NCBI GenBank assembly: GCA_030684395.1
Contig: JAUXTT010000002.1
Location: forward strand, 1-64,000
Reading direction: 5' to 3'
Length of the DNA stretch: 64,000 bases
From: Bacteroidota bacterium
GTDB lineage: Bacteria; Bacteroidota; Bacteroidia; B-17B0; Aurantibacillaceae
The position numbers and the translations under genes are program-made. Shown here one piece after another: positions 1 through 64,000 of this stretch. Position 1 is the stretch's first letter. Every line of letters starts with the position of its first letter. The notes under the pieces are model-generated. The model was given only the letters and a program-made list of their open reading frames with translations, was not told the DNA's origin and ran no database searches.

Positions 1-13
1 TTCGATTGGGGCT

Positions 14-45
14 GCAAAAGTAACAATCTTTTTTCATTCACCAAA
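14..45 (-). promoter_or_regulatory. Promoter P2 reading out of the left edge
   Basis: On the minus strand TTTG (45-42) is followed after 19 nt by TACTTTTGC (22-14), an exact match to the Bacteroidota -33/-7 consensus TTTG-N19-TAnnTTTG. Transcription would start near position 8 and run left, so the target gene is outside the window. It lies about 115 bp downstream of a second equally good promoter. Confidence 0.6.
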
Positions 46-127
46 AAATATTTTAATTATTTTAAAAATATTTTTTTTCCTCTGTTACTCCTGTTTCCCG
101 ATCAAATAACGTGTTGTTTTCGGGGGT

Positions 128-159
128 GCAAATGTACTCACATTTTTACAACTACCAAA
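128..159 (-). promoter_or_regulatory. Promoter P1 reading out of the left edge
   Basis: On the minus strand TTTG (159-156), a 19-nt spacer and TACATTTGC (136-128) form a consensus Bacteroidota promoter. The predicted transcript begins with an imperfect hairpin at 97-124 (CCCGA pairing with TCGGG, plus a 7-bp inner stem with one mismatch). The 1-176 stretch holds no gene; it contains these two promoters, the hairpin and AT-rich spacer. Confidence 0.6.
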
Positions 160-176
160 TATTTTTTTCGATTTTT

Positions 177-941
177 CTAAAAATATTTTTTTCTGCGCAG
201 GTATTCCGACAAAAAAACAGAAGTTGCCATAGCCGCATTCAATGATTCTGCGTGGCTTTCAGAGAATGGTGGAATTTTTACCTTATCTGAAATAAATTTT
301 AAATTTTTCGACGAAATGCCGTTTGATTCATTACCAATAACAAGTATACCTTGTGTGAAATTTTCTTTTTTGTAAATATTATCTCCCTCCAACAAAGCGC
401 CGAAGACCGGAAATTTATTTTCATCACCTATTATATCAGTTAATTCAGCTTCAGCTAATTTCACGTGAAATATAGATCCCATGGTACTTTGAACGGCTTT
501 CGGGTTGTAAATTTCAACTGTATCGGGCGAGCAAATAATTTGGGAAACACCAAACCAATGTGCCAAACGTATAATAGTACCAAGGTTTCCGGGATCTCGG
601 ATTGCATCCAGATACAAAGACAAACTGCCTGAAAACAGCGAGTGGTCCGGTTCAGCCTGTTTTTGTTTTACCAGCACAAATACCTTGTTCGGCGTAGATA
701 AAAGAGATATTTTTTTCAGATCTCCTTCATCTATTCCCTGAAACTCAACTCCTCTACTCTGCAATGTATCAATGTTCTCGCTTATCCATCCTTCAACAGC
801 AAACAACATCTCAATTTCAAAATCGGAAGCCAACAACTCTTTTGCCATCTTTTCTCCTTCAACAATAAAGAGCTTTTCGGCATCTCTTTCCTTCTTGCTG
901 TGCAGGGAAGTTATATTTTTGACTTGATTCTTACTTAACAT
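177..941 (-). CDS. SpoU/TrmH-family RNA 2'-O-methyltransferase
   Basis: Probable 23S rRNA or tRNA ribose 2'-O-methyltransferase using S-adenosylmethionine through a trefoil-knot (SPOUT) fold. The N-terminal part (FIVEGEKMAKELL) matches the substrate-binding domain of the family; the C-terminal part has the three knot motifs in order: DAIRDPGNLGTIIR, ILVIGNESNGIS and SLNAAMATS. An upstream start at 1001 is possible but would overlap tamL; the start at 941 (MLSKNQVKNITSL) begins where family similarity begins, giving 254 aa. It is divergent from tamL with a 30-bp gap, an arrangement I recall from other Bacteroidota. RlmB versus another TrmH member cannot be decided by eye. Confidence 0.88.
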   Translation of the reverse strand: MLSKNQVKNITSLHSKKERDAEKLFIVEGEKMAKELLASDFEIEMLFAVEGWISENIDTLQSRGVEFQGIDEGDLKKISLLSTPNKVFVLVKQKQAEPDHSLFSGSLSLYLDAIRDPGNLGTIIRLAHWFGVSQIICSPDTVEIYNPKAVQSTMGSIFHVKLAEAELTDIIGDENKFPVFGALLEGDNIYKKENFTQGILVIGNESNGISSKNLKFISDKVKIPPFSESHAESLNAAMATSVFLSEYLRRKKYF

Positions 942-971
942 AGCTTTTAAACTTCTATCTTCGCATACTGT

Positions 972-3539
972 ATGCAAAAAAGCAGTTACAAAATAAAGCA
1001 TTTGAAAATAACTGTGCTAATTTTTATGCTTATTTGCGTCTATTCCTGTAATCCAACCAAAAAACTAAAAAAAGGTGAATACCTTTTAGAGAAGAATATC
1101 ATCATTGATAATCACTCTGAATTAGATGAGGCGGAGATAGAAACATTTATTCGTCAAAAACCAAACAGAAAAATTTTAAAAATAATTCAGTTTCATTTAT
1201 GGCTTTATAATACAATAAATCAGGCGAAAGTTGGTCCTCATAAGGAAAAAAGAAATTTACGATTTGACCGGATCAACTCTACGCGAATAGTAAATACGGA
1301 AAGAAAAAACCAGAAGATTGATCAGAAAAATGAAAGGATTCGTGAAGAAAACATTAAACGTGACAAAAAGGGCTTAGCTCCAAAAGAATTAAAACACCTT
1401 AAAATAGCTAAACTCAAAGACAAAGCTAAACTCACCTGGCGGGAAAACGTTATGGAAGCAGGAGAATCACCAGTGGTTCTTGATTCATTTCAAACAAAAG
1501 TTTCAAAAGAGCAAATACAAAAATTTTTATATACTAAAGGTTACTTCGATAGCAGAACAAAGGACTCTGTAGTAAAAGTTGATTGCAAAAAATTTCTATT
1601 TTTTAAATACAAAAAGAACAGGGCCTATGCCTACTACAAAATAAGCAAATCTACCCCTTACCACATCAAAAATTTTGAATATAAAATTGATGACGAACAA
1701 TTGAGTTATTACGTATTTCAGGATACCATCCACAGTCTTATAAAACGGGGGACTCGTTATGATTCAGACCTTTTGCAAAAGGAACGTGAACGGATTGTAG
1801 CTACTCAAAAAAACAACGGCTATTTTGATTTCTCTCAAGACTTTATCTATTTTTTAATTGATACTAATTTAAACTCTCATCAATTAAATGTAACGCTTGG
1901 TATAAAAAACTTTGCATACAAAAATAATGAAGACAGCATTATAAAAAGGCCTCATACACGTTTCTACATTAACAAGATTTATGTGATTACTGATTATTCA
2001 ATGGCTAATAAATCGGGTTACAAAGACAGTTTAGAGTACAATGGCGTTACCTTCCTTTTTAATGAAAAACTTAAATACAAAAAGAAAGATATTGCCAATA
2101 AGATTATGTTTCACGAAGGTGAAATTTTCGTAAACGAACTTGCTGAAGAAACCTATAGTAAACTTACAGATTTGCGTGTATTTAAAAATGTGAATTTATT
2201 ATTTAACCGAACTGCAGGGGCATCTGACAAGCTCGATTGTTTTATTCAACTGATGCCAATCATGAAGCAAAGTTTTACCATTGAAACAGAAGGTACAACT
2301 ACTTCCGGTAACCTAGGTATTGCAGGGAGTTTTGTTTATCAAAACAGAAATGTATTCAGAGGGGCTGAGTTACTTGAAATAAAATTAAGAGGTGGTTTAA
2401 CTGCACAGCGAAATTTAGTAAAGGATACTGTTAGCAGTACCCCTGAAGGTTTTTTAAGTGGGTTTAATACATTTCAATTTGGACCTGAATTTAATCTATA
2501 CATTCCGAAGCAATTATTTCCTTTTACGGTTTTTCGCTTCAATAAAAATGCTTCTCCAAAAACAATATTCAATAGTTCATTAAACTTCCAGAAACGTCCG
2601 GAGTTTTCGAGAACCTTGTCAAACGTTTCTTATGGATTTCAGTTTAAAACCGGTCAACATGTGCGGCAAAGTGTTGTTCCTTTGGAGGTAGGTGTAATTA
2701 AAGCAGATTTGAGTAGTTCGTTTGAAGATAATCTTGACAAATCAAATGACAATTTTTTAAAGAATAGTTTTACCGATCACATCACAACTGTTTCGCGCTA
2801 TTCCTTTACGTACAACAATCAAACTTCACAAGCCGCTAACAAAAGAAAAACTTACAGTTACATAAAATTAGATGCTGAATCGAGCGGAAATATTTTGAGG
2901 GGTATTTACAACCTTGCTGAACAACCTAAAGATACAATGGGCAGGTACCTCATTGCAAGTATTCCTTTCTCTCAGTTCCTGCGTTTTAACTATGACTATC
3001 GTCTTTACAAAAACATCAGAAAGCTTGGAAGAGTTGTATTTAGGGCCACCGGGGGCGTTGGTAAACCACTTCACAACTTGCGTGTATTACCTTATGAGAA
3101 AAGTTTTTTCAGTGGCGGTCCCAACTCTATAAGAGCATGGAAAGCACGAACTGTAGGTCCGGGGTCTTACAATTCGGATAATGAAGAGAGTGCAACATTT
3201 GATAAAATTGGTGACGCTCAATTAGAGTTTAACCTTGAATACAGGTTTAATATTTACAAGTTTTTAAATGGAGCCTGGTTTGTAGATGCAGGAAACATCT
3301 GGCTAAGAAAACCGGATGCTAACAAACCGGGGGCCGATTTTAAATTAAACCGCTTTTATAAAGAATTTGCAACAGGCACAGGATTTGGTTTGCGTGCGGA
3401 CTTCAGCTTCTTTATTATTCGTTTGGACGCAGCTGTTAAAATCTATGATCCAAAATACCTGGAAGGAAACAGGTTTACATTTGATAAGAAACCTTTATCA
3501 ACAGGCGTGATCAACTTCGGTATTGGTTATCCTTTCTAG
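972..3539 (+). CDS. tamL: TamL-type Omp85 outer membrane lipoprotein
   Basis: Outer-membrane barrel protein of the Omp85/TamA superfamily, in the lipoprotein form (TamL) typical of Bacteroidota. It probably helps to assemble or export surface and barrel proteins, or to move lipids, with an inner-membrane TamB. A signal peptide ends in a lipobox-like CVYSC at about residue 26, followed by the characteristic NPTKKLKKGEYLLEKN. The middle holds POTRA-like segments (about 170-430) and a basic, charged insert around 90-150. The C-terminal half is a beta-barrel; FFSGGPNSIRAWKART corresponds to the conserved lid-loop motif (usually VRGY-like) of Omp85 proteins. The protein ends in an aromatic residue (GIGYPF), as barrels do. 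No tamB lies in the window. Confidence 0.85.
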   Translation: MQKSSYKIKHLKITVLIFMLICVYSCNPTKKLKKGEYLLEKNIIIDNHSELDEAEIETFIRQKPNRKILKIIQFHLWLYNTINQAKVGPHKEKRNLRFDRINSTRIVNTERKNQKIDQKNERIREENIKRDKKGLAPKELKHLKIAKLKDKAKLTWRENVMEAGESPVVLDSFQTKVSKEQIQKFLYTKGYFDSRTKDSVVKVDCKKFLFFKYKKNRAYAYYKISKSTPYHIKNFEYKIDDEQLSYYVFQDTIHSLIKRGTRYDSDLLQKERERIVATQKNNGYFDFSQDFIYFLIDTNLNSHQLNVTLGIKNFAYKNNEDSIIKRPHTRFYINKIYVITDYSMANKSGYKDSLEYNGVTFLFNEKLKYKKKDIANKIMFHEGEIFVNELAEETYSKLTDLRVFKNVNLLFNRTAGASDKLDCFIQLMPIMKQSFTIETEGTTTSGNLGIAGSFVYQNRNVFRGAELLEIKLRGGLTAQRNLVKDTVSSTPEGFLSGFNTFQFGPEFNLYIPKQLFPFTVFRFNKNASPKTIFNSSLNFQKRPEFSRTLSNVSYGFQFKTGQHVRQSVVPLEVGVIKADLSSSFEDNLDKSNDNFLKNSFTDHITTVSRYSFTYNNQTSQAANKRKTYSYIKLDAESSGNILRGIYNLAEQPKDTMGRYLIASIPFSQFLRFNYDYRLYKNIRKLGRVVFRATGGVGKPLHNLRVLPYEKSFFSGGPNSIRAWKARTVGPGSYNSDNEESATFDKIGDAQLEFNLEYRFNIYKFLNGAWFVDAGNIWLRKPDANKPGADFKLNRFYKEFATGTGFGLRADFSFFIIRLDAAVKIYDPKYLEGNRFTFDKKPLSTGVINFGIGYPF

Positions 3540-3544
3540 AAAAT

Positions 3545-4918
3545 TTAAGCTTTCTTTTTCTTCTTACTGCTTATCTGCTCTTCAAACCAATCAAGGTATT
3601 TCTCCAATTGTGAAACGAGAAAATAAGGTAAACTCATTAGGTAGAATTTTTTTCCGGCAGGGGTTATTACTTCGCCAACACTAAGCTGGCCTGAATGAAA
3701 ACGAACAGCCATATTATGAGAAGCACCGTCCATAAACAAATGCAGTGACCTTAACTTTCCCGTTTTACCCGATTTTACTTCAACAGGAATTAATTTTGCA
3801 TTATAAGAATGAAGATAATCAACTTCTGCTGAGGAGGTGTTTTTTTCACGAACCCAAAAGTTTAATCCACTTAAAGCATTGTACTTTTCGGCAAGCAATT
3901 CCTGCCCAACAAGGTGTTCTATGATTAGTCCTTGATGAACGGATTGCAGATCGCTTGTTCCTATTACCTCTTTTTGTAATCCTGTAAAATAATTCAGCAA
4001 ACCTGTATCTAATACCTGCAAACGCGGCGATTTTTGCAATTCAGGAAGTATTGGTAGGGCTATACCGCTTGTGGGATAAAGCAAGTGAAGAAGAAATGTT
4101 TTTTCCAATGTTCTTAATGCTTCACCTACTTCTCTGGAGCCATAATTGGATTTCCCAAAACCCTGAAATTTTATACGTTTTCCTGCTTCCAGGTAAGAAG
4201 TCTTGATAACATGCCTTATCACATTGATCTGCGTATTATTATCAGCGTACTTTTCTACATCATCTATGTACGAAACGATCAATCCTTCATACAAGTTCCC
4301 TAAAGCTGTCAGGTCTTTTGATTGAACGTATTCGCTAACTATCTCCGGCATGCCTCCTATCAAGGCGTAGGTATGAAACAACTTTATTAATTTATCAAAA
4401 GCAAAGGTCTTTAATGGAATATTTTTTAATTGCTCCAATGCGGGCTTCTCTCCTAATGCTTCTAAAAATTCAGGAAAGGAAACCGGACGCAACACTAAAA
4501 AATCGACCCTGCCTACAGGAAAACTAAGCTTATTATCAAATATGGTTTCGAGCATGGAACCTGCTGCAATTACAGCTATTTCAGGCCTTTTTTCATAAAA
4601 GTAGCGAAGTGTATTAAAGGCTTCTGAAACTTCCTGAATCTCATCAATAAAAATAAGTGTGTCTTTACTTTTGAAAAGTTCTTTATTTTTTGAAAAGAAA
4701 ATAGTCTGAACTAAAGTCTCTATATCAGTGAATTCCTCAAACGCTCTTCTGTCGGAAGCCAGTTCAAGGTTGAGATAAATATATTGCTTAAATTTTTTTG
4801 AGAACTGTTCAATAACGGTCGTTTTCCCTACCTGCCTTGCCCCTCTTAAAACCAAAGGTTTGCGTTTTTTTTTATCCCGCCATTTTTCTAATTCTTGTAT
4901 GATGTTTCTATTAAACAC
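3545..4918 (-). CDS. AAA ATPase of the DUF4143 family
   Basis: P-loop ATPase with an N-terminal AAA_14 domain and a C-terminal DUF4143 domain with a nuclease-like tail. Walker A is GARQVGKTT at about residues 26-34 and Walker B is LIFIDEIQE at about 85-93. The C-terminal region contains EVDYLHSYNAKLIPVEVKSGK, resembling the E-V-K core of PD-(D/E)xK nuclease folds. The family is abundant in Bacteroidota and its role is unknown; a defence or toxin-like function has been speculated. The start is GTG: an in-frame TAA lies 9 nt upstream of it, so no longer form is possible. The start directly abuts a set of four iterons (separate entry). It converges with tamL across a 5-bp gap. Confidence 0.85.
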   Translation of the reverse strand: MFNRNIIQELEKWRDKKKRKPLVLRGARQVGKTTVIEQFSKKFKQYIYLNLELASDRRAFEEFTDIETLVQTIFFSKNKELFKSKDTLIFIDEIQEVSEAFNTLRYFYEKRPEIAVIAAGSMLETIFDNKLSFPVGRVDFLVLRPVSFPEFLEALGEKPALEQLKNIPLKTFAFDKLIKLFHTYALIGGMPEIVSEYVQSKDLTALGNLYEGLIVSYIDDVEKYADNNTQINVIRHVIKTSYLEAGKRIKFQGFGKSNYGSREVGEALRTLEKTFLLHLLYPTSGIALPILPELQKSPRLQVLDTGLLNYFTGLQKEVIGTSDLQSVHQGLIIEHLVGQELLAEKYNALSGLNFWVREKNTSSAEVDYLHSYNAKLIPVEVKSGKTGKLRSLHLFMDGASHNMAVRFHSGQLSVGEVITPAGKKFYLMSLPYFLVSQLEKYLDWFEEQISSKKKKKA

Positions 4919-4920
4919 AA

Positions 4921-5034
4921 CACAAAATTAGGGTAATTTTTCATAAATACAACATAAAATTAGGGTAAATTATAGTTAAATTTGCCACAAAATTAGGGTA
5001 AAATTATTAAATATCTGTCACAAAATTAGGGTAA
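4921..5034 (-). promoter_or_regulatory. Four-iteron promoter of the DUF4143 ATPase
   Basis: A 16-bp direct repeat, TTACCCTAATTTTGTG on the minus strand, occurs at 5034-5019, 5001-4986, 4968-4953 (one mismatch) and 4936-4921. The spacing is 33, 33 and 32 bp, close to three helical turns, so all copies face the same side of the DNA. Each copy contains TAATTTTG, a match to the Bacteroidota -7 box (TAnnTTTG). For the last copy a TTG lies 19 nt upstream, giving a full promoter whose predicted +1 falls on or next to the GTG start at 4918. Confidence 0.75.
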
Positions 5035-5083
5035 AAATTTAAAAATATCACGTAAAACACTAGCAAACAATAAATTATGAAAA

Positions 5084-5575
5084 TCACATAAATTTCTCGG
5101 TTTCACTCAAAGAATTCATTACTTTTTCTTTCAATTCTTCTTTGAATTTTACGAGTTTGCTTTGTAAAGCGTTATCGGAAATTGCCAGTATTTGAGCGGA
5201 AAGAATTCCTGCATTTTGTGCCGCATTAACAGCCACTGTTGCAACAGGAACACCGTTTGGCATTTGTACGATGGATAATAAAGAATCCCAGCCATCGATT
5301 GAATTGCTTGATTTAATAGGAACTCCAATAACAGGTAATGGTGTTAAAGAAGCTACCATCCCAGGCAAATGAGCTGCCCCGCCTGCTCCGGCAATGATCA
5401 CTTTAATTCCGTTGCTCACTGCATTTTTTGCATAATCAAACATACGCTCGGGGGTACGGTGTGCAGATACGATGGTGATCTCATAGCTTACTCCTATTTT
5501 TTTCAAAAACTCAGCGGCATCTTTCATGATATTAAGATCAGATGCACTTCCCATTATGATTCCTACTTGTGGCAT
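5084..5575 (-). CDS. purE: N5-carboxyaminoimidazole ribonucleotide mutase
   Basis: Class I PurE, which converts N5-CAIR to CAIR in purine synthesis. The 163-aa length is normal. The family signature is complete: GSASD near the N-terminus (phosphate/active site), [10 protein letters not shown], and the [11 protein letters not shown] loop carrying the catalytic histidine. It is usually paired with purK; none lies in this window, so the pathway partner is elsewhere. The gene stands alone between the DUF4143 iterons and the hypothetical gene at 5648. Confidence 0.97.
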
Positions 5576-5647
5576 GTTTGATTGATTTAATTAACGGGAA
5601 TAAAAGTACGGATTTTTACTAAACGAATATTCCTGATGGAATAATGG

Positions 5648-6214
5648 TTAATCCAACCGTTTGGAAATAATCTTAGAAATATTCCCAAACAGTTGACCGG
5701 GACTGAACCTACGCCAGGTGAAATCGTCGAGTTCACCACCTGAGCTAAAATAATAATCTATGTTATGATCCTTAAATTCTGTTAGAACGTGCTCCCTGAA
5801 ATTTACAAATGCGATCCAACCATCATCCACATCTTCAAACCATTCTTCATAGTAACAATCATCGGAAGCATGGAAATTCAACACGTTCTCGCCAATTAAA
5901 ATAAACTTATTTACTCCACAATACGTCAATTGATCAACAATATCGCGTTTCAGGAGCATAATATCGTTTCCTATTGCATCGTTCCACTCTCCTATTAATT
6001 CGATCACGCAATACAGTTCAATATAATCTACATAAAGAATCTTAATGTAAAGTGTTTCTGAACCTATGGTGTCCCACTGAGGGTGCAATACATAATTATA
6101 AATGGTATTACTAAATTCGAACTCACTGTATTCACGCCCGTAGAAAGGCGATTGCGGGTCTTCGGAGGCAATGTACAAATGACGCCAATTGTAGTATGGT
6201 TCAATTTCGTGCAT
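5648..6214 (-). CDS. Conserved hypothetical protein downstream of trmD
   Basis: A soluble, acidic, aromatic-rich 188-aa protein (many Tyr, Trp, Asp and Glu; for example CYYEEWFEDVDDGW). No signal peptide or membrane segment is visible and I recognise no catalytic motif. It starts 3 bp after the trmD stop, so it is certainly translated from the same message. The conserved neighbourhood, rather than the sequence, is the only hint: it may act in translation or RNA metabolism, or merely be co-transcribed. Confidence 0.75.
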   Translation of the reverse strand: MHEIEPYYNWRHLYIASEDPQSPFYGREYSEFEFSNTIYNYVLHPQWDTIGSETLYIKILYVDYIELYCVIELIGEWNDAIGNDIMLLKRDIVDQLTYCGVNKFILIGENVLNFHASDDCYYEEWFEDVDDGWIAFVNFREHVLTEFKDHNIDYYFSSGGELDDFTWRRFSPGQLFGNISKIISKRLD

Positions 6215-6217
6215 GCC

Positions 6218-6910
6218 CTACTCTTCTCCCTTAAATTTCTTGTAAATATCGGGGCGGCGTTGTTTGGTACGATCTATACTTTGTTCGTGACGCCATTTGT
6301 CAATATTGGCTGTATGACCGCTCAATAAAATATCGGGAACTTTCCAACCATTGTAGTCTGCAGGTCTTGTATAAACAGGTGGCGCAAGCAAATTATCCTG
6401 AAATGAATCCGTTAACGCCGATGTTTCATCATTCAACACACCGGGAATCAATCGAATGATGCTATCACTGATCACAGCTGCTGCCAGTTCTCCTCCGCTC
6501 AATACATAATCGCCAATAGAAATTTCTCTGGTAATAAAATGCTCCCGGATACGCTCATCAATGCCTTTGTAATGTCCACATAAGATCATAATATTCTTAA
6601 GCGTTGACATACGATTGCAATGTCCCTGATTTAATTGTTCGCCATCAGGGCTTGTATAAATAATTTCGTCGTATTCTCTTTTTGATTTCAGGTCATTGAT
6701 ACAATTGGCAATTGGTTCTATCATCATTACCATACCTGCCCCGCCACCAAAAGCATAATCATCTACCGACTTTTGTTTATGAGTACTATAATCGCGAAGG
6801 TTAATTAGGTTCACTTCCACAATTCCTTTGTCGATGGCACGTTTCAAAATACTGTGTTGAAAAGGGCTTTCTAATAATTGCGGGTGTATAGTAACAATGT
6901 CAATTCTCAT
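6218..6910 (-). CDS. trmD: tRNA (guanine-37-N1)-methyltransferase
   Basis: SPOUT-class methyltransferase that makes m1G37 next to the anticodon and prevents +1 frameshifting. The 230-aa length is usual. Diagnostic segments: [13 protein letters not shown] at the N-terminus, [14 protein letters not shown] (substrate loop), [13 protein letters not shown] (SAM site) and [13 protein letters not shown] (trefoil knot). It is the middle gene of a tight three-gene operon, 5 bp after the phosphoribosyltransferase and 3 bp before the hypothetical gene. Confidence 0.97.
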
Positions 6911-6915
6911 AATGA

Positions 6916-7419
6916 TTACATTAGATAAACTGACTCTTTGCCTTTTGCGCTTAAGTCTGCAACAATATGTTCCTGTAAAGTAGTAGATAAAGAAAGACCA
7001 ACAAAATCAGCTTTCACTGGAAAGCGGGTGTGGCTGCGGTCAACAAGCACTAATGTGTTTATCTTTTTCACGGGTTTATCTAAAAATATTTTCACTCCAT
7101 AGATCAGTGTTTTTCCACTGTTCAGTACATCATCTACAAGAATAACGGTTTTGTTCTTATAATCTTTATCGGTAAAATCAACAGTAGCTTCTTCAGAAAG
7201 AGGGTTCTTTTTATTAATGCTAATCTTTCCTAAAGTGAGTTTCGCTTTAGATACTTTTTTGAGTACTTCGCAAATACGTTTGGCAACAATATATCCATTG
7301 CCTTCAATACCCGCTATCAACAATTCCTTTTCTTCGAAATTGTTTTCATATACCTCATAAGCAAGACGATTCAACTTTTGCTGAATTTGTTTTGCATTAA
7401 GTATCTCTGTTTTGCTCAT
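6916..7419 (-). CDS. Type I phosphoribosyltransferase, PyrR-like
   Basis: PRPP-dependent phosphoribosyltransferase or regulator. The PRPP loop [13 protein letters not shown] is clear in the second half. Size and fold are closest to PyrR/hypoxanthine-type enzymes, but the substrate cannot be assigned. I place the start at 7419 (MSKTEIL); an upstream start adds only MV. It leads the operon with trmD. A gap of about 265 bp separates it from the cphA stop; that gap holds a decayed repeat with repeated ccgcgaaaatccgcgg-like stretches and no gene. Confidence 0.82.
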
Positions 7420-7690
7420 AACCAATATTTATGGGGTAAAAGTAGCAAAAATTCGGTTTATGCAATTTAATGTTATTCCCAATTATTTCCCTTGTAAAGA
7501 AAGCTCGAATTCAGAAAATCATCCACCGACGACGGACATACCTGAATTAATGCCATGGTTTTTTAGCCCCGCCTGCGGAACGGGCAGACGCAGATTACAA
7601 GGATTTCACAGAAATAACTATTAAGGATCCTACCAATTAAAAAAATCCGCGAAAATCCGCGGCGGGGATTTATGTCAATAATTTTCCAAA

Positions 7691-10306
7691 TTAATCCCCG
7701 TTTTCTTTATCGAGATAGGATTGAACTACATCAATTGCGTTATCGATTACATCACTTAAAGCCGTTATAAAAGTTCCCGGTTTAGCAATAGACAATGCAT
7801 GTTTCAATGCTTCTACTTCTTTCGGAATGTATTCGTACGATTGATTTGGATTAACCTGGTGAATACCTTCTACTAATAGTTTTACGATGTCTTCAGCTTG
7901 TCTTCCACGTAAAAATTTATCCTGACGGATGATGATATGATCGAACATTTCGGTTGAAATTCTTCCCATGTCCCTGATATCATCGTCTCTTCTATCGCCT
8001 GTTCCGGTAATGATCCCAATTTTATAAGGCGAATCAACTGTTGACAAATATTCTTTAATACCTCTGAATCCATCTGCATTGTGGGCAAAATCGATCAGTA
8101 CTTTGTATTCTTTGAAATCAAAAATATTCATGCGCCCCGGTGTTTGTGCCGCCGACGGGATAAAGGTTGCCAGGTTTGTTTTAATGTCTTCGATAATAAA
8201 TCCATAAACATATGATGCGAGGGTTGCAGCCAACACATTGTAGATCATGAAAGTTACTTTTCCACCAAATGTTAAAGGTATGTGCGAAACTTTCTCTACT
8301 CTGAATTTCCATTCGCCTTTTTTAATGGTGATGAATCCATTCTCGTAGATCGCAGCAATACCACCTTTTTTGCAATGCTCCACTATCACCGGATTGTTTT
8401 CATCCATACTGAAGTAAGCAATTTTGCAATCAACCGTTTTGGAAATGGAAACACAATGTTCATTATCGGCATTCAGAACCACGTATCCATCTCGCTTTAC
8501 AGAGCGTGCTACTACACCTTTTACATTTGCCATGTCTTTAAGTGTATGAATATCCGACAAGCCCATGTGATCTTCCTGAATGTTTGTAACTACTGCTACA
8601 TCACATTTTCCAAAGCCCAATCCTGAACGTAAAATTCCACCACGGGCAGTTTCCAATACAGCAAATTCAACCGTAGGATCTTTTAAAATAAATTCTGCAC
8701 TTACGGGACCTGTTGTGTCTCCTTTGGTAAGCATGGAGTTTTGAACGTAAATACCATCGGAGGTTGTAAAACCTACTCTGTATCCATTGTTCTTTACAAT
8801 GTGGGCAATCAAACGGGTTGTTGTTGTTTTTCCGTTTGTTCCTGTAACTGCTATGATCGGGATTCTGCATGATTTCCCCGGAGGATAAAGCATATCGATA
8901 ACCGGAGCGGCTACGTTACGAGGCAATCCTTTTGCAGGAGCCAAATGCATACGGAAACCCGGAGCGGCATTTACTTCCAGTACTACTCCTCCTGTTACTT
9001 CCAATGGTTCGCTTAAGTTGGATGCCATAATGTCGATTCCGCAAATATCCAAACCAATAACACGTGAAATACGTTCGCAAATAAAAATATTATGCGGGTG
9101 AACAATATCGGTAACATCGGTAGAAGTTCCACCGGTGCTAAGATTGGCAGTTCCTTTCAAATAACATAACTCATCCTTTTTCAAGATAGTACCTAAAGTA
9201 TAATTATGTTTGGCAATCTGATCATGTGTTTCTCTATCTATACTTATTTCAGTCAACACATTTTCGTGACCATAACCTCTGCGCGGATCTTTATTTTCTT
9301 TATCAATTAATTCCTGAATAGTAGAAATTCCATCTCCAACAACATGCGCAGGCTCACGTAAAGCAGCTGCAATAAAGCGATTGTTGATCACCAACACACG
9401 AAAATCGTAACCGGTTATAAATTTCTCTACAATGATCTTTCTTGAGTATTTTTTTGCATGTTCAAAAGCAAGCATTGCCTCTTCCGCTGTTTTTACGTTG
9501 ATAGAAGCGCCTTTCCCGTGGTTACCATCCAAAGGTTTAAACACCAATGGGAAACCAACTTTGTCAATGGCAGTTTGTACTTCCGATTCATAAACTATAC
9601 AAACACCTTTTGCAACGGGAATAGCCGCATCCTGCAACATACGCTTGGTTTCGTCTTTATTACTTGCCAAGTCCACCGCGATTGAGCTTGTTCTGTCTGT
9701 CATGGTTGCACGAAAACGAACCTGATTTTTTCCGTAACCTAACTGAACTAAAGACTGATTGTTTAATCTTATAAAAGGAATATCACGAGCTACTGCCTCA
9801 TCTACAATACTTCCGGTGCTTGGCCCAATTCGATATTGTTCGCGCATTTTACGCATGGTAATGATATCGTTTTCCAGATCGTATTCAGCTGCGGAAATCA
9901 ATGCTTCCGCAATCCTTACAGATGCTTTTGCTGCATAAACACCTACATTTTCTTCCATATAGGAGAATACCACATTGTAAATACCTTTGGTACCTGTACC
10001 TCTGGTTCTGCCAAAACCACATTCCATACCTGCCATTGTTTGTATTTCCAAAGCGATATGTTCTATTACATGCCCCATCCAGGTTCCTTCTTTCACACGT
10101 TCAAAAAAGCCACCTGCGTGATTTTTGGAACAACGGTGTTTGTGCATGGAAGGTATCATTTTCTCCAAACGCTCAGGAAAACCCGGAATTTTATCAGTTG
10201 GTAATTCTTCCATCTTTCCCAAATCCAACTTCATTACAATCAGTTTCTTTCTGTAGTTCGACCAATAATTAGGTCCGCGCAATGTCTTTATTTCGATAAT
10301 GTTCAT
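7691..10306 (-). CDS. cphA: Cyanophycin synthetase
   Basis: Synthesises cyanophycin, the storage polymer multi-L-arginyl-poly-L-aspartate, by ATP-dependent addition of Asp to the backbone and Arg to the side chain. At 871 aa it has normal length and all three parts: an N-terminal domain (1-160), an ATP-grasp domain with VFKPLDGNHGKGASI around residues 252-267, and a C-terminal Mur-ligase-like domain whose P-loop VTGTNGKTTTTRL sits near residue 487. It is divergent from cphB, with 222 bp between them. Confidence 0.96.
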   Translation of the reverse strand: MNIIEIKTLRGPNYWSNYRKKLIVMKLDLGKMEELPTDKIPGFPERLEKMIPSMHKHRCSKNHAGGFFERVKEGTWMGHVIEHIALEIQTMAGMECGFGRTRGTGTKGIYNVVFSYMEENVGVYAAKASVRIAEALISAAEYDLENDIITMRKMREQYRIGPSTGSIVDEAVARDIPFIRLNNQSLVQLGYGKNQVRFRATMTDRTSSIAVDLASNKDETKRMLQDAAIPVAKGVCIVYESEVQTAIDKVGFPLVFKPLDGNHGKGASINVKTAEEAMLAFEHAKKYSRKIIVEKFITGYDFRVLVINNRFIAAALREPAHVVGDGISTIQELIDKENKDPRRGYGHENVLTEISIDRETHDQIAKHNYTLGTILKKDELCYLKGTANLSTGGTSTDVTDIVHPHNIFICERISRVIGLDICGIDIMASNLSEPLEVTGGVVLEVNAAPGFRMHLAPAKGLPRNVAAPVIDMLYPPGKSCRIPIIAVTGTNGKTTTTRLIAHIVKNNGYRVGFTTSDGIYVQNSMLTKGDTTGPVSAEFILKDPTVEFAVLETARGGILRSGLGFGKCDVAVVTNIQEDHMGLSDIHTLKDMANVKGVVARSVKRDGYVVLNADNEHCVSISKTVDCKIAYFSMDENNPVIVEHCKKGGIAAIYENGFITIKKGEWKFRVEKVSHIPLTFGGKVTFMIYNVLAATLASYVYGFIIEDIKTNLATFIPSAAQTPGRMNIFDFKEYKVLIDFAHNADGFRGIKEYLSTVDSPYKIGIITGTGDRRDDDIRDMGRISTEMFDHIIIRQDKFLRGRQAEDIVKLLVEGIHQVNPNQSYEYIPKEVEALKHALSIAKPGTFITALSDVIDNAIDVVQSYLDKENGD

Positions 10307-10503
10307 AATCGTATGTTTTTATTATTAATTGCCCTTTTCATTAGGTCACAAAGCAATTGTTATTCATGAAATTCAAGAATAGCGATGCCGGGGATGATAA
10401 TGAATTTCACTAATGTAATCTTTGTTTTCAAAATAAACAATTAAGTGTTTAAAATAAAGTGATAATTGCTTTGGACTTTCGTCGATTGTTGAAATCATAC
10501 CGT

Positions 10504-10511
10504 TAAATTTG
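10504..10511 (+). promoter_or_regulatory. -7 box upstream of cphB
   Basis: TAAATTTG, an exact TAnnTTTG match, ends 17 nt before the cphB start codon. A matching TTTG at the expected -33 distance is not evident (an ATTG lies somewhat close at 10485-10488). Confidence 0.45.
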
Positions 10512-10528
10512 TATTATAAACAAACAAG

Positions 10529-11404
10529 ATGAATAGTCCAAAAGGGAAATTAGTAATTATAGGTGGATCGGTTGATAGAGGAAGTTTTACAGAAAACCCT
10601 GATGATCTTCAAAGAAATTTAAAGTTTTTTGAAAAAGGAATTTTAAAAAGGATTACCACCGAATCGGCAAAAAATAACTTATCCCGTTTTGAAATCATTA
10701 CCACTGCCTCCAGCATTCCTGAAGAAGTAGGTGAAGAATACATTAAAGCATTTGCACAGCTAAACGTTATGGACGTTGGTGTGTTAAACATTAAAACCCG
10801 TGAAGAAGCAAATTCTCCGGAATATGTTGAACGTTTGAGAAAAGCTGATGTAGTTATGTTTACAGGTGGCGATCAATTACGTTTGACTTCTATTTTCGGA
10901 GGAACTACATTCCATCACTTGTTGTTGGAGAAATATGAAAATGAGCATTTTATTATTTCAGGAACTTCGGCTGGTGCAGCGGCAAGTTCTAATAATATGA
11001 TCTATCAGGGAAGCAGTCACGGTGCTTTATTAAAAGGTGAAGTGAAAATTACAGGCGGACTTGGATTCATTAACAACGTAATTATTGATACTCACTTTGT
11101 ACAACGTGGACGCATTGGTCGTTTGATGTATGCTTGTGCAAGTAACCCAATAAATATTGGAATTGGTTTGGGAGAAGATACCGGCTTATTAATTACTAAT
11201 GGCAACGACATGGAAGCAATAGGTTCCGGTTTAATTATTTTGGTTGATGCTACACACATGCGCCACACCAATATGACAGAAGTTGAAATGGGTGAACCTG
11301 TGTCAATTGAAAATCTGGTTGTTCATGTAATGGCAATAGCCGATCATTACAATCTAAAAACCAAGAAGCTGATCATCGGACATCACAAAATTGCTTCGGA
11401 GTAA
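10529..11404 (+). CDS. cphB: Cyanophycinase (peptidase S51)
   Basis: Serine exopeptidase that cuts cyanophycin into beta-Asp-Arg dipeptides. The nucleophile elbow GTSAGAAASS places the catalytic serine at residue 147. The family motif GGDQLRL lies about 30 residues before it and the region TGGLGFINNVIIDTHFVQRGR after it. The length of 291 aa is typical for cytoplasmic CphB and no signal peptide is visible, so it acts on the cell's own granules. It is divergent from cphA. The dipeptide it makes is the substrate of IaaA, encoded at 15343 beyond an inserted block. Confidence 0.95.
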   Translation: MNSPKGKLVIIGGSVDRGSFTENPDDLQRNLKFFEKGILKRITTESAKNNLSRFEIITTASSIPEEVGEEYIKAFAQLNVMDVGVLNIKTREEANSPEYVERLRKADVVMFTGGDQLRLTSIFGGTTFHHLLLEKYENEHFIISGTSAGAAASSNNMIYQGSSHGALLKGEVKITGGLGFINNVIIDTHFVQRGRIGRLMYACASNPINIGIGLGEDTGLLITNGNDMEAIGSGLIILVDATHMRHTNMTEVEMGEPVSIENLVVHVMAIADHYNLKTKKLIIGHHKIASE

Positions 11405-11442
11405 TTTTAGTGAAGTTCCGAATTTATTCTCAACAAGGCATT

Positions 11443-11799
11443 TCATAAGTCCAGCGCTTGTTTCAAAATACTTTTGATTGTTTTTATGGGTAGATCTTTA
11501 TTCGGGTCAACTCTAAAGATCTTCATTCGGGAACGACTACCTGCTTCCAGTTTGGGATGATCGAGGTGTTTTCCTTCTACCATAAGAATATAGGGTTCAT
11601 GCGTGTTTTTATCAGTCCATAAATAACAGAACATTTTTTTCTTATAACAAAAACAAGGCATTCCGTACTTTTGAGTCTCAGTAATATCTTTGTCTTGCTC
11701 AAGAATAATATTCCTTAAAGCAAGTAAACAACCCTTGTTTGGTTCTGATTGATTCAAATAATAATTATCAGGTTCTCGAATCATTTTATTATCATTCAT
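11443..11799 (-). CDS. DUF1801-type small protein, complete copy
   Basis: A 118-aa soluble protein of the DUF1801/YdhG-like type, recognised from the layout around QKYGMPCFCYKKKMFCYLW and the C-terminal basic segment. The function is unknown; family members are often stand-alone accessory genes. Its first two thirds are duplicated, nearly unchanged, at 12781-12972. It converges with cphB and lies at the left end of an inserted block; a palindromic site and the KilA-N gene lie upstream. Confidence 0.72.
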   Translation of the reverse strand: MNDNKMIREPDNYYLNQSEPNKGCLLALRNIILEQDKDITETQKYGMPCFCYKKKMFCYLWTDKNTHEPYILMVEGKHLDHPKLEAGSRSRMKIFRVDPNKDLPIKTIKSILKQALDL

Positions 11800-11820
11800 T
11801 ATCTAACATAGAAGAGTTTA

Positions 11821-11901
11821 GTATAACGGCTTGGAAACATGCATAGAAACAGCCTTTTAGCAAGCAATAGTCGAACCGTTTTTTGTGCTTGCTTGCTGTT
11901 A
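11821..11901 (-). repeat. attC-like imperfect palindrome after the KilA-N gene
   Basis: Nested inverted repeats: AGCAAGCA (11859-11866) pairs with TGCTTGCT (11886-11893); AACAGC (11848-11853) pairs with GCTGTT (11895-11900); TAACGGC (11824-11830) can also pair with GCTGTTA (11895-11901). Read on the minus strand it ends in GTTATACTAAAC. The right-hand site at 15276-15340 ends in GTATAACTAAAT and has a similar loop (AACGGT..CGA). This two-stem architecture with a short end motif resembles integron attC sites, but the consensus GTTRRRY is not met. Confidence 0.4.
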
Positions 11902-12726
11902 TGGGTTGGTTTGTTTCAGTTTTTTAATTGCTCTGCTTTCTGTTAATGATTTCATTTGTGAAATAGCTACTTTGTTGAGTTGAAGGAGTCGTTCGCTTTG
12001 CGGTAAATTTTGTTGAATGAGTAATGCATTTATGCTTTCCATATTACTCAATACAACCAACTGTTCCAATGTCGCATAATCCCTGATGTTTCCATTTTTA
12101 TCGGAGTTGCTATCGCGCCAATCTTTTGCTGTAAGTCCGAAAAGCGCAACATTCAACAAATCAGCTTCGTTAGCGTAAACAACACCTGCCTGTTGTTTGG
12201 TGATTTCTTTTGGTATTAAATTTTCTTTTATAGCGTCGGTATGTATGTGATAATTTACTTTTGCCAATGTACGTTGTAAATTCCATTCTAATTTTAAGCG
12301 GTCATTTTCTTCATTTTTTAGGCGTTGAAATTCTTTAATGAGATAAATTTTGAATTGGGGGCTAATCCACATACCAAACTCAAACGCGATGTCTGGGTGC
12401 GCGTAAGTTCCGCCATATCTTCCTGCTGTGGCTTTTATTCCAATTGCATTCGTTTTTTCAGTCCATTCTTTTACACTTAGTTTGTAACTGTTCAATCCTG
12501 CTTGACTTTTAATTATGGCGAATTCGCCATAATTAAAAGCAGGGTTATAAACCGATTCCCAAATTCCAAGATACTCAACCGTGTTTCTGTTACGAAGCCA
12601 ATCGGAAATAAAGAAATCTCCGTCTTTTGCCTTAAGCATATCAGTCAATGAAATATATTCTTTCTCGTTGTCAAAAAGTATGGTTATTTCTTTCCCTTCA
12701 ACTTCTATTTTCTTATTCTTCGCCAT
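11899..12726 (-). CDS. KilA-N domain protein
   Basis: A 275-aa protein with an N-terminal KilA-N DNA-binding domain, a fold typical of phages and large DNA viruses and common in accessory regions of Bacteroidota. Landmarks: YISLTDMLKAKDGDFFISDW, then GRYGGTYAHPDIAFEFGMWI (about 105-124), the classic end of the KilA-N fold. The C-terminal half is helical with no known catalytic motif. It has its own promoter and sits between two copies of the DUF1801 gene, so it arrived as an insertion. Its role is unknown; a phage-related regulator or defence factor is possible. Confidence 0.85.
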   Translation of the reverse strand: MAKNKKIEVEGKEITILFDNEKEYISLTDMLKAKDGDFFISDWLRNRNTVEYLGIWESVYNPAFNYGEFAIIKSQAGLNSYKLSVKEWTEKTNAIGIKATAGRYGGTYAHPDIAFEFGMWISPQFKIYLIKEFQRLKNEENDRLKLEWNLQRTLAKVNYHIHTDAIKENLIPKEITKQQAGVVYANEADLLNVALFGLTAKDWRDSNSDKNGNIRDYATLEQLVVLSNMESINALLIQQNLPQSERLLQLNKVAISQMKSLTESRAIKKLKQTNP

Positions 12727-12729
12727 AAT

Positions 12730-12972
12730 CTATTCTGTAAGTGACAAATTTACGAAAAATGAACAGCTAAATGTAAAGAAGGGTTCATGCGTTTTTCTAT
12801 CAGTCCATAAATAACAGAACATCTTCTTCTTATTACAAAAACAAGGTATTCCGTACTTTTGAGTCTCAGTAATATCTTTGTCTTGCTCAAGAATAATACT
12901 CCGTAAAGCAAGCAAACAACTCTTATTTGGTTCTGATTGATTCAAATAATAATTATCAATTTCCCGAATCAT
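12730..12972 (-). pseudogene. Truncated second copy of the DUF1801 gene
   Basis: The 5' two thirds of the DUF1801 gene at 11443-11799 are repeated here with few changes (both contain QSEPNK.CLLALR and EQDKDITETQKYG). Similarity stops near 12780 after KTHEP; the remaining codons (FFTFSCSFFVNLSLTE) read through the KilA-N promoter, so the conserved C-terminal third is gone. The ORF is open, but the product is a chimeric, probably non-functional 80-aa peptide. Together with the complete copy it makes an imperfect direct repeat of about 200 bp flanking the KilA-N gene. Confidence 0.75.
12745..12752 (-). promoter_or_regulatory. -7 box of the KilA-N gene
   Basis: TAAATTTG on the minus strand lies about 18 nt upstream of the KilA-N start. 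It falls in the 50-bp stretch that replaced the 3' end of the second DUF1801 copy, so the KilA-N gene brought its own promoter. Confidence 0.45.
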
Positions 12973-13025
12973 TTTGTTGTTATTTATGCTCTAAAAAATA
13001 TTTACGTTTACATTAGCAGTTGGGT

Positions 13026-15209
<2,184 letters not shown>

Positions 15210-15275
15210 TTAATTTAAAATTTATTTATTCATTGTTAGTCTTGTTGTAATTGTCTTAACCTTGCTGCTAATTTA

Positions 15276-15340
15276 GTTATACCCGCTATAAACATTCGCT
15301 TATCTCGCTACCGTTGGTTGCATAGGCGAATGTTTGTAGC
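15276..15340 (-). repeat. attC-like palindrome between iaaA and katG
   Basis: GCTATAAACATTCGC (15285-15299) pairs with GCGAATGTTTGTAGC (15326-15340) with one mismatch around a 26-nt loop. It begins 2 bp beyond the iaaA stop. No U-run follows it on the minus strand, so it is a poor intrinsic terminator. Its minus-strand end, GTATAACTAAAT, resembles the end of the palindrome at 11821-11901. Confidence 0.45.
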
Positions 15341-15342
15341 AC

Positions 15343-16302
15343 CTATTTATAAATCCTCACAAAAATCTCCGCACCTTCTGCTTTCATTCCCCTGTACATT
15401 CCTTCTGTATTAAAAGGAAGTTCGATATTACCGTTTTTATCAATAGCAACTAAACCACCTTCTCCGCCCAGCTTTACGAGTTTGTCCATTACTACAATAT
15501 CGCAGGCTTCTTTTAAGGAAAGACCTTTGTATTCCATTAAACAGGAAATATCATAAGCAACTACAGAGCGTAAGAAAAACTCACCGTGTCCGGTACAACT
15601 GATAGCACAAGTGTTATTATTGGCATAGGTTCCTGATCCAATAACCGGGCTGTCGCCTAACCTTCCGTATTTTTTATTGGTCATACCTCCGGTGCTGGTT
15701 GCAGCAGCTATGTTTCCGTGCATGTCTAATGCAACTGCTCCTACTGTTCCAAATTTTTTACCTCCGTTTTCAAAAGTGTCGTCGTTACTTAATGTATCAC
15801 CCGAGTGATCCATTACCATTACATCACTTTCTTTTGCTTTCAGTAATTGGTCGTAACGTAATTGATCGAAGAAATATTCGTCCTTTTCAAATTCAACATT
15901 TATTTTTTTTGCAAACTCAATTGCCCCCGCAGCTGCCAGCATTACGTGTTCTGATTTTTCCATTACAGCACGCGCCAAACTAATTGGATTTTTAATATTG
16001 CTAACACCCGCTACTGCACCTGCCATCAGGTTTTGCCCGTTCATTATAGCGGCGTCCATTTCGTGAGTTCCTGTATTGGTGAATACAGAACCTTTTCCTG
16101 CGTTAAAAAGGTGATTGTTCTCTAAAGATAAAACCGCTTTTTCTACTGCATCAAGGGAGGTCCCTCCTTTTTTCAGGATCTCGTCTCCGGCAATGAGAGC
16201 ATCTTCCAATGCCTTGTTATAAGCAAGTTCTTTTTCAGGTGTCATGAGTTTTTTCAGCATGGTACCGCATCCTCCGTGAATTGCTATAGCGTGTTTTGGC
16301 AT
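15343..16302 (-). CDS. iaaA: Isoaspartyl peptidase / plant-type L-asparaginase
   Basis: Ntn-hydrolase that cleaves beta-aspartyl dipeptides; here the likely substrate is beta-Asp-Arg released by cyanophycinase, giving free Asp and Arg. It is made as a proenzyme and self-cleaves before Thr186 in FGTVGAVALD; the substrate-binding segments TSTGGMTNKKYGRLGDSP and IGSGTYANN follow. I start it at 16302 (MPKHAIAIHGGCG); an upstream in-frame start at 16356 adds 18 residues that look non-native. Together with cphA and cphB this completes a cyanophycin synthesis and breakdown set. Confidence 0.93.
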   Translation of the reverse strand: MPKHAIAIHGGCGTMLKKLMTPEKELAYNKALEDALIAGDEILKKGGTSLDAVEKAVLSLENNHLFNAGKGSVFTNTGTHEMDAAIMNGQNLMAGAVAGVSNIKNPISLARAVMEKSEHVMLAAAGAIEFAKKINVEFEKDEYFFDQLRYDQLLKAKESDVMVMDHSGDTLSNDDTFENGGKKFGTVGAVALDMHGNIAAATSTGGMTNKKYGRLGDSPVIGSGTYANNNTCAISCTGHGEFFLRSVVAYDISCLMEYKGLSLKEACDIVVMDKLVKLGGEGGLVAIDKNGNIELPFNTEGMYRGMKAEGAEIFVRIYK

Positions 16303-16425
16303 AGGGTTATTTTTTCTTAAAGATAAGGATTTTCTGTGGTTTTGATTGAACATCACGGTAAGAAAGAGATTGGGGCTTTAATGGGTTTTTGTGGGAAATA
16401 ATGGGCATTTCGTACACAACAACAT

Positions 16426-16591
16426 GTTACTTTTTTGAAAGCAAAAAAGTAACCAAAAAACCTTGCGGCGGCATTATTTAAGCGATCCACTTCTTATACG
16501 GTTGCGGGTTTTTGCAAGGCTGTGCTGCGCAAAAATCTACGCAACACGAATAAAGTGAACCCTCGCTTAAACAACGCTATGCCGCATTCGC
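16426..16591 (+). repeat. Dispersed repeat R1, copy A
   Basis: About 165 bp, repeated in the same orientation at 55126-55290. It opens with a perfect hairpin (GTTACTTTTTT, 6-nt loop, AAAAAAGTAAC) and ends with AACGCTATGCCGCAT. No frame is open through both copies, so it appears non-coding. The 515-bp gap 16357-16871 holds only this repeat and repeat R2. Confidence 0.7.
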
Positions 16592-16652
16592 ATCATTAAG
16601 AACACCCTACAAAAATAAAATCCGCTTAAAACCTTTAGTCGCACAAAAAAAA

Positions 16653-16737
16653 TCGCACCACAAACAATTGGGGCTCCACATCAAGAACATTAGGTCGCCT
16701 TTTGGGTAAATAAGATGATCTTACAAAAAATAAAATC
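16653..16737 (+). repeat. Dispersed repeat R2, copy A
   Basis: About 85 bp, recurring at 18674-18760 in the same orientation with scattered substitutions. The shared core includes CACATCAAGAACA and TTTTGGGTAAATAAGATGAT. The two copies flank the delta-60 protein gene at 16872-18293. Confidence 0.7.
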
Positions 16738-16871
16738 AACGGAATTCTGCGTATTTCCTCTTTGGAACGGCGTCTGAATTTGGAATATAATTCCCGGGAA
16801 TGCATCTACTATTTTTAAGAGTATTAGCACTGCTATTTAGTAAGGTGTTTTATTCTTTTATATTCCGGACA

Positions 16872-18293
16872 TTACTCCTTTACTAGTTTTTTAAACTTAA
16901 CAACCTTTCCATTTCCAATTTTTAAAAAATAAAAACCTGCATCTAAATGATTTGTTTCTATGGTGGTTTTATTAGTCAATTTGCCCTTAAGAACTGTTTG
17001 ACCGATGCCATTAATAATTTCAAAATCCAACTTCTCATTGTTTCCTTTCGGTTCTATTGTTAATGTTTCCGACATAGGGTTTGGATAAACCTTTAAATCA
17101 TTATCAGTAATGGATTTTAATAATGTGGCGTTGTTTCCGTTTTCCAGTCGAGCAATACTTCCTATTAACTCAACAGCGTCGTGATAATAATCAAAACTAC
17201 ATCCTACAATTATTTTTTCATCGCTTTGAATAGTAACTGAATTTACTTCACCATAGTTTAATCCGGTGCCAAAATAAAACGAACTATCTATGCTGCCATC
17301 CATATTTATACGTGCAATATGGTTATGAATAGCTGTTCCGTTATAGTCGTTAAAACTACCAGCTATTAGTATTTTTCCATCATTTTGTTCTTTGCAAGCG
17401 AGAACAATGTTGTCTGTTCCAATACCCGGATTAAAAGTTGTATCAAGTGATCCATCTGTATTTAAACGTGCAATATTATTTCGGCTCACGCTATTAAAAG
17501 AAGAGAAATCGCCTCCGATAACTATTTTTCCATCACTTTGAATAGTACTTGTATAAACAATATAGTCGAATCCAGTACCAGTGTTAAAACTTGTATCAAG
17601 AGATCCGTCTGCATTTAGCCGCGCTATATAATTTTTGGTTACTCCATTATATGAAAGGAACCAACCTCCAATTATTATTTTGTCATCATTTTGAACAGAG
17701 GTGGTAAACACTCTGTATTCTGCAGCAGTTCCGGAATTAAAAGTGGTATCTAAACTTCCATCCGTATTTAGCCGAGCGATGTAATTTTCATCTATTCCGT
17801 TATAATTATCAAAACCACCACCAATAATTATTTTTCCATCACTTTGTAAAGCGCATGTTCCAATAAAACCATTTGCACCTGTGCCCGGATTAAAAGTAAC
17901 ATCTACGCTACCATCGGTATTTAAACGGGCAATGCGTTTGCGAGCAAAGCCATTAAAGGTATTAAAGTAACCTCCGATTATTATTTTTCCATCGCTTTGT
18001 ATTGCGCTTGTAGAAACAATACCTGCAGCTCCTGTTCCAACATGAAAAGAAGTGTCAAGTGTGCCATCTGTATTTAAGCGAGTTATTCGGTTTCTGGTGT
18101 AACCATTGTAAGTAGTAAAGCCACCGCCTATTATCATCTTGCCATCGATTTGTATCGACACTGTATGGATATCACCGTTAGCACCGTAGCCTAATGCGTT
18201 AAAAGTTGAATCAAGCATACCATCTTGTGCATGCAGTTTCAAACTAAATGTTGAAAACAGTAAAACGGATAATAAGATTAGAGCATTTTTCAT
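16872..18293 (-). CDS. Secreted delta-60 repeat protein with T9SS tail
   Basis: A 473-aa exported protein. Signal peptide 1-22 (cut after HAQ). It is followed by at least six delta-60 (beta-propeller-like) repeats of about 50-55 residues, each containing IQSDGKIIIGG, NGYTRNRITRLN-like and DGSLDTTFNPGTG-like segments. The last 75 residues (VYPNPMSETLTIEP onward, ending VKFKKLVKE) are a type A T9SS C-terminal sorting domain, so the protein is secreted through the type IX system and probably anchored at the surface. The ligand is unknown. Repeats R2 flank it on both sides. Confidence 0.9.
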   Translation of the reverse strand: MKNALILLSVLLFSTFSLKLHAQDGMLDSTFNALGYGANGDIHTVSIQIDGKMIIGGGFTTYNGYTRNRITRLNTDGTLDTSFHVGTGAAGIVSTSAIQSDGKIIIGGYFNTFNGFARKRIARLNTDGSVDVTFNPGTGANGFIGTCALQSDGKIIIGGGFDNYNGIDENYIARLNTDGSLDTTFNSGTAAEYRVFTTSVQNDDKIIIGGWFLSYNGVTKNYIARLNADGSLDTSFNTGTGFDYIVYTSTIQSDGKIVIGGDFSSFNSVSRNNIARLNTDGSLDTTFNPGIGTDNIVLACKEQNDGKILIAGSFNDYNGTAIHNHIARINMDGSIDSSFYFGTGLNYGEVNSVTIQSDEKIIVGCSFDYYHDAVELIGSIARLENGNNATLLKSITDNDLKVYPNPMSETLTIEPKGNNEKLDFEIINGIGQTVLKGKLTNKTTIETNHLDAGFYFLKIGNGKVVKFKKLVKE

Positions 18294-18673
18294 GGTGTTA
18301 TTTTTGAGTGCTAATTTTTACTTTTACTTATTTATACTTGTATAATCTTACTCAAATGTATATATGTTTTTGTTTAGATATAGCACAAAACTACTGATAT
18401 ATGTAAGGATATAAGCTGATATTAATCAGTTTTGTTGTATGCTTTAGTGCCTGCTATTTTATATTTAACTGGATTTTTTCGAAAAGGATAGAGGATGATC
18501 TCTGACTATTTCTAATACTGACTCGCCATTATAAAACGCCTTGAGTATGTTGAAAATTTACTCAGGAAGTAAATCAATTTCTTAATTTTTGATTAGGTTA
18601 AATTATTAGTTTTTTTGTTGACAATTATTCCTGATTTTTAGAGAGTTTACACTATTAGTCACACACACAAAAT

Positions 18674-18760
18674 TTCGCAGCACAAACGATTGGGCCCCCC
18701 ACATCAAGAACACCAGATCGTCCTTTTGGGTAAATAAGATGATTCTACAAAAAATAAAAT
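18674..18760 (+). repeat. Dispersed repeat R2, copy B
   Basis: Second copy of the 85-bp repeat at 16653-16737. It lies in the 532-bp gap 18294-18825, followed by a GC-richer stretch (CCCGCCCGAC / TTCGGGCAGG) that can fold. No gene is supported in this gap. Confidence 0.65.
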
Positions 18761-18825
18761 CTGCGTGAATCAGCGAAATCCCCGCCCGACTGAACGTTGT
18801 TCGGGCAGGTGCGGGAAACCTTCCG

Positions 18826-19266
18826 CTATGTTGTTCTGTGTTTTTTCCAGTATTCGAGCCCGTAGCCGCAGAATATTTCTTCACCTGATTTGATGTTACG
18901 GGTTGCTATTATGGCTACGTCGTTTGCTTCGTCGAGGGCTATTTTGGAACAGTTTTTAAATTCAGGTTTCAGGCTGCCTTTTACATCGTTGGCATATTTC
19001 GCGAAACAATCTATTTTCATAGAATCCATGATCGTTCCGTCGAGCATGCTAATGAAGTATTGATCTGTTCCTTTTTTAACTCTTTGTTTGGCTTGCAGGT
19101 CACTTAAGATTTCTCCTTTAAACACTGCAATAACCTCGTCTTTGTAAATATCAATAGCCGTAAACAAACCATTTCCTGAGAAGGGCAGTTGCGATATTCC
19201 AACGTATAAATAATCGGCTTCTGCAGCTTCTATTGTGTTACTGTTTGGTTTACTTTCTTTCATCAT
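18826..19266 (-). CDS. Small SET-domain protein
   Basis: A 146-aa protein that consists almost entirely of a SET domain, the fold of lysine methyltransferases. GNGLFTAIDIYKDEVIAVFKGE is the start of the fold; FAKYANDVKGS occupies the place of the usual NH(S/D) SAM-contact motif, and GEEIFCGYGLEYW is the C-terminal substrate-pocket motif with its conserved tyrosine. The usual RFxNHSC histidine appears to be replaced (YANDV), so SAM binding may differ. Bacterial SET proteins are thought to methylate ribosomal or DNA-associated proteins; the target is unknown here. Confidence 0.82.
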   Translation of the reverse strand: MMKESKPNSNTIEAAEADYLYVGISQLPFSGNGLFTAIDIYKDEVIAVFKGEILSDLQAKQRVKKGTDQYFISMLDGTIMDSMKIDCFAKYANDVKGSLKPEFKNCSKIALDEANDVAIIATRNIKSGEEIFCGYGLEYWKKHRTT

Positions 19267-19300
19267 TGCTAATTTAGGTAATCTTCACCTCATTTTTTTT

Positions 19301-19450
19301 AACCACATAGGAGGCACATAGTTTTTTTGTTTATGTATAAAGGTTGCTAGAGGAAACCTCGTTTCTCACACAGAGAACTATGTGCAAAACGAAGTTCTAT
19401 TCCCTCTTTTAACGCTAACAACCATACATTTTCCTATGTTTCTATGTGTT
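19301..19450. repeat. 150-bp MITE-like element, copy A
   Basis: Begins AACCACATAGGAGGCACATAG and ends CTATGTGTT, so its ends are imperfect inverted repeats (AACCACATAG / AACACATAG). A central hairpin (GAGG AAA CCTC) is present. An element with the same first 26 bp, nearly the same length (152 bp) and a different central hairpin lies inverted at 36377-36528. Both fill gaps between genes. Confidence 0.6.
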
Positions 19451-19472
19451 CAAAATTTGTTTAACGCAATCT

Positions 19473-21722
19473 CTATTTGATCTTGAACCGCAGCCCACCG
19501 TACAACATCCTTCCGTAAATAGAACCCCACACCATTGATGCATCAAAGTATGCTCCAAATGGTTTATCATTGGAAACAATTGGGTTGGGTTGTTTGTAGT
19601 TAAATGCGTTTTCTACACCCAAATAAAAGTTCCATTCGTTTTTCTTTTTATGAACGTAGGTAATTTGTGCGTTGGTGTTATAATAATCGGGTGAATAAGT
19701 TGCTCTGTGGTATTCCAAAGGATTTGCGGCTGTGTTGGGTAAACGTTTCGCTCCAAACCATTGCAAAGTGGCATCAAATAACCACTTCCCGTTCCTGGTT
19801 TCGTAACCTGCATTAATAAAAGAACGGTGTTTTGAGATCAATGATTTAGCCAACAATTCTCTTGAAAAAGATGTTTGGTTGTCAACAAAACGATAAGCTG
19901 TCTTAATGTTCAAACGTTTCCATGCTTCCCAGCCAAACTCAACCTGAGCGGTGTTCGAAAAAGAAACTCCTTTTAAGTTATAGAACAATACTTTTTGCGC
20001 ATGATCATCTACATCAATCACCACCTGATTTTTAAAATCGGTACGATACACATCCACAGTTACATAAGCATCACGGTAATCGAGTTTGAATTTCTGCGTG
20101 TAGTTGGCTCCATAGTTCCATGCTATCTCCGGGTTCATCCCGTATGGCATACTAAAATCTCCGGGTGTAATTACAAAGGTTCTGGAACTTGCCATTAAGT
20201 TGGTATTCTCAGCAAATATATTCGCTGTTTTTAATGCGCGTCCACCGGAAAGCCTGAATACTGATTTACCATCATTGATAGCATAACGCATGTGTAAACG
20301 CGGAGTAAAAAACAATCCGTAGTAATTATGATAATCAGCTCTTAAACCTCCAACTAAATTAAATTTCTCAAGGTAATTATAAGTGTATTCTACAAAGGTT
20401 CCGGGAACAATTTCTTTTCTTTTGTAATCTATCTCATCGTATGTTTCCTTCACATCATCCGCTATAAAGCTCGCTCCCAACTTGTAGGTATGATTAGTGT
20501 TTCCCAAATAACTTTGGAAAATAAAATTGGCATAAGCTGTTGATTGATCACCTTTATAAAGATTGTTTCCATAAAAATTATCCTGCTTGTGGTTCGAATA
20601 ATTTAACTGCAAACCAAAACTGGTAGCCTGACGCTTTTTAAATACATATCCGTTTTTTGCAAACACATCAAAACGTTCTGTATTAATTCCAATAGTGTAC
20701 AGATCGGTATCATGATGCATGGTAACAAATTGTTTTGCTTGTCCGCCCTGTCTTTTATCGCTTACATAACTCCCTCCAAACTGCCCCTCAAAACCTTTAC
20801 GTGTTTGGTAAGCCCACTTGTTAGCTACATTTATTTGCGTTCCGGTTGGAATATCCAGAAACCCATCGTGATTCATATCCTGTTGTAATGGATTAGAGTT
20901 TCCGTGTAATAACAAACCTGTGCTCCAAACATCAGTCAATTTTTTAGAGAGATTCAAATTGTATTCGTTACGCGCGTTTGCATTTACATAAGCATTGAAG
21001 AACAATCTTTCACTCGCCGCAGGATTTTGTAATTCGGTATTTATTTGTCCCGTAAAACTTTCGTAACCATTGATCACTGTTCCTGCCCCTTTACTTAATT
21101 GAATAGATTGTATCCATGAGCCCGGAATAAAAGAAAGCCCGTAAATACTTGCCAATCCTCGCAAATAAGGCATATTCTCTTTGGAGATCAATGCATACTG
21201 CCCCGAAAGTCCTAGCATTTGGATTTGTTTGGTTCCTGTAACGGCATCCGAAAAGTTAACATCAATAGAAGGATTGGTCTCGAAACTTTCGGAAAGATTA
21301 CAACATGCTGCTTTCATCAATTCACGCTGTCCAAGAGTTTCGATCTTAATCGCATTCATCATGGAGAATTCGGTACCCGTTGATTTATAAACCACTACTA
21401 CTTCGTCAAGTGTTTTAATATCCGAGAGATATAAAACAACAAAACGTTGAGTGGTGTCCACTTTTAATGTATCGGCTTTGTAACCAACGTTGGAAACAAC
21501 CAGTGTGTCCATTTTGTCCGAATAAGCTAATTCAAACACACCTTTCCCATTAGAAAAAGTTGCAGTATTAGTGTTTAACCATTTTATTAATACGCCCGGT
21601 AACTCGCTTGTATCGCCTTTACCTTTAATTTCCAACACTTTGCCTGTAAGTTTATTTTGAGAAAACACAGAGGAGAAACAAAGTATTGAAACAAGCGTAA
21701 TGAAAATTCGATTTCTCATCAC
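19473..21722 (-). CDS. TonB-dependent outer membrane receptor, metal-linked
   Basis: A 749-aa outer-membrane importer. Signal peptide 1-21 (ends VFSQ); carboxypeptidase-D regulatory-like domain (about 22-100); plug domain from about residue 105, with AACCNLSESFETNPSIDV around 135-155; beta-barrel to the C-terminus GGLRFKIK. The AACCNLSESFE segment marks a subfamily I associate with heavy-metal domain partners, and the two upstream genes (HMA protein, HYC_CC_PP) support a role in metal uptake, most likely copper. The substrate is an inference from neighbours. Confidence 0.88.
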   Translation of the reverse strand: MMRNRIFITLVSILCFSSVFSQNKLTGKVLEIKGKGDTSELPGVLIKWLNTNTATFSNGKGVFELAYSDKMDTLVVSNVGYKADTLKVDTTQRFVVLYLSDIKTLDEVVVVYKSTGTEFSMMNAIKIETLGQRELMKAACCNLSESFETNPSIDVNFSDAVTGTKQIQMLGLSGQYALISKENMPYLRGLASIYGLSFIPGSWIQSIQLSKGAGTVINGYESFTGQINTELQNPAASERLFFNAYVNANARNEYNLNLSKKLTDVWSTGLLLHGNSNPLQQDMNHDGFLDIPTGTQINVANKWAYQTRKGFEGQFGGSYVSDKRQGGQAKQFVTMHHDTDLYTIGINTERFDVFAKNGYVFKKRQATSFGLQLNYSNHKQDNFYGNNLYKGDQSTAYANFIFQSYLGNTNHTYKLGASFIADDVKETYDEIDYKRKEIVPGTFVEYTYNYLEKFNLVGGLRADYHNYYGLFFTPRLHMRYAINDGKSVFRLSGGRALKTANIFAENTNLMASSRTFVITPGDFSMPYGMNPEIAWNYGANYTQKFKLDYRDAYVTVDVYRTDFKNQVVIDVDDHAQKVLFYNLKGVSFSNTAQVEFGWEAWKRLNIKTAYRFVDNQTSFSRELLAKSLISKHRSFINAGYETRNGKWLFDATLQWFGAKRLPNTAANPLEYHRATYSPDYYNTNAQITYVHKKKNEWNFYLGVENAFNYKQPNPIVSNDKPFGAYFDASMVWGSIYGRMLYGGLRFKIK

Positions 21723-21763
21723 TTCTTTTTTTAAACAGCCAGAGCTGTCGGGTTCTTACATTG

Positions 21764-22123
21764 TTATTTGCCGTGTTTTCTGTCGTCGTATTTACAGCAT
21801 TCGGGAAGTTGGTTATAACCCGTTTTATCTTTTTCAACTTTATCGGTAGAATGACCTGCTTTAGCAACTGCTTCGTGAATCTGCATTTCCGTTACCTTAT
21901 CAGCACGGAAAACAACTTTCAGCATTTGTGTTTCCTCATTCCATGATGTTGATTTAACTCCTTTTAAATAGGCAGCATTCTCAATACGTTTTTTGCACTG
22001 ATCACAATTACCTTTTACTTTAAACTCAATGGTTTTTATTTCTTTCTTTGGCTTCGATGCTACCTGCGCAAATACTCCCTGCGATAATATCGTTAAAAGT
22101 ACTATTACAATTATATTTTTCAT
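21764..22123 (-). CDS. Periplasmic heavy-metal-associated (HMA) protein
   Basis: A 119-aa exported metallochaperone-like protein. A signal peptide (1-20, ends VFAQ) is followed by one ferredoxin-like HMA domain with GNCDQCKKRIE, the CxxC metal site, near residues 39-42. The tail LPECCKYDDRKHGK adds a second Cys pair and a histidine. It starts 41 bp upstream of the TonB receptor and is probably co-transcribed with it. Likely binds Cu(I) or another soft metal in the periplasm. Confidence 0.9.
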   Translation of the reverse strand: MKNIIVIVLLTILSQGVFAQVASKPKKEIKTIEFKVKGNCDQCKKRIENAAYLKGVKSTSWNEETQMLKVVFRADKVTEMQIHEAVAKAGHSTDKVEKDKTGYNQLPECCKYDDRKHGK

Positions 22124-22237
22124 TTTGATTGATTTTTGAATTTATACTTATCAAGTGTCTGTTCCCGAGTGTACAAGAACTGACATACGGCATAATGAAT
22201 ACATCACATATTCAAACAAACCTTGTTTAAAGTATAA

Positions 22238-22639
22238 TCAAATCAATAATTTCCGGTATTGTATTACCAGAGGCGGATGCGATCCAGAGCTTTCCGATTC
22301 AATTATTTCAGAAACTGCTTTTTCCTCTAATTTGGAAGCAAGCAATTCGGGTGCGGTAGTTTCATAAAAAAGATCAAAAGAAGTTTTATCCGGAGATTTT
22401 GCAAAATCATTCGTTACCAATGTATTATCCTCTTTTAATTGAATAATTGCCGTTTCGTTGGTACAGCAACCATCCATTTCATCTTCCTCTTCACCGCAAC
22501 AACAATCGTTTTTAGCAATAAAGAAACTCTCGGAAGTTTTCTCTGAACCACAAAAATGTACATACTTGTTTATGCCGAATGTTTCTGTAACAAACAACAG
22601 GAAAAAAAGCTGGATCAATATTCTTTTATATCCCTTCAT
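22238..22639 (-). CDS. HYC_CC_PP family small exported protein
   Basis: A 133-aa exported protein with a signal peptide (1-22). It has the three named features of the family: an HYC-like motif (here HFCGS), Cys pairs (DCCCGEEEDEMDGCC) and an HPPL motif near the C-terminus. The family is known from Bacteroidota, next to HMA proteins and TonB receptors, and is inferred to take part in metal handling. A -7 box TATTTTTG lies at 22655-22648, 8 nt upstream of the start. Confidence 0.85.
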   Translation of the reverse strand: MKGYKRILIQLFFLLFVTETFGINKYVHFCGSEKTSESFFIAKNDCCCGEEEDEMDGCCTNETAIIQLKEDNTLVTNDFAKSPDKTSFDLFYETTAPELLASKLEEKAVSEIIESESSGSHPPLVIQYRKLLI

Positions 22640-22778
22640 CTATCCTACAAAAATATAAATAAAAAAGGCTCCATTTTGTTAATTTTATGGAAATAAAACT
22701 TTAAATTTAATTGCTATATTTATCCCAAACTTAGGTTGCATCTCTGTTATACTAATTAAACCCTAATAGCAAACTTGC

Positions 22779-23171
22779 ATGAATAGTGTTTATTACATCG
22801 AGCCAACAGAAAAGACACCTTTGGTGATCTTGGATCCGGACAAAAAAAAGTTTGAGATCATTGGAGTTTCTGTGCCTCAGGATGGAAGGGATTTTTACCA
22901 GCCCGTTTTGGATTGGTTAAAAGAGTACAATGAGCATCCGCTGGAATTAACTGAATTTGTCTTTAACCTTGACTATTTCAATATTTCTTCTTCCAAAATG
23001 ATCCTCTTTGTTTTATACAAGTTACAGGAATTGCAACAAAAAGGAAAACAAGTTAAAATTAAATGGTTTTACAACGACGACGATCTTTTTGAGGTGGGAC
23101 AGGATTACGAATACATCTCAAAACTAGATTTCGTTTTTATTAAGACCTCTAAAGAATATTTGGTAGCATAG
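22779..23171 (+). CDS. SiaC-family regulatory phosphoprotein (DUF1987)
   Basis: A 130-aa DUF1987/SiaC-like protein. In Pseudomonas, SiaC is phosphorylated by the kinase SiaB and dephosphorylated by the PP2C phosphatase SiaA, and when unphosphorylated activates the diguanylate cyclase SiaD. The family core FNLDYFNISSSKMILFVLYK is present, but the phosphorylated Thr usual in this motif (NTSSSK-like) is Ile here; a following Ser could substitute. Two TPR-PP2C phosphatases lie downstream on the same strand, which supports a SiaA-SiaC-type switch. No SiaB kinase or diguanylate cyclase is present in the window. Confidence 0.85.
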   Translation: MNSVYYIEPTEKTPLVILDPDKKKFEIIGVSVPQDGRDFYQPVLDWLKEYNEHPLELTEFVFNLDYFNISSSKMILFVLYKLQELQQKGKQVKIKWFYNDDDLFEVGQDYEYISKLDFVFIKTSKEYLVA

Positions 23172-24029
23172 ATGGAAGTCAAAGATTATTTTTGCAATTA
23201 TAACGGACACTTAATAAGTATATATGAACCTGTGGTTTCTTTTGCCAACAGAGCTTTCAGGTATGGTGACGCATTGTTTGAAACCATTCGTGTGATTAAT
23301 GGAAAAGCGATGTTTCTAAACGATCATCTTCGCCGCATCAAATTGAGTATGACTATACTCAGGATGAACGTGCCGGGTGATTTTAATACCGAAAATATTT
23401 CGCGTTTAATCAGTGATCTTATTAAGCAAAATAATATTGAAAATGATGTTCGTGTAAGACTTACTATCTTTCGTAACGAAGGTGGTTTTTATACTCCTAA
23501 AGTAAACGATATTTCTTTTTTGATTGAGACAGAAGACCTGGAAGAAAAAGGCGCTTATACCTTTAATGAAAAAGGTTATGCGATGGAAGTATTCCACGAT
23601 ATCAAAAAACATAAGAACAAACTTTCGAATTTAAAAAGCGGAAATGCATTGTTGTATGTACTTGCAGGTATCTACAAAAAAGATATTAAGATGGATGAAT
23701 GTATCATCATCAATGACGATGGTAATATTTGTGAAACCATCAGCTCCAACATATTTATTGTAAAGAACGGCGCCTTGTACACTCCTGCCCTCTCTGAAGG
23801 CTGTGTGGAAGGTGTATTACGTAAACAGATCATAAAGATCGCACAGGAGAATCGTATCCTTTGTTACGAAATTCCAATTGTATTTAATACCATGATGAAT
23901 GCCGACGAGGTGTTTTTAACGAACGCAGTAAAAGGTATCCGTTGGGTTGAACAATACAAAACAAAGACCTATACCAACAAAATGGCTCTTTACTTTTTGG
24001 ACAAACTAAATCAGTTGATTGAAGAGTAA
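23172..24029 (+). CDS. Class IV aminotransferase (BCAT/PabC-like)
   Basis: A PLP enzyme of the class IV fold, 285 aa. Key features: RAFRYGDALFETIRV near the N-terminus, the Schiff-base lysine in NLKSGNALLYV (about residue 153), and CETISSNIFIV (cofactor phosphate loop). Members are branched-chain aminotransferases, D-amino-acid aminotransferases or aminodeoxychorismate lyases; the eye cannot choose. The ATG follows the siaC stop without a gap (TAGATG), so translation is coupled. Its pairing with signalling genes is unexplained. Confidence 0.85.
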   Translation: MEVKDYFCNYNGHLISIYEPVVSFANRAFRYGDALFETIRVINGKAMFLNDHLRRIKLSMTILRMNVPGDFNTENISRLISDLIKQNNIENDVRVRLTIFRNEGGFYTPKVNDISFLIETEDLEEKGAYTFNEKGYAMEVFHDIKKHKNKLSNLKSGNALLYVLAGIYKKDIKMDECIIINDDGNICETISSNIFIVKNGALYTPALSEGCVEGVLRKQIIKIAQENRILCYEIPIVFNTMMNADEVFLTNAVKGIRWVEQYKTKTYTNKMALYFLDKLNQLIEE

Positions 24030-24052
24030 ATTTCGAATAGGATATAAAATAA

Positions 24053-26200
24053 ATGAAAGCCAATTTTTATCCTAAATATATTTTTACATCTTTTCTTGTA
24101 GTAGTTGTATCTCTTGTTTTCGCACAGGGTAAAACACTTGATTCATTAAAACAGGCTTTAAACACAAAATCCGCTCACGATACCGTACTCTGCAGAACCT
24201 TATCCTTATTAGCAGAAATGGCTCCTGATGGTGAATGGGAAGCATACAACGATCAGCTTTTAAAACTTGCTGAAACAAATTTAAAAGATCTTTCCTCCAA
24301 AGACCCTTGCAATAATGTATTTAAAAAACATCAGTCTGATGCACTAAATAACAAAGGATATTCAGCCCAACAAAAAGGTGACATTCATGAAGCATTGGTA
24401 TTCTATCATCAAAGTTTAAAAATAAAGGAAGAAATAAATAACCAACGAGGGGCAGCTTCCTCATATAACAATATTGGCTCTATCTATATGGCTCAGGGCA
24501 ATATTCAAAAGGCGCTGGAATATTATAATAAGAGTCTTAAAATAAAAGAAGAGTTAAAAGATAAAAAGGGAGTTGCCACTTCTCTAAATAACATAGCTGA
24601 CATTTATATAAATCAAGGGCAAACGGACAAAGCACTTGAGTATTATATACAGAGCCTGCTACTTGAAAAAGAAATTAATAATAAAGCAGGAGAAGCAATT
24701 TCTCTTACCAACATTGGTAATTTATATGTAAAAAAGGGCGATCTTGAAAAAGGACTGGAATATCATACCAAATGTATTAAACTCAGAGAAGAGCTAGCTA
24801 ACAAGAACGGAATAGGAATGAGCCTGAATAGTATTGGTACTGTTTATTTATTAAAAAAGAACTATCCGGTAGCTCTTGAATATTACACTAAAAGTTTTAA
24901 TTTTTTACAAGAAACCGGTGATAAGAAAAACATGATCTGGTCATACCTTAATATGGCTGAAGTTTACATCATTCAAAAAAAGTATCCTCAGGCACTTGAA
25001 AACTCCAGCAAATCAATGAGTTTAAGTAAGGAACTTGGTTTCCCTCTGGAGATCAGAAATGCCGCGAAACAACTAAGCAGGATTTACACCGCTACAGGAA
25101 ACTATCAAAAGGCTTTAGAGAATTACGAGTTGCATATTCAAATGCGCGACAGTATAAGTAATCAGGAAACCCGCAAAGCATCCTTAAAACAACAATTCAA
25201 ATACGAATACGAGAAAAAATCGACAGCTGACAGTGTTGCTCATGCTAAAGAAAATGAAATAAAAAATATAGAATTAGAAAAACAACAAGCAGAAATTAAA
25301 GCGAAGCGTTATACTCAATATGCATTGTTCGGGGGTTTGGCATTGATGATCGTATTTGCAGGATTTATTTTTAACCGTTTCAAAATAACACAAAAACAAA
25401 AAGTTCTTATCGATATGCAAAAGCGTGTTGTAGAGGAAGCTCATAAGGAAATCATAGATTCCATCAACTACGCGGAGCGATTACAGCGATCTTTAATGGC
25501 AAGCGATGACTTACTCAATAAAAACATCAAAAACTATTTTGTTTACCTTAACCCTAAAGAAGCGGTGAGTGGTGATTTTTACTGGGCAAGTACATTACAC
25601 AACGGAAATTTTTGTTTGATTGCTGCTGATAGTACAGGTCATGGCGTTCCCGGAGCCATTATGAGTATGATGAACATGAACAGTTTAAAGGAATCGGTGC
25701 AGGAAAATTTATGCGAGCCACACGAAATCCTTAACAAAACACGCAGCATCATTATTGAAACACTCGCCAACGATGGAAGTATGGAAGGCGGGAAAGACGG
25801 AATGGATGCGGCATTGATAGTATTTAACTCTGAAAAAACAAAAGGTGAATTTTCACTGGCAAATAATCCGTTATGGTTAATCAGAAAAGGTGAATTGATA
25901 GAATACAAACCTGATAAAATGCCGGTTGGTAAACACGACAGGCAGGATGTTCCTTTCAGTAAACAGGAAATACTATTGGAGAAAGATGATCTTATTTACA
26001 TACTTACCGATGGTTATGCTGATCAGTTTGGCGGAGAAAAAGGAAAAAAATTCATGTACAAACCTTTAAAGGAATTGCTTTTATCGGTTCAGGATAAAAC
26101 CATGAGCGAACAAAGAGATGTATTACACAAACGTTTTGAGGAATGGAAAGGTGGTATGGAACAGGTTGATGACGTTTGCATTATAGGCATTAAAATATAA
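24053..26200 (+). CDS. TPR-PP2C (SpoIIE-type) phosphatase 1
   Basis: A 715-aa sensor-phosphatase. Signal peptide (1-24); about seven TPRs (residues 100-365, units such as ALEYYNKSLKIKEEL) predicted in the periplasm; a coiled segment; one transmembrane helix (about 421-443, YALFGGLALMIVFAGFIF); then a cytoplasmic SpoIIE/PP2C domain (about 480-715). Metal-site motifs: SGDFYWAS, AADSTGHGVPGAIMSMMN, GKDGMDAALIVF, LTDGYADQFGG. Its probable substrate is the SiaC-like protein encoded upstream. The stop is directly followed by the start of a paralogue. Confidence 0.9.
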   Translation: MKANFYPKYIFTSFLVVVVSLVFAQGKTLDSLKQALNTKSAHDTVLCRTLSLLAEMAPDGEWEAYNDQLLKLAETNLKDLSSKDPCNNVFKKHQSDALNNKGYSAQQKGDIHEALVFYHQSLKIKEEINNQRGAASSYNNIGSIYMAQGNIQKALEYYNKSLKIKEELKDKKGVATSLNNIADIYINQGQTDKALEYYIQSLLLEKEINNKAGEAISLTNIGNLYVKKGDLEKGLEYHTKCIKLREELANKNGIGMSLNSIGTVYLLKKNYPVALEYYTKSFNFLQETGDKKNMIWSYLNMAEVYIIQKKYPQALENSSKSMSLSKELGFPLEIRNAAKQLSRIYTATGNYQKALENYELHIQMRDSISNQETRKASLKQQFKYEYEKKSTADSVAHAKENEIKNIELEKQQAEIKAKRYTQYALFGGLALMIVFAGFIFNRFKITQKQKVLIDMQKRVVEEAHKEIIDSINYAERLQRSLMASDDLLNKNIKNYFVYLNPKEAVSGDFYWASTLHNGNFCLIAADSTGHGVPGAIMSMMNMNSLKESVQENLCEPHEILNKTRSIIIETLANDGSMEGGKDGMDAALIVFNSEKTKGEFSLANNPLWLIRKGELIEYKPDKMPVGKHDRQDVPFSKQEILLEKDDLIYILTDGYADQFGGEKGKKFMYKPLKELLLSVQDKTMSEQRDVLHKRFEEWKGGMEQVDDVCIIGIKI

Positions 26201-28498
26201 ATGCGGTACTTTAAAAAAATAGGGACCTTTTGCTTTGTGCTTCTTTTAAGTTGCATATTTGCTCCTGCGCAAAATATCGACTCGCTAAAGTTTGCATTAA
26301 AAACATCAAAACACGATACTTCAAAATGTACTGTTCTTTCTCTATTAGCTGAAATTGCACCGGAAGGAGAATGGGAAAAATTTAATGAGCAACTTTATAA
26401 ACTAACCGAAAGCAATTTAAAAACCTGCTCTCCAAAACAGCCGGCTTTCAAAATATTTAAAAAATTTAATGCAAACGCCTTGAATAATATGGGTCACATT
26501 GCTAACCAAAAAGGAGAAACCACAAGGTCTTTTGATTATTATAATAAAAGTCTTCAAATAATGGAAGAAATCGGGGATAAACTTGGCAGTGCTGAATTAT
26601 TGAATAATCTTGGTCTTATGTACCAAAACACAGGGCAAAGTGGAAAGGCTCAGGAATACTATACCAAAAGTTTAAATATCTGTGAAGAATTAAAAGATAA
26701 AGAGGGAATGTCATATTGTTTGAATAACCTTGGCTATACTTATCAAAATAACGGAGACATAAAAAAAGCCCTGGATTATTATACCCAAAGTCTCAAAATA
26801 AGGGAAGAATTAGGTGATAAGCAAATGATTGCTTCGGTTATCAATAACATCGGTACTATCTATAAAGATCAGGGAGATAATACAAAAGCACTGGAATATT
26901 ACAGCAAAAATCTTAAACTGTATGAGGAAATTGGAGATAAAAACGGAATGGCATTTTCACTAAATAATATGGGATTTGTGTATGATGATCTTGGGGAGTT
27001 TAAAAAAGCGATTGATTGTTACGAAAGAAGCCTTGCTTTAAGAACAGAAGTTGGGGACAAATCTGATATAGCAATTTCGCTTAGCAATATTGCAGGAATA
27101 TATTATCATCACGGCGACCCATCCTGCACAAGCCCTAAAAAAGAATGTGCAAAAATTGGGCAGAATAAAGCTTTGGAGTATTACACACAAAGCTTAAAAA
27201 TAAGAGAAGCAATTGGTGATAAAGAAGGAATAGCGAATTCTTTGGGTAATATAGGTTTCATTTATTCCGATCAGAAAAATTACAAAAAAGCACTTGAATA
27301 CCTGAACCGGGCAATGAAATTAAGTAAAGAGTTGGGGTATCCGGAAGGTATCGCTAATCAAGCTGAAAGACTGATGGATATTTACAAAGAAACGGGCAAT
27401 TACCAAAAAGCACTGGAAAATTATGAACTCTTCATTCAAATGAAAGACAGTATCAACAATGAAGATACACGCAAGGCATCTTTAAAACAACAGTTTAAAT
27501 ACGAATACGAAAAGAGAGCGGCTGCAGATAGTGTTGCTCATGCTAAAGAGACAGATATAAAAAACCTTGAACTACAAAAACAACAAGCAGAAATTAAAGC
27601 GAAACGTTATACTCAATACGCACTGTTCGGAGGTTTGGCATTGGTGATCATATTTGCAGGATTTATTTTTAACCGTTTCAAAATAACACAAAAACAAAAA
27701 GTTCTTATCGATATTCAAAAGCGTGTTGTAGAGGAAGCCCACAAAGAAATAATAGATTCTATTAACTATGCTGAGCGACTGCAAAGATCATTAATGGCAA
27801 GCGCTCAATTACTGAATCAAAACATTGGAAACTACTTTGTTTATTTTAATCCAAAAGAAGCAGTGAGTGGAGATTTTTACTGGGCAAGTACTTTACGCAA
27901 CGGTAATTTTTGTTTGGTGGCTGCAGATAGCACCGGCCATGGTGTACCGGGAGCCATCATGAGTATGATGAACATGAACAGTTTAAAGGAATCGGTAAAA
28001 GAAAATTTAAGCGAGCCTCACGAGATTTTAAATAAAACACGGAACATCATTATTGCAACACTTGCCAACGATGGAAGTATGGAGGGCGGGAAAGATGGAA
28101 TGGATGCTGCATTGATCGTGTTTGATTCACAAAAAACAAAAGCTGAATTTTCACTGGCCAACAATCCGCTTTGGCTAATAAGGAAAGGTGAGCTGATAGA
28201 GTACAAACCTGATAAAATGCCGGTTGGCAAACACGACAGGCAGGATGTTCCTTTCAGTAAACAGGAAATACTATTGGAGAAAGGCGATACCATTTATATT
28301 CTTACCGATGGTTATGCTGATCAGTTTGGCGGAGAAAGAGGAAAAAAATTCATGTACAAACCTTTAAAGGAATTACTCTTATCGGTTCAGGATAAAACAA
28401 TGAGCGAACAAAGAGAAGTATTAAGTAAGCGTTTTGAGGAATGGAAAGGTGATATGGAGCAAATTGATGACGTTTGCGTTATAGGAATAAAGATTTAA
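26201..28498 (+). CDS. TPR-PP2C (SpoIIE-type) phosphatase 2, paralogue
   Basis: A 765-aa paralogue of the preceding protein with identical architecture: signal peptide, TPR array (about 100-415, one extra repeat that carries a CTSPKKEC insert), transmembrane helix (about 470-492), SpoIIE/PP2C domain (about 530-765). The last 300 or so residues are nearly identical in both proteins, down to long runs of shared DNA, while the TPR sensors differ. This implies a tandem duplication with either recent origin or gene conversion of the catalytic half, and selection for different inputs. Confidence 0.9.
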   Translation: MRYFKKIGTFCFVLLLSCIFAPAQNIDSLKFALKTSKHDTSKCTVLSLLAEIAPEGEWEKFNEQLYKLTESNLKTCSPKQPAFKIFKKFNANALNNMGHIANQKGETTRSFDYYNKSLQIMEEIGDKLGSAELLNNLGLMYQNTGQSGKAQEYYTKSLNICEELKDKEGMSYCLNNLGYTYQNNGDIKKALDYYTQSLKIREELGDKQMIASVINNIGTIYKDQGDNTKALEYYSKNLKLYEEIGDKNGMAFSLNNMGFVYDDLGEFKKAIDCYERSLALRTEVGDKSDIAISLSNIAGIYYHHGDPSCTSPKKECAKIGQNKALEYYTQSLKIREAIGDKEGIANSLGNIGFIYSDQKNYKKALEYLNRAMKLSKELGYPEGIANQAERLMDIYKETGNYQKALENYELFIQMKDSINNEDTRKASLKQQFKYEYEKRAAADSVAHAKETDIKNLELQKQQAEIKAKRYTQYALFGGLALVIIFAGFIFNRFKITQKQKVLIDIQKRVVEEAHKEIIDSINYAERLQRSLMASAQLLNQNIGNYFVYFNPKEAVSGDFYWASTLRNGNFCLVAADSTGHGVPGAIMSMMNMNSLKESVKENLSEPHEILNKTRNIIIATLANDGSMEGGKDGMDAALIVFDSQKTKAEFSLANNPLWLIRKGELIEYKPDKMPVGKHDRQDVPFSKQEILLEKGDTIYILTDGYADQFGGERGKKFMYKPLKELLLSVQDKTMSEQREVLSKRFEEWKGDMEQIDDVCVIGIKI

Positions 28499-28604
28499 AA
28501 AAATGTAATCTTCTACAACAACAAGGAGAATCAAATATATTAAGGACTGTGCTGTTTCAATTTGTTTTGCATATCTACCGGTCAGAAAAAGGTAAAACAA
28601 GCAC

Positions 28605-28636
28605 TTTCTTTATTAAACCCAAAATAGTATCTTTGC
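28605..28636 (+). promoter_or_regulatory. Promoter of the M49 peptidase gene
   Basis: TATCTTTGC (28628-28636) is a consensus -7 box, with a TTTC -33-like box (28605-28608) 19 nt upstream. The start codon follows at 28657. Confidence 0.5.
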
Positions 28637-28656
28637 GATCAAATTTTTAGAACCTT

Positions 28657-30753
28657 ATGCTGTCAAAAAATCTATTCAAATCGATCCCATTGGTAGTTGT
28701 TATGGCTTCCTGCCAAAGTAACCAGGCTGACATTAGCGATATTAAAGACGTAGTAGTAAAAACGGATACTGTTGCTAAAAAAGATTCAGTAGAAGTATTC
28801 CAGTATCAAACGGAGCAATTCTCTGACCTTCGTATCCTTCGTTACCAGGTTCCCGGTTTCAATGAACTTTCCCTTCAACAAAAAACATTGTTGTACTATT
28901 TATCAGAAGCTGCATTGTGCGGAAGAGATATGATGTGGGATCAACATTACAAATACAACTTAACAGTTCGTAAAACACTCGAGAATATTGTAGACACCTA
29001 CAAAGGAGATAGAAAAGCGCCGGAGTTCGCTAAATTTATGGAATACACAAAACGTGTCTGGTTCTCCAATGGTATTCACCATCATTACAGTTCAGATAAG
29101 ATCATGCCTGAATTCACCAAAGAATACTTTGCCTCTTTGGTTGGTCAATCAGTAAACAATGGTTTTCCTTATAATGGCAATGAAAATGAGCTTCAGTTTA
29201 TTGACCGTCTTTCATCCATTATCTTCGATCCTAAAGTTGCTCCTAAACGAGTGAACCTGGATTCGAATGTGGATATGGTAAAAAATTCCGCAATCAATTT
29301 TTACGAAGGTGTTTCACAAAAAGAAGCAAGTGATTTTTATAAAGATGCAAATAAAACCAATTTGAAAACACCGGTAATGACCGGATTGAATACCAAACTG
29401 GTAAAAGAAAACGGAAAGATCGTTGAAAAGACCTGGAAATTAGGGAGTATGTACACTCAAGCTATCGAAAAAATAATTTTCTGGTTAGAGAAAGCTTCTA
29501 CCGTTGCTGAAAACCCTGCTCAAAAAGATGCTATTGATAAACTGATCATTTTCTATAAATCAGGAAGCCTTGTTGATTTTGATACTTACTCTATTGCATG
29601 GGCTAAAGACACCGAATCAGCTATTGATGCCGTGAACGGATTTATTGAAGTGTACAACGACCCTATTGGTTACAAAGGAAGTTTTGAATCGGTAGTTTCC
29701 GTAAAAGATATGGAAGCCAGTAAACGTATCAAAACCATTGGTGATAATGCTCAGTGGTTTGAAGACAACTCTCCTATTCAGCCAAATCACAAAAAGAAAG
29801 AAGTAAAAGGTATAGCTGCTAAAGTTATTAATGTAGTTATGGAAAGTGGTGATGCTGCCCCTTCTACTCCAATTGGAGTGAACCTTCCAAACAACGAATG
29901 GATCCGCGAACAACATGGTTCCAAATCGGTGAACCTGGGGAACATAGTGGAAGCATATGACATGGCTGCAGGCGCAGGTGTTGTTGGTGAATTCTATATC
30001 AACAAAGAAATTCAAGATCGCGTAAAAAACTTTGCTCCTTTAGCAGATAAATTACATACTGATATGCACGAAGTTATCGGGCATGCTTCGGGGCAAATTG
30101 AACCCGGCATCGATCAACCTGCAACTACTTTAAAAAACTACGCTTCTACTTTAGAAGAGGCACGTGCTGATTTGGTTGCCTTGTATTATTTATATGACCA
30201 AAAATTAGTAGACCTTGGAGTAATTCCATCACTGGATTATGGTAAAGCATCATATGACGAATACATTACAAAAGGATTAATGGTACAATTATCACGTTTA
30301 AAATTAGGAGATAACATTGAAGAGGCCCACATGCGTAACCGTCAGTTAGTTGCTGCATGGGTGTTTGAAAAAGGTCAGAAGGAAAACGTGATTAGTAAAG
30401 TAAAACAAAACGAGAAAACTTATTTTGTAGTAAATGATTACACAAAACTAAAAGTATTGTTTGGGGAACTGTTGAAAGAGATTCAACGCATCAAATCTCA
30501 GGGTGATTACAAAGCAGGTAAAAACCTTGTAGAGAACTACGGGGTTAAAGTTGACAAAGCAATGCACAAAGAAGTATTGGATCGTTATGCAAAACTAAAC
30601 TTTGCTCCTTACGCAGGATTCATTCAACCTAAGCTGGTTCCGGTAATGGAGGGAAATAAAATTAAAGATGTAAAAATTGAATATCCGAAAGACTTCACCG
30701 AACAGATGATGTACTATGGAAAGAATTACGGTTTATTACCGGTAGTTAATTAA
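28657..30753 (+). CDS. M49 family zinc peptidase (dipeptidyl-peptidase III-like)
   Basis: Zinc metallopeptidase of the DPP III family, which removes dipeptides from the N-terminus of oligopeptides. The zinc motif is HEVIGH (471-476; HELLGH in classic DPP III) and the second part of the site is EEARAD (500-505). At 698 aa the length fits. The N-terminus has a short hydrophobic segment ending in VVVMASC, an approximate lipobox, so it may be a lipoprotein; the family is often annotated in Bacteroidota as a dihydrofolate reductase by error. It is a single-gene unit ending at a strong terminator. Confidence 0.9.
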   Translation: MLSKNLFKSIPLVVVMASCQSNQADISDIKDVVVKTDTVAKKDSVEVFQYQTEQFSDLRILRYQVPGFNELSLQQKTLLYYLSEAALCGRDMMWDQHYKYNLTVRKTLENIVDTYKGDRKAPEFAKFMEYTKRVWFSNGIHHHYSSDKIMPEFTKEYFASLVGQSVNNGFPYNGNENELQFIDRLSSIIFDPKVAPKRVNLDSNVDMVKNSAINFYEGVSQKEASDFYKDANKTNLKTPVMTGLNTKLVKENGKIVEKTWKLGSMYTQAIEKIIFWLEKASTVAENPAQKDAIDKLIIFYKSGSLVDFDTYSIAWAKDTESAIDAVNGFIEVYNDPIGYKGSFESVVSVKDMEASKRIKTIGDNAQWFEDNSPIQPNHKKKEVKGIAAKVINVVMESGDAAPSTPIGVNLPNNEWIREQHGSKSVNLGNIVEAYDMAAGAGVVGEFYINKEIQDRVKNFAPLADKLHTDMHEVIGHASGQIEPGIDQPATTLKNYASTLEEARADLVALYYLYDQKLVDLGVIPSLDYGKASYDEYITKGLMVQLSRLKLGDNIEEAHMRNRQLVAAWVFEKGQKENVISKVKQNEKTYFVVNDYTKLKVLFGELLKEIQRIKSQGDYKAGKNLVENYGVKVDKAMHKEVLDRYAKLNFAPYAGFIQPKLVPVMEGNKIKDVKIEYPKDFTEQMMYYGKNYGLLPVVN

Positions 30754-30772
30754 TAAATTGACAAATTAAAAG

Positions 30773-30815
30773 AAAGCCCCCGGTCACTGAGTTTGTCGAA
30801 GTGCGGGGGCTTTTT
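30773..30815. terminator. Bidirectional terminator between M49 and tetR
   Basis: AAAGCCCCCG (30773-30782) pairs perfectly with CGGGGGCTTT (30804-30813), followed by a T-run. The loop contains CACTGAGTTTGTCGAAGTG, itself an imperfect hairpin that resembles a short repeat common in Bacteroidota genomes. A-rich sequence on the left lets it act in both directions. Confidence 0.85.
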
Positions 30816-30820
30816 CATTA

Positions 30821-30862
30821 AATCCAAATAGACAGTTGTGAATGCAACTGTCTATTTGGATT
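30821..30862. repeat. Perfect 18-bp inverted repeat
   Basis: Arms 30821-30838 and 30845-30862 are perfectly complementary around a 6-nt loop (tgaatg). It lies 6 bp beyond the terminator and about 30 bp from the tetR stop. No T-run follows, so it is not a textbook terminator; it may protect the tetR mRNA 3' end or be a cruciform site. Confidence 0.8.
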
Positions 30863-30894
30863 AATTGAGGTTAATGGATAAAATAACGAAAAAA

Positions 30895-31578
30895 TTAATT
30901 CACTTTTAAGCTGGAAAAGACCAGGTCATTTAGAAAAGCCATAATTTCTTCTTCCTTCTTCGTGTTGCCAAAATCAGTGAGCGAAGGCAAATTGTACATG
31001 AAAAATTTTTGAAAATGTGCCATTTCAATGATGGTAGAAGCAAGTGACTTGGGATACTTGTATTTAGTATTACACTCCGCAATAATTTTTCCAATAACCG
31101 CACACAAATCCTTATAAGGCTTAAAAAAATGCTGTTTATTATCTTCCCCTACTTGCTTTGTAAGATATGCTTTTGACCCTTCCGCAATGATAATTTGGTG
31201 CAATAAATTTTCATTCACATAGCTTGTATGCTCCTGCTCTGTCATTGTAGTTGAGAGCAATTTTATTACTTTCTTTAACTTTACAACCGGATCCTTAATG
31301 TTATTTGTTTGGAAGCTAATTTGAAATTCAAGCCAAGCCCAATACCATGATGTTAAATAAACCAGTAATTTGTGTTTATTCTCAAAATACCTGTAAATAC
31401 TTGCTTCTGTAGTGCCAATTTCTTCTGCTAATTTTTTAAAGGTAAGAGTCTCAAAACCATATTTATAAATCAATTGAACACTGTATTTGATAATATTCTT
31501 ACCCAATTCCGAACTTTCGGGATCGCGAAGAAACAATGCTTCGTTCATCTTTATTTGCAGCTGTAATTTCATTTTCAC
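30895..31578 (-). CDS. TetR/AcrR family regulator
   Basis: A 227-aa repressor-type protein. The N-terminal helix-turn-helix is LTFKKLAEEIGTTEASIYRYF (about 44-64), followed by the C-terminal ligand-binding domain rich in aromatic residues. The start may lie slightly downstream (M11, KMNEALFLRD). It is divergent from the bestrophin-carbonic anhydrase pair, and a perfect palindrome lies between them, so it most likely represses that operon and perhaps itself. The ligand is unknown. Confidence 0.9.
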   Translation of the reverse strand: MKMKLQLQIKMNEALFLRDPESSELGKNIIKYSVQLIYKYGFETLTFKKLAEEIGTTEASIYRYFENKHKLLVYLTSWYWAWLEFQISFQTNNIKDPVVKLKKVIKLLSTTMTEQEHTSYVNENLLHQIIIAEGSKAYLTKQVGEDNKQHFFKPYKDLCAVIGKIIAECNTKYKYPKSLASTIIEMAHFQKFFMYNLPSLTDFGNTKKEEEIMAFLNDLVFSSLKVN

Positions 31579-31641
31579 TTATTTCTTAAGCTTTTTTCTT
31601 TAAAGAAAGCGAAATTACAAAAATTAATTTAACAATCATTT

Positions 31642-31660
31642 ATAATAGTATTACTATTAT
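31642..31660. promoter_or_regulatory. Perfect 19-bp palindrome, putative TetR operator
   Basis: ATAATAGTA-T-TACTATTAT: two 9-bp arms around a single base at 31651. It lies in the divergent tetR/bestrophin gap and covers the expected -33 position of the bestrophin promoter (-7 box at 31676-31683). Size, symmetry and position are those of TetR-family operators; binding by the adjacent regulator is inferred. Confidence 0.7.
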
Positions 31661-31675
31661 GTAAAACATTTATAC

Positions 31676-31683
31676 TATCTTTG
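31676..31683 (+). promoter_or_regulatory. -7 box of the bestrophin operon
   Basis: TATCTTTG matches TAnnTTTG, 19 nt before the ATG at 31703. The -33 region falls inside the 19-bp palindrome, so a bound repressor would block polymerase. Confidence 0.6.
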
Positions 31684-31702
31684 TTGCAATTAATAATCAG
31701 TT

Positions 31703-32596
31703 ATGCTCCTAGACAAACGAATTCCAGTATCTTACATTCTAAACAAGGTGAAGTTCGACCTTATTTACGTATTGGTTGTTTCCTTAACTGTACTTTTTAT
31801 TACTGAAACTTATAAGGAGTTGCTACCTAAAATCCCGATAACAATTCCAGCGTTTCTAGGGACAGCGATTTCAATTTTACTCTCCTTCAAATTAAATCAG
31901 TCATATGACAGATGGTGGGAGGCTCGTAAAGTTTGGGGCAGTATTGTGAATGACTCACGTAGCATGGTTATTCAGTTAATGAGTTTAACTGCAAAAGGAA
32001 ACGATAGTATTATTAAGAAAATTGCTTACAGACAAATTGCCTGGTGTTTTTCATTAGGGAAGTCACTCAGAGGATTAAATCCGACTGAAAATTTAGAACA
32101 ATTTCTTTCTGCTAAGGATTTGCAAGAAATAAATGAACATCAAAACAAACCTTTGGCACTCCTGAATTTACATGCCAAAGACATTAAAGATCTCAAGGAG
32201 AACAATCAGTTGGACTTACTTTCACAGCTTCAATTGGACAATACACTAGTTCGACTTTGCGACGCTCAGGGCAAATCAGAACGCATAAAAACCACAGTAT
32301 TTCCTGTAACGTACAGGATTTTTCTTCATGCCATTATTTACTTGTTCGTGATTACTCTTTCAATTTCATTAGTTGAGATAGAGGGATATTATGAAATTCC
32401 TTTACTTCTGGTAATTTCCGCTGCCTTCTTTTTACTCGAAAAATCGGCTACTCATATGCAAGCCCCATTTGAAAACAGACCAACGGATACAGCTATAACC
32501 ACTATTGCAAAAAAAATTGAAATCAACATTAAGCAGCTATTAAAAGAGAGTGAAATTCCAGAATCAAAAGAAGATGGAAAATTTTATCAATTATAA
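31703..32596 (+). CDS. Bestrophin-family anion channel
   Basis: A 297-aa membrane protein of the bestrophin (UPF0187) family, pentameric channels that conduct chloride, bicarbonate and other ions. Hydrophobic helices lie at about 20-38, 48-64, 208-227 and 234-250; the family segments KLNQSYDRWWEARKVWGSIVNDSR and the late PFENRPTDTAITTI are clear. It is followed after 20 bp by a carbonic anhydrase gene, which points to bicarbonate as the physiological ion. Bacterial bestrophins such as KpBest conduct cations, so selectivity must be tested. Confidence 0.92.
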   Translation: MLLDKRIPVSYILNKVKFDLIYVLVVSLTVLFITETYKELLPKIPITIPAFLGTAISILLSFKLNQSYDRWWEARKVWGSIVNDSRSMVIQLMSLTAKGNDSIIKKIAYRQIAWCFSLGKSLRGLNPTENLEQFLSAKDLQEINEHQNKPLALLNLHAKDIKDLKENNQLDLLSQLQLDNTLVRLCDAQGKSERIKTTVFPVTYRIFLHAIIYLFVITLSISLVEIEGYYEIPLLLVISAAFFLLEKSATHMQAPFENRPTDTAITTIAKKIEINIKQLLKESEIPESKEDGKFYQL

Positions 32597-32616
32597 ACAA
32601 TTAAAATCAGTAGAGG

Positions 32617-33264
32617 ATGAAAACACTTACAAAAGAAATGCAAGCCGCCATTGCACCTTCGATGGCGCTAGAATTACTAAAAGAAGGAAATAAGCGATTT
32701 GTCAATAACCTAAAAATCAACCGCAATCTGCTTCAGCAGGCTAATGAAACTTCAGATGGTCAGCATCCCTTTGCCATTATCCTCAGTTGCATAGACAGTA
32801 GAACTTCTGCCGAATTAATTTTTGATCAGGGGCTTGGTGATATTTTCAGTGTTCGAATTGCAGGGAACATTGTGAACGAGGACATCTTAGGAAGTATGGA
32901 ATTTGGTTGTAAAGTAGCCGGGTCAAAAATAATTGTAGTATTAGGACATACAAAATGTGGTGCGATAAAAGGTGCCTGCGACCATGTTGAAATGGGAAAC
33001 CTGACTGTTTTACTCAATAAAATAAGGCCAGCTGTAGATGATGAAATTACTACGAAAGAAAACCGCAATTCAAATAATAATGACTTTGTAGAAAAAGTAT
33101 CGACCATTAATGTCAAACGTACTGTTAAATCAATAATGGAGCGTAGTCCAATTCTAAAAGAATTGATTGAAAACGGCCAAATTGGAATTGTTGGTGGCAC
33201 TCACGACATAACTACTGGTGAAGTCAAATTTTATCCGGAAACCATGACTTTTGGTGGAAAGTAA
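32617..33264 (+). CDS. Beta-class carbonic anhydrase
   Basis: Interconverts CO2 and bicarbonate. Zinc ligands and the Asp-Arg dyad are all present: Cys58, Asp60 and Arg62 in CIDSR, and His111-Cys114 in GHTKCGA. At 215 aa it is of usual size with no signal peptide, so cytoplasmic. It is co-transcribed with the bestrophin channel, suggesting a linked bicarbonate transport and hydration function under TetR control. It ends at a bidirectional terminator shared with yidC. Confidence 0.95.
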   Translation: MKTLTKEMQAAIAPSMALELLKEGNKRFVNNLKINRNLLQQANETSDGQHPFAIILSCIDSRTSAELIFDQGLGDIFSVRIAGNIVNEDILGSMEFGCKVAGSKIIVVLGHTKCGAIKGACDHVEMGNLTVLLNKIRPAVDDEITTKENRNSNNNDFVEKVSTINVKRTVKSIMERSPILKELIENGQIGIVGGTHDITTGEVKFYPETMTFGGK

Positions 33265-33275
33265 GCCTCCAACAA

Positions 33276-33312
33276 AAAAAATCCCGACCACTAAAAGTAA
33301 TCGGGATTTTTT
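33276..33312. terminator. Bidirectional terminator between carbonic anhydrase and yidC
   Basis: AAAAAATCCCGA (33276-33287) pairs with TCGGGATTTTTT (33301-33312) around a 13-nt loop, with A and T runs on either side, so it can serve both convergent genes. Confidence 0.88.
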
Positions 33313-33326
33313 GTTTACACAGTACT

Positions 33327-35273
33327 TTACTTCTTTTTCACTGGAACCTGACGTTGTTTCTGCATATCTTCCAAACGTTGCTGGAAGTTTGATTTTTTGA
33401 TCGGTTTCTTCATATTCTCATCAATCTTTGCTCTTAGCTTGGTATCACTAACCATTTTTCGCATTAAGAATGTTTGAAGGAAAGTGATCATGTTGGCAAG
33501 GAAATAATACCAACTTAAACCTGCCGAGTAACTGTTCATGAAACTTAAGAAGATCACCGGCATCAAATACATCATTACCTGCATCCCCGGCATTTGCTGA
33601 TTATTCATTGGCATTATTTTCTGGTTCATCCAGGTATAAACTATGGTAGAAACAAACATCAATAATGCAAACATACTAACGTGATCACCATAAATGGTAT
33701 TAATAACGGGCACTACACCAAAGTCCCAAACCGAATCGTAAGTAGAAAGGTCGCCTGCCCACAAAAATGCTTTCTGGCGCAATTCAAATGAAGCCGGGAA
33801 GAAATTTAGTAAGGCGATCAGGATAGGTAGTTGCAGCAATGCAGGTATACAACCTGAAAGCGGACTGGCACCGGCCTTTTTATATAAAGCCATGTTTTCC
33901 TGATTCACTTTCATTGTATCTGTTCCATGCTTTGCTTTAATAGCATCTATCTCCGGTTTCAATAAACGCATTTTAGCCGAAGACAAATACGTTTTATAGG
34001 CGATAGGTAGCAACAAGATCTTGATAATCATGGTAAGGATCAAAATAACCCAACCCATACTCATGGTAGAATCTTTGAAAGCACTGAAAATCGGAATAAC
34101 CAACCAGGTATTCAGGTATTTAAAAATCGACCATCCCATTGGGATCATTTGTTCAAAATCTAAATTCTGATCTTTAAGTGTGTAGTATTGGTTAGGGCCA
34201 TAAAAAAACTGCATTCCAAAAGTCTCATTTGCCGAACGGTTATAATCAAAAGCAAGCTGCGAATAATTTGTTTTTACAACCGCACTGTTTGTTTTGTCAA
34301 CAAAAGTATTTAGTTTGGTTCCCTGATTAAACTTTGTTTTTGCCACCAATACAGTGGTGAAGAACTGCTGTTTAAAACTTATCCACTTAAGGCCTGATTC
34401 AGAAATTGTTTTATCCTCGCTGCTTACCAAACTCAGGTTATCCACTTCTGTTTCACCTGTAGGGTCAATAGTTTGATAAAAAATCCCGGAAGTTTGTTTT
34501 TCTTTTTCTATATGTAATTCCTGAGAAGGCAGCTGCATATTCCAGTTTAAGAGCACCTCATTATTAGTGGTACTTATGATACTTTGCATACCAACAAAAA
34601 CCACATCATAATCCATCATGTATGAATCATCTTTCAACTTGTATACATAATCAATATAAGATCCTTTTTGAGCCGTTTGCATCCTTAGTCTCATCTCACC
34701 GCTTTTACCCGCAGCAACGGTTACATTTTTTTGTTCAGAAGTAAAATAAAGGCTATCTGTGGTAACAGTTAGACTATTGTAGGCATTTAATACCAATGAC
34801 TGCTGTAAACTATCGCTATTAAATAATACCAATGGTTTTTCCTGACCCGGGCGATTGTACTGTTTTAACTCAACAGAAACTACTTTTCCGCCTTTGGAAG
34901 AAACAACTGCTTTTAAGAGATTATTCTCTATAGTATAAAACTCTTCCTTACCCATTGCCGCGGGGGCAAAATCTCTGTAAGTATCGGTATGTTTCTTAAG
35001 ATTGTTTGCTGCAATTGCAGAATCAGTTAAAACAACGGCTGCACCAACTGTAGCCACCTTACTTGTATCATTCGGTTTTACCGAATCAGCAGCCACTTTA
35101 GCAGCAGCTACTTCTTTAGCAATTGCTTCAGCTTTTTTTGTTTCAACCTGAGTTATTGAATCCTGATAACGTTTGTTACGGGCAATCTCTTCCTTACTTG
35201 GTCCGGTAAAAACCATCCAGCCAATTAAGATCGCACCAATTATTCCAACACCTATGAGTGAATTCTTATCCAT
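33327..35273 (-). CDS. yidC: Membrane protein insertase
   Basis: YidC/Oxa1 insertase, which places proteins in the inner membrane with or without SecYEG. It has the Gram-negative layout: an N-terminal anchor helix (about 6-22), a large periplasmic beta-sandwich domain (about 100-370) and five C-terminal helices (about 385-610) with the conserved ISGC-type element PLSGCIPALLQLPILIALL. The length, 648 aa, is in the Bacteroidota range. A Lys/Ala-rich segment (24-70) links the anchor to the sandwich. A -7 box TACTTTTGC lies at 35301-35293. Confidence 0.96.
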   Translation of the reverse strand: MDKNSLIGVGIIGAILIGWMVFTGPSKEEIARNKRYQDSITQVETKKAEAIAKEVAAAKVAADSVKPNDTSKVATVGAAVVLTDSAIAANNLKKHTDTYRDFAPAAMGKEEFYTIENNLLKAVVSSKGGKVVSVELKQYNRPGQEKPLVLFNSDSLQQSLVLNAYNSLTVTTDSLYFTSEQKNVTVAAGKSGEMRLRMQTAQKGSYIDYVYKLKDDSYMMDYDVVFVGMQSIISTTNNEVLLNWNMQLPSQELHIEKEKQTSGIFYQTIDPTGETEVDNLSLVSSEDKTISESGLKWISFKQQFFTTVLVAKTKFNQGTKLNTFVDKTNSAVVKTNYSQLAFDYNRSANETFGMQFFYGPNQYYTLKDQNLDFEQMIPMGWSIFKYLNTWLVIPIFSAFKDSTMSMGWVILILTMIIKILLLPIAYKTYLSSAKMRLLKPEIDAIKAKHGTDTMKVNQENMALYKKAGASPLSGCIPALLQLPILIALLNFFPASFELRQKAFLWAGDLSTYDSVWDFGVVPVINTIYGDHVSMFALLMFVSTIVYTWMNQKIMPMNNQQMPGMQVMMYLMPVIFLSFMNSYSAGLSWYYFLANMITFLQTFLMRKMVSDTKLRAKIDENMKKPIKKSNFQQRLEDMQKQRQVPVKKK

Positions 35274-35427
35274 TACATTTTAAAATTGAGGTGCAAAAGT
35301 AATGAAATAAGGCGTTTTTTGTTAAAAATTAAGCGTTTTTTAAGAACAATTCGGCAAAACTGTGGATAAGCTGCGGAATGCGGAAGGTGAATGGGGAATT
35401 GGGAACTAAGCAGGCAGTTTTAGACTA

Positions 35428-35504
35428 TGTCAGGTCGAGCGAAGTTGAGACCCATTCCCGGTAATTTATCTGCTATCCGGTTCTCGACTTCGCTCGACCT
35501 GACA
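35428..35504. repeat. REP-like 23-bp inverted repeat
   Basis: Arms 35428-35450 and 35482-35504 match except for one G-U-capable position (core GGTCGAGCGAAGTTGAGA). The sequence resembles a short hairpin I know to be scattered through Bacteroidota genomes. It sits 19 bp beyond the stop of the FGE-like gene and may terminate or stabilise its transcript. Confidence 0.7.
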
Positions 35505-35522
35505 TTGGGGTTTACCATAGAT

Positions 35523-36326
35523 TTATTTTTTCACCACACAAACACAACGGAAACCTGTCCATGCATTCGACTTTTCAAATACCTCATCGTTCCAGATGTT
35601 TAATTTTTCAGGATAGGTCCTCCAATTTCCTCCTTTGGCAATTCCCTTTTCGGCAACCAATTCACTTACATTTCCTATAGCATTATAGATTCCCAGTTTG
35701 TTTGGCCAGTATGATTTGGTGGGCGCAGTTACATCGGCATTATCTTTTAAAGTATTTGCATAATTCCAGGCAACAATAGAATTGTAAAGAGGGCTCTTGG
35801 TTTTATCTGCCTTTTCCTTATTTACTTTATCCAATCCTGGCATTGCCATAGCTTCCCACTCCTGTTTTGTAGGTAAGCGATATCCGAATTTAAATTTACC
35901 GGTATATTCTTTATTTGAGTCTTCTGCTTTTCTTTTGCCCTCTTTTATTTCAAGAGCAATATGTACACGTTCGGTCCTCCATTTGCAATAAGCCAAAGCT
36001 TGTTCGTAGCTCACTCCCACAACAGGATATTGTTTGTAGGCAGGGTGCCTAAAATAATAGTTTACATAAGGCTCATTGCAAGACATCTTCTGTCGCCATA
36101 CCGTGGTATCCGGTAAAGAAGAAAGATATTCATTTGAACTTACACCGAATTTTGTTTTGTTGTATTGAACATACTCCAACCACGATAAATTACTGATTTC
36201 TGTTTCATCGACAAACAAAGTATCGTTGATGTTAACCGTTCCAGGTGGAATAAATTGTTTGCTTTTTGAAATAGTAAAGGCAGCTGATAATATTACTACA
36301 CTTATTAATACAATTGTTTTCTTCAT
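35523..36326 (-). CDS. Exported FGE-sulfatase (SUMF1-fold) protein
   Basis: A protein with the formylglycine-generating-enzyme/EgtB/PvdO fold. Start chosen at 36326 (MKKTIVLIS), giving a 267-aa product with a signal peptide; an upstream start at 36353 would add nine non-signal residues. Diagnostic segments: VDETEISNLSWLEYV, YPVVGVSYEQALAYCKWRTER, YRLPTKQEWEAMA, GNVSELVAEKGIAKGGNW, and WTGFRCVC at the end. Bacteroidota use this fold in the gliding/T9SS lipoproteins GldJ and GldK, but this one is shorter and lacks a clear lipobox, so the role is open. Confidence 0.85.
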   Translation of the reverse strand: MKKTIVLISVVILSAAFTISKSKQFIPPGTVNINDTLFVDETEISNLSWLEYVQYNKTKFGVSSNEYLSSLPDTTVWRQKMSCNEPYVNYYFRHPAYKQYPVVGVSYEQALAYCKWRTERVHIALEIKEGKRKAEDSNKEYTGKFKFGYRLPTKQEWEAMAMPGLDKVNKEKADKTKSPLYNSIVAWNYANTLKDNADVTAPTKSYWPNKLGIYNAIGNVSELVAEKGIAKGGNWRTYPEKLNIWNDEVFEKSNAWTGFRCVCVVKK

Positions 36327-36376
36327 ACTATTTGAGTTTATAGGTTTTAACATAAAATTATTCCTTCAATTTTCTA

Positions 36377-36528
36377 AACACATAGAAGGTTTAGGTAGTT
36401 GTAAAAAAGAATATATAGTTTACATAGTGGAAGCGTCGCTTCCTATCCTACTGTGTTACTGGCTTTACCTTTTCAATAAACAATTTTCACAAACAAATCA
36501 GTAAAAACTATGTGCCTCCTATGTGGTT
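36377..36528. repeat. 150-bp MITE-like element, copy B (inverted)
   Basis: Inverted relative of 19301-19450. Its right end (36503-36528) is the exact reverse complement of the first 26 bp of copy A; its left end carries AACACATAG (36377-36385). A central hairpin, GGAAGCG TCGC TTCC-like, occupies the same place as the hairpin of copy A. It fills the gap 36354-36548. Confidence 0.6.
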
Positions 36529-36548
36529 AAGGCATTTGACTAATTAAC

Positions 36549-38309
36549 TTAAACGCCCAACTTCTTTCTCAATTCAGCAGCATCAAACAGTTCGAGGCTA
36601 AGCGGAGTAAAAGTGAATGTAGTTTTATCTTTTGTAGATTGTGCATTCTTAAATGCATCTTTATCGCACATATACAACTGATCGTTTACCGCAGCAATAA
36701 TACTGTACTCTTTTTTAGGATCGAAACGAAAGTTGTACAATTCGTTGTAAGAATAAGTGTACATCATGTTATCAGCGTTGTTGATCAGGTAAACCGAATT
36801 GGGTTGCAACAAATATTTATCGTGTACCAACTCTGCACTGGTTGTTTTTCCTGATGCCAGTTTTTGAGCGCAATCGCTGTTATAAGCACCGAACTGGCTA
36901 ATCTGAAACATACGCCGAACCTTAAAATCGGTTTCGTTTACCTTGCCCGAATTGGCAGCATACATTTGCTCCGCAGCACTTACTGCTCTTTTCTTTTTCT
37001 CAGCATCCAGTTTAGCTAACAATGCTTTTTGTTCTGTTTCGATCCTTTTCAACTCAATAGCAAGATCATCTTTATACTTCTGCTCCTTCGCTTTTCTTTC
37101 TGTTAAGGCTTTTTGATATTCAGTTAATTTCTTATCGAAAGCAGTATTCACTTCTTCCAGTTTCTTTCCATCAAACACGGGGTAAACAAGCAACTTTTCT
37201 TTTCTGTACCCTAAAGAAAGGTTCAGGTAATACTTGCCTTTGATATCACTTTCAGAGATCTGAGCATCAGACCAGGCAATAGAGTTAAACTCCTTTGTAT
37301 ATTGTGTATTTGATTCATCTACTTCAAACACGCATCCTTCAAATGCTTTTAATTCAGGGTACTGATTAAAGTTCACATTCAATTTAAATTGTTTTCTGCT
37401 TTTATCGGCAGCAAGTGGTTTTTTAGGGACAATTGGAGTTGTAAGGCTTGTTATTTTTTTATCAGTTGAAGTTATCACTACTTCCTTAGACTCATCAAGT
37501 TTCTCTATTGCTGACTGGATCTTCTTCTCTTCTTTAGATTCAGCTGTGGTTTGCGTTACAGCAGGTGTATGATGGTCTTCATTCAAGGATACGATCTTAT
37601 CTTTACCCAGGTAATTCCATTTTTTTGCCACTGTATCGAGGTAATAAAGATTAAAACGATTTCCATCTTTTTTAGAAACCATATCAATATCCAATTGTTT
37701 ACCGGGTTTAATGAACACTTCTTCCCCACCCTGAAAACCTTTTATATCAACCATTCCTGCCGATTCGAAATTCTGTTTATTTCCGGCAGAATCGTAACGC
37801 ATAGGAATTCCGCTTACTAGCTGATCCGCTACATCATGCATTTCACGGTAATGAATCTCAACCGTTCCGTTCACTTCTTTACCATCTTTTTTCACGAATG
37901 CTGATTTTGGAACAGTGATCTTAGAAGCAGTAGTGTGTTTAATGGTTCCTCCTGTATTGGCATTTACAGTATATTTTGAATAAGGAGCTTTGGATGCTGC
38001 TAAAACCGGGCGGATAAATTTGGAATTAGGTTTATCCTTTAGTATTGTTTTTTTATCGGCTACACTAGTAGTTGTTTTTTCATTCGATTTATCTTTTGTT
38101 AGTTCGTTAATGGATACAGTACACACAACTAAAAATCCTGCTATGATGGTTGTGTAAACCAACTTTCGCATTTTGGGCCATCGTTTACGAACCTTGGCAT
38201 CCTGGATACTTTGCTCCTTAAATTTTTTAACTAATGCGTCAAAATCTTTTCTAGATTCAATCTCCTTGTCGTCAATTTTATCACGATTAATATTGAATTT
38301 TGTTTCCAT
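36549..38309 (-). CDS. Membrane partner of ECF sigma factor (putative anti-sigma or effector)
   Basis: A 586-aa single-pass membrane protein encoded 3 bp after the ECF sigma gene. It has a short cytoplasmic N-terminus (1-47), one transmembrane helix (about 49-66, VYTTIIAGFLVVCTVSI) and a large exterior part. That part starts with a ZU5-like beta domain (about 115-230: GGTIKHTTASKITVPKSAF, then IHYREMHDVADQLVSGIPM) and includes a Lys/Glu-rich coiled coil (about 385-450). The topology matches membrane anti-sigma factors, but no classical zinc-finger or FecR motif is visible. Confidence 0.7.
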   Translation of the reverse strand: METKFNINRDKIDDKEIESRKDFDALVKKFKEQSIQDAKVRKRWPKMRKLVYTTIIAGFLVVCTVSINELTKDKSNEKTTTSVADKKTILKDKPNSKFIRPVLAASKAPYSKYTVNANTGGTIKHTTASKITVPKSAFVKKDGKEVNGTVEIHYREMHDVADQLVSGIPMRYDSAGNKQNFESAGMVDIKGFQGGEEVFIKPGKQLDIDMVSKKDGNRFNLYYLDTVAKKWNYLGKDKIVSLNEDHHTPAVTQTTAESKEEKKIQSAIEKLDESKEVVITSTDKKITSLTTPIVPKKPLAADKSRKQFKLNVNFNQYPELKAFEGCVFEVDESNTQYTKEFNSIAWSDAQISESDIKGKYYLNLSLGYRKEKLLVYPVFDGKKLEEVNTAFDKKLTEYQKALTERKAKEQKYKDDLAIELKRIETEQKALLAKLDAEKKKRAVSAAEQMYAANSGKVNETDFKVRRMFQISQFGAYNSDCAQKLASGKTTSAELVHDKYLLQPNSVYLINNADNMMYTYSYNELYNFRFDPKKEYSIIAAVNDQLYMCDKDAFKNAQSTKDKTTFTFTPLSLELFDAAELRKKLGV

Positions 38310-38312
38310 TTT

Positions 38313-38888
38313 CTATTTTGATTTTTTCGTCAAAGTTTTTTTAATACGTTCTAATATTCTGTACAATTTTACTTTTGCGTTTGTCTCTGTCATCATCATG
38401 ATCTCCGCAATCTCTTTGAAAGCTCTTTTTTCAAAAAAACGCATCTCAATTAATTGCAATTCATCTTCCGGCAGTGATTTCATTATACTTGATAAAGCCG
38501 GCATAAAATCTTCGTAGTAGCTTTCCTGAATTTCTTCACATAAATGTTTGATATCAGCAACATCAGCATTTACTGTTCGCTGTGCTTTTTTATCTCTGAA
38601 CACCTGCATTACCTCGCTGTGCGCGATCCTATACAACCAGCTTCCAAAAGGAACTCCCTTAAATTCGTATTTGTGTAAGTTGGTAAGAGCCTTTAAAAAC
38701 ACCTGAGAAGTAACATCAAATGCCGTTTCTTTATCCTCCATTCGCTGATAAATATAACCGAAGATCTGCTTGTAGTATTTATCGTATATCGGTCCAAAAT
38801 GAGTCACATCACGTTTAGCAGCCTCTATTTGCATAAATTCTGAACTGATCTGTTCGGTTGTGGCGTGATACTTTGGAGAAAACGTCAT
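38313..38888 (-). CDS. ECF-type RNA polymerase sigma-70 factor
   Basis: Extracytoplasmic-function sigma factor, 191 aa from the chosen start at 38888 (MTFSPKYHATTEQ); an upstream start would add 17 residues. Region 2 is FGPIYDKYYKQIFGYIYQRM to GSWLYRIAHSEVMQVFRDK; region 4 is LPEDELQLIEMRFFEKRAF followed by the helix-turn-helix KEIAEIMMMTETNAKVKLYR. It is co-transcribed with the membrane protein at 36549, a likely sensor or anti-sigma partner. Confidence 0.92.
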   Translation of the reverse strand: MTFSPKYHATTEQISSEFMQIEAAKRDVTHFGPIYDKYYKQIFGYIYQRMEDKETAFDVTSQVFLKALTNLHKYEFKGVPFGSWLYRIAHSEVMQVFRDKKAQRTVNADVADIKHLCEEIQESYYEDFMPALSSIMKSLPEDELQLIEMRFFEKRAFKEIAEIMMMTETNAKVKLYRILERIKKTLTKKSK

Positions 38889-39004
38889 ATTAATAGTCAG
38901 GGCTTGCAATGTTTGGCTTTTACATATATAATAAGCCATCTTATAAAAAGATACAGCAAGAACGGAAATATTTTGTAATTATTTGATAATCAGTTAATGT
39001 TTTA

Positions 39005-40381
39005 TCACGATTTTACTTTATTATTGAGTCTTTTTACAATTTCAGAAGTAATAAAAATAGCCGTAAACAAAGGAATGATCCAGATAACACGGGCTTGTAA
39101 TCGATCCACCACATTTGCAAAACCTCCGCAGATAATAGCATTTGAAATAATTCCAAACACCAACACTAGCAATAATAATTTATTTTTGACCTGATCTTTC
39201 GAGAAAAACAAAAAGACCAAGCATACAAACGAGGAAATAATAGCAACAACTAAATGAAGCTTTGAAATCCAATGGTCGTAAATGATGCCCTTGTTTTGTT
39301 TGGCAGTTAAAAACGAGCTTTTATCGAGCGGTAAGTACTTTTCTAAAGCTTTATAAGGCGGCAGATCCTTACCATAAGCAAACAATTCTTTTGTAGAATT
39401 GAATGTATATAATTGCTGAATGCTACCCTTAAAAATTTGAATTACATTTTCCTTTAAGTAACCCATATTGGAGAATGAAAGATTAATCAGCTTATTAAAC
39501 TCAATTTTGCTGTTCTGCCAGCCACCGCATTTTTTAAACGGACTATCCTCTTGCCAAATAAAACCTTGAGCGGTTGATGGAAGCCTGTCTTTGAAAGCAG
39601 TAAGTGAATATATCCTACCTTGTTTCTCTTCTTCCTCCAACATATATTTCAAAAGCCCGCTTTCGCAATAACGGGCAATTACAAAAACATGTGAACTTGC
39701 ATTGGGTGAGAACACTTTAAATGAACGAAGGTTTACAAGACTAAGTGAGACAAAAACAAAAAGCAAGAGCCCTGATAAGCAAAAGAACTTTTTTGAGAAT
39801 GTTTTTACGAAACTCAATTCCGTTCTTTTCCTGTTAAACAAATACATAAAAAAACAAAGGATGAGTATTACGATCAAACTATAAAGGTTAGAAACATGGA
39901 CACACAAGGAAATAAAGGCAATAAAATAAAGGAGAAACTTCCTGAATCCTTTATGTTCTCCAATAAAAATGATTGCAACACTCAGGATAAGATATGCACT
40001 AAAAATATCCGGCAACAAGAGATCACTAAAAATACCGGCTGAGCTGAAAATGGAGACAAAACCCGCAATCAAACATGATAGCTTCAAAGCAAGCCGTCTA
40101 TCAGAGAGAAACAAGTTAAGCAATTCCACAATTAAAAAGAATGTTATTCCTGCCTGAACAGCTATTATGAACCAGGAACTAAGATACAAACTACTTAAGC
40201 ATGCAAATATTCCATAAAAAATAGGCCTTTCTTCGGGTAAGATCAAGCCAAAACCTGAAGTCAAATAAGTACCTGTATCGGAATAAACAAACGGAAAGTG
40301 ATTGAAAAATGCAGGAATTAAAAGCAGAATGATCCCTATTAAAAAGTAAATTGGCTGATATGCGCTGATCCTTTTAAACAA
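39005..40381 (-). CDS. Polytopic membrane protein, possibly GT-C fold
   Basis: A 458-aa integral membrane protein with about ten predicted helices. The first extracytoplasmic loop contains FVYSDTGTYLTSGFG with acidic residues after helix 1, and EERPIFYGIF follows, which is reminiscent of GT-C glycosyltransferases; the catalytic motif is not certain. It starts 7 bp after the 1687-aa peptidase stop, so the two are likely co-transcribed. A role in surface glycan assembly is only inferred. Confidence 0.65.
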   Translation of the reverse strand: MFKRISAYQPIYFLIGIILLLIPAFFNHFPFVYSDTGTYLTSGFGLILPEERPIFYGIFACLSSLYLSSWFIIAVQAGITFFLIVELLNLFLSDRRLALKLSCLIAGFVSIFSSAGIFSDLLLPDIFSAYLILSVAIIFIGEHKGFRKFLLYFIAFISLCVHVSNLYSLIVILILCFFMYLFNRKRTELSFVKTFSKKFFCLSGLLLFVFVSLSLVNLRSFKVFSPNASSHVFVIARYCESGLLKYMLEEEEKQGRIYSLTAFKDRLPSTAQGFIWQEDSPFKKCGGWQNSKIEFNKLINLSFSNMGYLKENVIQIFKGSIQQLYTFNSTKELFAYGKDLPPYKALEKYLPLDKSSFLTAKQNKGIIYDHWISKLHLVVAIISSFVCLVFLFFSKDQVKNKLLLLVLVFGIISNAIICGGFANVVDRLQARVIWIIPLFTAIFITSEIVKRLNNKVKS

Positions 40382-40388
40382 TTTGGAC

Positions 40389-43300
40389 TTACCTCATAAT
40401 TACCAATTTACCCCAGCCTTTTTTGAAATATTCATCAGCAGCGGTTTCTCTCTTCTCGATAACTTCTCCATTTAAACGTGTTAAAACCCTGTACAAATAA
40501 ACGCCGTTGGCCAATTGATCTCCAAACTCGTCTTTACCATTCCATGCAAACTCCGTAATGTTTCTTCCGATATGAATATTGCCGATTTCCTCTTTGGTAA
40601 TTTCCCTAACTACTTTACCACTAATGGTCATTACCTGAATCTTAAATGTTTCAGGAATCTCACTGCCCGTAAGTGTGAACACAAATTTGGTAGATGTACT
40701 AAAAGGATTAGGATAGTTTAATACCTCCGTAATGGTTGATTGATTGATTACTTCAAACTGGATTTTATAATCAGTTGCACCGCTTTCGTTAGCCGAACGA
40801 TCCCTTGCCTGAACCCTTAGTTCATATTTACCATCGTTTAATTTTGAAGGGGTGTATTCAATTTTACAACTGTTGTTCGGAAGTTGTGCAGGCGTAAATA
40901 GCAGACCCTGGTTAAAATAAACACGTTGTTCCTGAGAAGCACCCGGATATTTTAAGTAAACAGTGAAATCAGCAGTGTCATTAAGGGCCAAAAATTTATT
41001 CTCATCCTTTAAGGTAATCATAATGCCCGGAGTGGGTGAAATAATATCTCCGTTTAAAATATGTACTCCGTCAAAAGTAACATCTAACAGTGGGTTAATC
41101 TGGTCTCCTATAACATCAAATGGTATGCGGGCAACATTATTAAAGTGAAACTGTTCTAATTGATATTTTGCATGGTTCAATGCGTTCACATCAACCCATA
41201 ATGCGTTTGCACCTTTATAACCCAAAGTATTGAATGTGATCGTATCCATGATAACATCATCAGGTGCAAATGGCTTGTATTTTAACTTGTATGGCAAAGG
41301 ATGTTCAATGCCGTTTGCATCTTCTACCCAATAAGTAACCAATAAACTATCTGTAAAAGGGGTGTTACTGATATTCCTGATCGGAATCTTAATAATTAAG
41401 TCGTTACCCTCATTAATCTTTGAATTATTTATTGAAAAGCCTGAAACAGGGTCAATAGCTGCTTCAGGAACTTCATCAAACAATACCTGCCATCTGTTCA
41501 GCTGCGGTGCGGTATGATTTACATAATCGCTTTCATAAGCTACCAATTGAAGATATGGATACGTTACAACGTCTACATAGTTTTGCAGGTCGTACACATC
41601 CAGCGAATCAGGTTTGAATGTAGCAAGCGTATCCCTTGTGCCGTTTGCCTTTATTCCAACAATTTTTATATAAATACTGTCTGTTGTGGGGCTTTCCGAA
41701 GAAGAATACCGCCAGTGAAAAGATTTCCATTGAATGGCCGGACCAATTATTTCAGAAGCTATGTGCCCGTTATTCCATTTGGTAGAGAAAGTATCTGTTT
41801 GAGTAATAATATCCAGCAATTCAGAACTCATGGTTTCATGTGCATTGGTATGAGGTGCGGACTTCTTAACGCCAAAAATTATTAATTGCGTTGTGTCCGT
41901 TTTCTGATCAATACTATCTGACCCAATTTTTTTAAAGGCCTGAATGAGTGATGGAGTAAAAAGATGGGATGAATCATTGTTTCTGCTATAAGCTAATACA
42001 TGATAACCATTAGGAATTGCATTTATAAAATCTTCCATTCGCTGCATATAAACAGCCATATTACCCGAATTATCCCCACAATAATTATATAATCCAAAAT
42101 CAAATACCGGTCTTCTTGGATCCGCCACACACACACAACTGTTATATTGACTTAACCAATGCCCGCTGCCCAAATTAATCAATGTGTCTGACCTAAGAGG
42201 GTTCCCGGCAACCGAATCAAAAACAGCAAAGGACCAGCTCACCGCATCGCCGCACGACCAATAGTTTTGACGTGCATTATTAAGGTAATAAGAATTTTCG
42301 GCAAAGTTCAGATATGGCGGTGTAGGTGCTCCAACAAAACCTGTTCTGGTTAACAAAGTATTTATGCTGTTCTTAAATTCAAATTTTCGTTGAGTCTTAT
42401 TGTAAGATACAAACTGAAACTGATCGTTTTTAAACTGATGAAAGTGCGCCTGTGCCCAACCACCTTTATTTACAATGGTTTGAAAAGAACTCTCTCTCCA
42501 CTTTATTGTACTTACATCACTTGAGTCCTTTCCTACTCTCCAAAAATAAACCGTACTGTCAACACCAAATAAATTAACCGGCAAAGAAAGAACACCTCCT
42601 CCGCTTGTAATTGTTGTATTAACAAAAGGTGTTGAAAAAGCATCACTTGTATCTACCTGAAAACGGTAAGTAGCTATGGATGCCATTGGGTCAGCAGTTG
42701 AAGCCTTAACAATTACTAAAGAAAAATCAGGAACAACCGCATAGTTATATGGGTAAACAGGCATAATGTCGCCTCCACTTATAAATGCGCTTATTTGTCC
42801 GGTGGTGGCATTATTGCTTTCGTTGGATTCTGCAACCTCATTAAAATAATCGATGCGAACACTAAACTTATTTAGCCCTACTCCATTCAAAATATTTTTA
42901 TCAACCGTGAACGTGGTACTTGTTGAATAGTTTGGTGTTTTAACTGATTTCAGATATGTTTCAATAGTTCCTGAAGGCAAAGTTCTTTCTACAAATATAC
43001 TGATAGAATCATTAACTGCTTTACCTAAATTCCTAAAATCAACTTTAATATCCATTGTGTTAACCTGGCTTTCTGCATCAACAGTAACATCGCTATTTAA
43101 AATTTCAAAATCAGGAAGTGGGCTTACTATTTGGCTGACTGATGGGTCTCCATGCAGTGTCATTTCCAAACAGGTTATCTTTACAATCGAGTCATTAATT
43201 GAAGTTGGAATAGCCTCTACATTTCGAACCGCATCCTGAACGCATGAACCGTAGCTTTTTCCGTAATGAGTATAACTCATGCTCTTGTAAAAATTATCTG

Positions 43301-45452
43301 TATAAATTTGCAAAGCATAGGAAACTCCTGTGCTTATGGATGCCAGAAAACCAATGGTTCCGTGATCCTGCGCCAATACAAATTTCTCGCTGGTTGAGTA
43401 TGCATTAGAAGTATGAATATCTCCGGTGTAACATGAATTAGAAATTAAGAAAGGAAAGCGGGGAGAGTTATTGTAATTATAAGGCTCATCTATATTTTGT
43501 TCGAAGCCGCTTACAGAACCGTGGCCAAAAAAAGTAATTAATGAAAGCCCGGCTTCAATAACTTGCTTTATACTATCATTTGTATTAATCGCAATGGGTG
43601 CTGTTGATGTTTTTCTAAATGTATAAACCTTCCCTCCTATTAAAGTATCCTCAAATGTTTGTTTATTTTGTTCCATATATGAATTAAAAATTGTTTGCTC
43701 ATAAGAGGTATTGCCTCCTATAAAATGCAAAGCATTTTTTTGCCATAACTGCCCTGTTGGTTCAGCCTCATAAAGTATTACCTTATTAAGATAATCCATT
43801 ACTACCGAGTCATTGGGAGCCGCGATTCTGCCTGTTGCTATTGCGGGTGCCAAAGATGTTGGAACAATTAAACCCTGACTAAAAAGATTATCGGAGGCAG
43901 GATAACCAAAAGTAGGGACCAACACTTTTGAGACAGCAGTAACATCCGAAATGACCTGATTAGTGTGAATTGATTTACCCACTAACAGCAAATTTTTTGG
44001 CGGGCTTGGATAGATATTTATTAAAAACTTGCAGAAATTTTTAATTGAAAACGGATGTCGGTTTACCCCATAAGCAAACTGATCGTAAAGATCCTGCACG
44101 TATGCAACAACTACATGATGCGATCCACCTGCCACGCTACTCCTATAATTTGAGTATTGATTTACTGAATACTCCAGTAGCTTATTGGTAACTATCAAAA
44201 AAGCTGAATCTCCTGCCATTGTAGAGTAATTTACAAATTGCCCTGTACCATTTACAGGAAATATACCGGTCACGGTATCTATCATCGCCGATGAAGCAAA
44301 ATAACATGTTTTATTTCCACCACTATTTGGAACCAGGGCTTTAAAAGTACTTCCGTTTTGAACTACCGGAATTAGCTTATGGTTAGTAAGATCAACTAAC
44401 AGGGGGGCTGCGGAAAGATTAGTAAAATTAGTAACGGCCACAAAGGATTTGCTTTGCAAGGATTCATCGGGAAGAAACATTTTTTGGCTGCTGGCTCCCA
44501 ACAAATTAAAAGTACTTGGAAAAACAAGTTTGGTGTAGTGTACTCCCAATGTAGTTGCGTTAACATCATACAATGGGTTGCTCACATTGTTCAATCGTAC
44601 ACTAAAAGAACTTCCTATGTTTATGGGATCCAAAACAAAATTATTTTTGAATGATTTGTGTCCATCATAAGAATATGAAGTCAATTCAATCCAGTTATTA
44701 CTAAGGTTTTGATACTCGATCTTAACATCATGATCGGGTGAGTAATAGGGGTTAGACATTCCCGAATGCACTATTGTTACATTTGGCAATGGCCCGGAAG
44801 GGTATAGTGTAGATGTATTAAAAGAATAATCTCTGCTGGCCCCTAAACCAAAAGATGGGTTCTGAAACAAACCTTCGCCATGGGCATAGCGCGGATCAGT
44901 AGCACCAATGCTATTTTGCGGACCATTAAAATAATTGGTATTAAATGCCTGAATATCTTCTTTAATAAAATACGGACTTGCTGTATAAGACGAAAAAGCG
45001 GTGTCGGTTTCTACACTCATTCGCCGGTTGGTAAGAGAAAAATTCCAGGTAAGAAAAACGGCCGAGGTATCATTTATAACACTGTAGTATGGATTGGTTA
45101 AAAAATTCCCATAATAAAACAACGCCGAATCGTCTTTACAGGTATTTTTCTCAGCATAAAATAAAATGTAATCCGTTCCATTAAAAACGCCGTCTGTATC
45201 TCCTGAAATATGAATATACAATTCCTGCCCCTTATGAAACAATTGAATATTGTTCGGGTTTATGGTTCCTATTGGTATTCCTGCTTTGGCAAGTTTAAGG
45301 GAATCAATTTTATATAAACCTTCTTTATAAACAGGAATTTTATAGTAAGCCTGCGAATAATTTATCCATTCATTAAAATACGTTTGGGAATAACCCAAAA
45401 AACTGCAAAAGAGAATGAATAAAAGGAGTATATTTTTTTTCATTAGTGGCAA
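40389..45452 (-). CDS. Gingipain-fold (C25) peptidase, T9SS sortase-like
   Basis: A very large 1687-aa exported protein. Signal peptide (1-22, ends LGYSQ) and a PorU-like N-terminal region (YKIPVYKEGLYKIDSLKL). The C25 catalytic domain holds His644 (FFGHGSVSGF) and Cys674 (SNSCYTGD), the dyad of gingipains and of the T9SS sortase PorU. A CARDB-like domain follows (about 795-905, VDFRNLGKAVNDS), then several beta domains. The end has YPNPFSTSTKF and FlgD-like NGKDEFGDQLANGVYLYRV. Classic PorU is shorter; this looks like the longer paralogue sometimes called PorU2. It could process secreted proteins such as those encoded next to it. Confidence 0.85.
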   Translation of the reverse strand: MPLMKKNILLLFILFCSFLGYSQTYFNEWINYSQAYYKIPVYKEGLYKIDSLKLAKAGIPIGTINPNNIQLFHKGQELYIHISGDTDGVFNGTDYILFYAEKNTCKDDSALFYYGNFLTNPYYSVINDTSAVFLTWNFSLTNRRMSVETDTAFSSYTASPYFIKEDIQAFNTNYFNGPQNSIGATDPRYAHGEGLFQNPSFGLGASRDYSFNTSTLYPSGPLPNVTIVHSGMSNPYYSPDHDVKIEYQNLSNNWIELTSYSYDGHKSFKNNFVLDPINIGSSFSVRLNNVSNPLYDVNATTLGVHYTKLVFPSTFNLLGASSQKMFLPDESLQSKSFVAVTNFTNLSAAPLLVDLTNHKLIPVVQNGSTFKALVPNSGGNKTCYFASSAMIDTVTGIFPVNGTGQFVNYSTMAGDSAFLIVTNKLLEYSVNQYSNYRSSVAGGSHHVVVAYVQDLYDQFAYGVNRHPFSIKNFCKFLINIYPSPPKNLLLVGKSIHTNQVISDVTAVSKVLVPTFGYPASDNLFSQGLIVPTSLAPAIATGRIAAPNDSVVMDYLNKVILYEAEPTGQLWQKNALHFIGGNTSYEQTIFNSYMEQNKQTFEDTLIGGKVYTFRKTSTAPIAINTNDSIKQVIEAGLSLITFFGHGSVSGFEQNIDEPYNYNNSPRFPFLISNSCYTGDIHTSNAYSTSEKFVLAQDHGTIGFLASISTGVSYALQIYTDNFYKSMSYTHYGKSYGSCVQDAVRNVEAIPTSINDSIVKITCLEMTLHGDPSVSQIVSPLPDFEILNSDVTVDAESQVNTMDIKVDFRNLGKAVNDSISIFVERTLPSGTIETYLKSVKTPNYSTSTTFTVDKNILNGVGLNKFSVRIDYFNEVAESNESNNATTGQISAFISGGDIMPVYPYNYAVVPDFSLVIVKASTADPMASIATYRFQVDTSDAFSTPFVNTTITSGGGVLSLPVNLFGVDSTVYFWRVGKDSSDVSTIKWRESSFQTIVNKGGWAQAHFHQFKNDQFQFVSYNKTQRKFEFKNSINTLLTRTGFVGAPTPPYLNFAENSYYLNNARQNYWSCGDAVSWSFAVFDSVAGNPLRSDTLINLGSGHWLSQYNSCVCVADPRRPVFDFGLYNYCGDNSGNMAVYMQRMEDFINAIPNGYHVLAYSRNNDSSHLFTPSLIQAFKKIGSDSIDQKTDTTQLIIFGVKKSAPHTNAHETMSSELLDIITQTDTFSTKWNNGHIASEIIGPAIQWKSFHWRYSSSESPTTDSIYIKIVGIKANGTRDTLATFKPDSLDVYDLQNYVDVVTYPYLQLVAYESDYVNHTAPQLNRWQVLFDEVPEAAIDPVSGFSINNSKINEGNDLIIKIPIRNISNTPFTDSLLVTYWVEDANGIEHPLPYKLKYKPFAPDDVIMDTITFNTLGYKGANALWVDVNALNHAKYQLEQFHFNNVARIPFDVIGDQINPLLDVTFDGVHILNGDIISPTPGIMITLKDENKFLALNDTADFTVYLKYPGASQEQRVYFNQGLLFTPAQLPNNSCKIEYTPSKLNDGKYELRVQARDRSANESGATDYKIQFEVINQSTITEVLNYPNPFSTSTKFVFTLTGSEIPETFKIQVMTISGKVVREITKEEIGNIHIGRNITEFAWNGKDEFGDQLANGVYLYRVLTRLNGEVIEKRETAADEYFKKGWGKLVIMR

Positions 45453-45539
45453 AAAGTCAGTACCTTCAAAGATAATAAAAAAACCTCAATATCTTTCTGT
45501 TTTTGCACTATTATTCAACAGTTAATGTCCTTAGTTTCT

Positions 45540-45547
45540 TACATTTG
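45540..45547 (+). promoter_or_regulatory. -7 box of choice-of-anchor B gene 1
   Basis: TACATTTG matches the Bacteroidota -7 box and ends 13 nt before the ATG at 45561. It lies inside the longer ORF that begins at 45525, which argues for the later start. The surrounding CTTAGTTTCTTACATTTGT recurs exactly upstream of the paralogue (47004-47022). Confidence 0.6.
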
Positions 45548-45560
45548 TAGATACTATCCG

Positions 45561-46967
45561 ATGAGATTATTTATAGCATACATATTGATTTTTGCAGGCT
45601 TGTTCTCAAAGGCTCAAACCTACCCGAATTATAATATTTCGCTGTTAGCCAATATATCTCCTGAAACGGTTAATAACTGGTATGCCTTAAACACCAAATA
45701 TGCCGGATGTTTTGGCTGGCATAATCCGGTTGATAATAAAGAATATGCTATTTTAGGTTCTACAACAGGTAATCACTTTATTGAAGTTACCAACCCAATA
45801 GCACCCGTGGTTAGGGACTTTGTTCCGGCGGCAACACAAAATAATCTGTGGAGAGAAATTCAAACATATCAGAACTACGCTTATTTGGTAAGTGATGATA
45901 ACGGAAGCTCATTGCAAATTGTAGACATGAGTTATCTACCCGATTCGGTTCACGTGGTTTATGATTCAAATGCATTATTTACCCGATCACATACTATTTT
46001 TATTTCAGGTAATAAATTGTATTGTGGTTCTGCGGTATTAGTTGGCGGGGGCTTTTATCCAATGGCAGTTTACGATATAAGTAACCCCGTAAGTCCAGTT
46101 TTTTTAAGAGGATTAAATGAGGATTTTCCATCTGCAGGTTATGTACACGACATGTTTGTGAAAAATGATACCATTTTTGCTTCACACGGAAATGCAGGCT
46201 TATTTATTTATAAATTCAATGCTAACAATACATTTTCCTTATTGGCTGATTACACCAATTATTTACTTGGAGGCTATAATCACAGTAGTTCTTTAACACC
46301 CGATAGCAAAACGCTCATTTTTACTGATGAAGTTCCAACAGGGCTTCCGGTTAAAGTACTTGATGTATCAGACCTTGGAAATCTTACGCTCACCGACACT
46401 ATTGTTTCTCATCCGGGAGCTACACCTCATAATATTTATGTAATGAATGACTATCACGTTGCCATTTCTTACTATCAGGACGGGGTTTATTTATACGATA
46501 TTTCCAACCCAAATAAAGCAATATTAAAGGGTTTTTTTGATACAGATCCTGCACACGGTGATAATGATAATTATACAACAACGTATGCTTATCAGGGATG
46601 CTGGGGTGCTTATCCATATCTGCCTTCCGGTATTTTACTGGCAAGCGATATGCAAAATGGTTTGTTTGTTTTAGACATGGATGATGCAAGAAAAAAATCT
46701 ACTGTTTCATTGGAGAACTACATTAAATTATATCCAAATCCATCAAACGGAAATTTAAACTTAGTTGTTTCAGCCGAAGAGAAAGGAGATTTGAATGTGG
46801 TTATTTATGATGTAACCGGTAAAAAAATAGTAAACCGACTCATCAGTAAAACAGAAAACGTTATGAGTGGAAGTATAGATATTTCACATCTTTCAAAGGG
46901 TCCGTATATTGTTAAACTGATAGGAACAAAAGTACTTGCAACAAGTAAGCTGATCATTGCTGATTAA
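45561..46967 (+). CDS. Secreted choice-of-anchor B protein 1, T9SS tail
   Basis: A 468-aa secreted protein. Start chosen at 45561 (MRLFIAYILIFAG), which gives a clean signal peptide ending SKAQ; the in-frame start at 45525 lies upstream of the promoter. The body has LVIVD-like repeats of a beta-propeller (LQIVDMSYLPDSVHVVY, MAVYDISNPVSPVFLR, VYLYDISNPNKAILKG), the hallmark of the choice-of-anchor B group. The last 80 residues (LYPNPSNGNLNLVVS onward, ending SKLIIAD) are a T9SS type A sorting domain. The paralogue follows immediately; function unknown, probably surface binding. Confidence 0.88.
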   Translation: MRLFIAYILIFAGLFSKAQTYPNYNISLLANISPETVNNWYALNTKYAGCFGWHNPVDNKEYAILGSTTGNHFIEVTNPIAPVVRDFVPAATQNNLWREIQTYQNYAYLVSDDNGSSLQIVDMSYLPDSVHVVYDSNALFTRSHTIFISGNKLYCGSAVLVGGGFYPMAVYDISNPVSPVFLRGLNEDFPSAGYVHDMFVKNDTIFASHGNAGLFIYKFNANNTFSLLADYTNYLLGGYNHSSSLTPDSKTLIFTDEVPTGLPVKVLDVSDLGNLTLTDTIVSHPGATPHNIYVMNDYHVAISYYQDGVYLYDISNPNKAILKGFFDTDPAHGDNDNYTTTYAYQGCWGAYPYLPSGILLASDMQNGLFVLDMDDARKKSTVSLENYIKLYPNPSNGNLNLVVSAEEKGDLNVVIYDVTGKKIVNRLISKTENVMSGSIDISHLSKGPYIVKLIGTKVLATSKLIIAD

Positions 46968-46993
46968 GAACTCCTCTTTTAACATTTAAATAG

Positions 46994-47022
46994 TTGTAAG
47001 CCTGCTTAGTTTCTTACATTTG
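46994..47022 (+). promoter_or_regulatory. Promoter of choice-of-anchor B gene 2
   Basis: TTG (46994-46996), an 18-nt spacer and TACATTTG (47015-47022) form a promoter ending 11 nt before the ATG at 47034. The 19 bp ending in TACATTTGT is identical to that of the upstream paralogue, so promoter and gene were duplicated together. Confidence 0.6.
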
Positions 47023-47033
47023 TCAAAATTCAA

Positions 47034-48446
47034 TTGATGAAGAAATCGCTTACCTTAAGTTTTTTGTTTGTTGCACTTTTTAGTATTGCTCAAACATATC
47101 CAAGCTATAATATATCTTTACTTTCCAACATTGCTCCTGAAACCACTAATAACTGGTATGGAACAGGTACAAAGTATGCAAGTTGTTATGGCTGGCACAA
47201 TCCGGTTGATAATAAAGAGTATGCCATACTAGGCACCACTAAAGGAAACTACTTTATTGAAGTTACTGATCCAAGCGTGCCTGTTGTAAGAGATTATGTT
47301 GTTGGGGCAGCTCAAAACAGTCTTTGGAGGGAAATGAAGACCTATCAGAATTATGCCTATTTAGTGAGCGACGATAATAATAACAGATTGCAAATTGTAG
47401 ACATGAGTTATTTACCCGACTCTGTTCATGTGGTTTATAACTCAAATGCTTTGTTTACCAAGGCACATACTGTTTTTGTGGAAGGTGACAAATTATATTG
47501 CGGGGGTGTTACCAAAGTTGGAGGCTCCAAATTTTCAATGGCTGTTTATAGTCTTGCCAATCCCGAAAGCCCGGTTTTACTTCGTTCGTTAAATCAGGAT
47601 TATGCTTCGGTAAATTATGTGCATGATATGTTTGTGAGAAACGATACCGTTTACGCATCAACAGGAGATCCCGGACTTTTTATTTTTAAGTTCAACAGCA
47701 ATAATACTTTTACTTTGTTGGCTGATTATACCAATTACCTGGATGTAGGTTATAATCACAGTAGTTATTTAACTCCCGACAGTAAAACGATGGTTTTTTG
47801 TGATGAAGTTCCAACAGGGCTTGCAGTAAAGGTGTTAGACGTAAGTGATTTTGGAAACTTAACGCTTACCGATACTATTAACTCTCACGAGGAAGCTACT
47901 GCACATAATCCTTACATAATGGATAATTATCATGCGGTTATTTCTTATTATCAGGACGGGGTTTATATTTATGATGTTTCCGATCCGAATAACGCAGTGT
48001 TAAAAGGCTTTTTTGATACTGACCCCACGCATGGTGATAATGATAATTACGCTGCTAATCCTGCTTACAGAGGCTGTTGGGCAGCTTATCCTTTTTTACC
48101 ATCAGGCAATTTATTGGTAAGTGACATGCAACGTGGTTTGTTTGTGTTGAATATGAATACAGCTTTAAATGCTCCATCAACTGTCCATCAGGAAAATTTT
48201 ATCCGTTTGTATCCTAATCCAGCCAGTGGATTTTTAAACATTGTTGCTTCTACTGAAGAAACCGGAGAATTAAGTTTGATAATTTATGACATTGCAGGAA
48301 AAAAAATATCCAACAAACAGGTTCATAAAACGGAGAGTGTAATGAACGTAAGTGTTGATGTTTCTGATCTGGCAAAAGGAACCTACTTCATAAAACTAAT
48401 GGGGAGAGATGTATTGGCGAGTAGTAAATTAATTATTATCGATTAA
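47034..48446 (+). CDS. Secreted choice-of-anchor B protein 2, T9SS tail
   Basis: A 470-aa tandem paralogue of the preceding gene; the two are alike along their whole length (for example NWYG, ASCYGWHNPVDNKEYAILG, FDTDPTHGDNDNY). Signal peptide ends IAQ; propeller body; T9SS C-terminal domain (LYPNPASGFLNIVAS, ending SKLIIID). It has its own promoter. It ends 1 bp before the stop of the convergent permease gene. Confidence 0.88.
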   Translation: MMKKSLTLSFLFVALFSIAQTYPSYNISLLSNIAPETTNNWYGTGTKYASCYGWHNPVDNKEYAILGTTKGNYFIEVTDPSVPVVRDYVVGAAQNSLWREMKTYQNYAYLVSDDNNNRLQIVDMSYLPDSVHVVYNSNALFTKAHTVFVEGDKLYCGGVTKVGGSKFSMAVYSLANPESPVLLRSLNQDYASVNYVHDMFVRNDTVYASTGDPGLFIFKFNSNNTFTLLADYTNYLDVGYNHSSYLTPDSKTMVFCDEVPTGLAVKVLDVSDFGNLTLTDTINSHEEATAHNPYIMDNYHAVISYYQDGVYIYDVSDPNNAVLKGFFDTDPTHGDNDNYAANPAYRGCWAAYPFLPSGNLLVSDMQRGLFVLNMNTALNAPSTVHQENFIRLYPNPASGFLNIVASTEETGELSLIIYDIAGKKISNKQVHKTESVMNVSVDVSDLAKGTYFIKLMGRDVLASSKLIIID

Positions 48447-48447
48447 A

Positions 48448-49692
48448 TTACTCGTATCTCAAACTCTCAATAGGATCTAGTTTTGCTGCCCGTCTTGCAG
48501 GTATAATGCCTGAGATGATCCCTACAAATATACACATTCCTGTACCTCCCAATACCCAATGCCATGGCATATAAAAACCAGCATCAAAAACTGCCAATGA
48601 CAGTATGTTACCAATTATAATTCCGAAAAAGATCCCGAAAAAACCTCCAAGCAAACAGATAACAATAGACTCTATAAGAAATTGGTTTTGAATTGTTTTA
48701 CTTGTTGCTCCTAAAGCTTTTCTTATTCCAATTTCGCGGGTACGTTCCGTTACCGAAACCAGCATGATGTTCATTAAACCAACTGCTGAACCTGTTAGTG
48801 TTATAAAACCAATAATTATTGCGACCAAACCAACCTCTTGTATTTTATCATTCAGCATATTGGCAATATTGTCCGATTTAGTAATCTCAAAATTGTCGTT
48901 ATCCCCAAGGTCTACTTTTCTGACCTGTCGCATGGTTCCTGTTGCCTCACCAATAGCAATATTCATTTCCGGCACAGTTCTGCACAAAACGTTAATGGTA
49001 AAAGTAGCATTTGGGATCGAAAAATATTGCCTTGCATTTTGAATTGGCACTACACAAATTTTATCGCCCCCAAAACCCATTCCGCTTCCCTTGGTTTTTA
49101 ATACACCAACAATTGTGTACTTACTGCTGCCAATACGAATGTTTTTTCCTACTGCACTTTCCTTATTAGAAAAAAAAGTAGTTTTAATTTCCTGACCAAT
49201 TATTACTAACGGAGCTCCTGAAATTACTTCCGGTTCCGTAAAATTCCTTCCGTCTTCCAATTCATAGCCTGAAGCTGCAATATAGTTTTCATCGCTACCA
49301 AAAACCTGTATATTCGGATTCGATTTTTTTGAACCATACGCTAACTTGGCACTCCAGGATGCCATAGTTGAGACAGAAACCGTAGCCGGAAAATTGAAAT
49401 CCTTCTTGAATTTCATGGCTTCCTCGTAAGTGATATTTCTGTATTTTTTTGGTTTTTTGCCTCCTTTTCCAATTCTTACTGTTGTTTCTCTATTACGAAT
49501 AGTAAAAGTATTGGCGCCTAAATTGCTAAAATTACTGTTGATAGAAGATTTAATAATATCCATTAAAGCTAAAATTCCTACTAAAACTGTAAGACCCAAT
49601 GCTATAATAACAATGGTAAGCGTTGTACGCAATGCCTGCGAACGGATGGAATGGAATGCCACCTTTACATTTTCACTTACCAATAATGCCAT
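48448..49692 (-). CDS. MacB/FtsX-type ABC transporter permease
   Basis: A 414-aa permease with the MacB topology: N-terminal helix (about 20-42), a large periplasmic domain (about 45-280), then three C-terminal helices (about 285-400). The motif VTERTREIGIRKALGAT is diagnostic, and the end IPARRAAKLDPIESLRYE is typical. The partner ATPase gene is not adjacent. It may form part of a lipoprotein, macrolide or peptide exporter of the MacAB type. Confidence 0.92.
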   Translation of the reverse strand: MALLVSENVKVAFHSIRSQALRTTLTIVIIALGLTVLVGILALMDIIKSSINSNFSNLGANTFTIRNRETTVRIGKGGKKPKKYRNITYEEAMKFKKDFNFPATVSVSTMASWSAKLAYGSKKSNPNIQVFGSDENYIAASGYELEDGRNFTEPEVISGAPLVIIGQEIKTTFFSNKESAVGKNIRIGSSKYTIVGVLKTKGSGMGFGGDKICVVPIQNARQYFSIPNATFTINVLCRTVPEMNIAIGEATGTMRQVRKVDLGDNDNFEITKSDNIANMLNDKIQEVGLVAIIIGFITLTGSAVGLMNIMLVSVTERTREIGIRKALGATSKTIQNQFLIESIVICLLGGFFGIFFGIIIGNILSLAVFDAGFYMPWHWVLGGTGMCIFVGIISGIIPARRAAKLDPIESLRYE

Positions 49693-49904
49693 AATTCAAA
49701 ACAAATGTAAGAGTAAATCAGACAGTTTTTCAGCAAATCACTTAAATCCAATATATTTTTCGCCTCCTGCAATAAACAATTCACCTATAATTTATTGGAT
49801 TTCACATAACGGTAAACCGAATTAGAACATAAAAACACAGTAAAATCAATTCGTTCAAAGCGTTTTTATTTGTAAGGCTTTTTAACCCTTTGTCCCATTT
49901 AACG

Positions 49905-49933
49905 TTTGTTAAGACTTGTTTTTCTTACTTTTG
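49905..49933 (+). promoter_or_regulatory. Promoter of the outer-membrane receptor gene
   Basis: TTTG (49905-49908), a 17-nt spacer and TACTTTTG (49926-49933) lie 19 nt before the ATG at 49953. The rest of the 260-bp gap 49693-49952 shows no gene. Confidence 0.5.
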
Positions 49934-49952
49934 TACATCAATTTTTTAAGGT

Positions 49953-52454
49953 ATGACAAGGCTTTGTTTGGCTATAACACTATTTTTCGCAACATTATTC
50001 AACACTAATGCATTTGCCCAGTTTCCTTCGGGTGGAAGTGGTGGTATGGCAGGTGGTAAAATGCCTTCTATTGGCAGGCTTTATGGAAAGTTGATAGACT
50101 CCAGAACAAAAGAACCTGTTGAGTTTGCTTCTGTTGCCCTTTTCTTTTATGGAAAAGATAGTGCAATTGCAGGTGTTTTAACAAAACAAAACGGAGATTT
50201 TTCATTAGACAACTTACCAATTGGCGGTTTTAAAATGCGTATCCAATTTTTAGGATACAAAACCATTGAGCAAAAGATCTTCATCAATTTCGCAAAATTA
50301 GAACAGGATTTAGGTGATCTTAAACTTGAACCGGATGAAACGCTTTTACAGGAAGCAACGGTGGTAGCCGACAAGTCAACAGTTACTTTAAGCATTGACA
50401 AAAGAGTGTATAATGTAGATAAAGACCTTTCTGTAAAAGGCGGTACTGCTTTAGATGCCATGAAAAATGTTCCCGGTGTAAGTTTGGATGCAGATGGAAA
50501 TGCAACGCTCCGTAATTCAACGCCACAAATTTATATCGACGGAAGACCTACTACACTTACCCTTCAGCAAATTCCATCGGATCAAATCGATCGGATTGAA
50601 GTGATTACCAACCCGAGTGTAAAATTTGAGGCAGCTTCATCCGGTGGGATCCTGAACATTGTAATGAAAAAAAATACCAGGCCCGGATATAATGGAGTTA
50701 TCATGGGAGGTGTAGGAAATACCGATCGTTACAACGGAATGGTGAACCTAAATATAAAAGAAAACCCATGGAATGTTTCCCTGATGTATAATTACATGAC
50801 GAGTACTAACCTTACCTCAGGTTATACCGACAGAACAAACCTGAAAAATAATTCTGTTATAAATTATTATAATCAGGACAACAATACCCGCGGACAACAA
50901 ACATTTCAAATGGGCAGATTGGGAATTGATTACAACATCAATAACCGTAATTCACTTTCATTTGCACAAATGGGAATGTTAGGTGCGTTTAAAACCAATG
51001 ATAAACAGGCTTATGAGTTTTTATCGTCGAATGGAAGCGGTTATGCCAAAGGAACACAAACCAATAGTTCGAATGCCGGCTTCTACAATTTAAACTCTCA
51101 GTTAATTTATAAACGTACCTACCCTAAACCCGGAAAAGAGCTTACTATGGATGGTTCTTTTAATTACAATGCCGGACAAAACAATTACCTTTTTACCATG
51201 TATGATAATTTTTATTCTCTCAATTCTGAAAATACTTCTTATCAAAAAAACGACGGTGAATCAAATGGAAAGATGTTCACCTTTCAGATGGATTACGTGA
51301 ACCCCCTAACTGATACCAGCAAATTAGAATGGGGAATCAGAAGTAATATAAAACAAACCTTCCAAAAAAATGTAACTCAAAATAATAGTTTTCTTACAAA
51401 CGATGTATTTGTAAAAGACACTTTTATGTCGAACAACTATGCTATCAACGACATTGTAAACGGTGCTTACATTAACTACGCCAATAAAATCGGGAAATTT
51501 GGTTATCAGGCAGGTTTGCGTTTCGAGCAATCCTATTATGCAGGTAACATATTGGATAAAGACTCTTCATTCTCATACAGCTATCCTTCAAAACCTGATA
51601 ATATCCTGAAATCATTATTCCCCGGGATTTACTTTTCAAGAAAGTTTAAAAACAATCAGGAATGGCAGATTAACTTCTCCAGAAAAATTGAACGCCCTAA
51701 CTTCTTTCAGTTGATGCCTTTTGTGATGTTTGCCGATAAACAAAACTATCGTATCGGGAATCCGCAGCTTACTCCCGAATTCAGAAACATTGCAGAAACT
51801 AATTACAACAAAGTTCTTTCTAAAGGAAGTTTTTTAAGTTCGATCTATTTCCGTTATATAGAAACTCCCATTACCAACGTGGCTTATCCTAAAGAAACAG
51901 ATTCAACGGTGTTGATCAACACTTTTGTAAATGGTAAAAGCAGTTTTAATTACGGATGGGAAAACAACATTAAATATACTTTGTTTAAGAACTTTGACGT
52001 TACTTTAAACCTGAATGTATTATATATTTCATTAAAAAGCACCAGTCAGTTTGGTAGCACCACTACAGAAGGTTTAACCTGGAACACCAAAGGAACATTT
52101 ACTTACAAACTTCCCAAAGATTTCACGCTTCAGTTAAATGGTAATTACGAAGCTCCGAGAGTGGTAATTAACGGAAAAACCAAACCTATGTATTTCATCG
52201 ATTTCTCTGCAAGTAAAATGATTAAACGTAAGATCATCATTAATGCAAGTGTAAGCGACATGTTAAATACAAAACGTATGGGTACTGTTTACCACACTGA
52301 TCTTTATGATCAAAGCTTAATGAGAAGGCGTGAAGCCCGTTACTTTAAACTGAATGTTACTTTCTTATTTGGAAAAATGGACTCATCTATTTTCAAGAAA
52401 CGTAAAGGTGGTGCCAACCCAATGGGTGGAAATCAGGATGGTTTGGATTTTTAA
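49953..52454 (+). CDS. TonB-dependent-like outer membrane barrel protein
   Basis: An 833-aa outer-membrane protein with a signal peptide (ends NAFAQ), a glycine-rich linker, a carboxypeptidase-D regulatory-like domain (about 43-130: GRLYGKLIDSRTKEPVEFASV), a plug (about 150-240: GGTALDAMKNVPGVSLDADG, IDRIEVITNPSVKFEAASS) and a C-terminal barrel of the OMP_b-brl_3 type. No SusD partner is encoded next to it, so glycan import is not implied. The substrate is unknown. Confidence 0.88.
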   Translation: MTRLCLAITLFFATLFNTNAFAQFPSGGSGGMAGGKMPSIGRLYGKLIDSRTKEPVEFASVALFFYGKDSAIAGVLTKQNGDFSLDNLPIGGFKMRIQFLGYKTIEQKIFINFAKLEQDLGDLKLEPDETLLQEATVVADKSTVTLSIDKRVYNVDKDLSVKGGTALDAMKNVPGVSLDADGNATLRNSTPQIYIDGRPTTLTLQQIPSDQIDRIEVITNPSVKFEAASSGGILNIVMKKNTRPGYNGVIMGGVGNTDRYNGMVNLNIKENPWNVSLMYNYMTSTNLTSGYTDRTNLKNNSVINYYNQDNNTRGQQTFQMGRLGIDYNINNRNSLSFAQMGMLGAFKTNDKQAYEFLSSNGSGYAKGTQTNSSNAGFYNLNSQLIYKRTYPKPGKELTMDGSFNYNAGQNNYLFTMYDNFYSLNSENTSYQKNDGESNGKMFTFQMDYVNPLTDTSKLEWGIRSNIKQTFQKNVTQNNSFLTNDVFVKDTFMSNNYAINDIVNGAYINYANKIGKFGYQAGLRFEQSYYAGNILDKDSSFSYSYPSKPDNILKSLFPGIYFSRKFKNNQEWQINFSRKIERPNFFQLMPFVMFADKQNYRIGNPQLTPEFRNIAETNYNKVLSKGSFLSSIYFRYIETPITNVAYPKETDSTVLINTFVNGKSSFNYGWENNIKYTLFKNFDVTLNLNVLYISLKSTSQFGSTTTEGLTWNTKGTFTYKLPKDFTLQLNGNYEAPRVVINGKTKPMYFIDFSASKMIKRKIIINASVSDMLNTKRMGTVYHTDLYDQSLMRRREARYFKLNVTFLFGKMDSSIFKKRKGGANPMGGNQDGLDF

Positions 52455-52472
52455 ACCATACATACCTTCTTT

Positions 52473-52515
52473 AACAACAAATTCCTTCGAACTACCCTTG
52501 AAGGGATTTGTTGTT
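52473..52515. terminator. Hairpin at the receptor/receiver gene convergence
   Basis: Arms 52473-52488 and 52500-52515 are complementary with one mismatch (core AACAACAAAT), loop 11 nt. It follows the receptor stop by 18 bp and includes the last codons of the opposite gene at 52492. There is no long T-run, so it is a weaker terminator candidate. Confidence 0.55.
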
Positions 52516-52914
52516 GTTGTGCAAAATTGTTTGCCTGTCTTTTCTACAGCCTGATTTAATACAATCCTTTGCCATTTTTACTAGTACTTCCAGTTCATAT
52601 GGTTTTACAATATAATCATCGGCTCCACAGTCCATTGCTTTTGCTTTATCCACTTTCTCCGCCATGGTAGTACTAAATATGAGTGGAATTTTAGACGTTA
52701 TGAATGTATTCATAATAGAATTCAAAACTTCAAACCCATTATTTCCGGTCATTAAAATATTAGATATGATCAAATCAGGAATAAATTCCCTTGCCTGTTC
52801 AATTCCATTTTTCCCATTATTGGAAGCAAGAATGATGTAATGTTCGAGTTCGAAATATTCAGTTAAATTTTCAAGAATGAAAACATTGGCTTCAATAATT
52901 AAAATTGTTTTCAT
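52492..52914 (-). CDS. Degenerate (phospho-site-lacking) receiver domain protein
   Basis: A single receiver (CheY-like) domain with a short basic tail, 140 aa from the preferred start at 52914 (MKTILIIEANVF); an upstream start adds 11 residues. The phosphoacceptor Asp is Asn52 (PDLIISNILM; the codon is AAT) and the acidic pair is reduced to Glu8-Ala9, while Ser81/Thr82 and Lys104-Pro105 remain. It is therefore an atypical receiver that probably cannot be phosphorylated in the normal way, or is locked in one state. No histidine kinase lies nearby. Confidence 0.87.
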   Translation of the reverse strand: MKTILIIEANVFILENLTEYFELEHYIILASNNGKNGIEQAREFIPDLIISNILMTGNNGFEVLNSIMNTFITSKIPLIFSTTMAEKVDKAKAMDCGADDYIVKPYELEVLVKMAKDCIKSGCRKDRQTILHNNNKSLQG

Positions 52915-53179
52915 TATATAATTAATTAGTGTCAGATTTGATCTCAATCAAAGACCTAAACTTCCCGCTACTAAATTGAGCATGTTTAGTTAATTATCTA
53001 TTACACAATTTTTAAAAAATTTACATAATTCACTGATAAGTTAAAAACATTAACCTGAACAGGAATCAAAACACTGCAATCCTCAATGATAATAATCACT
53101 TTATTACCTAATAAGTCACAGTTTCGATGGGAAAAATTGAACTACATTCGACTTAGATTAATTTTATCACTACAGAAAC

Positions 53180-53425
53180 ATGAAAAAGCAACTAAAGTCC
53201 GGAACGCCAAAATGTGAAATTTGTTGCGCAAAGATAGGTCATAGTTTATTGGTTAGCGCTGTATTCAAAAAAGAGTGGACACTAATGCTCTGCTCGAAGA
53301 AAGTAAAAGAAAAACTAAAAGAATCAGGATCTCTTGAATCAGATAGTGAAGAGTTATACAAACGGTTTTCCAAAAATTTTGATTTTTTTCTAAGCTGCCC
53401 ATCCTTTGAATGCAAGCTGTACTAA
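53180..53425 (+). CDS. Small Cys-containing hypothetical protein
   Basis: An 81-aa basic protein with a CEICC cluster near residue 12 (KCEICCAKIGH) and Cys in LMLCSKK, FFLSCPSFEC. No signal peptide. It could bind a metal through these cysteines. Coding support is modest: ATG start, reasonable composition, a near-consensus -7 box TACATTCG 31 bp upstream, and no overlap with another gene. I do not recognise it. The 232-bp gap before it (52948-53179) holds nothing else. Confidence 0.45.
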   Translation: MKKQLKSGTPKCEICCAKIGHSLLVSAVFKKEWTLMLCSKKVKEKLKESGSLESDSEELYKRFSKNFDFFLSCPSFECKLY

Positions 53426-53479
53426 CTTAAGATGTATTCGTTCAAATCAAATTTACAAAGCATCGAGAAGTGCTCTACT

Positions 53480-53832
53480 TAGTTGTCCCTCAAAAAGTAT
53501 CCATATTAAATTATCGATATAAAAGACATATCTTTTCCCGCATAATTGTTTGGCCACGCTGTGGCCAGCATTCATCTATTAACATTAAATTACTACTATT
53601 TGGCTCCGCTGGAGCCGTGCTTTGTAAGAATTTGCTCCAGAGGAGCAAAACAATAATATTACAAGCAATCAAAGTTTTAAGGCTACAGAGTAGCTAAATA
53701 TTTTTTGTGTACGGTAAATATCTGCAAGAATTTTAAAGTAGGTCAAAGATTCCTTGCAATACGAAACAATGTAATTTTGACTGAATCTCCTTTATTAATA
53801 ATGTTTGTGTAGTATTTGAGGGACGACTACTT
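53480..53832. mobile_element. MITE-like element with terminal inverted repeats
   Basis: About 350 bp without a convincing gene, bounded by TAGTTGTCCCTCAAAAA (from 53480) and, inverted, the complement of TAGTCGTCCCTCAAATA (ending near 53829): 15 of 17 positions match. Inside are three short GC-rich hairpins (TGGCCACGCTGTGGCCA, GGCTCCGCTGGAGCC, TGCTCCAGAGGAGCA). This is the form of a non-autonomous transposon. Its right end overlaps the 3' end of the GNAT gene. No transposase is encoded in the window. Confidence 0.55.
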
Positions 53833-54354
53833 AATTTTTCCATAATAAAGAAGGTCCACAATTTCACCTGAGGAGGTGATGTGATCTTTACGGATGGTAC
53901 CTTCTATCAGGAAACCACATTTTTCAACAAGTTTGCGGGCAGGTGTATTGCTTTCATGTGTACGCAAAAAGAGTTTTACAAAACCCATTTCCTTAAAACA
54001 ATGATCAAGGAATAGAGAGAAGGCTTTAGTGGCCATGCCTGTGCCTGCATACTTTTCATCCACATAATAACCAAGCTCAGCTTTAGGTATTCTCCAGTCG
54101 ATGTTCTTAATATCAAGAAATCCGGCAAATTCATTAGCCTTATTATCTACAATAATAAAAGGATAGTATTTTTTTTCTGCTAATTGTTCGATACGATCGG
54201 CAACAAAGTTGCTGGTATCTTCGAAGGTTTTGGTTTTAGAGATAGTTCCGCCGAAGTAGTCTCCCAATCTTTTTCTATTGGTATCAATCAGTTTCCAATA
54301 GGAGTTTAGATCTTCCTGCGTTAATAAGCGTATAGTGTAGTGATCGAAGTTCAT
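53827..54354 (-). CDS. GNAT N-acetyltransferase (RimJ/RimL type)
   Basis: A 175-aa acetyl-CoA-dependent acetyltransferase. The acetyl-CoA segment is ELGYYVDEKYAGTGMATKA (R/Q-x-x-G-x-G/A core) and the C-terminal NTPARKLVEKCGFLIEGTIR is typical of the RimJ/RimL branch, which acetylates ribosomal or other amines. The substrate is unknown. Its 3' end is overlapped by one terminal repeat of the MITE-like element. Confidence 0.9.
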   Translation of the reverse strand: MNFDHYTIRLLTQEDLNSYWKLIDTNRKRLGDYFGGTISKTKTFEDTSNFVADRIEQLAEKKYYPFIIVDNKANEFAGFLDIKNIDWRIPKAELGYYVDEKYAGTGMATKAFSLFLDHCFKEMGFVKLFLRTHESNTPARKLVEKCGFLIEGTIRKDHITSSGEIVDLLYYGKIK

Positions 54355-54376
54355 TTTACATAAAACAAAACAACTA

Positions 54377-55060
54377 TTATAAATACTGCTCCAGTTTTCT
54401 TACACCATCAACAGCGGTTTCTTTTATATGCTTTAAATTACTGATATGATTCAGTTCAAAGCTACCCGGATCAATAAGGTATTTATCAATACTATTCTCC
54501 GCAACTTCTATCAATCCTGCTGCCGGGTAAACATTTAATGAAGTGCCAACTGTAATAAAAAGATCCGCTTTCTGAACTATATTAGCCGCAACATCCATGT
54601 TGGGAACCATTTCACCAAACCATACAATGTGAGGTCTTAACTGACTTCCCTTTTCGCACTTGTCACCAATCTTTACTTCCCACTTTTTTAGTTTGTAAAT
54701 TAGATTAGGATCCAGTGAAGATCTAACTTTCATTATCTCTCCGTGCAGATGCAATACATTTTTGCTCCCTGCTCTCTCATGAAGGTCATCAATATTTTGA
54801 GTAATGACCTGAACATCGTATTTTTTTTCCAAGGAAGCGAAAAAGTAATGAGCCTCATTTGGCTTAGCATCCATTACCTGCTTTCTTCGAAAATTATAAA
54901 ATTGAGTTACTTTTGAAGGGTCCTTTTTCCATGCCTCAGGAGTTGCAACATCTTCTATTCTGAATTCTTCCCACAACCCTCCACTGTCGCGAAATGTTTT
55001 GATCCCGCTTTCAGCACTTATACCTGCTCCTGTAAAGACTATGAGTTTTTTCTTCGACAT
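54377..55060 (-). CDS. cobB: Sir2-family NAD-dependent protein deacylase
   Basis: A 227-aa class III sirtuin. NAD-binding GAGISAESGIKTFRDSGGLW, ITQNIDDLHERAG, and the catalytic His106 in LHLHGEIM are in place. Tyr55 and Arg58 (FYNFR) form the YxxR pair that in SIRT5 and CobB binds acidic acyl groups, so removal of succinyl or malonyl groups is likely along with acetyl. No zinc-finger cysteines of the usual CxxC type are visible, which is common in this branch. Confidence 0.93.
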   Translation of the reverse strand: MSKKKLIVFTGAGISAESGIKTFRDSGGLWEEFRIEDVATPEAWKKDPSKVTQFYNFRRKQVMDAKPNEAHYFFASLEKKYDVQVITQNIDDLHERAGSKNVLHLHGEIMKVRSSLDPNLIYKLKKWEVKIGDKCEKGSQLRPHIVWFGEMVPNMDVAANIVQKADLFITVGTSLNVYPAAGLIEVAENSIDKYLIDPGSFELNHISNLKHIKETAVDGVRKLEQYL

Positions 55061-55125
55061 TTAGAAGTTATGAAAGTAAGTAATTTTTCAGATAATGCAA
55101 AACACTTCCAATCTATAAATACCTT

Positions 55126-55290
55126 GTTAGTTTTTTGAAGCCAAAAAAGTAACCCAAAAAGCTTGCGGCAGTATTCTTCAAGCGTTCCACTAATTATTCG
55201 GTCGCGGATTTTTGGAAGGCTGTGCTGCCCAAAAATTCACGCAACACGAATAAAGTGGAACCTCGCATCAAGAACGCTATGCCGCATCCG
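55126..55290 (+). repeat. Dispersed repeat R1, copy B
   Basis: Second copy of the 165-bp repeat at 16426-16591, with scattered changes; its opening hairpin has one mismatch. It occupies most of the gap 55061-55328 between the Sir2 gene and the sulfatase-fold gene. Confidence 0.7.
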
Positions 55291-55328
55291 AAAGATCGAT
55301 GATCTCGCTAATTTATTGAGGCAAGTCC

Positions 55329-56879
55329 TTATTTTTCTATAGAAACTAAACTATCCGCATTTGCACCGCTAACGGCATCCCAGTTAACCAGTTTGAAATT
55401 ATAAGGTTTACGGTAGGAGGCGAAATAGGATTTACAAGGTAATGGTTGGAGCGTGTCATTGAACAAGTTGTTGAAAATGATGCGGAAGGTGTTTACGGGT
55501 GTGTGATTAGTAGGGAATTCCATCTTGTATTTTTCAGGGATGTGCATGGCATTTAAAATTCCATATCGCTCAATGAGCATTTCTTTGGAGGGGTATTTGG
55601 CCCAATAAATCTCATCTTCAAAGCGCTCGGAGCCGGCACTTCCATGATCGCCCTGCAGGATAATGATTGGTTCCTGATCAGAGCCGGCAATGAGTTGCTT
55701 TACAATTTCAAGCATTTTTTTATTTATAAATTTTACCTGATCCGTGTATTCCTTTTTTTGCTTGTACCTGTTCTCTACATTAGGATCAACATACACAAAG
55801 TTTCCATTCTCATCAAACACATGCGGTGGATGCGGAGTCAAGCTATGAAAGAAAACAAACTTAGGACCACTTTCTTCCGGAGTTTTAGGTAACATATTTA
55901 AGGAATAATTACATGCATCATACACACCGGCAGAATAAAACTCCAATTGCAAACAATTCAGCACACTCAACTGAATCAGCGTTTCATGAAAATTGTTAAT
56001 CCGCAGTTTATTGTTGATGTATAAATCCGCTTGTGTTTTATCATTCAACTGTTCATAAGCCGATGCAAACTGCACATATTTGTATCCTTTGCTCTTAAAG
56101 TAATTTGCCACTTTGTTCTTCCGGATTTTTGTAAAAGGAAAATCTTCGTTTTGTTTTTCGATAGAAACAGAGTCTTCAAAATAATTGATGTACTCCATAT
56201 TTAAACTGGAAGACAGAGAAAAATACGTATAAGGATAATTACTTCTTGCCTTATCCAACACCTGAAAACCCATATCACTCAATTGCTTTGTAAATGAGCT
56301 ATTATCGTAATTGTAATACTCCTTTAAATTTTCTGTACTGGGATAGGAATCCAGAATAATATAATACACATCGGGGAGGTTTCCTGTAGAGGTATTACTT
56401 TGCTTAGCTGCTGTTACTGATTCATTTCCCCGGTTCATCATCCCTATCATTTTCATAAAGAACTGAAGGTTTAACACCAAACCCATTATCAGGATCACGT
56501 TGATCAGTTTGGCTGGAACACTGTTTATCTTCCAAACCTTACTAATGAGCAACAGAAACGCCAAAGAATAAACAGGAATAAAATAACGATGCCTTAAAGA
56601 AGCAGGTCCAATAAAATTATACAAATGTCCATACAACAAAAACCACCAAATAATGAGGATACAAATGATGGTAACGTTGGTGTTTTTTTTATTCAGGAAA
56701 TTAAATCCGACGTACAACACAAGAGCTGCTACCAGCATAATGCTAATAGGAGTGCTAATATCGCCTTCAAAAATAAAAGCTTCGTTCCTGAAGAAAACAA
56801 ATAAGATCGGGAAAACTGCATAGAGTGAGATGCAGACCACCTGTTTTAAATGGATTTTCAAAAAATCTTGTACCATCAT
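55329..56879 (-). CDS. Membrane sulfatase-fold (alkaline phosphatase superfamily) protein
   Basis: A 516-aa protein with about five N-terminal membrane helices (to about residue 150) and a large extracytoplasmic catalytic domain of the LTA-synthase/sulfatase type. YIILDSYPSTENLKEYY supplies the metal-binding Asp and a nucleophile-region Ser/Thr; HSLTPHPPHVF and IILQGDHGS give the later metal ligands. Such proteins transfer or remove phospho-substituents on surface glycans. Its start overlaps the upstream methyltransferase stop by 4 nt (ATGA), so translation is coupled. Confidence 0.82.
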   Translation of the reverse strand: MMVQDFLKIHLKQVVCISLYAVFPILFVFFRNEAFIFEGDISTPISIMLVAALVLYVGFNFLNKKNTNVTIICILIIWWFLLYGHLYNFIGPASLRHRYFIPVYSLAFLLLISKVWKINSVPAKLINVILIMGLVLNLQFFMKMIGMMNRGNESVTAAKQSNTSTGNLPDVYYIILDSYPSTENLKEYYNYDNSSFTKQLSDMGFQVLDKARSNYPYTYFSLSSSLNMEYINYFEDSVSIEKQNEDFPFTKIRKNKVANYFKSKGYKYVQFASAYEQLNDKTQADLYINNKLRINNFHETLIQLSVLNCLQLEFYSAGVYDACNYSLNMLPKTPEESGPKFVFFHSLTPHPPHVFDENGNFVYVDPNVENRYKQKKEYTDQVKFINKKMLEIVKQLIAGSDQEPIIILQGDHGSAGSERFEDEIYWAKYPSKEMLIERYGILNAMHIPEKYKMEFPTNHTPVNTFRIIFNNLFNDTLQPLPCKSYFASYRKPYNFKLVNWDAVSGANADSLVSIEK

Positions 56880-58234
56880 GCATCAACCTCTTTTAAAGTC
56901 ATGTGATACAAAAAACGTTTTCCTTTCTTAATTTCTACCATTTCGTGTAGATTGAAATAAACTGAAAACGCTTCTTCAAAACTTTGTTTGTTGTAAACCC
57001 ATTTATTATTCGGGTTTTGAATTTTGATGAATTGTTCATCTTCTTCGCTTACAAACTCTATAATCAGCTCCTTTGAGAAAGTGCTAAAAATATCAGCTAT
57101 GTAGTTAAGCGGTATATTCCTTCTTTGAAAAATGTGATGAACAACAGCTAAGGCAATAGTCATATCGGGTTTAATCCTGCTAAAGAAATTGCTTCTTTCT
57201 TTTAAATTAATCCCCAATGAAGGGCTTACCATGGTGATATCTGCATTCAAAGGAATGAAATTGGCAGTCGGCTTTTTCTGTTTTTTGTATAACTTATCAA
57301 CAACAGCGCAATCATTATCTATGGCAATAATATTTTCAGCTTTATCAAAAAAAAGTGTTGCAAAGAGATCGTGATTAGCACCAATGTCCAAAACAGTTTC
57401 ATATTTCCTATTCGCTATCCATTTTTCAATTACGGTTTTCTTGTCGCTGAATTCATTTGCACTGTATGGGACCTGCCCTTCATAAGAAGTCCAGTTACTG
57501 CTTTGATCTTTTGCTGTTAATTCACTTATTCCAAGCTTCAAATGTTTAATGATCGAAAGTGTTTTTTCTTTTGTAATCGTAGCAGTTTTTTTTGGTCCTT
57601 CATTTTTGGCAGTAAACTTCGAATGAGCTATGATGTGCATCAGGCTTAAGGAATTAAACCTTGCTTTGTATGGCAATAGCGCAGCAACTTCTTTTAAAGG
57701 AATTCCTTCCAAATGAATTGCTAATTGTTTGTTCCAGTTTCCTGGAAAATAATTTGACAAGAGTAAAGGAGCTAAAAAGAATTCACAAAATTGTTTGTAT
57801 GCGTTCCAGGGAGTTCCGCTTTCATATATTTCAATTGATAATACGTCTATAAAACAGGGTTTATTTTTATAGAACTGAATATTAAAAGGACTGGCATCTT
57901 TAAGTATAGCCTTGTTATTCAGGCATATCTCCATGATCTCCAAATGCAAGAGTGCTGCAGCTTTCAATTGCTCAAAACCCCATTCGTAAGGGTACGTGAT
58001 CACCTGAATTTTTTCTGTTTCTAAAAAAAGTCCTTCTTCGTTTTGAAGATCCGTAAATGGAATTAGTAGCTTTTGATCAATCAGTACTTTATAAATGCCT
58101 GATTTTTTGAGAGAATGATAATGATCCGAAAAATTAGTATTTACCTTACGAAATACCTTGTTATCCTGATAAAAGACATAACCATCCGGATCTTTGTAGG
58201 AAGAATATTCGCGTTCAATTTTTTTCTGGTTCAT
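56876..58234 (-). CDS. Class I SAM-dependent methyltransferase-like protein
   Basis: A 452-aa cytoplasmic protein. The start at 58234 (MNQKKIEREYSS) is preferred over 58261 as the first nine residues of the longer form would fall within the upstream gene. The N-terminal half has a long conserved region that includes a kinase-like DASPFNIQFYKNKPCFID segment; the C-terminal half holds a Rossmann methyltransferase with VLDIGANHDLFATL, IIAIDNDCAVVDKL and a catalytic-region LAVVHHIFQ. It probably modifies a surface glycan or lipid. It is the middle gene of a three-gene cluster. Confidence 0.82.
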   Translation of the reverse strand: MNQKKIEREYSSYKDPDGYVFYQDNKVFRKVNTNFSDHYHSLKKSGIYKVLIDQKLLIPFTDLQNEEGLFLETEKIQVITYPYEWGFEQLKAAALLHLEIMEICLNNKAILKDASPFNIQFYKNKPCFIDVLSIEIYESGTPWNAYKQFCEFFLAPLLLSNYFPGNWNKQLAIHLEGIPLKEVAALLPYKARFNSLSLMHIIAHSKFTAKNEGPKKTATITKEKTLSIIKHLKLGISELTAKDQSSNWTSYEGQVPYSANEFSDKKTVIEKWIANRKYETVLDIGANHDLFATLFFDKAENIIAIDNDCAVVDKLYKKQKKPTANFIPLNADITMVSPSLGINLKERSNFFSRIKPDMTIALAVVHHIFQRRNIPLNYIADIFSTFSKELIIEFVSEEDEQFIKIQNPNNKWVYNKQSFEEAFSVYFNLHEMVEIKKGKRFLYHMTLKEVDA

Positions 58235-58379
58235 CGTCTTTTTTTGAAACAAATATTCCAATTATCTTTTTCCAATAGATCTTTATTACTGCAATAAAGC
58301 CAACCAAACCTGCTATTAAAGCCTGAAACAAAATACTTCCGGAACCCGGATCGATATATAAAAGTATATGATGGAACAC
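58215..58379 (-). CDS. 54-aa YIDPGSGS membrane microprotein
   Basis: A short gene with a GTG start at 58379 and TGA at 58217-58215, overlapping the methyltransferase start by 20 nt. The protein has LLYIDPGSGSILFQALIAG followed by a single transmembrane helix (LVGFIAVIKIYW), then a Lys-rich cytoplasmic tail. I recall similar YIDPG(T/S)GS microproteins next to methyltransferase and phosphotransferase-like genes in other bacteria, all uncharacterised. An in-frame TAA 21 nt upstream fixes the ORF; a -7 box (TAAATTTG, 58394-58387) lies 7 nt before the GTG, so the message may be leaderless. Confidence 0.72.
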   Translation of the reverse strand: MFHHILLYIDPGSGSILFQALIAGLVGFIAVIKIYWKKIIGIFVSKKDDEPEKN

Positions 58380-58386
58380 GTTTACA

Positions 58387-58394
58387 CAAATTTA
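58387..58394 (-). promoter_or_regulatory. -7 box of the microprotein cluster
   Basis: TAAATTTG on the minus strand, an exact TAnnTTTG match, lies 7 nt upstream of the GTG at 58379. A start site about 5-7 nt further on would make the mRNA leaderless. Confidence 0.45.
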
Positions 58395-58405
58395 AGCAAA
58401 AAATA

Positions 58406-59767
58406 CTACTTCTTTAGCTTAGGATCCAATGCATCGCGTAAACCTTCACCAATGAGGTTATACATGGTAACCGTTAAAAAAATAGCTATTCCGGGAAACA
58501 GTACCAGCCACCATGATGAGGCACTTTGTTTTGCTTCACTCAGAATTTTTCCCCAGGTAACAATTTCCGGAGGCACGCCAACTCCAATAAACGACAAACT
58601 TGATTCAGTTAAAATAGCTCCTGCAATTCCGAAAGCAATGGCTACCAATGCCGGTCCTATCGCATTAGGTAGAGCATGTCTGAAAATAATTTTTCTGTTT
58701 GTTAAACCCAAAGAGCGTGCTGCCTGTATATAATCCAGCTTACTTACTTTTAAAAACTCTGCTCTGGTAAAACGTGCAATACCTGTCCAACTGCTGAAAC
58801 CAATGATCAACACAAGTGTTGTGAACGAAGGACGGGAAATAGCGGCAATGGAAAGTATCACCAAAAACATAGGTAATGAATTAATGATCTCAATGGTACG
58901 TGATACTATGGAATCAACAGGAACATTTACTTCTTTCTTCAAGAAAGAGAGACTACTCATTTTTTTTCCGATGAATACAAACACAAAAAATACAACACTT
59001 AAAATCAATAAGCTCAATAAGAGTTGAAACACCATATTCCCTCCGCCCTCTTCCATTACATCTTTCAAAACAAAACTCCGGGTATAAAACGCATAGTACC
59101 ATGCAAAGAAGATTCCCAGACAGGATAACCAAAACACTCCACGTCTGGTTTTCATACCCGAATCACCAAAATATCCTGCCATAGCTCCCAACACAATCCC
59201 AACAAAAGAAGCTAGCAGCATGCTTAAGATGCCAATAAACAAAGAGTATTTTACGCCGTGTACCAATCCCGCCAGCACATCACCACCATCTTTTGTGGTT
59301 CCCATGCGATGCTTAAATTTAGTTGGCATCACTATCAATTCTTCGTTTGCCTTTTTAAACACCTGTTCACCTCCGGGAGCTACAATGGTATTCATGGCAT
59401 CTGATTTTCCCGGTGAATAAGCACAATACGCCCAAATTACTTTTTCATATTCAACGCGCTTCCAGTCAAAATTATTCAAACTAATTGTCTCTGATTTTTT
59501 TCCTGCAGCATCCGTTAATTCATATATTTCTTTTGATGAAAAAGCAGGATACAATTTATTGCCTTTGTAAATACAATACAATGGTTTTTCGTTAGCAATT
59601 ACAGGTGCCAGCAAAGCAATGAACACCCACACCAGCAATAATATAAGAGACCAGAATGCTGCTTTATTCTTTTTGAATTGTTTCCACGAATATTTACGGA
59701 AGCTGAATGATTCATCTTCTTTTGTTATAGAAAGTGTTTTATGTTTGAATCTTAAGAACTTTAACAT
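58406..59767 (-). CDS. oppC: Oligopeptide ABC importer permease
   Basis: A 453-aa OppC/DppC-type permease. The membrane core has the EAA loop EFLKVSKLDYIQAARSLGLTNRKIIFRHALPNAIGP, and the C-terminus has GLRDALDPKLKK. It is longer than the usual 300 or so residues: about 100 extra residues follow the first helix (VANEKPLYCIYKGNKLYPAF...) and look extracytoplasmic. The start overlaps the oppB stop by one nucleotide (TGATG). Confidence 0.93.
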   Translation of the reverse strand: MLKFLRFKHKTLSITKEDESFSFRKYSWKQFKKNKAAFWSLILLLVWVFIALLAPVIANEKPLYCIYKGNKLYPAFSSKEIYELTDAAGKKSETISLNNFDWKRVEYEKVIWAYCAYSPGKSDAMNTIVAPGGEQVFKKANEELIVMPTKFKHRMGTTKDGGDVLAGLVHGVKYSLFIGILSMLLASFVGIVLGAMAGYFGDSGMKTRRGVFWLSCLGIFFAWYYAFYTRSFVLKDVMEEGGGNMVFQLLLSLLILSVVFFVFVFIGKKMSSLSFLKKEVNVPVDSIVSRTIEIINSLPMFLVILSIAAISRPSFTTLVLIIGFSSWTGIARFTRAEFLKVSKLDYIQAARSLGLTNRKIIFRHALPNAIGPALVAIAFGIAGAILTESSLSFIGVGVPPEIVTWGKILSEAKQSASSWWLVLFPGIAIFLTVTMYNLIGEGLRDALDPKLKK

Positions 59768-61233
59768 CAGCTATAACTTATTCGTGGGTCAACAACTGCA
59801 TACAAAATATCGGAGATCAAAATTCCAACTAAGGTCAAAAAACCGGTAAGGGTTGTTATAGCTATAATCATTGGATAATTTTGAAAAGTAATGGCATTAA
59901 ATACTTCTAGCCCCATTCCGGGAATTGTAAAAATCGTTTCCAGTATCACTGAACCACCAATAGCCATTGGAAAAATACTTGCAAAAACGGTAATGATGGG
60001 GAATAGAGAATTGCGGAAAGCATGCTTCCAGGTTACTTTTTTTTCTGTTAAACCTTTTGCCCTTGCTGTTCTGATATAATCCTGTTCTATAACATCAACC
60101 ATTGCACCGCGCATGATCCTCGCTAAAAAAGCAAATGAACTGTAAGTATAACAGATCAATGGAAGTATTACATAAGGTAATGAAATCTTTACACATTCAA
60201 AAAACGAGGCTCCTTCCGGGTAACCTTCGGCAGGCTTTACTCCAGACGCAGGCAATACAGAGAACATGTTTGGGTTTGCAAGTAATAACATCAATAAAAA
60301 AGCGACGAAAAAACCGGGCAAAGAATACAACATAAAAAGAACCAGTGAAGAAGCCCGGTCGAACAAACCACCTCTTTTTTGCGCAGCACGAACACCAATA
60401 GGGATACTGATCAGGTAAGCCAGGAATACAGACAAACAGGTAAACAACAACGACCAGCCTATTTTAGTTTTGATCACCTCAGAGATTGGCATTTTGGTTT
60501 GATAAGAAATTCCAAAATCGAAACGAAAAATTCCTTTACTGAATTCTCCATCACCAAACAACCAACGGTGATATTGGTTTTTAACTCCATAAAAATCTAT
60601 TGCAGGAATGTAGTTCTTCCACACTGAACTGTTTGCTTTGATACCGGCAAAATGGGTTTCTGTTTGCTTTAACTGTTTTTCAATACTTTTAAAAAAGGGA
60701 TATTTAGCTAATACATCATTCATCTTTTTGAACTTAGATGCAATTACTTCCCCTTCGTAAGCCGCGCTTAGAGCAAGAGACTCAAAACGAAGCTGATTCA
60801 GTTGTTCATCCAATCCGGCAAACTCTTTCAACATGGTTGTATCGGGTTTGAAAGAGGCAAGTGAATCATAAAGCCGGTGACAACTTAAATAATAAGCAGA
60901 GATCTCACTCCAGTTTCCGTACTCAGTGATCAATCTTTCCAAAGCCTGATTTTCTTCCTTTTCATAAACTTTATAAAGTGTATCAGGTCGTGATAGTGAC
61001 GAGACCGCCATATAAAAAACAGGCAAATCAAGTCCCAGTTTTTTTCTCCAGAATAATTTTTGTTCTTTTTGAGCGGAGTTATTGGAAGCTAAATCCCCTG
61101 TTTGAGTAGCCGAGGACACCAGTTTTTCAACAGGATCTCCCGGTGCGTTAATTGCTATTACAAAGCCCAAAAGGGTAATGATAAATAGTGTAGGTATAAA
61201 AAGTAATATGCGCTTACCTATGTATTTGAACAT
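59767..61233 (-). CDS. oppB: Oligopeptide ABC importer permease
   Basis: A 488-aa OppB/DppB-type permease. Helix 1 with FVIAINAPGDPVE at its end and the C-terminal core SYSSFAFLARIMRGAMVDVIEQDYIRTARAKGLTE with the EAA loop are conserved. About 170 additional residues between helices 1 and 2 (roughly 45-225, rich in Lys, Glu and Leu) form a large extracytoplasmic insertion not found in E. coli OppB. Upstream oppA is 7 bp away. Confidence 0.93.
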   Translation of the reverse strand: MFKYIGKRILLFIPTLFIITLLGFVIAINAPGDPVEKLVSSATQTGDLASNNSAQKEQKLFWRKKLGLDLPVFYMAVSSLSRPDTLYKVYEKEENQALERLITEYGNWSEISAYYLSCHRLYDSLASFKPDTTMLKEFAGLDEQLNQLRFESLALSAAYEGEVIASKFKKMNDVLAKYPFFKSIEKQLKQTETHFAGIKANSSVWKNYIPAIDFYGVKNQYHRWLFGDGEFSKGIFRFDFGISYQTKMPISEVIKTKIGWSLLFTCLSVFLAYLISIPIGVRAAQKRGGLFDRASSLVLFMLYSLPGFFVAFLLMLLLANPNMFSVLPASGVKPAEGYPEGASFFECVKISLPYVILPLICYTYSSFAFLARIMRGAMVDVIEQDYIRTARAKGLTEKKVTWKHAFRNSLFPIITVFASIFPMAIGGSVILETIFTIPGMGLEVFNAITFQNYPMIIAITTLTGFLTLVGILISDILYAVVDPRISYS

Positions 61234-61240
61234 TTTTAGT

Positions 61241-63076
61241 TTATGGTGTAGCCGAAATTAATTTTAAATTGTTCAATAACAAACCCGGTTTTTCGTAATA
61301 GTATTCCTGGTTCCCGAAACGCTTGTGTGCAATAACTCTGCGCTTGGACGCAAACATAAAAATGTAAGGTTGTTCATCATAAATAAGCGACTGAATTTTT
61401 TTCATCATTACAATTCTCTTTTCATCGTTTAGCTCTACACGTGAAGAATCGATCAAAGCATCCGATTCAGCATTTCCGAAACCAACAAAATTAGAGCCTT
61501 TGTTGGCCCAGTTACTTGAATGCCAGATCTGTTTCATATCCTCAGGTTGAGAGCTCCCTGCCCATGAAGAAATCATCATATCAAAATCGTGATTATGCAC
61601 TTCCTGCGACCAGGTTGCATATTGTAATGGAACCAATTGAGCGATTACATTGGCTTTTGCCATGCTCTCTGCCATAAGCTTTGCATTCTCTTCCCACACA
61701 GGAGTGGTTGTCATGTATTTGATCTCAAATTTAAAATCTACTCTTTTACCGTCAATCATTTTATCCAATACCTGATCGCTGTTACTGTCCTTCCAGCCCG
61801 CTTCAGCTAATAGTTTTTTAGCTTCCTCTACATTGGTTTCAATTAACTTAAGGTCAGTATTGTATTCTGTTTTTAAAGGGCTTACCGGACCAACAACACG
61901 CTTATTGATATTGTTATTTATAATCTTATTAATGTCGTTATAAGGAACTAACAATGCCATTGCCCTTCTCACACGTTTGTCTGTAAACAAGGCTTTGTGC
62001 TTGGTTCCATCAGGTTTCATGTTCATACCCACATAAGCGAAGTTGTACGAATCCATGAATTTATGGTTGTAATTTTTCGTAAATAATGAGTCCTTTTGCA
62101 ATTCCATTAAAGGCTTGGTATCAAAGGTTGTAGTAACATCAAACACCTGATTCAAAAAATCAAGTTTGGTTGCATTGTGATCTGTATTGATCTTCATGAT
62201 GATCTTCTCAGGAAACGCATTTTCATAAATGCTGTTCTTTCCTGTCGACCAATGGTTCTGTTTTTTCACGAATGTGAGTGACTGATTTCTGTCCCAGGCA
62301 GTTAATTTGTATGGTCCTGCACCTACTATAAAATTCGGATCCTGTTCGTATTTGGCGGAGTTGAATTCATTCGCCCATGTCTTCAGGTCTTCATATTTAT
62401 CTGCAACAAATTTAGGGTCGTTGAACTGAATGAATGTATATTTTGCCAACACATTTCCTTTATCAAAAAAGTTACGCTGCATAATAGGGAAATCGGTAAG
62501 TAAATGTACGTTGGCAATGTACTTTTCCTTCATAATAAATTTCACCTTATTACCTCCAAGATCAATCACTTCCTGAATGATTTCCAGCAAATGCCTGGTA
62601 TCAGGATTGTTTACCAAAGGGCACTTATTAGCTTTAAAAGTAAAGATAACGTCTTCTACTTTCACATTAGCGCCATCATCCCATTTTACATAATCGCGAA
62701 GTGTATACGTGTACTCTACTCCATTGGCAGAAATCTCAGGTGCTGTAGTTGCCAACTGAGGGAATATTGTGAGTTTTTTAAGGTCGTTATTTACCAGATA
62801 GATTTGTGTATACAGGTTGATCTCCTGTTTCATAGCAGAGATACCATTTGTAGGATGAAGTCCATCAGGCTCACCTAAAATGTGGTAGATCACCGTATTC
62901 TCCTTTTTCCAGGAAGGATCCCATTTGGTTGCATCCGGAATACGCTCCACCTTACTTCCTTCATCAATAACAGTTTCATTTTGAACGACCTTCACTTCCT
63001 TTTCATTATCATTTCCACAAGAAACCAATAATAAGGAAGGCAATGTTATAGAGAGCACAGCAATTTTGCGTAACAT
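61241..63076 (-). CDS. oppA: Oligopeptide-binding lipoprotein
   Basis: A 611-aa extracytoplasmic solute-binding protein (SBP_bac_5), captures peptides for the OppBC channel. Start at 63076 (MLRKIAVLSI); the in-frame start at 63118 adds 14 residues before the signal peptide. A lipobox LLVSC lies about residues 16-20. Conserved sections: LGEPDGLHPTNG, VKWDDGANVKVEDVIFTFK, VGAGPYKLTAWDRNQSLTF and ADSDALIDSSR-like. No OppD/OppF ATPase genes follow, so these must lie elsewhere. Confidence 0.94.
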   Translation of the reverse strand: MLRKIAVLSITLPSLLLVSCGNDNEKEVKVVQNETVIDEGSKVERIPDATKWDPSWKKENTVIYHILGEPDGLHPTNGISAMKQEINLYTQIYLVNNDLKKLTIFPQLATTAPEISANGVEYTYTLRDYVKWDDGANVKVEDVIFTFKANKCPLVNNPDTRHLLEIIQEVIDLGGNKVKFIMKEKYIANVHLLTDFPIMQRNFFDKGNVLAKYTFIQFNDPKFVADKYEDLKTWANEFNSAKYEQDPNFIVGAGPYKLTAWDRNQSLTFVKKQNHWSTGKNSIYENAFPEKIIMKINTDHNATKLDFLNQVFDVTTTFDTKPLMELQKDSLFTKNYNHKFMDSYNFAYVGMNMKPDGTKHKALFTDKRVRRAMALLVPYNDINKIINNNINKRVVGPVSPLKTEYNTDLKLIETNVEEAKKLLAEAGWKDSNSDQVLDKMIDGKRVDFKFEIKYMTTTPVWEENAKLMAESMAKANVIAQLVPLQYATWSQEVHNHDFDMMISSWAGSSQPEDMKQIWHSSNWANKGSNFVGFGNAESDALIDSSRVELNDEKRIVMMKKIQSLIYDEQPYIFMFASKRRVIAHKRFGNQEYYYEKPGLLLNNLKLISATP

Positions 63077-63175
63077 TTCCGATTTTTTTTGGTGGAATAC
63101 AAAGGTAACATTGTACACGAAAAAGTATACGATTAATAAAAAGATGAAAAATTAAAATTATTTTTCGTGTAAAAA

Positions 63176-63208
63176 TTTGTTTTATCAAAATGGAGTATGT
63201 ACATTTGC
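63176..63208 (+). promoter_or_regulatory. Promoter of the tRNA pair
   Basis: TTTG (63176-63179), a 20-nt spacer and TACATTTGC (63200-63208) match the full Bacteroidota consensus. Transcription would start about 5-7 nt later, 13 or so nt before tRNA-Ser. Confidence 0.75.
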
Positions 63209-63227
63209 AACCCGAATTTAAGGAATC

Positions 63228-63314
<87 letters not shown>

Positions 63315-63375
63315 CAAAAAACCTTAAACTTGGGTGCCTCGCTGCAGAGAGGCAAGCACAAAAAAAGATACCGAT

Positions 63376-63449
63376 CGGGGTGTAGCGTAGCCCGGTATCG
63401 CGCCACATTTGGGATGTGGAGGTCGTCAGTTCGAATCTGGCCACCCCGA
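63376..63449 (+). tRNA. tRNA-Pro (UGG)
   Basis: Acceptor stem CGGGGTG / CACCCCG, anticodon stem CCACA/TGTGG around TTTGGGA, giving anticodon UGG. T-arm with GTTCGAATC. Length 74 nt; no encoded CCA. The frameshifted integrase gene downstream suggests this tRNA was an integration site. Confidence 0.93.
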
Positions 63450-63472
63450 CTTTTAGAGATTCATTCTCTAGC

Positions 63473-63508
63473 AAAAAGCAGCAAAATCAATGGTTTTGCT
63501 GCTTTTTT
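63473..63508 (+). terminator. Strong intrinsic terminator after the tRNAs
   Basis: A perfect 14-bp stem (63473-63486 with 63494-63507, core GCAGC) with a 7-nt loop and an immediate run of six T. It terminates the tRNA transcript. Confidence 0.92.
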
Positions 63509-63549
63509 GTTTTTATCAAGTCCATAAAACAGCAGTTAATTTCATTCTA

Positions 63550-63599
63550 TTTGGGACCTATTCGGTTACCTCTTTTCAAATTGTATATTAGGTCCCAAA
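63550..63599. repeat. 11-bp perfect inverted repeat near the integrase
   Basis: TTTGGGACCTA (63550-63560) and TAGGTCCCAAA (63589-63599). It lies between the tRNA terminator and the integrase start. It could be an arm-type recombinase site or a hairpin; no sequence proof. The stretch 63509-63725 has no other gene. Confidence 0.5.
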
Positions 63600-63725
63600 A
63601 TGGAGAAACTCCTTTAAAATCAAGGCTTCCATTCATTTTTGCATTGTTTAAAGTTGTTTGCAATCGCCAAAAGGTTCCGCGAAAAAGGGGCCTAAAATGA
63701 TTGTCAAATTTAAACCTTGAAAAAA

Positions 63726-64000
63726 ATGAAAAAATCAAACTCATTTGGAGTACTATTCTACCTCAAAACACAAAAGCAAACTAACGGTAAAGCGCCATCT
63801 GCGCAAGAGTTACCGTAGATGGTGTAAGAAAAGAAATCTCTCTAAAACATAAAGTGCTTATTGGGAAATGGAACAAATCCAAAGAGCAGGTTTCCGGAAC
63901 AGATCACGAATCAAAATCTCTGAACAGGTATATTGATGAAGTCCGTACCGAGTTGAACAACTGTTACCGCATATTGCAAATAGATAATAAGCTCATCACA
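63726..64000 (+). pseudogene. Tyrosine recombinase, frameshifted and cut by window edge
   Basis: N-terminal part of a Bacteroides-type tyrosine integrase. The first frame reads MKKSNSFGVLFYLKTQKQTN GKAP and then ends at a TAG (63816-63818); from 63797 the next frame (ICARVTVDGVRKEISLKHKV, then GTDHESKSLNRYIDEV) continues to the window edge. A single missing base between codons CCx and ATC would restore the arm-binding domain (KAP-I-x-ARVTVDG). The catalytic domain lies beyond the window. Either the gene is inactivated or the base is a sequencing error. Position downstream of tRNA-Pro fits an integrated element. Confidence 0.72.

What the first reader, a model, noticed from the sequence alone, without database searches (positions are those of the whole stretch)
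55329..58394. Three-gene surface cluster: YIDPGSGS microprotein, methyltransferase and membrane sulfatase-fold enzyme
A 54-aa gene with GTG start was found between oppC and the methyltransferase gene. It overlaps the methyltransferase start, which in turn overlaps the sulfatase-fold gene (ATGA), so all three are translationally coupled. I recall YIDPG(T/S)GS microproteins beside similar enzymes in distant bacteria, uncharacterised. A microprotein that anchors or activates a surface-glycan modifying pair would be a new system.
Basis: partly seen in the sequence, partly recalled or inferred. Interest (0 to 1): 0.6.

Follow-up and report, generated by a model that had tools for sequence, protein, structure and literature searches.

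The report
Microprotein partner of a kinase-methyltransferase
A tiny, previously unnamed membrane protein travels across many bacterial phyla with an enzyme that looks built to put a methylated phosphate on a surface glycan, and often with a second, outward-facing enzyme of the phosphate-transferring type, which suggests a widespread and undescribed cell-envelope modification system.

Summary
The 54-aa ORF at 58379-58215(-) is real (dN 0.17/0.27, dS 1.48/1.41 against two relatives). Its family matches no Pfam or NCBIfam model and occurs in about 16 phylum-level groups. It is a near-obligate companion of the next protein, which is not a plain methyltransferase: a kinase-like domain precedes a WbdD-like phosphate methyltransferase (D113/N118/D130 and H366/H367 in 75 of 75). 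Of 59 genomes with this enzyme in three phylum samples, 58 have the microprotein; the exception lies beside Wzm/Wzt, the setting of WbdD-type chain terminators. The third gene is an AlkP-fold membrane enzyme with Thr where sulfatases have Cys/Ser, frequent but not obligatory. The microprotein is predicted single-span, N-out/C-in, with an outer motif Y-x-D-P-G-x-G-S-xxx-Q. In three Bacteroidota genomes the enzyme is absent and a phosphonate-synthesis cassette with a TagB-like transferase fills the same site, while microprotein and AlkP gene stay. Best reading: a phospho-capping module for an envelope glycan, in which the microprotein links the cytoplasmic capping enzyme to the membrane and outer side. 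Substrate and the microprotein's mechanism are inferred.

The parts
58215..58379 (-). Microprotein, 54 aa, GTG start; predicted N-out/C-in single-span membrane protein
   Evidence: ORF; conserved family, dN well below dS; no Pfam or NCBIfam family
58323..58358 (-). Outer motif YIDPGSGSILFQ (residues 8-19)
   Evidence: In 37 profile-found members, D 37 of 37, Q 37 of 37, Y 36 of 37, P 35 of 37; pattern hits
58215..58234 (-). Overlap of the microprotein 3' end with the kinase-methyltransferase ATG start (47 nt if the TTG at 58261 is used)
   Evidence: Sequence
56876..58261 (-). Kinase-like + SAM methyltransferase protein (452 aa from the ATG at 58234; 461 aa from TTG)
   Evidence: AlphaFold2 model pLDDT 93.9; WbdD is the best PDB sequence match of the family profile
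57521..58234 (-). N-terminal kinase-like domain (residues 1-238)
   Evidence: Catalytic-loop motif L-K-D-x4-N and the I-D of the DFG position; D113, N118, D130 in 75 of 75; weak matches to WbdD, RIO3 and an APH-type kinase all at this loop
57881..57904 (-). Kinase catalytic-loop motif LKDASPFN (residues 111-118)
56879..57505 (-). C-terminal class I SAM methyltransferase domain (residues 244-452)
   Evidence: Fold matches over about 244-452, best Z 17.7; D283-x-G-x-N SAM motif
57134..57139 (-). H366-H367, aligned with the phosphate-binding H132/H133 of WbdD
   Evidence: Alignment; 75 of 75; role in WbdD from PMC3482155 passages
55329..56879 (-). Membrane AlkP-superfamily protein, 516 aa, EptC/EptA/LtaS-like by fold, predicted phosphotransferase
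   Evidence: Model pLDDT 88.2 with N-terminal helices then an AlkP domain; Foldseek best match EptC periplasmic domain; only A3-profile match (E up to 1e-3) in the 4.87 Mb genome
56226..56228 (-). T218, presumed Thr nucleophile of the AlkP domain (by sequence position; no superposition was inspected)
   Evidence: T in 42 of 43, S in 1; no [CS]x[PA]xR signature in the aligned stretch 200-240 in 43 of 43
55644..55649 (-). D411-H412, predicted metal ligands of the AlkP domain
   Evidence: D 43 of 43, H 39 of 43

Best explanation
The three genes are a conserved envelope phospho-capping module. Step 1 (inferred from homology and invariant residues): the second gene is a cytoplasmic kinase plus phosphate methyltransferase that works like WbdD. 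It phosphorylates a hydroxyl of a lipid-linked glycan or glycolipid and methylates that phosphate. Its domain order is the reverse of WbdD's. Step 2 (topology inferred from sequence): the microprotein is its near-obligate membrane partner. It is a single-span protein whose basic C-tail faces the cytoplasm, where it can hold the soluble capping enzyme at the membrane, and whose conserved Y-x-D-P-G-x-G-S-xxx-Q motif sits at the outer face. Step 3 (inferred): where the third gene is present, this EptC/LtaS-like phosphotransferase handles the phospho-modified product on the outside, with the outer motif of the microprotein as its docking or gating element. The shared target is a phosphate- or phosphonate-bearing envelope glycan, not specifically LPS.
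For: Co-occurrence: in 247 Bacteroidota plus 149 Acidobacteriota genomes both are present in 34, enzyme only 1, microprotein only 1 (weak, E 4.4e-4), neither 360 (Fisher p about 7e-47, only indicative because genomes are related). In Chloroflexota 24 of 24 enzymes have it beside them. Dependence survives separation: in 3 of 27 Acidobacteriota genomes the two genes are apart yet both kept. WbdD-like chemistry: the four best PDB matches of the family profile are all WbdD (E 1.7e-5 to 3.1e-5), WbdD is Foldseek rank 1, the HH pair and the kinase D/N/D are 75 of 75, and the one enzyme without microprotein lies directly after an ABC-2 permease and an ATPase with Wzt_C. Phosphotransferase: EptC is the best fold match, with LtaP/LtaS, EptA and MCR-1 in the first 50; presumed nucleophile Thr in 42 of 43, no sulfatase signature there in 43 of 43. 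Swap: G303-G305 lack the enzyme and hold a PEP mutase/CTP transferase, TPP decarboxylase, Fe-ADH and TagB-like cassette between the same flanking genes that surround the enzyme in G091 and G171, keeping microprotein and AlkP. Topology: 44 of 116 have a hydrophobic leader with small -3/-1 residues just before the motif, a TM-like segment follows in 114 of 116, net positive tail in 105 of 116.
Against: No activity, binding or substrate was measured. The kinase fold rests on motif and predicted secondary structure; its profile found one weak PDB match (RIO3, E 0.71), Pfam RIO1 matched 2 of 50 members at best E 0.091, the APH comparison was not significant, and the structural second look covered only the methyltransferase half and did not list WbdD among its 50 rows. 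For the third gene, sequence points the other way from fold: the A3 profile's best PDB matches are sulfatases (6s21 E 8.3e-7, 6bia 4.1e-4 and others) and no EptA, MCR or LtaS chain is listed; true sulfatases also stand from rank 3 in Foldseek. The AlkP partner is not within 2.6 kb of 15 of 88 judgeable pattern loci (two of these, L074 and L119, have one at about 4.6 kb), and is missing from the fetched surroundings in 14 of 27 Acidobacteriota genomes and 8 of 24 Chloroflexota loci. Four of 22 genomes with the microprotein have no kinase-methyltransferase (7 of the 22 were picked because their locus lacked it or was cut). The window locus sits beside opp genes, not in a glycan cluster.
Confidence: 0.45

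Rival explanations
1. The microprotein is a covalent carrier like DltX: a group is loaded on its nearly invariant outer Tyr (or on the invariant Asp) and passed to the AlkP-type enzyme or to the final acceptor.
For: Predicted single-span microprotein with an outer Tyr (36 of 37) and Asp (37 of 37), directly after the leader in leader-bearing members; DltX carries D-Ala on an invariant outer Tyr between two enzymes (PMC12148441 passages).
Against: No MBOAT or SGNH gene seen among the window neighbours that were read; the AlkP enzyme has its own presumed Thr nucleophile; the AlkP partner is often missing; one member has His at the Tyr position. The motif is N-terminal, unlike DltX.
Confidence: 0.15
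2. The microprotein is the acceptor: the outer motif is a modification site that carries the phospho-modified glycan, so it is an anchor rather than a subunit.
For: Motif at the predicted outer face with Tyr, Ser and Thr; kept with glycan-phosphate type enzymes of two unrelated kinds.
Against: The Ser/Thr positions are not invariant (Ser or Thr in 31 of 37 at position 6; Ser in 30 of 37 at position 8); the perfectly kept residues are Asp and Gln, which suggests structure or ligand binding.
Confidence: 0.1
3. The microprotein is a folding, insertion or stability factor for the membrane AlkP enzyme, and the link with the kinase-methyltransferase is indirect.
For: Microprotein stays near an AlkP gene where the kinase-methyltransferase is elsewhere or absent (L206, L208, L153-L155); a YidC/Oxa1-type gene follows it in four Bacteroidota loci.
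Against: Microprotein and kinase-methyltransferase occur together without a detected AlkP neighbour in 14 of 27 Acidobacteriota genomes.
Confidence: 0.15
4. A conserved small membrane protein unrelated in function, kept next to the enzymes by chance of gene order.
For: Gene order around the site is shared in Chitinophagaceae-type loci (M42 peptidase upstream).
Against: Association holds across about 16 phylum-level groups, in both orders, and genome-wide when the genes are apart.
Confidence: 0.03

Closest known systems
WbdD (E. coli O9a / K. pneumoniae O3 kinase-methyltransferase chain terminator)
   Same: Bifunctional kinase + SAM methyltransferase; best sequence match in the PDB; same HH pair that binds phosphate; kinase D, N and D motif; a divergent relative lies after Wzm/Wzt.
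   Different: Domain order reversed; no coiled coil or C-terminal membrane region in 452 aa; not next to an ABC exporter of that type in the window; has a microprotein partner.
K. pneumoniae O7 ORF6 methyltransferase-kinase terminator
   Same: Methyl-phosphate cap made by a methyltransferase and a kinase domain that was not recognisable by sequence (PMC11231755 passages).
   Different: Methyltransferase first; fused to coiled coil and glycosyltransferases; no microprotein mentioned in the passages seen.
EptA/EptC/MCR phosphoethanolamine transferases and LtaS/LtaP
   Same: Membrane helices then outer AlkP domain; best fold matches; Thr at the presumed nucleophile position.
   Different: About 9-15% identity in the Foldseek rows; not found by sequence profile, which picks sulfatases; donor and acceptor unknown; linked to a cytoplasmic kinase-methyltransferase.
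DltX
   Same: Small single-span membrane protein with an invariant outer Tyr, partner of envelope-modifying enzymes.
   Different: DltX motif is C-terminal FXYXXF with MBOAT and SGNH partners; here an N-terminal YxDPGxGS motif with kinase-methyltransferase and AlkP.

Membership tests
WbdD-type kinase-methyltransferase terminators | SAM methyltransferase domain related to WbdD | tested here: met
   Four WbdD chains are the best PDB matches of profile A2, E 1.7e-5 to 3.1e-5; WbdD is Foldseek rank 1, near-tied with other methyltransferases
WbdD-type kinase-methyltransferase terminators | Phosphate-binding His pair (H132/H133 in WbdD) | tested here: met
   H366/H367 in 75 of 75; aligned with the WbdD pair
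WbdD-type kinase-methyltransferase terminators | Kinase catalytic Asp, Asn and DFG Asp | tested here: met
   D113, N118, D130 in 75 of 75; motif only
WbdD-type kinase-methyltransferase terminators | Kinase fold of the extra domain | tested here: inconclusive
   Weak matches only; the structural second look covered the methyltransferase half only
WbdD-type kinase-methyltransferase terminators | Methyltransferase first, kinase second, then coiled coil | tested here: not met
   Kinase-like part is N-terminal; the model ends with the methyltransferase domain
WbdD-type kinase-methyltransferase terminators | Gene beside Wzm/Wzt | tested here: not met
   Window locus lies between oppC and a Sir2 gene; met for the divergent G278 relative
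EptA/LtaS-type AlkP phosphotransferases | N-terminal membrane helices followed by an AlkP domain | tested here: met
   Helices 2-31, 38-62, 69-81 with 83-90, 97-117, 123-150, then alpha/beta domain; EptC best match
EptA/LtaS-type AlkP phosphotransferases | Thr nucleophile and metal ligands | tested here: met
   By sequence position: T218 42 of 43, D177 42 of 43, H350 43 of 43, D411 43 of 43, H412 39 of 43; not superposed on a solved structure
EptA/LtaS-type AlkP phosphotransferases | Sequence-level relation to EptA/MCR/LtaS | tested here: inconclusive
   The profile's PDB matches are sulfatases; none of EptA, MCR or LtaS listed at E up to 10
EptA/LtaS-type AlkP phosphotransferases | Transfer of a phosphorylated head group | not testable with these tools
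   Needs an assay
Formylglycine sulfatases | [CS]x[PA]xR signature with Cys or Ser turned into formylglycine | tested here: not met
   0 of 43 have the signature in the stretch aligned with window residues 200-240; 5 of 43 have it somewhere else
DltX microproteins | C-terminal FXYXXF motif | tested here: not met
   Motif absent from the window microprotein; definition
Any named Pfam or NCBIfam family (microprotein) | Match of family members to a curated model | tested here: not met
   80 members scanned; in the lists shown, at most 3 match any one Pfam model and 2 any one NCBIfam model, weak and unrelated to each other

The most novel reading that the evidence does not exclude
A DltX-like microprotein system for phosphoryl chemistry: an ancient, phylum-spanning microprotein couples a cytoplasmic cap-making enzyme (methyl-phosphate, or phosphonate where the enzyme is swapped) to an outer-face transferase, with its outer Tyr/Asp motif taking part directly in moving or recognising the phospho-cap. 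This would be a general envelope phospho-capping pathway not restricted to O-antigens.
Probability: 0.25. Interest if true: 0.88.

Novelty: new variant of a known kind. Interest (0 to 1): 0.72.

Why it matters
A microprotein family with no Pfam or NCBIfam entry is kept with one enzyme in three phylum samples and found with it in about 16 phylum-level groups, including a Parcubacteria assembly of only 0.6 Mb and groups generally held to lack an outer membrane (recalled). That makes it a strong candidate for an unrecognised envelope pathway. It could extend methyl-phosphate capping, known from a few O-antigens, to a general glycan modification, and gives a testable case of a microprotein that links a cytoplasmic enzyme to an outer-face enzyme. 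Cultured hosts exist (Pedobacter cryoconitis, Sediminibacterium, Rufibacter).

Tried and rejected
Plain sulfatase reading set aside: the formylglycine signature is absent from the aligned stretch in 43 of 43 and that position is Thr in 42 of 43, although sequence profiles match sulfatases best. Plain methyltransferase reading rejected: the N-terminal half carries an invariant kinase-type motif. Obligatory three-gene reading rejected: with the A3 profile at 1e-15 only 7 of 149 Acidobacteriota genomes have the AlkP (6 of the 27 with microprotein and enzyme, 1 of the 122 others; Fisher p 1.3e-4). A laxer local search (E below 1e-4) found one in the fetched surroundings in 13 of 27.

Kinase fold: profile comparison with three APH-type proteins was not significant (probability 0.6%, E 0.1), although the best local alignment fell on the catalytic loop. 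Only 3 of the 11 loci I put in gave a usable sequence by my motif filter. pdb_via rows covered residues 244-452 only and did not list WbdD. No matches in PADLOC or PHROGs at E 0.01. Literature in the held library: searches for YIDPGTGS, YIDPG, DPGTGS and DPGSGS gave no paper on this family (the one YIDPG paper, PMC12150317, seen as one passage, holds an unrelated protein sequence; the DPGTGS and DPGSGS papers were seen as listings only), and two topic searches gave none. The small-protein search and the phosphonate/TagB search were seen as listings only.

Circularity: rows of A4 from L007-L123 were found with a pattern that fixes Y-I-D-P-G-x-G and Q, so their invariance is by construction. I use 37 members found by profile or by similarity instead; the profile itself was built mostly from the pattern rows, so some pull to the motif remains. 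One further profile hit (L205, the G382 fusion) was dropped from that count. The enzyme and AlkP profiles used in the Python counts were built from the same loci. L070 was dropped from the 117 pattern loci because its match encodes no such ORF. Some loci are duplicates of one genome (for example L002 and L062, L004 and L027).

Full report
THE OBSERVATION. The microprotein (58379-58215, 54 aa, GTG) overlaps the start of the second gene by 20 nt (ATG 58234) or 47 nt (TTG 58261), and the second gene overlaps the third by ATGA. The degenerate YIDPG pattern occurs once in the window and in 0 of 100 shuffles. Between the window copy and two relatives the codons change mainly at third positions (10/3/22 and 13/6/24), with dN 0.17 and 0.27 and dS 1.48 and 1.41, so it is a selected protein-coding gene.

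DISTRIBUTION. In 116 of them the match lies in an ORF encoding 29-67 residues from the motif on, shortest where the stretch is cut; L070 does not. By record titles these come from about 16 phylum-level groups: Bacteroidota, Chloroflexota, Omnitrophota, Desulfobacterota, Patescibacteria, Pseudomonadota, Verrucomicrobiota/Kiritimatiellae, Actinomycetota, Gastranaerophilales, Armatimonadota, Acidobacteriota with Aminicenantes, Bacillota, Krumholzibacteriota, Zixibacteria, Auribacterota and Planctomycetota (the grouping of titles is mine). Most records are MAGs; isolates include Pedobacter cryoconitis, Sediminibacterium magnilacihabitans, Rufibacter hautae, Flavisolibacter longurius and Terrimonas pollutisoli. 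No Pfam or NCBIfam model describes it.

ASSOCIATION. In the 116 loci the second gene's family is present in 104: 92 directly downstream, 8 directly upstream and 4 nearby. It is absent in 6 that could be judged (L019, L058, L074, L114, L118, L119), and 6 loci were cut. The cut L081 was later seen to lack it too, while the genomes of L058, L114 and L118 have it elsewhere. Because that sample was chosen by motif, I tested samples not chosen by it. In 247 Bacteroidota genomes the enzyme (E below 1e-50; the next match is 2.8e-14 and covers the methyltransferase half only) is in 8 and the microprotein in 7 of those same 8, adjacent in all 7. In 149 Acidobacteriota genomes the enzyme is in 27 and the microprotein in all 27, plus one weak hit, G382; the pair is adjacent in 24 and apart in 3. 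Together: both 34, enzyme only 1, microprotein only 1, neither 360; Fisher p about 7e-47 (related genomes are not independent, so the p value is only indicative). In 201 Chloroflexota genomes 24 have the enzyme, and 24 of 24 have the microprotein beside it (there the microprotein was sought only beside the enzyme). In one of these, L258, both genes are broken into pieces, as if they decay together or were misassembled. Over the three phyla 58 of 59 genomes with the enzyme have the microprotein.

THE SECOND GENE. The AlphaFold2 model is confident (pLDDT 93.9). Residues 244-452 are a class I SAM methyltransferase (best rows NodS, PH0226 and N-methyltransferases, Z about 17; WbdD is not among the 50 rows shown there). 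The family profile's four best PDB matches are all WbdD (E 1.7e-5 to 3.1e-5), and WbdD is rank 1 in Foldseek, near-tied with other methyltransferases. The profile match puts our H366-H367 on the WbdD pair H132-H133, which clusters at the methyl donor as a phosphate site and is needed for its methyltransferase activity (PMC3482155, passages); they are 75 of 75 in our family. The N-terminal half has L-K-D-x4-N and a downstream I-D; D113, N118 and D130 are 75 of 75, with kinase-like spacing (recalled), and I read the predicted secondary structure (strands, helices, two strands, helix, catalytic loop, two strands, helices) as kinase-like. Sequence matches to kinases are weak but all fall on that loop (WbdD, APH-type, RIO3). 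I take this as a kinase-like domain; activity is inferred.

A CLUE FROM THE EXCEPTION. The single Bacteroidota enzyme without microprotein (G278, E 2.8e-58; of 19 conserved positions checked it differs from the consensus at I129V, G285A and D399E) lies directly after an ABC-2 permease and an ATPase with a Wzt_C domain, followed by a hexapeptide transferase and a glycosyltransferase. That is the setting of WbdD-type terminators, which cap O-antigen with methyl phosphate (PMC3482155 and PMC11231755, passages).

THE THIRD GENE. The model (pLDDT 88.2) has N-terminal membrane helices and an AlkP domain. The best fold match is the EptC periplasmic domain, with EptA, MCR-1, LtaP/LtaS and, from rank 3 on, true sulfatases among the first 50. 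By sequence the profile's PDB matches are sulfatases (best E 8.3e-7) and none is EptA, MCR or LtaS; 33 of 43 members match Pfam Sulfatase, the window member does not. Against a sulfatase: the aligned stretch has SNYxxT, Thr in 42 of 43, and the [CS]x[PA]xR signature is absent there in 43 of 43. I therefore prefer phosphotransfer, but a hydrolase is not excluded. The window genome has exactly one member, the one in this operon. The partner lies within 2.6 kb of 73 of 116 pattern loci (15 without, 28 cut), in 10 of 11 extended Bacteroidota loci, 13 of 27 Acidobacteriota genomes and 16 of 24 Chloroflexota loci. It is frequent but not obligatory.

THE SWAP. Four of 22 genomes with the microprotein have no kinase-methyltransferase (7 of the 22 had been picked because their locus lacked it or was cut). 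In three (G303, G304, G305, all Bacteroidota by title) the site instead holds a PEP mutase/cytidylyltransferase fusion, a TPP decarboxylase, an iron alcohol dehydrogenase and a TagB-like (Glyphos_transf) protein, with the microprotein and one or two AlkP genes kept. The flanks are the same as around the enzyme in G091 and G171: an M42-type peptidase on one side and Lon-like and PorV-like genes on the other match in all five (the gene names are mine). In the fourth (G309) a TagB-like ORF overlaps the microprotein ORF. PEP mutase, decarboxylase and alcohol dehydrogenase are the known start of hydroxyethylphosphonate synthesis (recalled). Both arrangements would put a phosphorus group on a glycan, which is why I read the module as acting on phospho-capped envelope glycans.

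THE MICROPROTEIN. In 37 members found by profile or similarity rather than by pattern, the motif is Y(36)-x-D(37)-P(35)-G(30)-x-G(34)-S(30)-xxx-Q(37). Across the 116, a membrane-length hydrophobic segment follows the motif in 114, and the next stretch is net positive in 105. In 51 a hydrophobic leader precedes it (44 with small residues at -3/-1, such as AHA|YIDPG), 62 have only a short N-terminus and 3 fit neither (simple rules, not a trained predictor). Hence motif outside, tail inside, as a prediction. In four Bacteroidota loci it is followed by a YidC/Oxa1-type gene (L044, L080, L113, L118; Pfam-checked for L118). YidC inserts small N-out proteins (recalled), which fits the topology.

HOW IT MOST LIKELY WORKS. 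Shown: gene reality, conservation, near-obligate co-occurrence, conserved catalytic-type residues. Inferred: phosphorylation then methylation of a lipid-linked glycan by the second gene; membrane recruitment by the microprotein's basic tail; docking of the outer AlkP enzyme at the outer motif. Rival roles (covalent carrier like DltX, described in PMC12148441 passages; acceptor; insertion factor) are not excluded.

NOVELTY. The enzymes are variants of known kinds with a new combination and domain order; the microprotein family appears undescribed in what I searched. I file the system as a new variant of a known kind and do not file the enzyme as a WbdD, because domain order and coiled coil were tested and not met.

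Noticed in passing
L153 8387-15774, L154 3926-12921, L155 6676-15686 (G303, G304, G305): Kinase-methyltransferase missing; a PEP mutase/CTP transferase + decarboxylase + Fe-ADH + TagB-like cassette sits between the microprotein and one or two AlkP genes at a site with conserved flanks.
   Followed up: partly
L131 1760-5364 (G278): Divergent kinase-methyltransferase without microprotein or AlkP directly after an ABC-2 permease and a Wzt_C ATPase in a glycan cluster.
   Followed up: yes
L044 5641-6408, L080 4582-6222, L113 5950-7611, L118 3459-4250: YidC/Oxa1-type insertase gene directly after the microprotein in four Bacteroidota loci, possibly a dedicated insertase.
   Followed up: no
L214 2118-4307 (G382): 730-aa ORF begins with a leader ending AHA then YIGPGAGF and a membrane segment, fused to a PF01663 phosphodiesterase domain; weak match to the microprotein profile (E 1e-4 to 4e-4 by call). 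Could be a distant fused relative.
   Followed up: partly
L258 2119-3370 (G567): Microprotein and kinase-methyltransferase both broken into pieces in the same locus, suggesting joint decay or assembly errors.
   Followed up: no
L115, L103: A complete module on a contig labelled Altiarchaeales archaeon, and a microprotein with the enzyme on a Pelagibacteraceae MAG; bin contamination is possible, not checked.
   Followed up: no
window 58406-63118: oppC, an oppB-like and an oppA-like gene run in the same direction just upstream (names of the last two from sequence by eye); the microprotein starts 26 nt after oppC, so the module may be read with the peptide transporter operon.
   Followed up: no
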